Source of the DNA: Paracyclopina nana | Lineage: Eukaryota; Arthropoda; Copepoda; Cyclopoida; Cyclopettidae | Length of the DNA stretch: 64,000 nucleotides | Assembly (NCBI GenBank): GCA_019096065.1 | Contig: JAGUCH010000001.1 | Coordinates: forward strand, 6,696,001-6,760,000 | Direction: 5' to 3' | Part shown: positions 1 through 64,000 of the stretch, one piece after another | Numbering within the stretch: the stretch's first letter is position 1 | Layout of the letters: every line of letters begins with the position of its first letter | The notes under the pieces: generated by a model | What the model was told of the DNA's origin: nothing | The model's database searches: none | What the model saw: only the letters and a program-made list of their open reading frames with translations | Position numbers and translations under genes: made by a program

Positions 1-275
1 GCTTTGTTCTTGATTAAGAGCAAAATTACGCTTGAAAACGCAAAAAATGCGCTTTAATAGAATTGATTCAATTTTTATTTCTCTAACAGTCATTGCACGC
101 ATAATTTTAATAGTGTAAGGGAAGATTCTTAAAAAAACGGCCGCCTCAAAATGTGCTGCTCAGTTGCTTCAATAATTGATCCAGAGGAACGGCTCCGTCA
201 ACTTGGGGCAAAGTGTGTCATATTTCATACTTGCAGCTTTAAATGAGGCTCAAGCTGTCAAATCCTAAATGACAA
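1..275. other. 3' flank of the PXMP2-like gene
   Basis: No coding exon is visible. On the minus strand an AATAAA (plus-strand tttatt at 74-79) lies about 200 nt beyond the stop codon of the PXMP2-like gene and could be its polyadenylation signal. Nothing else is recognised. Confidence 0.4.
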
Positions 276-931
276 TCACTCTACTTTTTCGGCTGGCTTT
301 TTGGCCAACTTGTTGGACAAATAAATGTTCCAGAAAAACGCCACCAAATTGGCAAACAGGACCCGAAAATGCACTGGCACAAAGTTCAGGTTAATCAGCT
401 GAGGGATCGTCCAAATCCTCCAGTTGGCTTTAAGAGCAGAAATGTATTTTGCTTTTATGTTCTCACAAGTCTGCTCATGGCTCGATCCCTATGTTAAACA
501 ATTTCTCACAAGAAAGTTTGGAGTAATTTGATCATAAGACTTACTTGCAGTCTTTCCAAGATGTAGAGCGTGAACAGCAGAAAAATAGGGCAGAAGACAA
601 GCCTCTCAAATAGTACTTTACCGATTGGATTATTTTTTAGGATGACTTCCAGAAAATTGTAAAAGTAATGAGTGACAGGTCCAGCAAATAGCACTCCATA
701 AATGGTAAAGGGTCTAGTTGCTCTTATCCAATTCTAAAAACATTTAAGATGGGCACATTGTAGTATGTATTATGTCTATATTACGCTTTGTCTATAGGAA
801 GACACCAGAGCTCCAGCAAAAGCCAACACCCCACTTGTCAGGGATTTGGTAAGGAGAGGGTTGGTTCTCAATGAATCGTTGTAGAGAGCTACCAAGGATA
901 AAAACTGCGTCTTCCAGCTAGCAAGGCACAT
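276..931 (-). CDS. PXMP2: Mpv17/PMP22-family membrane protein, PXMP2-like
   Basis: Likely peroxisomal membrane protein 2, a small multi-span protein thought to form or gate a pore for small solutes. I read three exons on the minus strand: 931-785, 733-545 and 488-276, joined by GT-AG introns in phase 0, giving 182 aa against about 195 in vertebrate PXMP2. Exon 1 has the N-terminal NPLLTKSLTSGVL block. Exon 2 starts NWIRATRPFTIYGVLFAGP and continues with HYFYNFLE and KVLFERLVFCP. Exon 3 has NWRIWTIPQLINLNFVPVHF then RVLFANLVAFFWNIYLS, the Mpv17/PMP22 signature, and ends in a basic tail. The start at 931 fits the family, since the frame is open further upstream but not family-like. The UBE2Q-type gene lies head to head 1.3 kb away. 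PXMP2 is favoured over Mpv17 by the C-terminal block; the family is secure, the exact orthologue less so. Confidence 0.85.
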
Positions 932-2205
932 TTTGTGAAAACTAGTGGAGCCAAAACTGGAATTGTTATCGCATTTTTTTATCTTCAAACCCGAAAATTG
1001 GCTCAGTCCCTTTAAAAGTATCAATACAAAATTCGTTTTTAAACGAGCTTTATCAAACGGGATGGAAGATGATATTCTTATAAAGCAGTCAATTACCAAA
1101 ATATACAGATATTTCTAACAAAACTTTAAAACTTAAAATATTACCGTAATAATTGCTTTAAAATATGGTAATATGGCATGTTATTCATGGGAGAGATAGC
1201 ACAAAGAGGCATTAATAAGTTTCTTGAAGATATCATGCGAAATTATAAACTTGGAAGGGTAACAACAAAAGTAGCCAAATCTGGCATCTCCTTTAATAGT
1301 CAAATAAAGGGAAAACCAGAGACTTATATAACAAGAGAAGTGCCACTGGGCGAGGCTTAAGGGGGTGCGTTTGCAGATCTGCTGCACGCTCCAAAAGAGA
1401 CTACAATGGAATTTTGGTGCGGGCTGGCTGAATTTGGGCCGGGGCAGACTTTTGGTTGCTAATAACTCCTAAATGAGTCCACTTAGCCAAAATAGTCCTA
1501 TTTTACGAGGTGCTCAATTTTGCTAGGGCTATCTTTTGTCTTTTATAAATATTTTCACAACTATTAGGAATTAAAAGTTATAAAACAGAGGTGCCAGTTG
1601 GCGTTTTCCTTTCTGGATCAGTGCAGCCCGCTGACTATTTTATTAGAACAGCTGACCCAAATGATTTCAAAATCTCTAGTAGCACTTGGCGCGCGCTCGC
1701 GTGCAGTGAGAATGCAAGAAGTAGCACTTCTCTTTCTATATAAGTCTCTGGGGAAAACGAACTAAGGCACGGCACCACTTGAGGCCGAGCGTGGCAGGAG
1801 TGAAACAAAGGCGCTGCGAGCAACTATTTTTAAGGCTTTTAGTCCTGAATGAAGACAAACTATGAAAATAAATATCGATAAAAACCCGTAATATTGGCTG
1901 TGAAAGCTAAAATTGTAAGCTCTCCTTTAGAATGCTCACTAATATAATGCTCGTGTCTATGATTGTTTATTGAACGGGTTTTCACTTTCAAAAGATTGGT
2001 CTCATTTTCGAGCCTCGTTTTTATTGTCTACGTATAAGAAAAGAAGCTGACTGCTGCTCTTGCTCTCTCTCTTTTCACATTTTACTCAGGATTCCTCGTT
2101 GGAGTTAATTTCACTGGTGGAGTCTCGAAAGTGCGACACAAGGCTGCAGCGCTGATTTTTCGCGCGAAAATAGTGATCCCTCCGTTGATTTCGCGAGAAT
2201 AGAAG
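932..2205. promoter_or_regulatory. Divergent intergenic region between the PXMP2-like and UBE2Q-like genes
   Basis: This 1.27-kb spacer separates two divergently transcribed genes, so it should hold both promoters and both 5' UTRs. A TATATAAG-like stretch sits near 1736-1743 on the plus strand, just after a GC-rich run of gcgcgcgctcgcg type at about 1688-1702. No open frame here resembles a known protein. Transcription starts cannot be placed from sequence alone. Confidence 0.4.
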
Positions 2206-4042
2206 ATGGCGTGTATGAAAGTGCTCAAGGCGGAAATTCGCAGTCTCGAGGCCACTTTTCCCAGAACTCATCCCCGATTACAAATCGTTTCAGCCTCAGT
2301 GGATGAGCTCACGTGTCGATTTGTCGACCCTGCGGGTAGAAAACACACCATTCATGCCAATATCACGGTGAGTTCGCCAGTCCGAGTGATGACCTCCATT
2401 TCGACTGACCTTGATTCGCCAGCAAGGTTTTTTCACTTGACCGACCTTGGCCTCCTTACCGAGGAGAGATGTTGGTTTTTTGCCCCTTGTGCTTTCTAGA
2501 AATCAGCTTTTTTCCCGCAACAGCCTCAATCGGGGCTACTTATTATTTAAAGCTGGTCGACGACCTCTTTTTAGTAAGCTTGTAACCCGAGATCGTTCGG
2601 CAAACTTTGACTATTGACGTAAAAGCTAATTCGTTTTTTCCACGTAGGAAACCTACCCGTCTACACCTCCTGTGTGGTTTTCCGAATCTGATAATGTCAA
2701 CGTGACCAATGCCTTGACCTCGTTGTCTGAAACCTCAGGGATCGACAACCACTTGTCCAATCAAGTCAAGTCGTTATTGCGACAGCTTTGCACACTCTTT
2801 TCCCTCCCACTACCTGTTGAGTGCACAGACTCAGACTCCAGCTCTTCTGGATGCTCCACAGGTAATTTGAATTTTTTTTTCGCTGATATGAAATATGCTC
2901 AATGGGGTATTTCCAGCGAGTTCGCTTACCCCTCCGAGGAGCGAGACCGAAGCTGGCAGCACCATTACAAAACACGCCAAAGAGAGTGACACCGAAGACT
3001 CTGATGACGATATGGACAATGACGAGGAGGAGGACGACGACGAGGAAGAGGAAATCCCACTCGACCTCGAAGAGATCGAGGCGGTGTCCAAAAAAGCTAG
3101 ACAAGATGAGGAAATCCATACAGAACACATGCAGGTACTCACGCGGCTCACTAAGTTGATGCCACACTTGCCTCAATTCTTCGTTTAGGTATTGGAAAAG
3201 CTGAAAGCCAACCAGAGACGCGACTATCTCAAGGGCACTGTGTCAGGCTCGGTACAGGCCACTGACAGATTAATGAAAGAATTACGAGACATTTACCGAA
3301 GTCCTTCATTCAAGTCTGGAGCCTACCAGGTATGCTTTGTTGACCTTCATGTTGCTACTGCTATTTTACGCATATGCTTCGCTGCTAGGTTGAGTTAGTG
3401 AACGATTCTCTGTACGAGTGGAACGTCAAAATAATGAGAGTTGATCCAGATTCGCCTTTAGCCGAAGATCTCAAGAAGTTGAAAGAGAGAGAGGGCAAAG
3501 ACCACATTCTGTTGTCATTCACCTTCAAGGTAGCATTCTATTGAATCGCCAATGTCTGTTTCTCTCGTCACCTATCGGACTTTTCTTCCAGGACACTTTC
3601 CCCTTTGATCCTCCTTTTGTGAGGATGGTTCATCCAGTTCTGCATGGAGGATATGTCCTCGACGGTGGCGCACTGTGCATGGAGTTGATGACTCCTCAAG
3701 GGTGGTCCTCAGCCTACACGATAGAGGCTGTGATCATGCAGTTGTCGGCCACTCTGGTCAAAGGCAAGGCTAGGATCAAGTTTGACGCTCCCAAGGTGAA
3801 TCAGCTCTTAATTTGATCTAGGAGTGTTCAAGCTTAATTCACGTTTTTCTTCCTCCTCAGGGAACGTACAACTTGGCGCGAGCACAGCAATCCTTCAGAT
3901 CTTTAGTACACATTCACGAAAAAAATGGTGAGTTGACAAACCCGCTGCTCTGGTCTCGATTCCTTTGGTTCAAGCTTAATATCTGATGTTGCTTCTTATT
4001 ACATTTCTAGGCTGGTTCACTCCCCCGCAAGCAGATGGCTAA
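2206..4042 (+). CDS. UBE2Q2: UBE2Q-family E2 ubiquitin-conjugating enzyme
   Basis: E2 enzyme that accepts ubiquitin from E1 on a cysteine and passes it to substrates with an E3. Eight exons: 2206-2367, 2648-2861, 2917-3134, 3189-3329, 3389-3529, 3592-3795, 3861-3927 and 4011-4042, all GT-AG and in frame, giving 392 aa (human UBE2Q2 375, UBE2Q1 422). Residues 1-125 match the UBE2Q N-terminal RWD-like part ([19 protein letters not shown]). Residues about 148-171 are an Asp/Glu run, as in vertebrate members. From about 200 on is the UBC fold, with [20 protein letters not shown], then FPFDPPFVR. The active-site Cys321 lies in GGALCMEL, followed by GWSSAY. The C-terminus reads [14 protein letters not shown]. 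Introns are 51-280 bp. The family is certain; the Q1 versus Q2 symbol is a best guess, as invertebrates often have one ancestral copy. Confidence 0.93.
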
Positions 4043-7000
4043 CAAAGTCGATTCTCCAACACTTCTTCGAAGAACAAGTATACAGCTATTCGAAAGCTAC
4101 CACAGACAACATTTTTCGAAAAACGGCTCACTTCAGCCCTTTTCAATTTTCGTTCAGAAAAAAATATCTTGCCCACGAATTCATGAAGTTGAAAGTGCGA
4201 CCCACTACAAAGCGTTTGTAGCAGCAAGCGTATACGTACCACCGTGCTGCACGGCGACCCATTTACTATGCAATCAAAACTGTAAAAAAAATTAGCAAAA
4301 ACAGGCGAAATTTTTTCGGAAAAAATGTGATGATGAAAGAATACTTCTATCTAGATATTTTTTGCACTAGGGCCTAGATCAAAAACCATTGTACAGTTAA
4401 AGTACCACAAGGCTTCGATTCAATTATTATTAACTCTACTACAATTTCCTCCTCTCCTCGTACCCTCCCCCAAAATGAGAACAATGCGTACTTTCATCCC
4501 CATTTTTCAAACATTTGCTGTATTTAGTATACATAACATTCGAAATATGTTCGCGATGCTGTAAAGTTGTGTTGAGAATTCCAAGACTTGAAAAATACAG
4601 ACCAAATGCTCGGGAACGTTTTCGTCACTGCAACTCAACTGCATTTCTACAACAATGCTATGAGGCTATTAAGCGCAGTTGTGCTAAACATTTTTATTTC
4701 AGCGGCGGGGCGAAAAATCCTAAAAATTTCATTTCAGCTGCAGCCAAAGAGATAAAAGCATAGCGTAATAGTAGAAGCTTGTTAGTTTGAAATTGGTGGG
4801 CTCATCTAACGTTTTGCCTGATAATGAGAGACACACAGTGTGTCAACAAAAGGAACAAGACTGAAACTTTGATGGCCTACGTTGGAGACTTTCATGAATA
4901 TTGAACCAAGCCGAAACTTTTGAAAGGAAGATAAAACTAGTTTGAAATTGAGCCCGAAAACTTTTGTCAAATGAAACGTGACTTTTTTGAGAAATAAACC
5001 TCGTCCGCGCCCGCATGTGTGATGAAAATGGAACTTTTTTTGTGAAAACGCTGATCTAGTACGCTGATCCAATTACTCGCATAAAACATAGGTGTGGCTG
5101 CAGCTTTGTTTTTTATTGCTTTTCTCTAATTGGGTATTCCGTTTCTAATCCGAAATTCGACTTACAATCACGATCAAGAGAGATAATTGGCCCTCACGTC
5201 AATTTCAGCCTTGTTTAGTCCACATAATAATGTCATGCATGTGATAGCCAATAAAACTGGCCAGCATTTGAGAGTCCTCATAAATTCCAGCCTCGTTATT
5301 CAGAAATGCTGCTGCTACTGTTCACTTAACGGACGTTTCAATAAACATATTTTGACATTATCATGCCCACTCCATCATTTTCACCAAGTGATGATGATAC
5401 ACATCAGTGCAGGTGTTGGTTTTCGACCCCGAAAGCGAGCGGATTTTCAAGGGTTATTTACTCGCATGGCGCGATCAATATTTCTCAGCGTGCAACCTGA
5501 TTGACTTTTCCTTTAGCTCGTTTGTCCTATGATGCAGCCTTCATGAAATGTTGATGTTGAGCCTGAAACTGTAGCAGAGTCACTCCATCCTTTTCCTCCT
5601 GAAAACGACATCAACTCCTGCAGCATAGCTTAATTGGCCATTTGCGCGAAATTACGAACTTGCCTCACCTCGTGAGCTTTTTTATGGTTCACTGCAATGT
5701 CATTGCGAAAAGCCAACTCGAGAGAAATTGCTCGATCACTCTGAATTCTGGTACATCATCCCTATCAGCGCATCCTGGTGAGCGTTTTTAATTTGCATAT
5801 TAAACAGATCGCGAGACGGGCAATAAAAGTAATTGCTTTATGGGATCACAAAGAAACATGCCGAAGCTGATGAAGAGCAGCTCTCCGCTGAGACCTTTTA
5901 ATTGAGTAAACTTTGGCAGAAGAAGCGCCCAAGCATTTTTATGTTGCATTGTTTCACCACTCACTCCAGAAAGATAGAGTTTTGGCCATTATTTCTCGAG
6001 GAGAAGCATCATTTGCTAGCATCCTTTTGCAAAGTAGGACTGCTGCTACAACAAGAAGAAAAGTGAACACATTAATATTTGCCAAGGGCTTTCTTCTCAG
6101 ACCTTGGGCAATGCTCTACTTTCGGGGTTTAGATAGTTGTACTGCCGAGGAAAAGTACCAACGAAGCTATCACACACAGCTCATCGGCAGAAAAGTGCTA
6201 AGCTCGAAATTGCCCCCAATTAGCTATGACACGTGTATGCTGGTCTCATTATTTGAAAGCCAAGATAGGCTCCATGTGTCGCCTAGCCTTCAAAGTAATA
6301 GCAAAAGCCTCCTTCTCAGGAAATAAACATCAGGCAAAAAAAGTGGAAGTAGTAAACTAGCATAAGTTTCCTCTTTTCCCCTCTTAGCCTGACAAACTTT
6401 CCAGTATGTTTCTACTCCTTTTTTCTTTATGCCCATAAGTACCTAAAAGAGATCCCTTGTCACATTTGGTCTCTCCCTTCCTGCTCTACTATATACAGTT
6501 CCCAGCACAAGTAATATGGAGACCTACTTTTGAAATGGTATTAGGTAGAAATGCACACTGGAATGCTCACCGCAAAAATTGCAACAGGAAAAGGGGGAAA
6601 TTTGTGCAAACAATGATATTGATATAACGCTATCAGGCAATAACAGAATGATCAGAACTGGCCTGTTAGCCTGAGCCAGCAATTTGCGCAATAGCCCCAA
6701 AGACCTCCCAGTGTCTCATGGGCCAAAGGTCCACACTGTGCATCGAATGTGTAGTTGTAACATGAGAAGTAGCCACTACATGCTATAGCTGGGTTTTGTC
6801 ATATCCAGGGAAATGATAATCTTTGTTTTCTGAGCTGGTACATGGTGGAAAGCCTTGCGCTTTATGTGCGCCATTTTTGAGCCATTATGCGGGAAATTCC
6901 AAGCAAGGCCAATTTTCATACATGAGGCAAATCCTGGGCCCAATGATTGTCATTCCTCGCGGTTTTGGACCGCCTGAGCCGCATTCTTGCATAAAATCCG

Positions 7001-7809
7001 ACCATCCATTTGTAGTCATGAAAGCAGCTTTCCTAGGCTTGCTTGCAAGTCGTCCCAGTTTCCTGGTGAAAAATTGCCCGGAGATCTAGCATGCAAATTT
7101 ACGGCAATTTGACCATTTCCCCGAAACAAAGCGAAATGGCAGTCAATTTATCCTAAGCTATGATTTCTTCGGGGAGAAAAGAAATCCCCTCGCTCTTGCG
7201 CAATTAGTCTTTTCTTTTTAAATATCTGCTTTGCCAATCAGAAGACTCGAAATACTGTTTTCTGCTACATGGAGAGCAAACCTTAGGTTGATGTGAGCGC
7301 ATCATAAATATTGAATAAAGTCATGCTGTGGCATAAAGTGAAGCCTTTTGTCGCCCAGAGTTTGCGACACTCTCAGTCGGACGGGGAAAAGTGCACGAGC
7401 TCATTTGCATCAATTCAGCAGCAGAAGGAAGATGTTTCAAGGCTATCTCGTGTATTATAATTTGGGCCTAATTGACAATTGTCATCCATATTGTTAATGC
7501 AAATGAATATATGGTTGATCTCAGCGGTGGCATTGCTCTCTACTATTGTACATACGTATCTTTTGCGAGTCTTTTGAGGTGGGTGACGGTGGTGTCTGCT
7601 GCAACAGCAGCAGGCGCGATCGCGAGCGAAGAACCGTCGTGCGGCGCTCTGCGGCTCCATTTCAGTTCGTACTCAGACTTTGGCGGAGCAGGAGCTATGA
7701 CCAAGGTGCGATCAATGTAGCCCAACGATCAGCTTACCTGCCATAAGCCTTGATAGTAGTGGACTTTTAGTGATTCAGGGCCCAGATACGTCGTGATTTA
7801 CCAGCAAGC
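4043..7809. other. Intergenic region, no gene seen, including 5' UTR of the next gene
   Basis: The first part is the 3' UTR of the UBE2Q-type gene. No clear AATAAA lies close to its stop; the first good plus-strand copy is near 4994. Short open frames occur, for example near 5913-6326, but their translations resemble no family and lack splice-flanked conserved blocks. The last 150 bp probably hold the 5' UTR of the secreted protein gene. Confidence 0.5.
7662..7666 (+). promoter_or_regulatory. Candidate initiator (TCAGT) of the secreted Cys-rich protein gene
   Basis: TCAGT is the arthropod initiator consensus. It lies 148 bp before the ATG at 7810, right after a GC-rich stretch. There is no transcript evidence, so this is only a positional candidate. 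Confidence 0.25.
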
Positions 7810-10800
7810 ATGGGTCTTACGGGGCCCACCAAAGTGCTTTGCTGCCTGCTCAGCTTCAGTGTCTGCTTTGGACTAGCCGGTAAGAGAGCAATTTCGAGTA
7901 ATTACTGCGTCTGCCGTATCCTGATTGCATCGTTTTTCGAGCCGTTTCCCATATAGCTAGCTAGCTTGGTAGGTGAGAAACTAGCCCAGATGATATTTAC
8001 GAGGGAAAACCATCATTACCGCGCGAGGTATCTTGGCCTTAAGGAGGTTGTTTTGTTTTGATGATCCATCCATTCACAGGTGATTTACAACTCAACGTCA
8101 TAAACAAGCTGGGTCATCACTCGCCAATCATTTTCTCCATGGAAATCTGATGATAATTATTGCCAAACCGCAGCGGGAGCAGCACTTAAATAGTCTGGCT
8201 CTAAGGACGAAAATATTTTTTTCTCCTTTCCACCATGTTATTTAGCGAGCAAAAAATGGCACCAAGCCGTAGGACCATAATAGTGATAGCTCTTTTATGT
8301 AAGCAAAAAACACAAGGCAAATGATGATGAAGTATGACTTAGAGGAAATTGTTTTGCAGGGTTGTTGTGTAGTCTAGTCGTTATGCTGCTCACAGTAGTT
8401 GCGCGTCTTCCAAGTTCTTTGCTCGGTGGAGTAATTATCTACCTAGGCAATGCAATGGCTCTTTAAAAAGTTGTGAGAATTTGCAACAACAACAGCTCGG
8501 GGAGAAGGAAGAAGTTCCTGAAGAATTTTCGACGTTTGCGCATGCATAAATTCCATGCCTTTGTTCTTGAAGCGCGGCAAACTTTTACCGTTCAAGTACA
8601 GGAAAAGTTAGCAAGAGACTAATTACGCAATTAGAGCATTTGGTCCTTTGCTGGAATGCGAAATTAGCCCCCACTTGACACTCTCGGGCCTGACGTGTGA
8701 AAATTGAGTAGGATGCATTTTTTCGCCATCATTTTTAGGACTCTGCATGCCACGAAGCATGAGAAGCTAATTTCATACTAGAGCCATTTTTTCCCTTCGC
8801 CAACCAACCCCAAAGTTTTTAAAAATGTGGTTATGGCGAGTTGGAAGTGATTTTGCCTCAAGCTCATGCCAGCAGTCTAGTTGTTAATTGCTCAGCTCAT
8901 TAGAGCTGTTTTGTAGTGCTTCACCAGAAGAAAAATAGCCGAGGAAGTTATGAATATTGAGAAAGATCCCAATCAGAAGGAGGATTCACGGAGCTTTAGT
9001 TTTGCTAATGAAGCGTAGATTTCAAAGTCTTCTTTGTTTTTAATTTCAGCAACTTTCACCACACCAACTTTTATGACTTCTCTCAACTTTTTGTTCTGTG
9101 TGTAGGGTTACTGCAATAGCGGTCAAAGATTTCAGGTAGTCACAGTAGCACAAGTGCAGCAGCACTGCGGCCATGGTCATGCTCCAGGTGCTTGCTTGCC
9201 CAAAATGGTCATCTATTTTCATCTACTTGGAGCAAAAGTGAAATTTGTCTTGCCTTGCAATATTAGCCCTAATTGTACAGTGGTTTTGTGACTGGAAAAT
9301 GATTCATGCTTTGTGCTCTGTTTAATTTGATGCTGCTTTGGCAAACAGCCCTAGATTAGCATGTTATCTTATCACTCTACTTAAAGTTTGAGTTAATATT
9401 GGCCAATGCAGAAATGCATCCCGTTTCCCACTGCCAGCTTTTGTTGAAATTGTTTGCTTAATTTTGACATCCATTAGGGGCTAACCACTACTTGTGCCAC
9501 TTCAACTAACAAGGAGAACGGAGGCCTCAATTTTGGATCAAACAATAATTCAAAGTGAACCATGTTGGTTTACAACCAAAGCAATTTGTTACGTATGAGT
9601 CATAATTAGGGTGAATGACGATCATTTTGACAGACAGTTGAGACACACTCGAGTTTTTCCCTCGGTCCCACATACTACGGCTAACTAATTAAGCTTGCAA
9701 GGCTCAATAGTCAAATAACACTAACGTTTTCTATTTTTCTTTTCAGATTCTGCTTATTCTTGTGAATTTTCGCAGAACTGGATGGGCCGGTGGTTCCAAT
9801 CAAGCTTTAATGAGCCTCTTGTCATCAGCAAAGATGAAATCAGCGAAAAAGGCCGATGCGTCCAGCGCTCCAAAAATATGTTCCTAATGGAAGACTAGTA
9901 AGAGCCCTTTTCAAATACCTTCTAGTGAGCATGAAAGCACTCGCGTAAAAATTCCGCAACTTAGTAGCAATAAAGAAGAAAGGTCAACTTGAATCCAAAG
10001 ATCCTTGCGGTCATCACATGAATGATTCAGGAATGAGAATTGAAAAACGACTCATGGTCATAAATGATTTCTTATCTCCACCAAAATGTCAGAACAAATA
10101 CTAAAAAAGATCAGGACGAGCTGAGGTACCGTGAAGAACTAGAACCATGGTTAGATTTAGTGGAGGGAGAGTGGTAGCGGTAACTGCAAACATTCCAGCC
10201 AAGAAATGCTTGAAATGGTGACAAATTGAAGCAGTTGCGAGGAGATCTTGCTGAATGTCAGCCAGGGTGACCACAAAAATATGTTAGGACTATCTGCATT
10301 TTTCATCTGCCGTGAAAAAATTCGTGAAATTTAAGCTTACAGCTTGGGCATCGCATCATCGTTTTTCAGATAGACATCTCATCATCAATAAGATTTTTCC
10401 AATTACAAACACCGTGAGCCGCCATAATTATTGAACTCATCGTAAAATGAATCCACTGATGCTTATCTTTCGGCCAATTTTTCACCCGTAAGGATAATGG
10501 GGTTCAAGTAATCAATGCGGCTAACGGTGGACGTAATCAGTTTTTTGTGCAGCTTCATTGCTGTATCATTAAAGGCATCGTACGCTGTAGTAGCATTACG
10601 CTAATAATAGCGCAAACTATGCAAGCCGTAGCGTTAAAAGCCTGGCTGGGCATTTTTTCTTCTGCCTTAGGTATCTTTTCACCTACCCGCATCAATTTCG
10701 TCTTTGATGCCAACAGCGGATTTTTCATTTTTTTGGCCCACGATTCACAGAAGAATCGATCAAAGTTGACAGATTTGACATGATTTTCACATGCAATGGC

Positions 10801-13800
10801 TTCATCAGTTGTTGTTCACATAATTGTATTTTGCGCCGACTTGACAAGAGCAAATAGCATTTTTTTGCTTCCTCGGTTTTCTTAAATGACTCTCTGGCTT
10901 AGTCTCTTCTGGAGATTTCATAGTGACCAAGCCACGGTCATTATCGATTCTTATGTAGTTCCATCGCAACCTACTCAGTACATAAGAGACTAAGCCTCTA
11001 TCTCGAGTTGTTGTCCAATTTTCGTGACTACAAAAAGCCGGACTAACCACCAAATAAAGCATTATTTTGCGGCAAGAGGCGAACAAAAACTGTATTACGG
11101 ACCCCCAAAGATGTCCAGCTACAGCAGCAGCTCTTTCTTTTCTGCGATGGATAAGATCTTTCCTTTATCTTATGGTCATGGGTTGGGGCAATTTAATGGG
11201 ATGACGTTGGCGAATTCTGCCATATCGACTTCTCAAGCAGTAATGTAATTAAAGCTCACTAGACCTTTAAACGTGCATTAAGATGAAGCAACAATTTGCG
11301 TTCGACATTTGCTTTGTGCAGCTCTCTCAAGAGAGGGAAAAGTCTAATGAGTCGCATTATAACAGCTAGTAGCTATTTATCTGGAGAGCTTTGCGAGCAA
11401 TTTCTAAGGGGGGTCAACAAAAGCATGCTGCACAACTCAAAATGCCACCCGTCTTCAAGTAGTGAAATTCGACATATGCATTGTGTTTCCTAGCCTTTTG
11501 TAAACATTTGTTCTGCACTGAAAAACAACACTTTGCTTCTCAGCGTTGCTGGCAACTGGAAATCACAGAGGCAACTAAAAAATCAAGATATTAAGTAGTG
11601 CTACAACAACTAAAGGCTATACTACTGTACGGTAGCACCCCGAAAAGGAAAGTGGTGTTTTGACCCCCTGGCGCTTGTGGAAAAGGGGGCTCTAAATTGG
11701 AAATGTCATCATCAGCTCAGTTGTTAACAACAAGTGCTCTAGGATACCCAATTGGCATGGCCGAATAACTAGGTTTTCCTCTGCTATTGCTTTAGCGTTC
11801 ACGCTTTCCGCTCACGACGAACAACTACTTTCCATTAGAGCTGGTAATTTGATAGAGTTCTAGAGCATTTCCAGAATGCGCCACTCTATGCTCCCAAGAG
11901 ATGCAAAATGCCCCACATATATACAGCACAATATCATCAAGTTGACATTTATGCTCCTCCCACTTCGCTATTTAGCCATGTTGAGAGATGCAATTTATTT
12001 CATGAAAAATCTGCCAATGATGTTTATTGGAAATACGACCCCCAGACCTAAAGTGTTTTCCTCTCTTTTGCAGTGACCCAGCTGTCGGCAAGTGCTACCG
12101 ATGCATGGTGATCTACGAGAAGCACTTCAATGTCCTCCAATACAAAGAGAGTGAGTTGGGCAATAACCCATTATTTGCCATTGACAGGACTTATGATTCA
12201 ACTCTTTCAGGCTTCTGCGAGGAATCCATCGAATCCATGGAATCCCTGTGCAACACCATCACCGGAGATGCTCCTCTGTACACAATGTTCAGGAAGGACG
12301 CTGAATTGGTGAAATGTCCTTTCAAAGGGCCTCACAGTTTCAGCTACTCAAAGGGAGCTTCAGGACAAGTGTGCAAATATCCAGCCTCTTTCATGGACAC
12401 TTGCAGCGACAACAAGAGGCTGCAACTCAGATATCAAGCCTGCTTGGATGTTGAAGGATCTGAAATATCGAGTAAGCAGAGCTCTCTGTCAATTAACCCC
12501 CAGGAATGTTTTCCCCCCGACTAAAGTTAGCTAATGAAGCTTAAAAAAGTTGGGAGCTTTGTTTGCTTCGAAGCCTTCAAGCAAGAGAGAGAGAGAGAGA
12601 GAGAAAAACCGAGACAGACAGGGAAAGGCAGGCCGCGGGAAAATTCAAACACATTGCAGCTACTCCCCCACTTGACACATAAGCTGCAATAGCTTGTTTA
12701 ATCAAAGCAGCCATTTCATGTAAATGGACTCCATTGCGGTCGAGAAAATGTGTGTAAACCACATTTTGCCCCATCTTTTGGGTTACAACATTTATGACCC
12801 ATACCATATCTTGTGTATATTACATGTTTTTGTAGCTTCCCCCTTTCCTCCCTCCCAAAAAAGGCTTCTAGAAGTATATATAAATATAGTTTGCATTTCA
12901 TACAGATATAGATCGCTGTAGCCATTTTGAACATTGTTTTGTGCTTGGGGGGTTAGAATCTCGGCAGATTTATGCAAAACCCAGGATTTACCATGGATCT
13001 TCGTTTATTCTTTCAGCCGAAGAAATGGCTTGTCTAGCCACTTGGAAAGAGGGCTCCTCTCGCTATTTAGTCTCAATTTTGAACGACAGCCATGTCTACA
13101 CCGACGAGGCTCGATACCGATGCTTCGTATACCAAAAAGTCCACAACGGTGACGAGGGTGTGGAGACGTTCAAAATGGCTCAAAATCTCTACGCCACTTG
13201 CTTGGGCTTGTGGAATGTCAACGAAGGCCACAAGACGTTCACCATGACAAAGTGTAAGCAACACAATTCTACTACAGAGAAAACCTCTCAGCCTAATTAC
13301 TGAGAACACATGCATGCAAATTTGATGAAAATACTGCGATGGCTTCGAGCATCTCAATTTTGGGCCCTCTCAGTTGGCTTTAATAAAATTTACGCTTTTG
13401 GGTTTCAGTGGACAGTGATACGAAGTGTTCTTTCCCGCATTTCATGCACAATCATCATGACTGGCACTCTGTGGATGGCCTGATCTCCATGCATGTGAAC
13501 AAACGAGGCCACAGCTTGCGGCTGCGCAACCACACGAGGCTGGCCTCGCTTTACGAGGCCACTGAATTCCTCGAGTCCCATGCCACCTGCCACAAAGTTG
13601 AGACTGGCGGCCTCAACTCGCCAGTGACCCGCATCGTGGCCCACGTCAAGGCCGGATGGTAAGTACACAGTGACCCATAAAAACCGTAATAACTTTCCAA
13701 ATGGGCTGCTGCTGCACCAGCATCATCATCTCAAAAGTGGTGGAAAGTAGGCCTTGGAGGCGAAAGCTGCTCACCTTTTTATTTTATGGCATCCCATAGC

Positions 13801-14745
13801 ATGCTTTTTGAAAACGTGAAGGGTTGGCTAAAAGCCCACATTAGATATGCAAAGAGATGCCGTCGCTAAAGTACAGAGAGATGACACACGAGCAGATCTA
13901 ATATTTATCTGACCCCATTGTTTTGGGGTCGCAGGGTATTGCTGCCATCAGTCAGTAATGGATCCCTTTTTCTTGTGGGTATACGCATTGCGTCTATTCC
14001 ACAAAAGAGTTTTGCACCAACATTTATCCCCAATTTTTCCTACCTTGCAGTGATAGCGGCTACGTCTGCATGGTGTTCTACAGCCAAGACAAACATGTGA
14101 TCCAAATGCGCTACGGTACGTAATTCTTGGCCTTTGCCGGTAAAGCTCATTTACGTATGAGACTGCAATTTAGGTGACAAATCAACCAACCCCAACGAGG
14201 CATGCATGAACTACTACTTTGACCCCATCAATTCCCCCATCATCACACTCGTCTCGGATGGCCACAACACAAGGCCGTGTCCCTTTTCGGGACGCTACAC
14301 TCTCTCGGGGCTGGGCGGGTCCATGTCCGCCCTTATGTCAGGCCAACTTAATTGCCATCAGGCTGTCATGCATGCGGGTTGCTCAGCCTCCGACGACCTC
14401 ATTGTCGAGTCCGTCTGCTCCAGAAACCTTGAGGACAACGTGAGGACCAAGTGGTCGTGCCACGGGCGCTGGAGCTCCCACGACGATCGGCAAATGCTGG
14501 TCCTCTCAACGCCCCTTTTCGAGGGCCAAGCTGCGAATTTCGTCTGCCTCACCTACACGGATCGGGAGGGCATTTTGACAGCCTCAGCCTCGATGAACTC
14601 TTGCCAGTTTTCAAGCCATCAAAGGGGCTTCAATATCACGTCGAGTGGGCCCTGCTTGCAGGCCCTAACTGGAAGTGGTCCTCGAGTGGCCCGACCAGAG
14701 TGGACAATTATTGTGCTGCTGCTCCAGAAAATCCTCCGATTGTGA
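7810..14745 (+). CDS. Secreted Cys-rich arthropod protein (DUF7042/7043/7044-type), possibly GPI-anchored
   Basis: Function unknown. Eight exons: 7810-7879, 9747-9897, 12074-12150, 12211-12471, 13017-13253, 13409-13658, 14051-14115 and 14174-14745, all GT-AG and phase-compatible, giving 560 aa. Residues 1-23 are a signal peptide. The mature part opens with C29-E-F, then WMGRWFQSS at 35-43, followed by KCYRC at 80-84 and VIYEKHFNVLQYKE. Further Cys-containing modules follow, such as CPFKGPHSFSYSKG and YVCMVFYSQ. The repeated layout matches my memory of arthropod proteins annotated with Pfam DUF7042 to DUF7045; this is recall, not a search. The end is a basic spacer followed by about 15 hydrophobic residues (WTIIVLLLQKIL), which could be a GPI-attachment signal. 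The many Cys fit an extracellular disulfide-bonded protein. Introns 1 and 2 are about 1.9 and 2.2 kb; intron 2 carries a MITE at 10896-10996. Exon structure is well supported, function is not. Confidence 0.85.
10896..10996 (-). mobile_element. Foldback MITE, internally deleted copy (101 bp)
   Basis: Ends are GGCTTAGTCTC and its complement, flanked by TCT on both sides (10893-10895 and 10997-10999). It equals the reverse complement of the 145-bp element at 57574-57718 with a 44-bp piece of one arm missing and one base difference avoided by orientation. The deletion junction falls at short AGA/GA homology. It sits in intron 2 of the secreted Cys-rich protein gene. No coding capacity. Confidence 0.85.
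12584..12604. repeat. (GA)n microsatellite
   Basis: About ten AG/GA units in a row, in the intron after exon 4 of the secreted Cys-rich protein gene. Confidence 0.9.
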
Positions 14746-15037
14746 TTGCATGATGTGAAGCCCCCTGAAAACAGAATTATCTAGTCAAAGCTTTTTTATC
14801 TCTCAGTGTCGACCTACATACTACCTTCTGAATATGATTTCATTTCTGCTCCGAAGGAGCGATTTTTATTGTCAGTTTTTGGAAAAATCAATGATCTTTT
14901 CTTTCGTTTTTCTGGGCCGCCTTTTTGTTGGCTGCCTCTCTTACCCAAACACATATATATACACATTGCGACTTTGTAATTATGATTATTACAATATATG
15001 CAAGAGGCTGTGATGTTTTGGCATGGCTGTGACCATT

Positions 15038-15043
15038 AATAAA
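15038..15043 (+). terminator. Polyadenylation signal AATAAA
   Basis: Canonical AATAAA about 290 nt after the stop codon of the secreted Cys-rich protein gene, on the same strand and with no closer good candidate. Confidence 0.5.
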
Positions 15044-15439
15044 ACACACTATTTGTAAACCCCAAAGATGTATGACTTCCCTTCATTTGCGCACTCGAGG
15101 TGAACTTGTACGATGTGTGGTTGATCGAAAATGCCCACAAAGGGGCAACGCGAGCGTCAAACCTCGCTTGCAGGACGAATTTTCTCGATCCGATATGCTC
15201 AGTGTGGATCGGACAACATAGTTTGCGGCTAGAGTCATGTGTAAACATTGAATAGTACAGAGTACTTTGAGTTAAATTGTTTTGGTCATGATAGCATTAG
15301 CAGAGTAGCATATACTACAGTACTACCTCAGATAATTGCATTATTAAAGAGAAAGAGAAAAAATTGCTGTTCTTTCCAGCTCTGACTCTCCCCGTAACTC
15401 ACTCCTAATACCGCAGTCAATTGCCTTCTATATTTATCC

Positions 15440-15467
15440 AAAAGATTTTGCTGATGCAAAATCTTTT
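15440..15467. repeat. Perfect short hairpin
   Basis: AAAAGATTTTGC, the loop TGAT, then GCAAAATCTTTT: 12-bp perfect arms. Both sides carry TTTATCCAAA-like sequence, so it may be the relic of a very small insertion. Nothing links it to a gene. Confidence 0.6.
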
Positions 15468-15909
15468 ATTTATCCAAACAAAATGTCTCAGACAGCTAAT
15501 GATACTGAGGAAATAGTTCTCCGTCTGTCTTCCTGACCTTAAAGTAAATAAACTGTGTGGCTTTTGTAGACAGACATTTTCCAGTAAATAACTTCTCAGT
15601 TGTTTATAAGCTGGCTTTAAGTTGTTGTTGCAGGAAAAATTGGGACTCTTAATTTCTAGTAGAGCGAGGTAGGCGAGGAGGGAAAACTCAACTTTTGGAT
15701 GTGTAATTCCGTTCTCTAGACACGGTGATGCTTGCTGCTGTGATGCATTTCTCGCAGTAATATAGTAGTGGTATACAACTACTTTCAAAAAGTTTTGGCA
15801 GCTACATCATCAACAGACATCAAAAGCATTGCAAAATGACGTGTGCCAGCCAGCCCGCTAGCTAGCTTGGTTGGCAAGAGAATGGGTCTATATAGTACAA
15901 TCATCAATA

Positions 15910-16061
15910 GCCCGGTTCCAACACGGGATATCAGCATAGAATAGTACGGTAAACCAGTTAAGTCAGGTTGAGCTGAGCGCGCGAGCTAGCTGTGACCTGA
16001 CTATGCTAAAAAGTCAAGTTACGTCTCCTGACTTTGCTGATTTTCCTTGTTGGAACCGGGC
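15910..16061 (+). mobile_element. 152-bp TA-flanked MITE, copy 1
   Basis: Begins GCCCGGTTCCAACA and ends with its exact reverse complement (14-bp terminal inverted repeats). TA lies on both sides (15908-15909, 16062-16063), as expected for Tc1/mariner/pogo-type insertion. Inside are nested inverted repeats AGCATAG/CTATGCT and GTCAGGT/ACCTGAC, so the centre can fold. Identical by eye over its whole length to the copy at 17379. Non-coding. Confidence 0.92.
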
Positions 16062-16063
16062 TA

Positions 16064-17376
16064 TTGTCGTAGTCGTCGTTTTCAGCCTTGTTTTCCAACG
16101 ATAAATACGACAAGTCAAACATCTGCCATGGAATGATGATGGTAAAGCCAAATATTTTAATGCTTCCAGCTGATTATGCTGCTAACTGTGAAAAGTGTTG
16201 AAATGGGAGAGGTCATCTGCTTGACATGGCACACTGGGCGAATCGAGCTGAAAAAGCTGAGCCCAAATATTTTGCTTAGAAATCAATTTTCGTATTAGCA
16301 GAACAGGGTCTCACTCATGAATGATGGCAGTGCACATTTAGCTGATATTTCTTGGACTTGAAAAATCACTATAAATACCAACCTTTGACCTGCTGTGCTT
16401 TCCTACTCACTGTACTGGCCAGTAGTAACTCATCATAATTGTTGCTGCCCCAAAATTAATGGCTCTTTTTGAAACAAAAAAGGGGAGCAGGAGGTAAGGA
16501 ACTTTTTTCTTTCCTCTTAGTTTTTCGCCACAAAGATCTGTAATTTGTCAAGAGATCTGCTCAAGGACAGGAAAGACTGTTTTTCCCATCTGAAGTGTCA
16601 AAAACAATTTTACGACTTATTTCGGGTCTCATTTCACCAACTAACTTGACCATAAAAACTCTGAAATGCAGCTGAGAAGGTGACAGGGACACCAAATCCT
16701 GGAAGAGCCCAAGGAACTCGGGGCGAAGATGCATTAGATCGTGATTCACGTTGACAGTTCCTTCAGCCAAATCACACTCACTTTTATTGTTGGTTACTAA
16801 GGATTCGAACCCTGGTCCGTAGATTACCCCCATTTGGCGTGAGGCTCCATTCCAATCCTCCCAAATTGGCTCCTCGTTCGTTTTCCGTATGCTCGCCAAA
16901 TTCTAGACTTGCTCACATTTTCGACTTCCCCGTCCCAAACCCGCCCACTTTTTTGCTCTACTAAGGCTATGCTAGCTCTATCCTATTACGCTATGTTTTC
17001 CCATCGAGAGACTTGGCAATGTAAGCAGCCACTTAGTTTGCCAATTTCGCACATTAATTATTTGCCATGAGAAGCCGATATCCGTATTTGGCAAAATTGG
17101 GTGCATTTTTATTAGGGGGAATATTTAACGAAATTATCGAGCGAGAAAATGGAGCCCTCATAAGTAGAAGATTGGCTGCAATTATGCTGAGGTCGAGTGA
17201 GCCTTTTTGTGGGCTCCTCGATAAATCTTTGTTTAAACAAAGAAAACCGTTGGCCTCTTTTCAAACAGTAATTGGTAAATTGCCTCCCCAAATTTAAAAG
17301 CCTAGATCGATGTTGAGCATGAGAAGCTTTATTTAGCTGCGTAAAAATGCTGGAAGTTTTCTTTACCTCATGCTAC
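16064..17376. other. Spacer between the two identical MITE copies
   Basis: No supported gene. A 112-codon minus-strand open frame (16899-16561) has no family resemblance. On the minus strand 16812-16801 reads as a tRNA-type B box (GGGTTCGAATCC), but no A box or folded tRNA could be placed around it. Confidence 0.5.
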
Positions 17377-17378
17377 TA

Positions 17379-17530
17379 GCCCGGTTCCAACACGGGATAT
17401 CAGCATAGAATAGTACGGTAAACCAGTTAAGTCAGGTTGAGCTGAGCGCGCGAGCTAGCTGTGACCTGACTATGCTAAAAAGTCAAGTTACGTCTCCTGA
17501 CTTTGCTGATTTTCCTTGTTGGAACCGGGC
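17379..17530 (+). mobile_element. 152-bp TA-flanked MITE, copy 2
   Basis: Same 14-bp terminal inverted repeats and same interior as the element at 15910-16061, in the same orientation, with TA on both sides (17377-17378, 17531-17532). I found no base difference between the copies, which points to very recent mobility. Confidence 0.92.
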
Positions 17531-17532
17531 TA

Positions 17533-20500
17533 CTGCTCAATTTCAAAGAGAGTGAGCATCTGCAAAAAAAGTTATTTTGCCTAATGAACGAGCAGGTTTT
17601 TTTCGAGTCCTGATTTCCTTGCCACAGAGCTACTGCTGTTCATTAGGGGGATATGTTTTGGCCTAAGCCTGTCACAGGAAAAAAGGTTATATACTGCATA
17701 GATGAAGATGAACAGACCAGAAAATAGTTAAGAGAGCTACTTTTTTGCTTCCCCACAAAAGCAAGATTTCTAATGCAATTTGAAAGTTTGTCAGCTTGTG
17801 CTCGCACATGCTCTCACAAAAATAGGGGGTTCTTTTTTGCAGTAATTTTGGGCTGTTGACGCCTTCTTGGCTCAATTCCAGCAAAGACGAAAATCACTTC
17901 TCACTCGACAGTAGTCATTTGAGTACTTGCAAGGGGGGCTATGGTTTCCATATGTCAGCGAAGGTGTCCTTTTTCACGGCGCACTTTTTGTCAAAGTGGC
18001 GTTTTTTAGGCAGCAGTGCCCATATTGTAGCAGAACACTTTTGACAGCTTCTTCTTTGCTACATTCTAGTAATTGCTCAGAGAAGACAAAGATCGCCAAT
18101 TGAAGCAGGTTTCTCGTAGGAAGATGTTAGATATGCACAGAGTGAGTAGGTACAAATGACTCGCACTTTTGTCATTCCGATATGATCATGACAGTTTGGT
18201 GTGCTTGGAAATATTCGCCCTGTCATATTTATCTCCTCAAAGTCCATAACGCTCAAGTCACGTTCACCATAAATACTGACACATGGTGGTGGCATGGCCA
18301 TTTTAAGAGTCTTGTGCACATTCGGTCGTCATTAACCGCAAAAGGTCGCAATCGATTAACTCCGGATAAATTACTATCAACCGCAACGAACAGCCTTTTT
18401 TGGTTTCTTTTCTCCTGGAAAACTACGGCATTATGGCTGCTTAATGTTGCATAAAAACAATGTTCATGATGGATGACTTAACGCACACACACGAAGCAGC
18501 TCGGTCATCAGCTTAAAGTAGGCTGTTTAGCTGAATTTCGACCCCAGCATATCAGCTGCTCCCGATCTTTAAAAGCTGCGCACACATTTCTAAAATCAGT
18601 AGCCACTTATCAAGGGCCTATTCATGTGTCAAAAATTGCCGTTTGACTTTCACAACCGCGCTGGCTTTCTTACTAATGCCATTGGGCGAAACGCAGGTTC
18701 ATTTGCTTAATTGAGCCATAAAGCTGCACCAGTAAATGGGTTTTACATGATCCGAGCCTTAACTTTCGTACAACACCAGCTAGCTGGCCAATCTTACGCC
18801 CATTCAGCAAAAAATACGAGCTCTATTTGAGAGGAGTGATGGGGACCTCCTCAAGCTATATTGCATTCATTTTATTAGCTATAGTCGCTATGCCTCAGCT
18901 TAACACTGAAGCCAAAAAAACTGTCACGAATTTTCGGGGACACATAGGATTATTTGGGGGAATTGGCAAGCTTGACAAAAGTTTTTTCCCTGTTCACTGA
19001 AAATTGGGTAGGGCTAAAGCTAATTTGTCATAAAGTTCTCCACATTCCGGGGTAGAAAGACAAAATTAGAAAATCGATAGTGTAAGCAAGCATGAACGCG
19101 CATTGGCTCACTCAGTAATAACTGCAATTTTATTGCCTACACTCAGTAATAATGTAGATCATCAAATAACGATCCAAATGTCGAAGAAAAAAGTAGAGAA
19201 GAAGAGAAGTTATAGCTAATACCTATGATTGAACGATTCCTTTGATTTCTTTTTTGCTGTGGCATTTCTGTATTACGTGTTTTCACCTCAAGAATTATTA
19301 TGGACAGGCAACGAACGAAGCCCTAAAAAATGAAATTCAGCTCATTCCAGTCGCGCAGTGGTCCAAAATGAGCAATAAATCCGTCAAAAACGGCCCGCCT
19401 ATACCCATCCACCGTTCTGATAAATTGACACCAAATTCTTGTTCCCTGAGGGTAATAAATAGGCCATTCTTTATCTGTGAAAGGAAAGTGCTAAAACGTC
19501 ATTGTAGTCATTTTCGATTCGGTCCAGATTACCGACCGCGGTCCCCTATAGAAGTGGTGGGCTACCAACAAAGTCCATTATTCCGAAAACGTGTCCATGG
19601 TGGTCAATGTGTCACGCGTTTGCCTCTAAAGATGGATGGATCCTCCTAATCCATCTTTGGCATGAGTTGAGCATCATCAAAAGAATGGAAGAAGGAAGTT
19701 TCCAATAATAGCAGACAATTGTCTAACTTTGCCCATAACTCCATCTTCACTTGGCCGATGATGTCGTAGCTTCCCATTTTTTTCGCGCAAACTAGACCCA
19801 CCAGTTTTGATTTACTTTTTGGCTTCCACCATCATAACTTGTGCTGTTGACTGATTGATGGGGTTGACGAATGCCAACGTCATCAACAAATGTGCTTGGA
19901 CTTTTGCAACTGTGGAAAAAATCGGACAGAAGCAGAGAGAAGAGCATAGCATATACTTCTTCTGCTGTGTCTAAAGAGGCAGCCTCCCCACAATAGCATT
20001 TTACAAACCGCATTCAAAGAGACCATCGAGATTAAAATCACTCTGAGATTGTCTTTTGTACTCTTCACCATTGCTCTGGGATGACAAGGCTGAACATTTA
20101 CGATCTAGTCCCTCCAATAATGCATTAGATTGTGGAATGCAGTGTGTCTAAATTGGCTCAAATCTGCTCGAGGCCAATTTTTCCCAAAGTTGTTATTGGA
20201 GCCACTTCTAGAAGTTACACTGTATAAGTCACATGTGCTGAAAAGGCACCCACCGTTTTATAAAAGGGTTTATCACAACACTGGTAGTAACATTGAGGGG
20301 ACCAAAAAAAACAAGCTGATTGAGTCAGCAAGAATTCTGCTGAGCATTCTGACAATTCCTATTATATTTATGCGCAGGGCTAAACCACCGCCATCCCAGT
20401 CAAAAAAAAGTTGAAAAATTGCCAAAAGGATGGAAGTTGTGGTGGTGAAGAAAGTGAAGGAAAAAGTCTCTTCGTTTTGGGGAAACTCTACTTGGGAATG

Positions 20501-23500
20501 CTTCTTGACGAAAGCCTCAAAAAAAGGGGGCGGATGCTGAGACCTGAGAAAAGTAAAAAAGAGGTTGGTGGATAACTCTATTTTCTTCCCAATGTGTGCC
20601 TGCTAAAAATGGGGATTCTTACTCCTTCTCCCTTTCTGGAAGAATACTAAATCATGCTTTGTCTGTTTCCTCAGCTTAACACCACTACGTACCACGGTAC
20701 CTCAATTCCAGCTGTTTTTTGCTAATGGAGCTCAAAATTTCTCGTAAGCCACACAGCAAGAAAAACCAATTATGAAGAGCCCCGCATGAGCTTAATTTAT
20801 GTTGGTGATCATAATAACATCCTCGTTTTTCTGCAGGCTCCTCTCTAAATTCTTGAGAGTCTGCACGTTTGACCTTAGGATCATCAAATAGCGTGTCATG
20901 ATATGAATTCTGCAGTAGTGTGTACTCCACCCACATAAATGTAGAATTGCGCGCTACATTAATGTAAATTGAACAACCCCGGGTAAATTCACCCTTCCTT
21001 GCGGTAAAATCTGAGAGAGACAGTGCTCTGTAAGGATGCTCGAAGGCAATCATAGACTACGAAATGAGTTTTTCCGCAGGCAGCAACGAGCAGGCACATG
21101 GCTTGAACCATTTCATAGGGAGTACAATTTTTTCTCAGCCCAGTTTTAGGTCAGGGCTAATTTCAATGATAAAGGCTGCTGCTGCAAGATTTCCACAACA
21201 ATGAGGAGAAATGTATCGTTTTTGCCGCCGCCGCGCTCATAGAAGTGTGCTAGCAATCTTAGTAGACGAAGTAGATATTGACTGTAATGCTATGGCAACG
21301 AAGAAAGGGTGTTTTAGGAAATGGGCGCCCACTTTACCAAGTGATCGTGATATTGCTCTTCAGCTGGCTAAGGAGAACATTAAGGTCTCGACATCTGGTG
21401 TGGTGCCTTTTGGCTGCAGCAAATATAGAGATCTTTATTGAGGAAAGAGCTCCACACCAAAAAAAGCGGACCTCTTGTATAAAGTTCATTTAATTATAAT
21501 TAGGCAGGGGCCACAAATGGAATCGCAACGCCATAAAATATGGGCTAAGTGTAGGGTGTCGATCTCTACAGCCCTGGATTAATTCATAAAGTATTTACAA
21601 TGGCAATTCCACAAAACATCCCATCACTACTCCACTTTTTGTCATTTTGACTGGCACCAGTGCAAGATCTCTTTAAAGGATGAAGCGTTTTTCTGGAGTA
21701 CCTCTCCAAAGCAAAGGAAGCAGGGAGCGAAAATACAAAAGCTCATCAGCTCAAATGATGCCATGCCATATTGTGCTCACGTGAAGCTAAACCCGGCCCT
21801 TTTTCATTTATTCTTTGGGTATTATGGAGGTGAGTAAAAAAGTAAAAGACAAGAAAAAGGTGGCCACAAAAGATTAGTCTGGCTGGCACTCAAGGAGATG
21901 CATCGACATGGACGTGGCAGTAAAAAAATTAATCTAAAAGTTGTGCACCCTTGAGCAAAAAATGAGAGGGGGACATCTGGTGCCTCAGCTTGAAAGCCCA
22001 TCATTTATTTGATCCAAAGTCGTCGTCGTCATTTATTGTCTCTTCCTCTAATTGCAGCCAGAGGTGAAAAAGTTGCTCTATTACGTGCGCAGGTCCTAAT
22101 CATCTGGCCTTATTTGCAACTGCCAATTAGTTCAGTGCATTCTCGCAAATACCTGGCTAGCCAGCAAAGAAAAAGTGTCAGGCTAAAAGATGCCGGAAAT
22201 TATACATGATTTCTCTCTCGTTGTTTCAGTGAAGCAGCAGTGTCTTGAGGCTCTCGAGTACTTGGGCAACTAATGACCAGCGCGAGAAAATAGCGGGCAT
22301 AAATCAACGACAAATGTCTCAAGTTTTGCTACTTCCATTTCTTTCTCCTCCATTTGCTACTTCTATTGCACCAACATTTCTCAGTTCTGACATGGCACTA
22401 TTGAAGGTGATTAGTTTTGCCGCATGTACTGGCTAAAAGTAGAAGTAGTACTTGAGCAATAAAAAACCAGCTCGTGTGTTTTTTCTAGCATCACCTACCA
22501 GCAACTATCGGACTTATAAATTGCCTACTGCTTCAGTTAGACACACTGAGGGGAGCTATGACTTATTTTGGAAAGATGCTTAAAAAGTATAATTGAAAAT
22601 AGAGAGAACTGCCTTTATACACTAAAATTGATTCGTTTTTGCAACGCGCAGCATCAAAGTATGCTCAGCAACAGACCGAAACCAACGTGGGTTTTATCGG
22701 TTTTCTTAAAGAACCAACACAGAAAAAAGGATATGGATTAGAGACGGAAAAGCAGAGAGCATTAAAAGTTAAACAAGCTAGGCTAGAAGTAAATGCCTGT
22801 TATTAAGGCTCAGCAAAATTTCATGGTTTTTTTTGTTAGGGCTATAATTGGATTAAACTTGGCCTAGGCAAATAATTATAATAATTAAAAGGCAAGACCT
22901 ACAACTACTTATAATTTAGGTCTGTTTTTCATAATTACTCGTACTGGCTACTGATGGTCTTTTTTTCGAGGTCCGAAAATTTATAGCCGGTTGATTGTTA
23001 TGTAGCCAGTTTTTTCTACAGTTGAACGATCTGTGAGTGCCATTTTAGGAATGAGAGTGTTTCATACTTTATCATCAGTCTTCTTGGTTTTTCCATTAAC
23101 ACACTGTCCAAACCAAATGTGGAAGGTATATGTGAGTAATACTTTAGGGAAAAAATACTTGACTATCTCCATATCTCAAGAATCTACAGTACTTGTGGCA
23201 ATTCCATATCGAGAATAGACAAAAGAACACGAATTCATTAGGCTGGTGTTTGAACTTTTGCAGGGAGCTTCATCTATATTTACTTAGATAACCGCTCAAG
23301 GTCTTCGTTAGACCTCAATTAAGATCAGGCATGGCCTCCACGGCCTCAACCGCACCAGAAATACTTCAAGGCCAATTCCAGCCTCAGTGGCAACCACATC
23401 AAAGTAAAATAGGGCTTCGAAATATCCTCCTCCTCGAGCTGTTTGCAGAAAATGAAAAATAAAGGCTTATCAAGCCTGCATTTTATGGCCTTTTTATTGT

Positions 23501-26500
23501 CCTACGTGCAAGGCCAGGAAAGGAAGGCTTTTCTTGTTTTCAACCTGATTAAATCAAGAGGCCTTGTCGCAAATTGTGACAAGTTGCTAATGACATATTG
23601 TAGAATACTTGAGGCAGCAGTGTTGTTTTCCACTTTATAGTAGCATTACTCCTATTAGGGCGAACAGCGGCACGCACGCGAGCCAATCCCTAATGATTTC
23701 AGGCATGTAAACGGAGGAGGAACAAATTTGCTATTTTCATCAAGTAAAGATAATGACTACAAGGCGCCAGTGCCAATGACTCGAGTCTGACTGCGACAAT
23801 TAAAATGAGAAAGGCCGCATGAAAAAAGGGTCTAGAAAGCTGGTAGCAATGGATCCCAAATGAACGCATTCGTCACTTGGGTGACAAGTGGGTCAGTTTT
23901 TCCACCCTGAAAGTGATCAAGGAGGGCGTTTTGTGAGAGCCAGGGGATGAAGCTAATGAAAAGAGGATATGTAGGGGTTATTTACTTTGACAAAACCTAG
24001 CACACATCCCTCAGACTACAGATATGGCAATTAAGACCAATCCCAATCGTCGTTGCAATGAGGCATAATTGAAAGCAGCAAATTAGAAAGCAGCACCATG
24101 GTCATCGTCATCTGTTGCCCGCATAGCGTCAAAGTTGTCATCCCTTTTTTCTCTAGGATCTCCTCTGGGGGTTCAGGACCACTCTAAAGTTTTGCCAAGA
24201 GAGACGGAAACTTTTCCCATTGACACCAGCAACACACACTTTCATCTGAGAAGATCCCACAACTCTTTCAACAACAAATACGAAGTAGGTACCCACTAAG
24301 GTAGTTGAACACGGGGAAAATTGAATTTCGTCCCTGATGGACGAGACGAGAATGCTAAGTGCCAACTTGAGATGCTACTTGTGTTTTAAGCAGCTGAATC
24401 ATGCATAATCCTGGCGATTGGCTTACTGACAGGGGCCAAGCAATCATACTCAGAAACTCAAACACTTTACATGTGAGTAACGAAGATCGGTTTTTTAAAC
24501 AAAAAAAGCCTCATACTTTTTTTAGTAAGCGCAAATGTAAATATCCGCCTTCGTGTTGAGCTCTCTTTGCTGGGATCACGAAAATAGCCAACTTTCAGAC
24601 TAGAAGGCTTCCAAATAAGCAATGAAGTTGCTATTCTTTTTTCTTCGAAATTGCAACGGATCTCATGTTAAGTAGTGCAACTAATGGGACATGAATAAGT
24701 CCGGTCACGACGAATGAGACTCCCTACTCAGATGTTACTTTTGCGTATAGTTAAGAAAGTCCCATGGGAAGACAGCAGTGCAATAAATGAAGCTGAGGGG
24801 GGACCCGAATGAGAAGTGCAAAATTAAGTTATGAAAAATGTACTACCATGGAGCTGAATTTTGCGAGATTATTGACGTGAATAGATGATCCAGTGAGCTT
24901 CGCAACACGAAATAATATATGAAGGCACGTGCTTTATTTTGCTTTCACATCTGCTGCTCTCATCAAGTGCGAGAGCTCCGGTGGCCCTTGTCATCTGAAG
25001 GCAAAAACTGGTTGATTTATCACTCCAGAGAATGGTAGCCTGATAAAGGCCCTCTTTTTCTCCCCTTCAACGATATTTCAACCAAAATGAAATGACATGG
25101 CAAGAGAAAAAATGAAACTTCTTCCTTCGTTGCTTGAATGGGTGATGCCTAGGACACCCAACCTGCGTAAAAATAATAACTTTTTTTTGAGCTTTCAAAA
25201 GCCTCCAGCTGGTTGCTCTTTAAATGACCAGGGTCATCTGCAACAGCATTAATAGCCTGGGAAAGGGACTGGAACCATCTTCGTCCTTTGGGACTTTGTA
25301 AGCTAGCTTTCATTCCAAAGGGGGATCATTTCTACTTGTTCTAGTAGCACTAAAACCTTCATTAAGGATGCTCGATGCTCATATCACGGATCTATCTCAT
25401 CTCCCTTTATTCCCAGAAATGCTCGGTTCTAATGTATTCCGGTCAAAAAGGCAAACAACAACAAAGGGAAAACTTGTTCTGCATTTCGATCAATCAGGAC
25501 CACAGATTTGATGGAATGCAAGCATTAATCACTCATTTCCCCCTCTGATCCACAAAAGATTGATTTTTTGCCAAGTATTTATTGATGGCTAATTTGGGTG
25601 TTGTTGTTGCTGCGACTCTTCCTGAAGATCTCTTCTTGACATACCTAGTTGTGACATTTAGGTCAACAGCTTGCTACAGTGCTTCACTTGAAACTAAGCC
25701 CGCGAGAGTGGATTTTTGCCTTTTGCAGGAAAATAGGTAACCTTGATTCCGGATTTCTTTATTGCCTTCCAATAAACATAAATCAGCTGGCTGAGCTCCT
25801 CTAGTTTTTCAAAGGCGGAATTGGTTTCCAATTGAGAAACCTGTCCGATAATAAGACGAAACAAGAATCTCTGATGCAACTGCACACTTAACCTACATTT
25901 TTAGCCAAGTAGAAGTATCGCCACCACCATTTGCTGAGGAGGATGCATGTGCACACACTCAGAAAGCTTGATGGATTTACCATATGGAACAACAACATCT
26001 GATCTCAAGCACTTCCTGACTGACTTTTTGGCTCATTTCTGATTTTTTCTAGTAGCCCAAAATATCTTTGGCAAAGTGGAGAAGTCTGACGAGAGCAGCA
26101 GCTAGACGGGATCCAAGTGTCCCAAACTCTTGTTTACCTAAGCTTGAAAGCGACAACAAATTCACTCGCTTGTGTTATTAAAAAGTGCATTAAGCTAGCA
26201 AAATACTTTGCCCACTTTGAAATGTCAAATTAAATCTTCGGGCCTGGCCCCCGCAGGGATTCATACGGACCAATATTAAGGTTAGTAGGAGTCACTGCCG
26301 AATTCAGGTACAGAGATTGCTTTTCATTTAGAAAATGGCCAGCATTTTCCCCTGTGGCTCGTAAAATACCTCGCGAGAGCGGGAAGCAATTTTCAGTCTT
26401 GTTTGATTATTACATAAATGGCGAAACAGCAGGCGTGCAATGATGATTAATGTCCGTCTTTTCAAACCCAATTGTGTAAGTCATTGCCATCAAATCTGAT

Positions 26501-29365
26501 ATCCCGAGTTTTCACTCTCCTCAAAGAGACCCCCCAAATATAGCCCAAATGGAAGCAGCAGCATCCATTTAGACTTATTGCTTTTTACACTATTCATGTT
26601 CAGGCGTTCATTCATGGTACACATGTGGAACCTGAGTCGTTAAAAAGGGGACGCGCCTCCATTCAGCTGGAAGGTCATCGAGAATTACCCCACTGTGCTT
26701 GGCAACTCAGCAGAAAATATTTCAGTTGTCGTTGAATAAAAAACTTCGACTGCATAAATAAATAATAAGCATGAATTTTTTGCTGCCCTATCCAAAAGGA
26801 TGAAATAAAAACCAAAATGTGACCATAGAAACCTGATATGACGGCACACAAATAAAACCACCCACGATTCTATAAAAGAGGTAACCAACAACACCCTCAA
26901 TGAAAAGCAGCTTTGCGTGCCTTCTATGAATGATATTTCGCGGAAGAAAAATGAATCTCCTATAATCTTGTGTTTCACGTGCAAGTTACCCATTCCGATG
27001 GAATTTATCTCCCCCAAATTGGTGGGAGGCAGGGAGGAAAATATTGGACCTGAAGATGCTGTGCTCAACTCTCAATTGGGTGGAGACCGATCATATTTCA
27101 GCTCTGAGGGATAAAATATATCGAGGTCCGCACACCAAACGAGTGACCATCATCATGATTCGAGTCTTTATCGGTCTTGCCTCAGGCTTCAAAGCCCTTC
27201 CAGCCAGTAGTAGGGTGAAAACCTACTTATTAGAGTGTCTTTTCTCAAATGGGCCTCTCCTTCTAAGTTGTGACTTATTACCCAAGCTAGACCAGGGTCA
27301 TGATTACAACTGAAGCAATTTCAAGTAGATAAATGAGCCGCGTGCTCCCAGTTCACTGGTTGGGAGTTTTTTTTCTAAATGACACCCAATTAGCACAGCC
27401 CTTGATGGTGTAATATACCTTCTTTTACAATTGCGTTATCGGCAACCACGCCAAGTACAGATGGAATACACAGTAGGCCCATTTATGCATAGGCATGTGT
27501 TTGAAGTGGTCAGTCAATAGCAGCTCAGCTCTTATTTCAACAAAATTATTGGTGATGGAAGAGGCTCGATATGATATCTGATTTTCGGCTAACTTTTTTA
27601 AAAGCTCAATTATCTCAACTAGTCATCAGCTTGGTGGCGAGCCAGCTGCTCTATTGTAAATATACCCTCGTTTCAGCTTTTTTCGACCAGTATGACTGAG
27701 TAAGTATTAGTAATACACTATTTTTGTGATCTTTATCTTCGAAATCAGCTTAGGTTTCATCCCGTCATCTTTGGTTAGAGGAGCGTTTCATTTTTACACG
27801 CCCAACTGATCAAATTCAACCACGAATTCCCACAGCAACAGCAGCATATGACAAATCATTGAAAATGTGCGCCACGCATGTGCGCACCATAGCTATAGCT
27901 AGCAATAAAAAGGGGATCGATTTCAATACGTCAACAGCAGGGTTTGAAACTTAACCTAGCCGAGGATTGACAGCTTCTCCAAATTATTAATGGAAGTTTG
28001 ACCCCAAAACGATTACAGATGCCCAATTGGTGGTCAACTTTCCAAGAGAAGATTTATCAACTTTTCAGCCGTGACATCTACATATCATTAGTCATAATGG
28101 GATGGCAATGAAGCAGCATTCTAAAAAGACGCGAGGCAACTTCGATGCTTTTCCCACTGAGCAAGCACAAAAGTAGCATTGGAAAATGTTCCTTTTTGGC
28201 CATTTTAAGACCCTCCTATTCAATAATGCTTGAATGAATTTGTCTTTAGAATTTTGTCCGTTTAGTCAAAGCATTTTGAGAGCTCTAGAGGGATTTATAA
28301 GCACCTAGTGTGTAATAGTAATGGAAAACCCAGTGGGCTCACAATGGAGTCCCAAGCTCATATGTGTGTAATGTGAAAATACAACAATACACCGTGGACC
28401 AAAAACTTTCAGCATTCAGAACAAAAATTATCCCCACCATGCATGCAAGTAAAGTTGATGATTTTTTTGTGTGAGTCATCAAATGCTAACCACAATAAGG
28501 TCTATTTGAATCATGCCTTAAAAATGCAATAGCATCTGTCTCATTGTAATCAAATTAAGGTCTGCAACTTTTAGGACACTTTTTATTAATGAACCTCGAT
28601 CCGCCCACAAACCCAGACACATTTTATGGCACAAAGCCACCGTCATATCGATCTCGCCATTATATTATTATGGTTGAGCCGACCAAGTAGGAAAAGCTCT
28701 CCTTTTTTACAACAATTGAATAAAGATCATAACAAAACAACAACAACATAACAAACCTATTCAACGCGACGGCATAAACAAACCCCATGTAGCGTTTTAC
28801 GCCACTTTAGCCAAATTCATGGATAATCCTTTGGTCACAGGTGGTAGCAGCTTTTTCTGCTCTGTGTTACTACCAGCTGAAGACAATATTATGACCGCCA
28901 CCGCAAAACCTCCGTATCATTTTTAAATAGAGTTGCAAAACCCCGAAATTGCGATTGCAATCATGACATTCGGTTAAATTAGCGCGCATTTACGGCCAGC
29001 AGTAAAATTGAAAATGCAGACGGGGTGTGTCGGGTGATATTGTTTTTTGCCTTTAATGACACTAAAAAAGCAGTTAAGGTAAAGGTGCTGTAAAATTTGA
29101 TGCTCAATTGGGGAACGATTGCCAAATGACGCGTGGATTGTAATGCGCTATGAATGGCATACGCCCTGTTTTTGGCCTTTTTCAAATCCAAAGAAAGGCA
29201 ATGCAATTTTTAGTAATCAAACCCTATGCAGCCCCTCCCTTTTTCCACTCATGTTCGGGGCTTATGCTTGTCATTGTAACTTAGCTGTTAAATCTTAATG
29301 AAATGAGGTAAACTGATATGACAACGCTTCTTAAAGCTATAATGGGGTCTTGTCAGTTGCAATTT
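17533..29365. other. 11.8-kb gene-poor region
   Basis: No open frame here resembles a known protein and no set of splice-flanked conserved exons could be assembled. Open frames are 60-135 codons, as expected by chance in AT-rich DNA. A short direct repeat, CACTCAGTAATAA, occurs twice near 19108-19153. It could be intergenic or a long intron; the sequence does not decide. Confidence 0.5.
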
Positions 29366-29367
29366 AA

Positions 29368-29384
29368 CCCAGCGAACCCTTTTC
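29368..29384 (+). repeat. Left terminal inverted repeat of the 8-kb transposon
   Basis: Perfect 17-bp match to the complement of 37319-37335. Sequence diverges immediately inside. AA precedes it at 29366-29367. Confidence 0.9.
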
Positions 29385-30028
29385 TTAGTAGGGTAGTCGG
29401 GAGGAAGCCGGGTCAAAGTCGGGGCTATTGGTAACTTTGAAAGGCATTTTTTATTATGGCAAGCGTAACAAAAAAGTTAACAGAAAGTCGCCTGCTGAAA
29501 GCACTTATTTCTAGCTTTGTAGAAGTTGATTGAAAGTTGATTTATTTTCAGAAACGCGTCCCCAAACGCGATGCTGCCAAAGGCGTTCGGAAGTCAACTT
29601 TTTAACATCAAAAAGTCACATGAATACACCTCGAAAAGCCGCATCAAAGCCGTTTGGAACGAGGCCAAATCCGAGGCCGAAACCTCCAAATCGAGGCCGC
29701 ACTAACTTGTATTACCACTGAGATATACAAAAATACAAATTCCTTTGGAAGTCTAATGGAATTGGACACCATGTTTGCGTTTTTTGGAGGCTCTATTTGA
29801 GCACGACTTCGAAAATTCCTGGATTAACATTCTTTTAAAAACACTTTCGATGTTAATTCTAGGTCATGTGTTTATTTTTTTAAGACATAAATGCAGTTTT
29901 ATAATATTGACATGTCACACGAAATTTGACTATTTTTTACGAAAATAAACTTTCCTGACTACCGAAGTGAAAACGAAGCTGCCGTATTTAAACTTGCGCA
30001 GTTAACTTCGTTGCATACACATAAGTAA
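29385..30028. other. Left subterminal region and 3' flank of the accessory gene
   Basis: No coding exon. Scattered AAAAAGT and AAAGTTGA-like motifs recall the right end but are sparser. GAGGCC occurs several times near 29669-29699. Some of this should be 3' UTR of the minus-strand accessory gene. Confidence 0.5.
29871..29876 (-). terminator. Polyadenylation signal AATAAA of the accessory gene
   Basis: The complement of TTTATT lies about 155 nt beyond the accessory-gene stop codon, inside the transposon. Confidence 0.45.
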
Positions 30029-33000
30029 TTAATTTTTCTTCTTGATTTGGCGTTCAATTGCAAGCTGCTCCTTGATCTCGGAAGGGTGGGTGTGGCTGGA
30101 GCCCTCAATGCCCACAAGCTCGGCAGCAGCATCCTGTAAAGGTAATTAGGAGCGTGAATTATTTATGCGTAACGCAATATTTGCTATACATTTGCAAAAT
30201 TTAAAGTCAATTTGAGCTACGTACAAAGTTTGTACGTAAGTAACATGAAAGCAATAATATGATTTCATTATTGTGAGTGCAAAATAAATTCAAATTGCGT
30301 TTGCATAAATAAAGATGGACTCGAGGGAGGAAAAAGAAAAGGTCTTACATCAATCGCAGTACGTCCTGACTGAGTGAGCACCTCGTTGCCATCATCCTCG
30401 TCCTCAGGCTCATCCTTAGGCTCTTCAATCTCACCCTCATCAGTGGCCTCCGAGCTTGAAGCCTCGTCGTTGGAGGTCCCAGCGGCTTTTGATGGAGTTT
30501 GGCTGCCGGCCGTAATTTCCTCGTCAGTGCCAGAGTCGGTGTTTGACTTGATTCGAACCATGTAATTGGGCTCATGAGGATATTCGCGCACGAGGTCATC
30601 CAAGGAATTCATGTAGTCGTTCAAGACTTTCTTGTACACCGCTTTTAACTGCAATTGGACGTGCATATATATGAATTCCGTAGGAAAGAAGAAAATGCAA
30701 AAATGACTTACGTCAGGCACTTGGTCATCAATGTTGTCCCAGGTGAGCTTCGTAACGTCTTCCTTCTTTGCAGCCGCAGCAGCAACGATGATCTTGATGG
30801 CATCGTACTTGGTGTAAATGTTACGCGTGCAGGCATTGCCCCTGAAGCCATCAAAGATCTTGTCATTGGCTGGGAACACGTTGCCCTCGACCCATTTGTC
30901 ATCCTGACCACTCACTGCAGCCTTAGCCTCTTTGCGGTTGTCAATGAGGTTCTGAGAGTAGTCCTCCTTGTTTGGTGCGACAACCTCTGGAATAGCGTGC
31001 TGCAATACAAATACAAATTAATGTAGATGAGCATTAGCTACAAAACAACACATCTAAAGCCATTTGGATGTAACTAATCTAAGGATTTTACCGTGTTGTA
31101 GATGTGGAATTCGTTGTCCACATTATAAAGAGCATCAAAGCCTTCCTCAGGGGTGAATGTCTTCTTGAACGCCCATTCAAGCTGCTTCGAACGAGAGTTC
31201 GTAAAGCGCCTGCTCATGATCTTCCGCACGGCTTTCCAATTCAGCACAAGATGTGCATTGCGCAGCTCCATTTCCTTGATGACAAAGGGAATGACAATGG
31301 TCTTCAAGATCCTCTCGACCGGCTCAGGGACAGACCTCTTAAAGTATTGGATCTGGTCCTCACTGAAAAGTAGGTACTTATGCAACTTGTCTAAACTCTA
31401 AACGACTTTGGAAGCGTCAACACATCTAAACTTAGAACAGACTTACCTAATGGGGTGCTTCCACACAAGGTGTGCCATTGCCATGCGAGTAAAAAAGGCA
31501 TTGGTGAAGGCAAAGGCGACTTTAGTGTTGGCCTTCTCGGTGATGCCAGACAACTCATCCTTCAAAAAGTGAATGATGTTGTTCTGAACAAAATGCGACG
31601 CAAAAAAGATGTCGCAGGCCGGACCCATGTACTCAAAGGGAACCATGCGCGCCAAAATTCCCATGGAACGGGATTGGTAGTCCGCTTGGAACTCACGCAT
31701 TTTCGACATCTCCGAGCGTATAGCAGCATTTTGCAAGCTGAAGTCGCCAATTGCAGTCTTAATGATGCTGCTGTCTTCGAGGAGCTTCTACTCAATTGGA
31801 AGTGGTTTCGAAATTGTTTGCAAGTTACAATAAAAGTTACTTACCGCAACTGCAGCGCGTTTGGCAATATTGCCTTGGCCGGCGATGACTTTGCCAATCT
31901 CAGCACGAACATACTCTTGGATGCTGGTTTGCATGACGTCCAGCTTGGGCAGAATTGTGGCATCAACAATAAATTGCAATTGCTCACGAACGACTTCCTT
32001 CATAGTCTCCGAACGAGCAGCAACCTCGAAAAAGTCGACGAGGAAGCGCCCCATCATTGCCTCCAATTGCTCCTGAGTGGCAACTAATCCCGTTTGGATC
32101 ATGTCCGGCGGCTAAGAAATGCAAAATGAATTAAGCAATGAAACGTAAAACGTGACATCTTTGCATTGGAATGAATTTAAATGCACAAAGTACTTACAAA
32201 GCCAACTGGAACCTCGACATTGGTGACCGTTTCAGCTGATGATGGTTCATCAGTAGTCTCCATTGGTTCAGCCGTAGCAGAGGCTGGCAACTTGGGCACG
32301 ACCAAAGGCTTCGCCTTCGCCAACTTCTTTGCTGGTGAACCACCGCCAAGCTTGACATCGGTAACTTTGACCGAATCATCAGATTCCGAATCGCTTTCGG
32401 AGACATATTTTCTCTTGCCGCTTGTCCGGGCAGAGGATGGCTTCTTAGCAGCCGTCTTGGATGCCGATTTGGTCGCTTTGGCTGCCTTTGCTGCTGATGC
32501 GGCCTTAGATGTTGATGGCTTCGAAGCAGCTGCAGGAGTCGCCGTTTTTCCACTAGGAGTGGCAACTTTGCCCGTCTTCTTGCCTCCGCTAACGTCCTTC
32601 TTCACAGGAGTTGCCTGTTGTTCGGGCGTGAAGAAAGGATTGTCCAAGAGCTTCCCAGTTGGACCAATACTCTGTAAAGCAATTAAAAGTTGTTAACGTA
32701 AGGCAAACTTTACTTGCTGAAGACCTAATTGATTACCTTACGAGCCTGAGACTGGCTTGGGCTGACACCAGCCGATGAGCATGACGAGCTCGAAAGTGGC
32801 TTTGAGCTGCCTTTCTTCTTCTTTGCGAAGATCTCCTCCTCCGACGATTGGAGTTCTTCATCGCTCTCCTCGGTGCCAGTTGGTGGGGGTTGCTCTTTGG
32901 CCTTTGAGCGAGTTCCAATGGCATTCCATTTCTTGTACAGGATCTTGCCGGTCAAAGGATCCCTTTCCTCATACGTCCAGTCCTTGAGGAAGCGTTCGCC

Positions 33001-33478
33001 CCAATTCCTGATCAGGGTCATTTTCATTTTCGACCTTTCCGCAAAGTTAAGGCCCTGGAAACGACTGTTGAGGTCGTTGACGACGGCGGCGACCCTCTTC
33101 TCATCCGTACCTGAAAGAAATATAGAAAGTGTCAGAGTTTGGCGTTACTTCGAAATGCGATTGCTACTTACGAGTTTCGACACGGCAAAAAATGGACATT
33201 TCCTTTGGCCCATCACGCTCATCGAGGACAAACTTCCCCGTCTTCATCCTTGAGGCGGGATTCATCCTGAAGTAAGGATTGAATCCAACGATGTCCACGT
33301 ACCGCTTCGAATCCTTTTCGAAGCGCTTATTCACCGGCAAAGTTGAAACCGGCAACTCATCCTTGAGGCAAAAGACAATGTACTCGTCGTACACAATGCT
33401 CGGGTTGTCTGGAGGCGACGAGGTCCCTTCCTGGTCACGAGTGGGGCCTTTAGCAGCCTTTGGAGCCTTGGGAGGCAT
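30029..33478 (-). CDS. Transposon accessory protein, 908 aa, unknown family
   Basis: Family not recognised. Nine exons: 33478-33172, 33110-32737, 32671-32198, 32111-31845, 31787-31447, 31362-31092, 30999-30712, 30648-30349 and 30133-30029. All junctions are GT-AG and phase-consistent; introns are 57-92 bp except the last (215 bp). Residues 1-20 are basic (MPPKAPKAAKG). Residues about 28-160 look globular, with IVYDEYIVFCLKDELP and NWGERFLKDWTYEERDPLTG. Residues 251-315 are an H1-like Lys/Ala/Ser/Thr linker ending in the likely nuclear signal GKRKYVSES. Residues about 386-680 are mostly helical and probably partly coiled-coil, with MREFQADYQSRSMGILARM and FKRSVPEPVERILK. Residues about 830-865 are acidic. 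It lies head to head with the transposase inside one element. By analogy with CACTA elements, which carry a DNA-binding partner (TnpA) with the transposase (TnpD), it may bind ends or regulate transposition; that is inference. Confidence 0.85.
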
Positions 33479-33675
33479 CTTCTTGTTTTTTCAAGATGGC
33501 GGAAAATTTCGTTTTCGAAAATTACGTCTTCTCACGTAGGTGTGCTGCTGCAGACTGAGAAGCGCGTCGGCAGTCGTTGGCGGAATGATTCCGTTAACCT
33601 GGGCAGAATTGGCCGCACTGGGCTGCCCAAGAGTTGTTAGGGGCGGCGGCGTAACATTTTCCGCCAAATCGTCGC

Positions 33676-33683
33676 TGACGTCA
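33676..33683. promoter_or_regulatory. CRE-like palindrome TGACGTCA
   Basis: A perfect 8-bp match to the CREB/ATF consensus inside the shared promoter region of the transposon. It also lies within the upstream open frame 33715-33491. Binding is not shown. Confidence 0.4.
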
Positions 33684-34060
33684 CAGAACTTTCTAGCGAC
33701 TTCCATAGAAGTCAATAATTTTAATCGCTGATTTCAATTGGTAATTGATAATAAGTCATGGAGTTTTTATTTACGAATGCATTCGTAATTAAAATATTTA
33801 CATTTTAATTTCATAAAATAAGCGAGATGACGATAAAGTTCAGCATAAATGATGATGGAACATTGCTGTATAGGACACATCAAAGGGCGACAAGAAAATA
33901 ATCATAATTATTTGAAATTATGCATCAAAATTAGTTTCAAGTTATTTGCTTTCATAATTTAATAATTTTGTAATTTAATTACAAATTACTTTTTTTTTTT
34001 AAAGAAATATTTTTTTTCGTGACGCCCCTTTGGTCTCTGAAGTAGCGTGTTCTGAATTTT

Positions 34061-34066
34061 TCAGTT
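34061..34066 (+). promoter_or_regulatory. Candidate initiator of the transposase gene
   Basis: TCAGTT preceded by a T-run, 28 bp before the transposase ATG. It fits an arthropod initiator but could occur by chance. Confidence 0.3.
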
Positions 34067-34093
34067 ATTTCGCAATCGCAAATCACAACAAAA

Positions 34094-36891
34094 ATGCCGA
34101 AAGTTAAAGTGGGTGAAAAATCGCGTGCTGCTGTACGAATGGCCCGATACCGAACCCGAATGAGAGAAGCTCAACGGGAACTACGAGAAATGCAAAGACG
34201 TTGTGAAGCTCGAGTAAAGATTCTACAGCGATGTCAGGGAGAAGTCAGCGACGATGCGTGAGTTTCTATTAAATTTAATGACATATTGCATTAACTTTTA
34301 ATCACGTTTCAATTTAATTCAGGCGAGACAATGAGCTGTTCGGTGAGCACTTAAAGTTCTGCCCTTTTAATGACGATGATCCAGACCGCATTGATAAAGT
34401 CATCGTTGACTTAAGTGAGGCCGGTGACAATGAAGACAATGATGTCTATTACGACGCTTCAGAAGGAGAGATTGACCCAAATGAGCAAGTGTACGATGAG
34501 GATGTCCGTCAACGCAATGAAAAAGCAATTCGCAAGTCTTTGAAAAGGAAACTTGAGGAGTTGGGTACTATAGATCCAAACGATACGACACCAGAATTCA
34601 GCGATGACGAAATCAACGCCGAGAATGTGCAAGCATCGAATGGCCAAGAACTCACTGAGCCGAGTCCATTTTTCGATGAGTTGCCTCAAATTGTGAAAAG
34701 AAGAAGGCTTGAAAGTGAGTCGGAAGTTGTTGGCAGCCTTACTTTGGATGAGCCTCAAAGTGAAAACAACGAAACCGTAGATGTGTTGGCTGACATTAGC
34801 TTTGAAAGTAACAGCTCACTTCAATCTCAATTATTCGATCCTCGAAGACCAGTAATGGTCAATGGTGCCAGCTTGGATTTTGATGCGAATACTGAGCGCT
34901 ACAGAGAGGAGCTAAGAAACAACGACACTGAAAGTCAATCCAATGGTGAAGAAGAAGATGAGTTCTATGATTGTCAATCAGAAGTTGGTGAAGAGAGTCA
35001 ACGTATAGAGGATCCTAGGGAGGACAATGCAATTTTGATGCATGGAACAACCTTAAAGGATTTCCGTGATGCATTGGTCGAAGAGGAAGAGCTGGAAAGT
35101 CAGAAAGATCGCGATTTTGCATTATATGCTCGCTTTTTCTACTTGACGTCCCTTCTGGCTGTTACGGATCGTGCAGCGAAAGTCTTTTGGAATTTTGCAA
35201 GAGCCATGACTGACAGGAAACTTCTCTCATTCAAAGCGATAAAGAAAAGATTTGAAAAGAAAATACCAAAAGTGACTATGACTTATGAGTTTTTTGATAC
35301 CGTGGAGAAGAAGATAATGCATCATAATGGAAAGTCCTTTCCAAGGAAGAAATATCCCAGGCCGAGATACCTTCTATTGTCAGAGTGGTCAACTGTTTCA
35401 CTAGTGGAACTGTTCGAGTTCTTCAAGAGTGTACATCCACCAGGTTACAAATGCGAGTGGCATGGAAAGAAATATGTTGACTTATTCTTGGACGGAGTGC
35501 CGCTTTGCAAATCGTCTGATGCATCCATGAATGTGCTATGTGTTCGTTGTAATCCATGCCGCAAAGTATGGCCGCTAGCAGTGCACGTTTACAGAAAAGG
35601 CCACAGTACTGATATCGTTGATCTGACTTCTGATGTGCTTCAGCAATGTTACGACAATAACTTTATTGTCCGCAAATTTATCGGAGATAGCCCCATGCGC
35701 GCACGAATGAAGTGTTTAAAGCAGCACAACGGCTATGGAAGCTGCGAAATGTGCAAGGTCCATGGAGAATGGCTCAAGGACTTCAACAAGATGGCCTTTC
35801 CCGCTGACACTATGCACTCTGAGAAGCGGACTCATGATGAGTGGAAAGCAATTGCCACAAAACTCAGCGCCAATCCAAGATCGGTCACTAAGTCAAAGCG
35901 CTTTGGAATTAAAGGATACAGTCCACTACTTGACCTCGACTACTTCAACATCATTGATGACTTCGTGCCTGATCCAATGCATAACATATCGTTAGGTGTT
36001 TGCAGGCTATTGCTTCAATGCATTTTGGAAACCAACGGTAAAGGCGTGACGTCATCTAGAGGAGTTTCGATTGCAAAAAAGTTTGACGAGAAATGGGTTA
36101 ACTTAGACATTCCGAGAGAGTTCCCTAGGAGGCCAAGATCAATCAAGGACAATTTTGTCCACTTGAAAGCCTCAGAATTAATCGCCATTGTGTGCTGCGG
36201 CTTTACTTTGATGGGTGATGCACTACTGTCTTGGCCAAGTGGGCTTAGGAAGACATGGTACAGGTTCTCTTGGATTGTGCACGCTGCATTGATGCCCGAC
36301 ATTGTCTTCAACAAGATTATGGATGATGGGAAGGCAACCAGAAGCCAACTCAGGTTTTACGAGACATTCCAGAACACATTTGGAGTCGACAAGTGCCACT
36401 TTAATATTCATACCTTCTCGCATTTGCTCCAAATAAGAAAAATTGGTCCCCTTTCCGACTTCAGTGCGATGCCATTTGAAAGTTTCTTCTCCTACTTGAA
36501 GAAAATAATCAAACCTTATACTTTAAGTTTTGCGAAACAAGTCTTAGTCAAAACCTTCATCTGCAACATGAACAGACATCCGTGCGGCTACAAAGTCAGT
36601 TTGACAGCGAAAACGAAGAAAAGATGTGTAGACAATCTCATTGGGACTGTAGATGGTCTATTCTACTATGTGCATGACTTTAATGGTGATGTCTTGGAGT
36701 GCACTCAAGTAATGACGCAAGAGTTCTACACGCCTGATTGCCCCGAATTGAATTGGAGTGCCGTTATGGTCAAAGTGGTTGATCACGTTGATGATGAAGT
36801 CGTTCAAGTTCCTCGAAGCAAAGCAATTTTCAAGGCAGTTATTGCGGATAATGTCATTATCTCCGTCCCAAACGACGTCTATTTCACTTAG
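34094..36891 (+). CDS. DDE transposase, tnp2/CACTA-like (CMC superfamily), 910 aa
   Basis: Cuts and joins transposon DNA. Two exons, 34094-34257 and 34323-36891, with a 65-bp GT-AG intron, give 910 aa. The short first exon supplies an Arg-rich helical start (RYRTRMREAQRELREMQRR) and continues exactly in frame. Residues about 56-285 are acidic and low in complexity. The catalytic part runs from about 300: DGVPLCKSS with D445, IGDSPMRARMKCLKQHNGYG with D510, a CEMC zinc-type pair just after, DPMHNISLGVCRLLL at 605-619, and FESFFSYLKKIIKPY with E774. The order of an acid before PL, GDSPMRA, HNGYG-C-x2-C, D-x-M-H and F-E-x-F is what I know from animal and plant transposases of the tnp2 type. D445, D510 and E774 are the best DDE candidates but are not proven. 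No stop or frameshift is seen, so it should be functional. Confidence 0.9.
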
Positions 36892-36950
36892 GAAGTCAAG
36901 TATGATATGTCCATTTTGTGTAGCGTTCCTGTAAAAGTCAAAATTTAAAA

Positions 36951-36956
36951 AATAAA
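36951..36956 (+). terminator. Polyadenylation signal AATAAA of the transposase gene
   Basis: Lies 60 nt after the transposase stop codon, inside the transposon. Confidence 0.6.
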
Positions 36957-37029
36957 CAATTCCAATTTGCTTTTGAAACATATTTGACATCACATATGAA
37001 AATTTAAGGAATTTCATTCTAAACGGCAA

Positions 37030-37318
37030 TTCCTAAATTTTAGCGAAAAAATTACAAGTCCCAACTTTTTCCCGGCTTTGACAAAAGTACTTCCTAAGAA
37101 GTCGCAAAAAAGTCATCGTTTTTTCAAATTTTGCGTGCAACTTTTTTGTGGCTTTGAGAAAGTAATTTCGAGCTACTTCTAAGTAACTATGAAAAAAGTG
37201 CTTTTTTAGAACCCAAAAAAAAGGACTTTTTTTTAACATCTAAACAGCTTTGAAATTCAGCTGACGCAAAGTCAAAAAAAAGTTAAAAAAAAGCACTTCT
37301 GCCTCTATACCAAATTCC
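37030..37318. repeat. Right subterminal repeat cluster of the transposon
   Basis: Motifs of the type AAAAAAGT and ACTTTTTT recur about seven to nine times in both orientations, often next to GCTTTGA or AAGTRCTT. Examples lie near 37107, 37139, 37192, 37226 and 37273. Dense subterminal repeats are typical of CACTA-like elements, where they bind the accessory protein. The match to that role is inference. Confidence 0.6.
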
Positions 37319-37335
37319 GAAAAGGGTTCGCTGGG
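37319..37335 (-). repeat. Right terminal inverted repeat of the 8-kb transposon
   Basis: Exact complement of 29368-29384, followed by AA at 37336-37337. Confidence 0.9.
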
Positions 37336-37337
37336 AA

Positions 37338-38368
37338 GCAACGCGTAGATTCAGTGACATTTTACACATTTGGTGGTTGAAGCACAAAGTATCGAATTAT
37401 CACAAATCTTATTTCAGTTGCGTAATGCTATCAGGAATGGAATTCAGAAATTTGAGCCTATTTTTAAAATTTGGATATGTGGCTATGAGATGGACGGGAA
37501 AATTACGAGGATGAGCCTGGTCTCCTGCAGCCGGATCACTTTACATACCAGGACTAGACAAATAGAGAGATTTTTACATTTCATTAGTGGAACTTGGGTA
37601 ACTTGAGATCTATTTTTCTACCTACCGGCCGTCGTCACAAATGTAAATATTGTAGTACATTGAGAAGTATGAGAACTTGTTAGCAAGATTTTTTTACCAT
37701 CTATGCCAGAAGTTGCTGCTTTATCATAAAGAATGTTTCTCCCTAAAGGAAGTGATAATAATGATGACAAGGCGAGAATTTTTCCAGGCACTCGTAATTC
37801 AAATTTTTTGGGAGCATAAATTTTCCACGCCCACCCACTCAAAATAATAAATTGGATTATGAACCGAACGGAACAAAAATCTTACAGGTACTCTAGTAAT
37901 TCGTTTTTTAGGGCAATAAATTGAGTTGGCCTACTTTCTGGTTCGCTGTATAGAGGTGGTTTCAGCGTCTCTTCTTTCCATAAAACAACCATCAATATGA
38001 AACATTCATTTACCCCTATAGAAGTGTACGAACTAGTTTTTGGATGGGTAGCGTCAAATTGAAACCTCAAAGATGCTACTCAGCTCTTTCATTCGCATTC
38101 CCTTGTCATTTACTACTTGTTGCAAAATCCCCAGAGTCATTAATTCAATGCAGGCTCGGGCAAGACCCAATCCAACTTCTAGTTCGGAAAAAGCTTTTGG
38201 CAAGATTTGTTAGCATTTCACATCTGGCTTAATGGATGCTCTCTGCTGCGTTGCGAAAGCATTTCAGGCCTCAGCATCATCTCAAAGCAGTAGGGACAGC
38301 ATTTGCTCTAAATTCAAACGAATTGCAAGGAATGGACAACCAAAGGAAAAGGAGATATATACGATGAC
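37338..38368. other. Non-coding spacer
   Basis: No supported exon, RNA gene or repeat between the 8-kb transposon and the foldback MITE at 38372. Confidence 0.5.
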
Positions 38369-38371
38369 ACT

Positions 38372-38516
38372 GGCTCATTATCTTCCGCGTCTTTGATCGT
38401 GACTTGGTTACGGTTGTTATCGCTTCTTATTAACTGACATTGCAACCTCGTCAGTAAATAAGAACCGATAACAACCGCAACCATGCTACGATCAAAGACG
38501 CGGAAGATAATGAGCC
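38372..38516 (+). mobile_element. Foldback MITE, related subfamily (145 bp)
   Basis: Ends are GGCTCATTATCTTCCGCG and complement, with ACT on both sides (38369-38371, 38517-38519). The arms are about 67 nt with six or so mismatches around a short loop. It has exactly the same length as the element at 57574 and aligns to its reverse complement without gaps, at about two thirds identity by eye. The central 60 bp is better conserved than the arms. Non-coding. Confidence 0.88.
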
Positions 38517-38519
38517 ACT

Positions 38520-41500
38520 TTCAATCTAGTGTTTGAGGCAGGTTCTGTAGTTACTCCTGCAAAATTGTTATTAGTTTTCAGCATTGCCTCAACGTCGACA
38601 GTAGGCAGAGAAGAGGGCCTGGAAATTGCAATTCCGACGCTAGATCGAGGCAATTTTGATCCTGCACTGCCAACTTGTAGGAGAAGACACTTTCAAATAA
38701 AATTGCAGCTTGCTCAAACGTCATGCTGAGAACATTCCAGATTTTTCTTTCTTTCTGCTAACACACACCAAAAACTTGAGTGTGTGTTGCTAGCATCATT
38801 GTTGCTAGTTCTGTAATAAATAGCTGCCCATCAGTCTCAGATTTACCCTTCTTTTTTTTAAAAAAAACAAGCTGAATATTCAGATTTCAGAAAGCTGCAG
38901 CAGCATGTTCAGCAGCAGTGGGCGAAAAACTGTCCTTGAAAACTCAAATGCTTTCTTGAGAAAGACCAACATTTTGGCCGCTATGGAAGTCAATGAAGGT
39001 TAAGAAAAGGAAGTTTTTTCTTGAAAAATTTCCCAATGTGGTCTGGAGATTTCAGAGAAGAATTGCAAATTCGCAACATATGCAAAACTAAGCAGCCAAG
39101 CACTAGCTCCTGCAATAAAATGAAAAGGCGCAGCGAAACAATCGCTCATTTCAAGAATGGACAATAAGGTAGCTCTCGAGTCTCACTTCTTCTGCAAAGA
39201 TAGCAATCCTTGATCTTTTTCAGGCCAATAAAGATTTTCATTAGAGCTGCAAGATTTCAGGGGAAATGTGTCGAAAACGAGAAAGAATCTGTGGGAAAAT
39301 GTGTTGAAAAGTCAATGCAGTAATCTCATCCCTTAACGACGTAAATCACGTGAGATAAGAGTCGAAAAAAGGGCTGAGGAAGGAGAAGTTTTCCCTCCAG
39401 ATCTTCCAAGAAGAGGTGGGAAAAGTAAATTGAGACTCTGATTGGCGTGAATGTGATCAAAAGTGTCCATCAACTTTCACGCTGCATCATCACACTTCAA
39501 TTTTATGATGCATGAGTGTTTGTTGTAGATTATATGAATATTCATCGAAGTTCATTACAAGATGAGGAAGTGACCCGAAAAAAAGGTCATCATCATCATC
39601 AAGAAATTGTTGCTTGAGCAGAGGAGCCAAATTGAGTGGCATTAGTCATGCTGCGAAATAAAAAATAAAGAAAGTTCAGCTAATATGAGCCTGCATAATG
39701 AAACAGCTAAAGACATTTCCACTCCTAGCGAACTAACTTTAAGTTTAGTCGATTTTGAGGAGAAAACTCGTCCATAAATTGCGGGGGTGTCTCAAAGTAA
39801 AGGTCGAATTGCTAATTCGAAAAACAAATATGATAATACGCAGGGCAGACGAAGACGCAATTTTCACCTGCCAATCAAATTCAAATGCAAATAATGGGCA
39901 CATGAGTTCCCGAAGCCAATTTGTCTCTTTTTCTGATCCTACTTTGTTTGCTAACATGACTCAACACGTGGGCATACTTGCTTACCCTTACCTGATGGCA
40001 TTTCAATTTCTACCACTGCACTTCATGAAACCAGAAACATGGCAACTCTTTGATAGCCATGACCTGAATTCACGTCATAACCTGATCGACCGTGAACACT
40101 GAGCATACGAAACGTTGACAATCTTGGACAAATGGTTAAAAGAAAAAAGGACTTTGAGCACACCAACTTTTTGAGCTTCAGCTGCAGCGACGACGATGAA
40201 AACCAGATTTTTTGGTTTGCTGATCCAATCTCATCTAGAAGCCAAGTGGGAAGAAAAATATAGGAAATTTATATTTACAAGATAACTGCCGAACTTTTCA
40301 TCGCCTAAAATAGTAGTTTTGACAATTTGCCCTTGCCATCTGCTTGGCAGCAAAGTGCAACATAATATTTCCGTGGATGATAGATGAGCCCAGCCATGTT
40401 CAATCCCGTGATGGCCAATTCGTGCCTTGCAAGCAAATAACGCTCGGTAAAACCTACATCATATATCAGAGCTTTTGCACGAGTCAAGAGTAGTAATGTG
40501 AGTTGACAATGGCAAAAAGGTGTTGTCAACCATCATTTTTTATAGTTCGAGACATTTTTGCTTCACGATGCCAAAAAAAGGCACTGTGGGTTAAACTTGG
40601 ATAAATATACTTACGATATTTGCAAAGGCAGAGAGAGAGGCATACAAGGAAAATGCCATTTCATTTGATGAACAACAATCGTCCGAAATTGGCGTTTCAG
40701 GCGAACTTTCCCCTCAGTTTGAAGAACAGCCATAAGATGATCTTGACTTGCGCCCATACTTTGCTCTTGGCTATTAGGCATAAAAAATTCACCAGGCAGG
40801 GAGGCAAATTGAGATTTTTTTAAGAAAATACTGAGGAAGAACAAAACACCTTCACACCATGAATAAAGCGAGCAGCATGGAATTCCGATTTGAACACTGG
40901 TCTTGTGAAATGCAAATAGTGCGCGAGCGGATTTTTTACGCAAATTTCACACCTGGAGCCAATATTTGCCAAAATTGTGGGTACTGGCTGCCACAACGGC
41001 AGGAGAAGTCGTCTCGTGGGCGCAATAAAACACAATTGTTGTGAATTTTAAATCTGGCTTTTTGTTCCCAACCTGAAGATTGTCAGAGCATTTACGAACG
41101 CTTCGATGATTCTGGAAACTTGGCTCATCTTTCTTTTTTATGAAACATTCTGGCTTGTCAGATTAATCTTTCTGTTGGGTGTTCAACGAATCGAGTCGAA
41201 TTTTCATACATCCATAGATGCGTACATTATTCTAGACGATAAACTGACTCGAGCTCTAAGAAGTTCTGAGACCAAGTCCAATCGAAAGAAGCATTAATTT
41301 GGCACAATGAGACCGTTTTCACTTTTCTGCCTCAAAAACTATTTCACGTACAGACCTGGCTCCAACCATCACACTGAAATGATGATTTTATAATGGAATT
41401 CCTTCGTCGTAATTGGACACGCAGCTCGATCATTTTGCGACCGGCTAAAGCTGAGCTAAAAGGAAATTTTGCTGATTTACATATGACTGGCCCTAGATTC

Positions 41501-41951
41501 CATTGTGAATCATTAGGGGCCAAAGTAAAGCGAGTCGCAGACCACGCCCCCTGGCGTTTAATTATCTCACTCCCTTTCTCGAAAGAAAAATTACAATCTC
41601 GGCATCTAGCCTCTTAAATTCGGTCGTGAGGGCTGATTATTCAAGCCTCTACACTTCATTAGTTTGCAAAATAATGGACCTTCCCTGCATTTTAAAAACA
41701 CCTTCTTTTAGGGTTCGTGGGGCAATTGCCAATAACCAAGAAAGTGGAGTCATCAAAAGAATGAATCGCGCCACCAAGACAATTAGCTCACCATTTTGCC
41801 TGAAACTTAGTTATCTCGTACCCCCATAACGTCAAGTAATGCAAAAGGGCATCTTTCTCACGTTAGCTACGCTAGCATGACTGTATGTAAATATTTTGAC
41901 CGAGAAGCTAAAGTCAACTTCCAACTTTTGCTGCCTTGCTTCTGGGTCGCG
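38520..41951. other. Non-coding region, no gene seen
   Basis: Only chance-length open frames. A short TCATCATCATCATC run lies at about 39586-39600. No splice-flanked conserved coding block was found on either strand. Confidence 0.5.
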
Positions 41952-42798
41952 GTAAAAGGCACACTCAGCGCACTCAGCACACTAGGCACACTATGATATG
42001 GCAGGTAAATTTCTCTGTCAGTGTGCTTTTTACTGTGGAGTGTGCATTTTACCAATTTGTAAAAGGCACTCTGAAGAGATAAAGGGACCATAAGGAAGTG
42101 GGAAAAATCAATCAAATCTGTTAAAGTTTCATATAATCCTCAACTTAATTGCTATGAAAAATGAGAAAATCCAAAATAAATTATTAACAATCTGTTGGAG
42201 AAATGTTCCATAAAAGTTTAAGAGATTCAGTTCCTATACTTTTTGATTTTGCATACTTAGTAAATCCAAGCAAAGGTTTGATAAGTGGAGTGACAAAAAT
42301 GGACAAACAAAAAAATCTAAGAGAAAAATGGCCAAAAAAAAGATAACATTCATTATTTAATATTTTAGACTTTTTGTCTAACATAATTTGAGAAATAACT
42401 TTATAAAACATGAATGTTGTTGAGATTTATTTGACTCTTAATTATTTTCTGAATGACTCAACACACTGTTTTTTTTAAATTTGTATTAGTGGAGTTCAGT
42501 TTGAGAGGAGCTGTTGAGATTTACTTGACTCATAGTTTCTGAAAGACTAAACACACTGTTTTTATTTTCAAATAGATATTAGTGAAGTTCAGTTGGAAAA
42601 GATTGCATTAAGATGGAATATCATATTTTTTTTGGCTGATTAATTTCTCGCACCTCCTTGTCATAACTTTGTCACTGGAGTGTGCCTTTTACAAATTGGA
42701 AAAACGCACAATCAATGGTAAAAAGCACACTCACTGAGAAATTTACCTGCCATATCATAGTGTGCTCAGTGTGCCGGTGTGCCTAGTGTGCCTTTTAC
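41952..42798. mobile_element. 847-bp element with long inverted repeats (non-autonomous)
   Basis: Starts GTAAAAGGCACACT and ends with its complement. The inverted match runs inward for over 100 bp with small indels and includes TATGATATGGCAGGTAAATT on each side. Each end carries a short CACACT-type tandem (GCACACTAGGCACACT). The interior is AT-rich and non-coding and contains a direct duplication at 42418-42600. No clear target-site duplication outside the ends, so the true limits may be a few bases wider. Confidence 0.75.
42418..42600 (+). repeat. Two diverged direct repeats of about 90 bp
   Basis: Copy 1 (42418-42511) and copy 2 (42512-about 42600) both begin TGTTGAGATTTA, share CACACTGTTTTT and end in a GTTCAGTT-like block. 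They lie inside the long-inverted-repeat element. Several substitutions and a small indel show an old duplication. Confidence 0.7.
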
Positions 42799-45700
42799 TG
42801 CTACCGCTTGCGTCTCCTTCTTGCAAAATATATATTCATGGCAATAAACTCGAAAGATCTGCAATGTTACGACGTACTGCTACAAAAAGTTGCCTCCACT
42901 GCAATTCGTTCATTTACTGCTACGAAAGTTGACTCGAGGTTAAACGAACCATGCAGACCTAAAGGACTCGAAAGTATATTAAAAAGCTTTTAGAGTCAAA
43001 CTTGGTAGGTAGTGAATAAAAAAAATCGAGATTTTGCATTCAAACGGCAGCAGATGATGGTTTTTTTATGTGTGCAAATTTTAAATTACGAAAATTTGCA
43101 CTTACTAATAATCTGCCTGGCACAATAGACGCGCATGGAACGATGATTAAAAAGTGTGCCAGCTACTCCTCAAAAACCTCATTTTCATTCTGGGAGTTGA
43201 AACCGTGTCACGCAATTTCAAATGTAAAGCATAGGGATACCACCTTGGCACATGGTGGGCATGCACAGCATAATGAATGCATTCCATCGAGCCTTTTCTG
43301 GCAAGAGTATCTGGTTCGTATCAAGCTTACTACTACAGCGACGATAATAGGAAAAATGCCCTTCATTAGCCCAAATTGCCCCCACTGTGTGAAAAAGCCA
43401 TACTACACCGCTCGTTGGAGAAGCTCTGCAGCTTGGTGTGAATTATTTATGCCTTTGCTACAGTTTTTTCGAAAAGCAGCTGAGCCGAGGAGGGAAAACA
43501 ACGACCCCAGAGTTTATTTTATGTCCTAGCTTGGAGATTTATGAGCGTAATCCAATTGGGGTCACCTCCTCGATAAATTCATATTTTATTATTATTATGA
43601 ATAAAAACAGAGCATGTGCTACTGCTAAAAGCCCCCCATTTTTCACGAGAAGAAGCGAGATGCGCGCGAGTGCTATCATCAAATTAGCAAAGCAAACACG
43701 GTCACGTGATCACTTTGAACAACAGTGATGACGGAGAGATCAGGCAACCTTTTTCCAAGAGAAACAGGTGCGAGAATTTAGTTCTGGGCAATTATTTTCC
43801 TTTTTTGCTGAAGCAAAATTTGAAAATAAAAACGAGCCTGCTCCTCGAATGCCATCCATCGGAGAGACATCCATAAATTAGATGCTGCGAGAGATAACGC
43901 TTTTTAAGTTGCAGATGAAATATCACCGATTTCCACGTTGTCATCATGTTGACATCTTGTCTTTGGATTTCTTTCTTGGAATAGTTATATTTGCACAGTT
44001 GGAATTTAGGGTGAGCGCAGCTAGTGATATGCTAGGTAAGGCTCTCTCTCTCTCTTTGCAATATTGCAGACATAATTGTGATTCCCTCAAAAGAGTAATT
44101 TTGGGCTAGTGCTTTTGGCTATAGCCTTTGGGAGCACCAAAGCTGCTTGACACAACAAAGATGTTGCTGATCATGATCCAGTAGCTGCCATATGGCCAAA
44201 TAAAGTGTCAACATCAGGGCTTTTCGAGCTCACTGCATTGCCTCGATCGACCGCAGCAAAATCTCATCGCAAACATGGCTCGAGGGGTCTGATGTGGGGT
44301 TTTATGAAATTTCTAGTTATTATTCAATACATATCTCTATTGGTTTTGGCTCATATTGCCATGGCAGTGCAAACAAGCGGTCATGCATCGTTGCTCGTAT
44401 GATCTAATAGGAAACTGGACCTGTAAATTAGAGTGATTATAGACAACACGCTCATGATTGATCCGTTGTAAAGAGTGGGTCCATAAATCACAATAGCCTA
44501 CCTAAAAGGTTCACCGATTTCTAAAACAAGCAGTTAACTTAGGGGCGTGTGGGGCTTTATTAACCTCAGCTGTCAACTACGAAGAAACAGACGAATATTT
44601 CAGATTTACGGGTCAACAAGTCTAGTCACTTGCTATAAAAAACCATCGTTTTAGGTTAATGTTCACCTAGTGGAAATTGTTATGTCCCTGCCGAGACTGT
44701 AAGCCAACACTGTATAAGCGGGAATTGCGCACAGTGGTGTGTACATTGGGATATATTCGAGCAAATAAACAAGATTTATGCCCAAAGTGCGTTCACCCCT
44801 TTTTTCAGCTTTCGCAGGGTAAAAATCCCAACATGAAGCATTATAGGTTTTTATTGATCTACTAACGGTGCTCCAAGTGTCGTCAATTCCGTTCTAAACA
44901 AATGCAGGTTTTGGATAATTTGCACTTGTACAAACATTGCTAGACTGTTCAACGCGCCACGTGTGCTGGAACACTCATTTGGACACAAAAGGGATCGACA
45001 CAATTGATTGTTGCATTATGTGACTTGGATGACAGCCTCGTGAAATAATATTTACGCTTCTGTTGCACTATGTCCTCTTTCTTCACTAACTCGGTCATTG
45101 TGCAAAAAGAGAGAGCTTTTACCAGTTCAAATGAAGTCTTTTGTGGCCGTTATCTTTGGAGTTTTGCTTAATAGTAGACTATGGCCCATGGGTCTTTGAG
45201 CAAACAGTTATTAAAGGTAATAATGCATGAAATGTACCACAAGACCCATCATTCATATCAAAGTGCGACGTGTCATGCCTTTCATTAACAGCCATTGCGT
45301 TGGAATATATTGAACCAAAAAATACTGGTACTGTAGACGATCTTTCCTTTTAAAAGCAAATACTCCCCCAAAGTCACACGGTACCACCCAGTTTGGAAAA
45401 ATGGATTTGGGCTGGCTCTTTTATTCAAATGGAAAAATGATAAGACGAAAGATGAATCGAAGGGAGCCTGATTTATGATTATTTTCAGGCTTTCTATCAC
45501 ACCCCTCAAAACATGCAGGAACTGTCAAGTTGAATTATGGAGCCACGCCTGCCTGTATTGTGTTCCCCCTTTTGCATTTTTTGATCTCTTCTACAATGTA
45601 CATAATATGATTGCCAACAACCAAACAACCCCCCTTTTATAAACATTGCTGTCTTGTCTTCATAACAAGGGAAGACTTATGAGAGGCACTTTATGTAAAA

Positions 45701-46054
45701 AATTCCCTTCTTAAATATGCTCATCATCTTCCTATGTTTACCATATGAGATGGAATTAATCCTGGTTTACCCCACTTTGAAGATAATGCCTGCTTTAAAG
45801 GAGCCAATAATTGCAACCAGTCCGCATAACGATGTAAACTTTGGCAATATATTGAATGCATTTACGCTTACTGGAGGACAGGTGGTGGCTTCACAAATCT
45901 TTGGCTTAGCAGGAAAAAAATAAAGGATCCGTAGGGATCAAACATAGATTTACTTTGCAAATATAACGGCATCTAATGGCCATAGTTCTGATTTATTGCT
46001 CTAAACAACCGTAACTTTGATTTGGCCTTCTGTATGGCTAAAAATATCTAATAA
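42799..46054. other. Non-coding region, no gene seen
   Basis: Several open frames of 60-150 codons (the longest at 43068-43529) have no family-like motifs, are low in conserved character, and are not framed by good splice sites. A CT microsatellite lies near 44041-44055. Confidence 0.5.
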
Positions 46055-46203
46055 CCCCACAAAACCAATCGTGGCTTTTTGAGAGCTTTTCGATATAGGG
46101 GGGCGTTAATTGAAAAAGGAACCTTGCTCATAGTAGTTCCTTTTTGAAGTAACGCAACCCCATACTGAAAAGATCTCAAAAAGCCATGATTTGCTTTGTG
46201 AGG
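46055..46203. mobile_element. 149-bp foldback element
   Basis: The arms pair over about 65 nt. The outer part is CACAAA-x-C-x-AATC-x-TGGC, then GGCTTTTTGAGA-x-CTTTTC; the inner part is GTTAATTGAAAAAGGAAC on the left against GTTCCTTTTTGAAGTAAC on the right. The loop is about 13 nt. Non-coding. Target duplication not clear. Confidence 0.75.
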
Positions 46204-49200
46204 AAAGATAGCCTGTTAAATGGATGCATTAGTTCAAGTGGTTTTGTGCGTGGGCATGGCTTCCTCTACAATGAATTATTTTCAGCTTTCACTAATAGCA
46301 TACCCATATACACACACTATAGCGGAAAGTGTCTCTGCCAGCTTTCATCTCCAACAATCCAAGTCATTCTAACAGGCTTCAAGGCCAATACAGGTATAAG
46401 CTGGCACATTTCTCAATGAGCTTTCTAATGATATTGAGAAGTGCAGTTTGCGGTTTTTAAGCGAGAACATCATCTAATAGGAGGGAGGGAAAGCTTACCA
46501 GTAGCAGTTCATTAATGGTAACGCACAAAATACGTGAGAATATTCCAGCTGAGTCCCTCCGGGTAATGACCAAGGTATGCACGAATGACCAGGGTAATAC
46601 ACGATGTGTACTAGGAGGACATTTACTTCTCTGGCATAATTTACCAAAAAAGCTTTGCATCCCACAAATAATGAGTCACTACTGTGATGATGATGGCCTT
46701 CAAAGATTTCTCAGAAAAGCTGAGTGGGCAGGTTGCTTTGGAGGAGGACGACACAAAAGCCTCTTATGTATCTGCTTACTTTTAGGCATAGTACGCAGAC
46801 TAGCTTGGAGAAAATTAATATTGACATTCTCATGGCGCAAATGACAACCTATGTCGGGAAATAGCCAGAAGTCATTGCAGGCACTAGCTGTAAATGCATT
46901 TCTGATCAAATCTCTCATCATATCAAGTTTGCTTCGCTAGTAGGCGTATTTATTACATCTTTAATGATGTTGCTAGCTGGCAAGAAGGTTGCGGTTGCAA
47001 TTGTGCGTGCAAAAAGAAAAGCTACTTAATTATTGAAGCTGAATGATGGCTTTTTTGTGCTTTAAGATTCCCTTTTTTTGGTTAATCAAAACGAAAGTTT
47101 TTATGCTTCAGTGGCTCTTTGAACCCCTTGAGCCAAAATATAGATTTGGTTTTGTCAGCTTAGCTAAGTAAAGCAAGAGGAGGGAAGGGGATGGTGAATT
47201 TTGAAAATTTAATGCTCAAAGGAGATAGAAGTCATTTTTGACAGGAAATAGTAAGAAGGAGGAATCTAGTGCTCAAAGTTTTTCTTGTGCCAGTACTACA
47301 GCATGGAAGCTGCGAAAATTATTTTTAAGCTACACTAGTTCTTCAGGCTAAAAACCATGAAAAAGCTTTTTAAAAACTTTTCTGCCATCTGAGAAAAGTC
47401 CATTCCAAGCTTGGCTTCGGAAGGACAAGATTGAAAACTTTGCCTCTGAGGCTAACAGTAATGCAAGAAGCCTTCAAAATGTATTTTAAAGCAAGACGCA
47501 GGCAGGGCTTAAGAAAAAAGTTTTTTTAATGGAGCAACCAATTATATGCATCCTGTTTACCAAAGATTTCAAGCTTTCAAAATGCATATTTTCAACAAAA
47601 AACCCAGAGAATATTGAAAATGGAGCTATTGCTGGCATTTCGTTTGCAGGAAGAGGCAAAAAATTGGACTAAGTGAGCCAAAGTTTTTTTTGTAACGAGA
47701 AGATGAGAGTAACAAAAAATAACTAGGGGGAAATTATGAAATAAAACCTACTGTCACGGTGACTAACTTTTTCCACGACGAATGCTGGAGCAGAAGTGCT
47801 TGTCAAAACATGTTTGAAATCTTACTGCGTTTGAGCCAACTTTGGCCAAAAAGTCCTCGATGTCAAACGCAGAAAAAAGCTATCTAAAAGTTGTTGTTGT
47901 GCCGGCGAAGGTGAGAAGAAAACTTCTCCTGCAATGTGAAAAACGTGGAAAACCTTTCAATTATCTTGTTTTGCACTTTCTTGAGAGATCCTCTCGTCTC
48001 TCTCTCTCTTCATCCACTTTCCTGTTTTTGACCCCAAAAACCCACCACTTTCATTTGATGTGGAAAGTTCTGTCAAAATTCAGCTTTCAGTTCTAGCAAA
48101 AGCTCTTTTTAATGAGAACTAGCAATTTGGTTCACGTTTCAGTGAGCTTGATTTTGCAGATGGAAGCTTTGCTGCTGCAAGTTTCTCTGTATAATGAGGG
48201 CGTGAGGCTCATTAAACCGAAAGATGGGCAAACTTTTTTTACAAGGCGCTAAACATTCTATGAGAGGAAGTGCTTCTAAAGCCTTTAGACATTGACCGAT
48301 ACTATTACGGAGCAAACTTCATAATATAATAGTGAAACTACGGATGACTTAATAATTTACTTTTGAGTGGATCAAGCAGCTAGTTAAATGACTTGAGCGA
48401 AATGTTTCGATGCAGAGCAATGGAATTTGGGCCGATCTATCACTACTTTCTACTCCTTCAGACATGAACGAAAGCATCCCCATCAATTTTCACTAAATCT
48501 GGGACGCTAGCTCCATAAATTCGCATCAATGCTCTTGTTTATCCATAGAACTGCTAGAAAATGACTAGGGAATGCCTCTCCCCAAAACTTGGGCTTTTTT
48601 GTTCTTGTGCATAGCCAATGCTTTGACAGATGCCTGGAAATAGACCACCATTCACACTTTTTGGTCGAATAAACCTTCTGTGCTGTCAAAAGATTAGAGG
48701 CTAGCACCAGCTTCCCCTCTGGCTATTATTCAGGAGGGACATCAAAGGCCCGATGTCATATGCGCAGGGTAAAAATCCACCACAAATTGTATTCTTTGAA
48801 CTCTTCAATTATGGAGAAAATACAGCTCAATACTTCAGCACGCAACCTGCTGAAAATCAACGCAAATAATGGTGGAGTAGAAAATAAAACTTGTGTGCCA
48901 AACTGTATCTGTGACAATAGATGAATAGGGTCGACCATGGAGAAGGCAACAGGCGTAACGAGAGCTTCAGTTCTGCAATTGACATACGAAAACGTCTTTC
49001 GTTTCTTTATTCTCGACGACAACAGAAACGTCCTTGGACAAGGGGAAATGCATTGGCAGCCATGTAATGGCATTCATGAGATTTTGTTGCAATCATCTCA
49101 TTCCACGTAGCTGGGAATCAAAGATGAGCCTTGCAATGAATCCCCTCATTCTTCGGGCTTTAGGTCCAACATTTTCCCCATCAACATATTGGAGACGTGC

Positions 49201-50536
49201 CTAGCATTCGAAAATGGGCCAAGCACTCTTGCCACAAAAATATTCTGCTGCAAATTACGCTTTTTGCTCACTTTTTAGCTAGCTCGCTGCTGCAACAAGG
49301 GCTGATTGACAGATTTTGTCAACTTGTCAGCATCAGCATCCTAGAGCTATAGAGAGAGGGAGCTAAAAACATGCTGTGCCCAAAAATACTCATGAACAAA
49401 CATGACTTATAATTGCATTTTTGTTGGAAAAAGCGGCAGACTTCTGCTCGAAGTAAGTCATATTATTGCCATAGAAAAGCAAAGCAAATACTGCAAAAAA
49501 GGTACACCCTAAAGGAAAGCAGAGAAAAATTACTTTAATTTAAAAACAACGTCATCTCTTGCCCAAATCTCAGATATAGCGAAAACGATTATTCAGGAAT
49601 TAGGGGGTGGAAGTTGAAACATTCCAATCTTAACTGAGATCTCATCTGCGCTTGTCATCAGCTGCTTTTTCTTTTTGGCACATATGAGTAGCAGCAAAAC
49701 ACAATTCTACAATTCTCTGCTATGCAATATCAGCTGAATAGCTCAACCGCCGAATTTGTGGCTCATGAAAAAAAATAAGACTTGAAATTCGTAGGCATGC
49801 TAACACACGCTTTATGACCCCTTGGGTAGACTTGGAATTAGGCTGTTTTTTCCTCCGTCACAGTTCAAAAGGAGATGCCGAAGCTTTGGAGAATCTCATA
49901 AAATCCGTTTTTGGGCTTATCCCCTTATTCAGCGCACGACACTCTGCTCCATTGATACTTGACAAATTGCTTGTTTTGAGAGATCTTTTCACGTGCGTCA
50001 CTGTGCTAGGATCTAATGATTTAAATCTTAGGAAGCGTGCCTAAGGAGATTTAAAAAGGAGAAAAACAAGTCTTTTAAAAGTACCCTGTCACATCGCAGA
50101 GTACAATGTTGCTAGTAAAAAATCATTTCGGCTGCCTTCAGCAGGAGCTGTAAAAAAGTTGTTGAATTGATCCTTGTGTAAAAATCCTAATGACTTGTGC
50201 CATAAAGTTGCTACTGCTCTTTAAAATGAGGCTCCATGGGTCGTAAAATCCACCTGAGAAGGAGATGTCGCGACATTTTCTTGAGTAGCAATAAAATAAA
50301 TGGGACCAAATGGAATTTTTGACGACAAATGAACTCGTCCCATTCAAAATGGTTCGTTATCTTTTATTGCAGCTGCATTCACTCACTGTGAGAAAAGGTC
50401 AAAGTTGCTTGTATCAATTTGTACCTTCAATATAAAATGCTACGTAATGTAATTTTTGCCTAAAGCTGCTTGGACTATCAGCGAATTGTTTACTATCACT
50501 CAAGTAGGCGCGTAATTAGCAAGCACAATATCTATT
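46204..50536. other. Non-coding region, no gene seen
   Basis: No supported gene. A CT-rich microsatellite lies near 47997-48010. Open frames here are short and unlike known proteins. Confidence 0.5.
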
Positions 50537-50720
50537 TATATATGTAAACAATTTATAAAACAAGCTAATAAAATAGCTGAGCAAATTTTGTAAAGCAAAA
50601 ATCGAGTGGCAACTTTGCGGGCTCGAGCTTGCGAGAGCCAAGTAATGCTACGAGATTTTTACTTTACAAAATGAGCTCAGATATTTTGTAAGCATGTTTT
50701 GTAATTTGTTTACATATATA
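50537..50720. mobile_element. Foldback element 1 of a repeat block (184 bp)
   Basis: Left end TATATATGTAAACAA, right end its complement. The arms continue imperfectly through AGCTGAG-x-AAATTTTGTAAAG and TGAGCTCA-type inner pairing. Non-coding. It directly abuts the next inverted-repeat element. Confidence 0.65.
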
Positions 50721-50727
50721 TACGATT

Positions 50728-51307
50728 TTATATGATGGAAAGTAATTTTCAAATGTTAATGAACTTACCAGCCCAGTGCATCTTGGCTTAGTATTTGTTC
50801 CAGTACTGTGAGGGCATGGGTTGAGAAGCCTTCAGTAGTGCAAGAGTAGCTGAAAATGTTAATGAATCACTTAAAAAGTGTGCATTTTGAATTTGGCACT
50901 TTTTGAAGCTAAAAGATGGGTTGGATCAAGTTTTGTTGGTTATCTCGAATAGAAACTCTCTTCCTCTGCGGAATTTAGCTAGGTTTAGAAGAAGAATAAA
51001 AAGGAAATCTAACAACATTTTTTTCTATCTGTATTCGTAGCTCAGTCAGTAGAGCGTCGGATTCCTAATCTGGATGATCTAGGTTCAAACCCCATGCAAG
51101 GCATTTTTTCTCCTTTTTTCTGCCATGGGATTTACTTCTTGGGCAATATCTGGTTAAACAGAGGAGGAACACACCTTATAAAATACTTTATAATGTGTGT
51201 CACTTGATAAAGTAAAACGTCAGAGCCTTTATATATGTGTAGTTATATGAACTGAGACAAATTGGTAAACTGAATTATACATGCGAAAATTACTTTCCAT
51301 CATATAA
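50728..51307. mobile_element. 580-bp element with 23-bp terminal inverted repeats
   Basis: The left end (50728-50750) and right end (51285-51307) match perfectly as inverted repeats; the core is GATGGAAAGTAATTTTC. Interior non-coding, with a degenerate tRNA-like sequence at 51031-51103. Flanked within 10 bp on both sides by foldback elements. Confidence 0.75.
51031..51103 (+). pseudogene. Degenerate tRNA-Arg(CCT)-like sequence
   Basis: 73 nt in tRNA layout. The D stem GCTC/GAGC pairs perfectly. The anticodon stem pairs with two G-T wobbles around the loop TTCCTAA (anticodon CCT). An intact B box, GGTTCAAAC, and a TTTTTT terminator at 51104-51109 are present. The T stem has two mismatches and the acceptor stem pairs at only four of seven positions, so a working tRNA is unlikely. 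It could be a decayed tRNA copy or the head of a SINE. Confidence 0.7.
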
Positions 51308-51315
51308 TAGTATTT

Positions 51316-51493
51316 TACCTGCTGCTTTTCGGGACTGAGAAGGTGCGGTAAAAATTGCGCGAGTATGGTAAACATAAAACCAAGACGAATCTTTTAACCG
51401 AGCGTAGCGAGGTCAAAAGTGAGTCGAGGTTTTATGTTTACCATACGAGCGCAATTTTTACCGCACCTTCGAAGTCCCAAAAAGCAGCAGGTA
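51316..51493. mobile_element. Foldback element 2 of the repeat block (178 bp)
   Basis: The arms start TACCTGCTGCTTTT and run about 65 nt through AAGGTGCGGTAAAAATTGCG and ATGGTAAACATAAAACC, with few mismatches. The loop region contains CCGAGCGTAGCGAGG. Non-coding. Confidence 0.8.
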
Positions 51494-51497
51494 CAAA

Positions 51498-52245
51498 TTT
51501 TATGCACTTAAACCGAATTTCCAAGTGAGTAATGAACTTGCCGAAATCAAGCGCAATTTCATAAGGGGCCGTGAACTTAAGGCATGCCGATTCCTTGGTG
51601 GGAATTGCTCAGAGATCTGAAACTTTGCATAGCTATAGAAATGTGGAATCCAAGCATGACTTAAAAGTAACTTTTTTCCAAAAACGCAATATATTAGGAA
51701 ATAAATTAATTATCAATTTAGCGTGTTTTCTGAAATAATCCAGAGATGGCTCTGCTATCTAGAAACATTGCTCCCCTCTTTAGCCTGATCAAGAACTACA
51801 AACCATAACAAAGTAGCTGAGCGACTGCCTAACACCTAACAGTAAGCAGCGGCAGCAGTAGTGAAAAAGTGAAAAATCATTGGAAAAATGGATTGAAGAG
51901 GCCAAGAAAACTACAGCGGCCTCGGAAACGTCAGGTATCCCTGCTTATGACAAGTACTTGACCAAGTTGGTAAAAAGTAACCCTAGGGTTCTCATTTACC
52001 ATTTACTAAGTAAAAAGTAACCCTAGGGTTCGCATTTACCATTTACTAAGTAAAAAGTAACCCTAGGGTTCGCATTTACCATTTACTAAGTAAAAAGTAA
52101 CCCTAGGGTTCGCATTTACCATTTACTAAGTAAAAAGTAACCCTAGGGTTGTCATTTACTTCATAGCGCATCGGGAGTGCAAAAAAGCTGAGTCAACCGG
52201 CAAAGTGAATTACTCACGAGGAAATTCGGTTTACAGTGCGTAAAA
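51498..52245. mobile_element. 748-bp element with about 45-bp imperfect inverted ends
   Basis: The left end TTTTATGCACTT continues into ACCGAATTTCC and GTGAGTAAT. The right end carries the complement of these, reading ATTACTCAC, GGAAATTCGGT and AGTGCGTAAAA. It contains the 40-bp tandem array at 51971-52160. No protein-coding frame. Confidence 0.7.
51971..52160 (+). repeat. 40-bp tandem repeat, four units and a partial fifth
   Basis: Units start at 51971, 52011, 52051, 52091 and 52131. Each contains the 12-bp palindrome AACCCTAGGGTT followed by CATTTACCATTTACTAAG. Units 2-4 are identical; unit 1 differs at one or two bases and unit 5 diverges after the palindrome. Confidence 0.95.
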
Positions 52246-55200
52246 CTATTTATGATCACGCATACGCGACCTTGAGATTGTCTGAGAAGACAGAGAAAGT
52301 GATGAAATATTTATGATGGGACTGGTCATCATCCTTCTTGCTGATTGAAAACATTAATCAGATGGCCTCTCAACTATTATAAGGTATTTAAACATTTATT
52401 ACTGCAGTAGTTGAGGCAGCTTATAAACAAGACGCAGGAATATTCAAACTTTATGAGTACTGTCAAGTTTTGAGGCGTCTGTTCCCAATATCTGTTTTAC
52501 AACTTAGAGGAAGCTTTAGCAGCTAGCTAGAGCAGCCTCCAATTCTTCAGGGAGAATAACTAACGAAAATAAAGTGCCTAATTGCTTTCAACAACACCCA
52601 AGAAAAATGAACGTCCAAGACATATGAATCTTTTAAGTCACTCGAGGGTGGAGGAGGAAGACGAAGAGAGATAGAACAAATTCCCTAGCCCCTGTCACCT
52701 GGTCATGTAGAAACATTAATCAAACTTTTCACTACATAACAAAATGAAAAACAAAAATGCAGAACAGCTCGGAGGGGGTTGAACCTAGCGCAAATTGTTT
52801 CACCCTCAGGCAAGAGGAAAAGTGAGCTTTTGTATCTTGATTGTCATAAACGGAGGAGCTTTCGCCATTAGGGAAAAAAGTTTTTGTGTTCATTTTCAAA
52901 ATGAACCGAGTTGATTGTACAATAGCACACCACCTGGGTATTTTTCACCCTAATAGAGTCGCTCATTTTGATAGAATTTAACGATAAAGGGCATGCCACT
53001 AAGGGATTAGCCGCCAGCTCCATCTGCTTGCCATAAATGGAAATCACCTTTGAGTTTTCAAAAGGATTATGACATTTTGACGTGACTCCTGTCAATCACA
53101 ATTCTCAATTCTCCTTTGTGGCAGACCACACAAATTAAAAGGTCCGAAAAACGTTTTAGCAGCAGCGGGCCGCTATGATAAGGATGTCAACACCGTGCTG
53201 AAAATATGTTGAGAACTCTTAACTAATTTGCTGAAGCTCAGCTTTATGTCACAAAAAATGCTGGCTCTGCCAGTTTACTTTATTGCTCCCCTCTTGAAGC
53301 ACTGCTCAGTTAATCTTATGATGAATTGTGGAGAATTGCGGAACAACAGGAAGAGGAGACAAAAACTCGGCCATGGCCAAATGACAAAACTGACGCGGAA
53401 AACTTGAAAAATAGCTGCTACTATCTCAGCTCAAGAAAAAGCCGGCTTCGTTATTCCAAGATTTCCTTTTCCCCGAAAAACAGTCTAACAATCCTCCTAC
53501 TTAGTTATAGTAGGAGCGTGGGAGCAGCCAAAAATAGTAGTATGTCAAGGCTGATTTGAAAGCCAAATTGTGAAATTAAATTCAAAGAGCCTATTCTTTC
53601 ATGTTGAATAACCTTTTCGTACTGAATTCAAATGTAGTAATCTAATTCCAGGAGAAAGCACAAAGAGGAAGAAGGCTGCAATGCCATGTTTTCAAAGCCA
53701 GATTTTCATCTCTCGTAGCCACGTAAAGCACATGCTTGGAATACTCTATTCCCTTTTTTTGCCTACCATACTATGTACACTGTGGGAAAAGCCTCTTCAA
53801 AGGTCTCACCCCACTAAACGAAGCATGAGTTGAAGAACTCTCTTCTGACTGTTGATTCAAATCGATGCAACAAGCTTTATTAAAGATTTCCTCAGTCACC
53901 CACATTTTTTTCATTTAAACCCCGTGCACCGCTGCTTTTGCATTTACGTTGCTTTCTAATGCTCGTAATGCAAAGCTAGATTGCTTTTCTTTTGGCGTTT
54001 CATTATTATAGATTATAGCTCGGTATTTCTTGAGGCTGCTCACAGTGGACCACCACTGGCAATGAAAATCAAAGCCACCAACAGAGTAGTTTCATACCTT
54101 CCCGAGCATGCGCTTTTACCTAAGCTGAATTCTGCCCTTAAAATGTTAGGATTGTTGTGGGGTTTTCTTTTATGGGGAAACAACTGCCCACTGTGGAGCC
54201 AGTGGGCTGACTATTTTTGCAGTGAGTCATGGTCCCGAGAGACAATCTCTTGCGTGCTGTCGAAGATGATAATGACGATGACGTTCCGAGGCGAGACAGA
54301 CATATCAAAACCCAGGATCAGTTAGGAAATATGAGCCCAAATGGAATTTTTGAAATACGACCTTCGGAAGTATCAGGCTGAATTTCTAACCTCTCTCTCC
54401 CTCCTCGGCTTTAAATAATGCATTGAACTTGCTGCAGGACATTAAAAACTCATCCATAAGAATTACTACTAAACTATGCCGCCAGGCTGCGTTTGTTTTT
54501 CCAGCCAAGTAAACAACCAGGCTTGATTCCACGCAGCAGAATCAGCAGTGAGTTGAAGCTCTCTTCGCGCATTTCAAATCTGTACTTGTCACATTCCTTC
54601 TGACAACTTGATGGGCAGAGATTGCAAAAGCTATATTTCCATTAGCAAAACTCAAGACTAGTCTTGGTATGCAACTTGTTCTTTTTGCATCCTTGACCAC
54701 CATTCGTAGAAACTATTTCAGGCTAGCTATTTTGTAGCGCAAGCATGGCTTGAAGAAATTGCTTGAAACTCCGCCCGCGTGGACAATTGATGACTCCACC
54801 ATAGCCATAAAATAAAGACCTCGTCGGGGGATTATTTGAAGCTGTCGTTCACTAACTTTTTAATGAGCTCAGACCCGGACTTTTTGGCTAGAGACATTGT
54901 GGTCACACGGTGAAACTAGAACTTTTAACTCACCCTGCATCGTAACCTTTCAAAGGTGCTGCAGTAATCCCAGAATCAGAAGCAAGTACAGTTTCTGATT
55001 ACATTCACAGCAACATCGCTAATGCAATTACCGACGGACACAACAATGAGCAGCCTAAGAAAAACCCATATTATTTTTTGTGTCGAGACGCAATAATCAA
55101 GCGGTAGTAAAAACACAAAAAGTAGCATAGTAAAAGCAAACAAAGGCTCGGCTGTAGCAGCTCACTGTTCGTTTAATTGCTTTATTACTCGATTGGCAAT

Positions 55201-56571
55201 TACGAGCAAAGCCATAGTTATTATGCAAACTAAGACTTGACAGAGCAATAACAGCCTCAGTCTGGAAAAAAATCCACCGCGCTTTGCAACGAATTCACGC
55301 AAGACGACAAGATAGAATTTTTTCCATTATTGGGAAAACTCCAAGACAAGCCGCGTGGCTGTGGCTTATAATTAAAGCCACAAAGGAGCGCCACATTGAA
55401 GCACAGAAACTAGCTCAATAATTTGAGGGCGAGAACAAAGCCATGCTTTCAAAATTGTGACAAACAGTGATTTGCGAGAGTGCACGCAGCTGATGATCCC
55501 CCAGGATTTTACCTCATCTTCTTTAATGGGGTCGAACTTTTTCCGCCATTTTCCCCCATATTCTCAGGGGATTTCAAGCCAATACCAATTTGTTGTCAAA
55601 CTTCTTCCACCCCGTCCGTCGTGGTGAGCGCGACGACAAAATGGACGTAAAACGATCATAAACTTTGGGTATTAGCTAAAGTTTTAAAGATTCATGCGAA
55701 TTGCCAGCACCTGACACTTTTACCAGTTGGACATCTTTCCCAACTTGAAATAAGAGGCTTCACGGTAAAAAATGGTTTCCATTAGTGTTTGATGCAACAA
55801 GAGCCCGGGAGCTTGTTGTGCCTACTACCAGATATGAGCAATTGTTTATTCATTTTATATCGGATTTGCTTTAGCCCCCACCAACAGCTGCTGTTCTGTT
55901 TGGGAAGAAAGCAGCCTCCCTTGACAATCCATTAATATTTGTTGAGATCAAACCATGTAAAAACTATTATGAAGGCTTTTGCTCCCCAAAATCCGTCGGT
56001 CCAAGTTATTACTGTCTGTCTAGCTTTTGATCTCCAATGTCAAAGACAGAAGCTTCACCAGATCATTTTCACCCCCCAGCCAGCTGGCTTGCAGCTCTTT
56101 CTCCGACAACTACTGCGGTGTACGCGCTCGTCTTTGCTATTACATGACCATAAAAACAACAAAAAATGTGGCTACACCACCATTCCGGATATTAGCGCAT
56201 TTTCAACATGTCGTGCACTAAAAAAGATCCATAGTATTGATCTTCAACGGACTTAGTGATGGTGGGCAATACTGCAGCTAAAGCATGCTCCCCACTAATT
56301 GGGAGACCTTGCAAAATCCAGCTGATTTATAACACAAAGGTAACTTTTTTTACCATAAAGATAAACAAAGCTCTTAATTAAGTTTGGCAAAGTTTCGTGA
56401 ATGGCTGTCAGATTTTTAGGAAGCCTCTAGATTGCACAAAGGGAGCAGCACAATTTTTTCGAGGCTCCTCGTTCTGAGAGAGTTCTTTCTTTTCAGTGAC
56501 TTTTTGCTCGTGTATTTCCTGGAAGATCGATGCCACCAACAAGATTTCGAAAACCTACCTGGAGCTCGTAC
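52246..56571. other. Non-coding region, no gene seen
   Basis: No family-like open frame. A small inverted repeat, CTCCTACTTA/ATAGTAGGAG, lies near 53495-53517. Confidence 0.5.
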
Positions 56572-56576
56572 TATAA

Positions 56577-56785
56577 GGCCGTTCTCATATTGCCGGAAAA
56601 AGCTAAGCTAAGGTGAAAATAGCTAAGCTAAGGTAAAAATAGCTAAGCAAACGCTCAACATTTCAAGCAAAGTAGCTGCTTTTTGTGAATGTAGAGCGAA
56701 ATAACCGGTTTTCGTTGCATAATTTTTACCTTAGCTTAGCTAATTTTACCTTAGCTTAGCTTTTTCCGGCAATATGAGAACGGCC
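56577..56785. mobile_element. 209-bp foldback MITE
   Basis: Terminal repeats begin GGCCGTTCTCATATTGCCGG and extend about 64 nt with two mismatches. The arms include a doubled AGCTAAGCTAAGGT motif. TATAA lies on both sides (56572-56576, 56786-56790), a likely 5-bp or shorter target duplication. Non-coding. Confidence 0.88.
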
Positions 56786-56790
56786 TATAA

Positions 56791-57570
56791 GCGCAACATT
56801 TTGGTTAATTATTTACGCTTACGAGAGCTGCGCATACAACTGAACAAAAGTATCAGAAATCCAAGCTTATTAGGCAATATTTATGGCTAACAAGTGAAGG
56901 GGCCTTGACCGACTCACAGTTGCCTCCTCCACCCAAAACTGAGAGGAAGATAAGAGCAGAAGTCAGTTTTAATTGAAGTTACAGTTGTTCCAGTTTTTGC
57001 ACACAACAAGATGCACACTCGGCGAGAAAACATCTATTTTGCGGCTGGCTCAATCGATCTTTGAGGCTTGACAGTTGAATCTCTTATTCTTTCGAGATCA
57101 GAAAAGAAGAGAAGGGGCCAATTGATGAGCCGTAGCGCAAAGCATAGAACAGCTTCTATAAATGTCTTTCTTTGTTATGCACATCCATCAAGTTGGCACG
57201 TGGCAGTTAAGATGAAATCGACACAAGATTCCTACGATTACCTACAGCAGAAGTAAAAAATGCCCATCCTGTACTACTTCAAGGTTTGTTAAACAATGAC
57301 TAGGAAAAAGGACCTAAACTGCGCGAGTTTCTTATACTTTATCCTTCGATCATGGTACCAAAATTATTACTGAGCACCACAAGGATATTTTGAGACTGCT
57401 AGCGGTTTTTTTGTCCAGCTAAGAAATGGCACTCTTGAACCCAAGTAATGGGACAGAGAATCCAATTGAAAAAAGTTGCGCGGAATTGCACTTATGTCCT
57501 GTTCATGTACCCCCCAAACTCCTTAGGAAAAGGCACGAAAAACACCTCAAGGAAAGGAGAAAAATTGCCT
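56791..57570. other. Non-coding spacer
   Basis: Nothing recognisable between the two MITEs. Confidence 0.5.
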
Positions 57571-57573
57571 TAT

Positions 57574-57718
57574 GGCTTAGTCTCTTCTGGAGATTTCATA
57601 GTGACCAAGCCACGGTCATTATCGTTTCTTATGTACTGAGTAGGTTGCGATGGAACTACATAAGAATCGATAATGACCGTGGCTTGGTCACTATGAAATC
57701 TCCAGAAGAGACTAAGCC
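57574..57718 (+). mobile_element. Foldback MITE, full-length copy (145 bp)
   Basis: 62-nt arms with one mismatch around a 21-nt loop. Ends are GGCTTAGTCTCTTCTGG and complement, with TAT on both sides (57571-57573, 57719-57721). It is the parent form of the deleted copy at 10896 and a same-length relative of the element at 38372. A 3-bp duplication and GG-starting ends suggest a PIF/Harbinger-like driver, but this is only a guess. Confidence 0.9.
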
Positions 57719-57721
57719 TAT

Positions 57722-60700
57722 GACAAGCGCTAGCTGACGCTAAAAATCAGATCGACTTTAAGCCAACTTGAAAGTAAACAAATCTAATTTTGGCTATTAA
57801 GTGCTCTACATTTTGATCCTTTTGAGCAAAATCAAAAGTTAAATTTCATCTTTTATCAAAGAAACGTGATGAAATATAGTTTGTTTTGAAATAGGCTGAA
57901 AACCATGCGACAAAAAGCAAAAATTTCCATTAAAAACGCTGCTCGGCCTCAAGCTGAACTCGTAAAGTGGCAGCCAGCAACAGATTCACTTCTCCTTAAG
58001 ACAATTTTTTCCATACCTTAAGGCATTCTTTATACATGAACAGGGCATTAATCGTCAAATTGCTCCAGTGGGCGGTGGTTTTGCCACAATACAAGTAGAA
58101 AGAAAACACGTGTATTTTCATTTGTAGGTAGTAATTGAAGTGTCACTGAACAGCCCCTTTGTGAGTCATGTATGGAACGTTGCGCTGCAATTTTATCAGA
58201 TCGCAAATGACCATGGCTCGTGCACTGGTGACGAAAGGTACACATACACAGATCCGTGGGGACCAATATAGGACGAAAATTCTCGAGGGTGACATGATGT
58301 CGGCGATGGCAGCCAGGATATTGCGATCACCGCAAAGTTGACCACGGTTGATTGGTCTATTGCATGACTGACATCAAAGCAACCCTCTGAACATCACTAA
58401 ATGCTCAGTTGTGTCAATAGCAATCGATTCAAAGGACGCTTGATTTCCCAAAGGCCCTAAAAAGCTACAGGGTGCCGCGCAAAACTAATGAAAAAGCATA
58501 CGAGTGAGGCTGTCAAAATTGACGGTGGCAGAATTAGCCAGAATGCTCCTCCTACTTCACAGAAAAAATTCACATGCACTAAGGTGCATGGGTAAGCAAA
58601 TAATTAGAGGCTACAATCCTTGGACGCATTGGCGTGACTCGAAGCATTAGCTCAGTGTTTGTGATGCTGGAATAATCGCTTTTTTTCAAAGTGGCTAATT
58701 ACACTATTCTGCAGAAAAATTGAAAAATTAGCTACTGCCACGGCTCACAATGCGAAGCCTTAACTAATGACGATTTAATAACCGTCATTTGATCCACTCA
58801 ATCAACCAGGAGAAAACAACACAAGCTCAGAAAGCCGAATCATTTTCGAAAGCAATGTAGCTCGTTGGTTATGAGGCAAGGAGCAAGACCAAGCATGGTA
58901 GGCAAATAGACTAATTTTGCGCTCGGTTTCCATATAGTGGTACTATAATTATAGTTCAAGGTACATTCGCAATGACTACAGCATGGTGAAAGCATTTGTT
59001 TTCATTTGGGAACATACAATGCGACAAAATACTCTACAGCAACAACTAAAAGAGGGGAGAACTCGAGACCAAAACAAAAAATACTTGGCATTCTTCACAA
59101 GACTTTTTATGGTCAAAAAAGGATGCACCGAAATACTCTGCAGAAAAATTGATATTCAAAGCTTAACTTAAACAGCACCAACCAGCTAATGCTCCTTTTT
59201 CTGAGAGGCACCAGCCAGAAAAAAAGATTATTTCAGCATTGAATTGAACGTCTATGTTATACATTCAAATCGACTTGAGTGAGAAAAGCGCCGCACCAAA
59301 ACCTGTATGAAAATGAATGATTCAAAATAGGAAATAAACGAAAGAATGGAAACAATACTGAAAGCAATCAAATATACTATTTGTCAAACCGTATGAAGAC
59401 AAGTTGCCAAAAAACTAGCAATGAAAAATTGCTTTCGCGTTTGATGAAAGGAGAAACTGTCTCTCTTTTATTGTATTTTTCCTTTGTGGCCGCACATATG
59501 TCAACTTTTTTGCCCAAAACGTAAAGGAAGATTGTCACAAACCTAGCCTGAAGGCGAATATAAAAACGCTCAGTTGTCATTTGAGCTCAAATAGATCAGC
59601 AGATCCAAATCCAATTTGGCAGATTCTGCAAAAAACATGCTGGCAACATAGAATAACAACCATATTAGATTTTTAGTGCCTGAATTATGGGAGTGCGCTC
59701 TCATGGACAGTCATGCTAAACGTAAAGTAAGCTTAAGTTTTCTACTTCAGTAGCTTTTGGCAATCAGGTTTTAAGGACAGATTCATTGGAGTCTATTTTG
59801 ATCAATGGCAAAGAGTTCTATGATAAATTGAGTGCCACTTCACACTTGAAGGAGCAACGATAGAGGATAGACTACTTGTCATTTACAGTCAGCATTAATT
59901 TCGACAAGCGCCAATGAGCTGCTATTATGATAAATATAAGGATAAATAGATAGTATACTGTAGCGCAATTCATGCACTCAATTATTCTGGTGAAGTCCTG
60001 CTTTTAAGCTTAAAATTAGAATATAACTGAGAATTTCGATTTTACTGTAGGATGACATTTGGTAATTCCGAAGAGAAAATTGCAAGTGCCTGATATTTGC
60101 AAATATCAGCATATTATCACGCGTTATTTTGTTGATAGCATTAATTGTAGGTGAACAGAGCCCTATTCAGTAATAGCATTTATGGCAAAAATCAACTTAG
60201 TCATTTTTAAGACAAAAAGCTTAAAGCTTTTAAAAAGAGCTTCTTGGCAATTGAATGTGCAGTCATTGATGGCAGTAGAAGCGTGGTAAGTTTCTAGGCA
60301 AAACTTTTTGTAAGAGCTATTTCATAGCAGGTAGTCAATAATTGCTCATGTCTGAGGAAATTTCCGCCAGTTAATCCTTTCCTCAAAGAAAAGTGAAAGC
60401 CCTTTATTATTATTACTCTACGCTATCGAGCCTGCGGACAAAATTCTGTGATGTTTTTGTTTGAAAGCCTCTCTATCCTGCGAGCAGAAAATTCCCTAGA
60501 GGAAAATATCCATTTCATACCAGCAAAATTACTGCTGATACTAACAACACAGTGGGAACTAACGCATCCATAAAACCACTCTCTTTTCGCCGGGCATAGA
60601 GAGATTGCGAAAAAATGCTAATTCTGCACAACTTCAGTGGGACATTTCAACAGCATTTTCATCCATAAGATCCACTGTGACGAAGAGCTGCTCCTCTGTT

Positions 60701-63700
60701 TCGGTACTCAACTAGATTGAATTTGAAATAAAACTCATTTTCTCCCAAAGTAACTACGTACGCATTAAGGATGGAGCGTGCGTGCGAGGAGGCGCTCAAT
60801 GTTTAGCTATCATAAAAATGTTTCCATGACAATGTCATTTTTACACACAGATAATCCTCTCTTGATGAGCTCTAACTTGAACAGAACGATGTCGTTTCCG
60901 CTTACAAAATAGTTAGTCGGAGGCTGCGTTAATGTCAAAATTTTATGATTCTATCTCATTTAAAGACCCTTGATGGTCTCATTTAATGCAGCATAAAAAG
61001 CGGACATGTTTGATTCGATATTGCAGTTCTTCGAATGCACTTTCGAAGCAAACGGAGGGCAGTAATTTAAAGTTTTTGACCTGAATCCATTAGCTAGGGT
61101 TTTTCATCTTCTCTCGAGGTCGACGCAATGGCTTCGTGAGACATGAGATTCAAATTTGAATCCGAGATCACCAACCCAATTATTTTGCCTCCAATCGATG
61201 ATAGTGGCATGCTTCCCACCCTGCCTGCCAGCATCCAAAAAATACTGATTCTTTTTGGGTCACACAAGAGGTCAAGAATGTTTCATGTCAAATGGAGAGC
61301 TTGTTTGAAGCCAATTAGGCAATCTGTTTTGACTCTACAAATCTGATGCACATAAACATCGTGATTTCACAGAAAGTAAAAAAATTTCTATCAATGCCTT
61401 CTCGCTATGAGCTGTCACGATGGCTTCAAGGCTCAGTTGGACAGTTTGAGCCTCTTCCTACGCAAATATATCTGATTTCACTTCAGAAAAATTGACGGAT
61501 CCGCATGTTTTGTCACATCTGTTGGCCAAGTCGTGTTTTTTCATGCCTCTCGACGAGGCAACAAATCATGTAATATAGCAAATGGAAGGGAAAAAATGTA
61601 AAAAAAAGAAAATCAGTCTATCAACACGATAAATTGAAATTCTTAAGTCAGCCTACTGTTTGCTTGGTTCAAGTTTTGGAAGAGAAATCCTAAGATGTGA
61701 CAAGTCAAGGATAAATAGATCAATGTTCTGCCAACATCTGCTCTAAAATGGAATTCTTCTCGTCAGATTAATTGCCTATGAGCGAGTGATAAAAAGTTAA
61801 TTAGGTTTCATGACAGCACAATGATGGATTACAAACAACCCAAAAGTGTTCACACCTGTTGATAAAAAAATAGGCCATTAAGCATATAAAGGCAACCAAG
61901 GTCCATGTACAGCTTTTAATCATCTCAGACATATTTGCACTCTTCTATCTTTGGCCATTTCTAAAAGGCCTTTGACCTAAAACAATGAGAGAAAAGAATC
62001 GTTAAAGTCACCTGCAGCTAAAACACAAGAATAGTAAAGCCAAAGACCTGTCTCATGTACTATAGAAATCTGCTACATGCAAAACTACGAATTTTTTAAA
62101 TTCAACCTTTTTTCCAAATTTCGACTTAAAAGGTATAGCAGAATTATTAAATATAAATCAGGCTTAACATTCCTACAGATGACAGCGGTATTGCGAACTA
62201 GCGGCTCGTTGAATAGAAGAGTTGTAAAATTTCTTTTGAAGTCACATCAACTTTTCAGATGGTCATCTTAGGCTACAAAGCTCAGCAGGGTGACATTACG
62301 AGACCAAATACTGCCTTGAGCACGCACACACTGGACACAAAGCTATGAAAAGAAGTCGCCCAGTTTTGTGATGAGGAAATTGCAGAGCCCGTTGATGTCG
62401 TAAGGACAAGCAGTGTTTAATTGACAAATGGGCCATGAACCGCATGAAACTCACAAAATTTTGCTTCCCACTGTGTTCAACAATGGGTATTCTGCTGTGG
62501 ACAACAAAAAAGTTAGGAGCAGAATTTCATGCTAGATAGACAATAAAACAAGATGATTTGATCTGAATTTACTTTCATTGATGATAAATGGCCATCCACA
62601 AAACGTGACTGGCCAAGCAAAATAAAGTCATCCAAGTTAACGGAGGCAGTAACATTACTGGAGAGCAACTAATGAAGGTCGTTAGTTGGATGGTTATGGT
62701 GTCGTCAATTCAAGCTCAACAAGGCTATAAGAAAATGAATTCCTCCCACCTGTCATCATTTTCATCGCAAGAGCAACAATGGGGCAAAATTACGACAGTT
62801 TTGGACCCATCACAAGTCGAAAAAGAGAGTCGTTTGTTCTACCTATGCACGACTCTAAAAAGGTAATTTATTCAGTACAGAGCACGTTAATTCTGCCCCT
62901 TTCTGCCAAGCCCTTTTACATTGGATAGAATATTGGAATTATGAGGCAGTAGTTTTTGTCGCCTCCAAAAACCAGTTCATCAAGACTTGACCTTTGAGTA
63001 AACAGCGTGATCTCATAAATCACGCGACGAAGCTCGATTGTATTCAAATAAGGCAAAAACATTTTCGCAATAACATCGAGGGAATTTGTATCAATCAGCC
63101 CAACAAAGAAGGTGAAAAAACGTTCAAATTTCCTGTTTGTTTGAGTCCTCCACGACCATTAAAGGAGCTTGACCCTTTTTTTGTTCACCAGCTGAGTTGG
63201 CTGGGCCGACGCAGTCGCAAGAAGCTCCTGTCTCCCGCTGACTTTTCCAGATGGTTATCAGATCTGACTTAGAGGTGATGCTCAAAAGTTGACACACTTT
63301 TGGTTTACTGCCACTACTTCTTCTCAGTACAGCAATGGTGGTGGCTGGCAAAAACATATGGCCGTCTGATGATGACTTGGGAGAAATCAAAATCTATTGT
63401 TGTCAACACTAGCTTGTAGGTATATATGTGTGGGGGCAAAAGGACCAAGTCATCTAAATCACAATCATCAGATCTGCAGGCACTGATAACAATGAAATAT
63501 TTACATGTGTCGTCGACGACAAGGATGAAAAATCTTGGGTAATTGTCTGAAGTGTGAGAAAAATGTGGACTGGCCGATGCTGCTGCTACATTTTCTGCCT
63601 GACATGAAATTCCTCCGTTAATTGGAGCAATTCACCATCATCGTTCCCCGGCGTTAAATACGCCGTTTGGTTGCCCAACAAAAGGCTAGCATTATTATTG

Positions 63701-64000
63701 CAAGGCTGATGACGATACCTGGTGAGATGTAATTGAAAATTTCTTATTGTATTCACCTTCAGCGAAGTGGTAATCTCTAAATGTTGTCACGATTATCGCC
63801 TCTACCAAGATCCTTGGACTCGAGCCCAACTTATCTCTTAATGGCTAGGATGCTGAATCAATTAAAGGATTATTCCACATTTTTTAAGAGAACTTTCCTT
63901 CTCGCGCCTTTTGCCTGCATTTTCCCGCAGTTTTTCAAGCTGCTGCCTATAAATCATGCTGTTGCAGGGGATTCTGCAAGGCTACTCACGCAAACCAAGG
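57722..64000. other. Non-coding region to the window end, no gene seen
   Basis: No supported gene or structured repeat. In the last 100 bp there are two acceptor-like stretches (CCCGCAG near 63931 and TGTTGCAG near 63967) followed by open sequence, so an exon could begin there, but too little remains to tell. Confidence 0.45.

What the first reader, a model, noticed from the sequence alone, without database searches (positions are those of the whole stretch)
29368..37335. Complete two-gene DNA transposon with divergent genes and non-CACTA ends
Seen: perfect 17-bp inverted ends, AA on both sides, an intact 910-aa transposase and an intact 908-aa partner transcribed away from a shared promoter. 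Known: plant CACTA elements carry tnpA and tnpD in one transcription direction, and their ends begin CACTA. Here the genes diverge and the ends begin CCCAGCG, so this may be a distinct lineage within or near the CMC superfamily. No decay is visible, so the element may be active.
Basis: partly seen in the sequence, partly recalled or inferred. Interest (0 to 1): 0.8.

Follow-up and report, generated by a model that had tools for sequence, protein, structure and literature searches.

The report
Two-gene animal CACTA-like jumping gene
This is a complete, apparently recently mobile DNA transposon in an arthropod-like genome, one of many diverged relatives there, most of which were found to carry a transposase plus a second, oppositely oriented gene of unknown function; its ends match a kind of animal transposon described in 2006, while the paired second gene is the less familiar part.

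Summary
Window 29368-37335 is a 7,968-bp DNA transposon with perfect 17-bp inverted ends (CCCAGCGAACCCTTTTC), an AA duplication, a 910-aa transposase and a divergent 908-aa, nine-exon partner. In the host genome (92 Mb, arthropod-like) the same ends bound at least 22 full-length and 9 short copies; 28 of 30 with both flanks read show matching flanks of 2 bp or more, 25 of them exactly 2. A copy inserted into a close relative gives an exact empty site. A second locus is 99.3% identical, with both genes open and constrained. The transposase has the invariant D-D-E, C(2)C and H(3)H residues of the EnSpm/Mirage/Chapaev/Transib (CMCT) clade. CCC ends with 2-bp duplications are not new: they mark animal 'TRC' elements (SmTRC1, 2006). 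What stands out is the partner: a divergent partner hit lies beside 71 of 93 transposase loci, across lineages with different CCC ends. Best reading: an autonomous cut-and-paste transposon working like En/Spm, the partner probably a TnpA-like helper binding subterminal repeats (inferred). A new variant of a known kind; whether the partner is described elsewhere could not be tested.

The parts
29366..29367 (.). target-site duplication AA, left
   Evidence: 2-bp TSD rule from 30 copies and an empty site
29368..29384 (+). 17-bp terminal inverted repeat CCCAGCGAACCCTTTTC, left
   Evidence: 23 exact matches genome-wide, 0 for the reversed control
29385..29767 (.). left subterminal region rich in AAAGT/ACTTT words (putative helper-binding sites)
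   Evidence: 7 words here; 123 over 20 ends of this family
30029..33478 (-). partner gene, 9 exons: 33478-33172, 33110-32737, 32671-32198, 32111-31845, 31787-31447, 31362-31092, 30999-30712, 30648-30349, 30133-30029; 908 aa, no significant Pfam match
   Evidence: 10 synonymous versus 4 nonsynonymous differences to the sister copy
33479..34093 (.). 615-bp gap between the two start codons, presumed bidirectional promoter
   Evidence: position only; promoter activity inferred
34094..36891 (+). transposase gene, exons 34094-34257 and 34323-36891; 910 aa; presumed catalytic D445, D510, E774 and C529, C532, H608, H751, H755, invariant in 11 aligned sequences
36936..37318 (.). right subterminal region rich in AAAGT/ACTTT words
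   Evidence: 9 words here
37319..37335 (-). 17-bp terminal inverted repeat, right
37336..37337 (.). target-site duplication AA, right

Best explanation
An autonomous, cut-and-paste DNA transposon of the EnSpm/CACTA-Mirage-Chapaev-Transib (CMCT) clade, sharing its terminal hallmarks with the animal 'TRC' (CACTA-related) elements. Shown: one mobile unit bounded by CCC...GGG inverted ends; it inserts at varied dinucleotides, usually duplicating 2 bp; it has moved recently enough to leave a 99.3% identical second copy; copies insert into one another; both genes are open and constrained. Inferred: the DDE transposase (910 aa) cuts at the CCC ends and joins them with a 2-bp stagger; the divergent 908-aa partner works like plant TnpA/Tnp1, as a DNA-binding helper and regulator that gathers the repeat-rich subterminal regions, so that each element carries a two-component machine; the short 1.1-1.6 kb copies are mobilised in trans. 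The confidence given is for the transposon core; for the partner's helper role alone it is about 0.55.
For: Unit: 31 paired copies with the same ends; 28 of 30 with both flanks read match over >=2 bp (25 exactly 2), against 85 of 870 unrelated flank pairs; on C8 a copy sits in a closely related copy and the uninterrupted target, CT once, is found in the inner copy. Other lineages: 19 of 20 elements with CCCCACTAAGTGTT- or CCCMACCAGAAWTTC-type ends have 2-bp TSDs. Clade: D-D-E, C(2)C, H(3)H and a third H invariant in 11 sequences, the set given for CMCT (passages). Constraint: transposase 5 synonymous/2 nonsynonymous, partner 10/4 to the sister copy, binomial P 0.005 and 0.0001; w 0.044 to C4:3997121 over 1,068 bp. 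Partner belongs to the unit: divergent hit beside 57 of 78 plus 14 of 15 further transposase loci, the two query copies among them; two of the loci without a hit, read directly, have it (L066, L135). Subterminal words: 123 AAAGT/ACTTT in 20 ends versus 29 in the flanks and 53 +/- 7 in shuffles. Maize En/Spm needs both a transposase and a subterminal-binding protein (PMC2613891, passages).
Against: No Pfam transposase family (Transposase_21, Plavaka) is among the matches listed for any of 11 members at E<=10 (HMMER's filters drop most weak matches); the profile finds no PDB chain; the single-sequence fold failed (pLDDT 35), so the DDE fold rests on motifs alone. Nothing shows that the partner binds DNA: its only Pfam match is insignificant (E 2.7). 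The subterminal words come from related copies, so the enrichment is not independent evidence. 22 of 93 transposase loci had no partner hit (two read directly do have one, 20 unread); 13 partner loci had no listed transposase. 2 of 30 elements lack a simple TSD.
Confidence: 0.8

Rival explanations
1. The partner is not a transposition helper but a counter-defence or regulatory protein (for example blocking host silencing), carried like the TET/JBP genes of fungal transposons.
For: No significant domain match; accessory non-transposase genes are known in CMCT elements of fungi (PMC12730594, passages); its lysine/alanine/serine-rich middle could bind chromatin as well as specific DNA (inference from the sequence).
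Against: Found head to head with the transposase in several deeply diverged lineages with different ends, which fits a core transposition function better than an optional cargo.
Confidence: 0.25
2. The element is a plain member of the known animal EnSpm/TRC families, second gene included, and already stands in Repbase under an EnSpm name.
For: CCC ends, 2-bp TSD and 5-9 kb size match TRC elements (passages); a 9.2-kb Aedes TRC would have room for a second gene (inference).
Against: Passages read on SmTRC1 describe two ORFs in tandem from spliced transcripts, not a divergent gene; no Transposase_21 hit here. Repbase could not be searched, so this stays open.
Confidence: 0.4
3. The lineages persist because transposase copies serve the host (domestication) rather than by transposition.
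For: Very low dN/dS between copies in one genome: dN 0.068 with saturated synonymous sites to C2:12182624, w 0.044 to C4:3997121.
Against: Copies keep both ends and TSDs, insert into one another and have short derivatives, as mobile elements do; selection through transposition or repeated entry from other species would give the same pattern.
Confidence: 0.05

Closest known systems
Animal TRC elements (SmTRC1 of Schistosoma mansoni; TRCs of Aedes aegypti and Tribolium castaneum; Spongebob/EnSpm-4N1_HM of Hydra)
   Same: TIR begins CCC (Aedes CCCAGTCAAC, Hydra CCCAGCCAACATTGAC), 2-bp TSD (7 of 14 copies in S. mansoni), 5-9 kb, CACTA-related (passages of PMC1636069 and PMC4298943)
Plant CACTA / En-Spm
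   Same: Two element-encoded proteins, subterminal repeats, short non-autonomous derivatives, transposase of the CMC type (motif set)
   Different: Ends CACTA, and a 3-bp TSD in the soybean Tgmt* example; transposase and TnpA come from one transcription unit in one direction (PMC2613891 and PMC1636069, passages)
Plavaka (fungi)
   Same: CMCT motifs; 2-bp or 2-3-bp TSDs (PMC12730594, passages)
   Different: Ends TGT..ACA or CATCA..TGATG; no Plavaka model among the Pfam matches listed
Transib/ProtoRAG
   Same: C(2)C and H(3-4)H between second D and E; ProtoRAG is a two-gene element (recalled)
   Different: 5-bp TSD (recalled); RAG1-like and RAG2-like genes lie tail to tail (recalled), here head to head; the profile matches no PDB chain at E<=10

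Membership tests
[quoted passage not shown]
   eight such residues invariant in 11 aligned transposases; motif definition from PMC12730594 passages and figure legend; that these are the catalytic residues is inferred from the motif
[quoted passage not shown]
   25 of 30 exactly 2 bp, 2 of 30 three bp, 1 five bp, 2 none; 19 of 20 in other lineages 2 bp
[quoted passage not shown]
   ends are CCCA or CCCC in this family and in the 7 of 9 sister pairs whose end was resolved; the source calls CA..TG usual, not obligatory
[quoted passage not shown]
   no Repbase or eukaryotic protein set on hand
Animal TRC elements | TIR beginning CCC | tested here: met
Animal TRC elements | 2-bp TSD | tested here: met
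Animal TRC elements | Transposase_21 (PF02992) domain / similarity to the SmTRC1 protein | tested here: inconclusive
   no match in 11 members at E<=10 nor in the genome at E<=1, but that search's 14 controls were silent and the SmTRC1 protein was not available
Plant CACTA sensu stricto | ends begin CACTA | tested here: not met
   one sister lineage has CACTA only from the fourth base (CCCCACTAAGTGTT)
Plant CACTA sensu stricto | tnpA and tnpD in the same direction | tested here: not met
   partner divergent in the window and at 71 of 93 transposase loci; no partner hit found at the other 22, two of which have it divergent on direct reading
Plavaka | ends TGT..ACA or CATCA..TGATG | tested here: not met
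   against passages
ESTA | TA target-site duplication | tested here: not met
   ten different dinucleotides among the 28 matching flanks
Mirage | ends, TSD and transposase type | not tested
   no reference sequence at hand

The most novel reading that the evidence does not exclude
A deep, undescribed lineage of animal CMCT transposons defined by an obligate head-to-head partner gene: a two-subunit transposition machine whose 908-aa partner is a new protein family, kept through divergence down to about 31% transposase identity and several changes of the end sequence.
Probability: 0.35. Interest if true: 0.6.

Novelty: new variant of a known kind. Interest (0 to 1): 0.42.

Why it matters
In the papers reached here, animal CACTA relatives are far less worked out than plant ones. 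A genome with at least 93 transposase loci, most of the listed ones open, several lineages with different ends and short derivatives, and a partner gene recurring through them is a ready system to ask whether animal EnSpm-type elements need a second protein as En/Spm does, and how helper, ends and subterminal repeats change together.

Tried and rejected
Single-sequence AlphaFold2 of the transposase C-terminal 561 aa gave pLDDT 35 and pTM 0.22, so no fold search was made. Pfam, NCBIfam and PDB searches of the transposase gave nothing usable; weak hits such as Tricorn_C1 (E 0.002) and, in one of 11 members, rve (E 0.058) were taken as chance. Searches for relatives in viral contigs (55 pattern matches, none confirmed), prokaryotic genomes (68, none confirmed) and phage records found none. 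Rfam found nothing in the window. Host: 80 Chitin_bind_4 matches, 0 of 14 controls ringing, suggest an arthropod; no 7tm_6 insect receptor and no Blo-t-5, but the controls of those two were silent too, so they exclude nothing firmly. Considered and rejected: chance inverted repeat; viral element; host gene pair by accident between repeats (22 of 22 full-length copies have matches to both genes). Paper searches aimed at a divergent second gene (12 of 25 papers listed, 1 paper) showed no such report in titles or abstract starts, which is weak evidence since most papers are not held.
Full report
The thing itself. The window is bases 6,696,001-6,760,000 of contig C1 of a 91.95-Mb genome in 10 contigs. 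The transposase start at 34094 and the partner start at 33478 are separated by 615 bp and point away from each other.

Copies and boundaries. The 17-mer occurs exactly 23 times in the genome, its reversed control 0 times. Ends with up to 2 mismatches (the list of 3-mismatch places was cut and not used) pair into 22 elements of about 8 kb (7,861-8,797 bp, one of them 16.5 kb because another copy sits inside it) and 9 short elements of 1.1-1.6 kb (one of them also holding a full-length copy). All 22 long ones have a transposase match and a divergent partner match. Of the ten loci that cover the short ones, one had a 29-aa partner match and one had transposase from the nested copy. Both flanks were read for 30 of 31 pairs. 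By simple matching 25 have exactly 2 bp, 2 have AAT on both sides (or AA plus one extra T), one has 5 bp in a repetitive stretch, and 2 do not match; unrelated flank pairs match over 2 bp in 85 of 870. One of the two failures, inside a short element, is explained by a related uninterrupted copy (L039): 2 bp duplicated plus a two-base filler.

Empty site. On C8 a full-length copy is inserted into a closely related copy. The uninterrupted target, with CT once, is present in the inner copy itself, 78 bp around the site being identical. This shows one insertion of the exact unit with a 2-bp duplication.

Age and function of the genes. The copy at C4:3466871-3474840 lies in unrelated flanks and differs from the window copy at 55 bases and 4 gap columns of 7,971. 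In the transposase there are 5 synonymous and 2 nonsynonymous differences, in the partner 10 and 4: fewer amino-acid changes than expected without selection (binomial P 0.005 and 0.0001). The partner is therefore very probably a real, selected nine-exon gene. To C4:3997121 (98% protein identity) a 1,068-bp stretch gives dS 0.38 and dN 0.017; to C2:12182624 (90%) synonymous sites are saturated with dN 0.068. The genome thus holds old, strongly constrained lineages. Long persistence with rapid loss of dead copies, or repeated entry from other species, would both give this; the data do not separate them.

The lineage. Two transposase searches list 93 distinct loci: 78 (79 rows, two pieces of one copy merged) and 15 more. 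These are lower bounds: only 78 of 236 and 77 of 242 first-look candidates were scored, and scoring the best first favours intact copies. Five of the 93 have in-frame stops and several more are partial. Partner searches (50 of 601 candidates scored, 150 of 153) put a divergent partner hit at 57 of the 78 and 14 of the 15; the copies that supplied the queries are among them. None of the 21 loci of the 78 without a divergent hit had a partner hit in another arrangement within 7 kb (for the 15 only divergence was checked). In an earlier count 96 of 100 partner rows lay divergent to a listed transposase. By identity to the window transposase: 25 of 25 at 55% or more, 7 of 16 at 40-54%, 25 of 37 at 30-39%. 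Two of the loci without a hit were read and do have the partner by direct comparison: C2:15865108 (L066) and C2:11856354 (L135); the other 20 were not read. Thirteen partner places had no listed transposase; one of them (C1:8286737) lies inside an element with paired ends, the rest were not followed up. The partner's core, P(F/W)xxMGxxxD(I/V)FFA, is shared by the window, L066 and L065.

Ends across the lineage. Comparing near-identical copies at different places resolved the transposase-side end in 7 of 9 pairs (in the other two, similarity ran through the fetched stretch). All 7 end in CCC: CCCCACTAAGTGTT (two pairs), CCCCACCAGAATTTC, CCCAACCAGAAATTC, CCCCACTTCTGC, CCCCACTACC, CCCCACGAACCC. 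With up to one mismatch, CCCCACTAAGTGTTS has 92 matches against 4 for the control and CCCMACCAGAAWTTC 724 against 14. Of 20 such elements read at both ends 19 have an exact 2-bp TSD; the exception may be a wrong pairing of ends.

Clade. In 11 aligned transposases (ten of them 31-90% identical to the window's) the residues D445, D510, C529, C532, H608, H751, H755 and E774 are invariant. This is the D-D-E, C(2)C, H(3-4)H set with 2 C and 3 H given for the CMCT clade in PMC12730594 (passages and figure legend). No Pfam, NCBIfam or PDB search recognised the family, and structure prediction from one sequence failed.

How it probably works. For maize En/Spm a transposase (TnpD) and a subterminal-repeat-binding protein (TnpA) are both needed, and defective elements move in trans (PMC2613891, passages). 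Here 383 bp inside each of 20 ends hold 123 AAAGT/ACTTT words against 29 in equal flanks and 53 +/- 7 in shuffles, although the ends are related to one another. By analogy I take the partner as the subterminal binder and regulator; this step is inferred, at roughly 0.55.

Comparison with what is known. The CCC end and 2-bp TSD are the published hallmark of animal TRC elements (PMC1636069, abstract and other passages) and of Spongebob (PMC4298943, passages). So the 'non-CACTA ends' are ordinary for animals. A conserved, head-to-head second gene is not mentioned in the passages read, and two paper searches (listings only) showed no report; Repbase could not be searched. Hence: a new variant of a known kind, with moderate interest.

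Noticed in passing
window 12021-14742 (+): Reading frames matching Pfam DUF7042, DUF7044 and (below cut-off) DUF7045; with 80 Chitin_bind_4 matches genome-wide this points to an arthropod host.
   Followed up: partly
genome C2:2564546-2588434 (L083, L084): Three related transposase-partner units, with CCCCACGAACCC ends read at two of them, lie head to tail about 8.3 kb apart; at the one junction read (L083) seven bases separate two elements.
   Followed up: no
genome-wide, CCCMACCAGAAWTTC: 724 matches with up to one mismatch to the ends of one sister lineage against 14 for the control, far more than its listed transposase copies, suggesting several hundred short non-autonomous elements.
   Followed up: no
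L087-L106, ends of the 46% clade: Nine of ten left ends read CCCCACTAAGTG (the tenth CCCCACAAAGTG): CACTA follows three C's, a possible link between the CCC ends of animal elements and the CACTA ends of plants.
   Followed up: no
window 51970-52159: Tandem array of a 40-bp unit, 4.8 copies, 98% matches.
   Followed up: no
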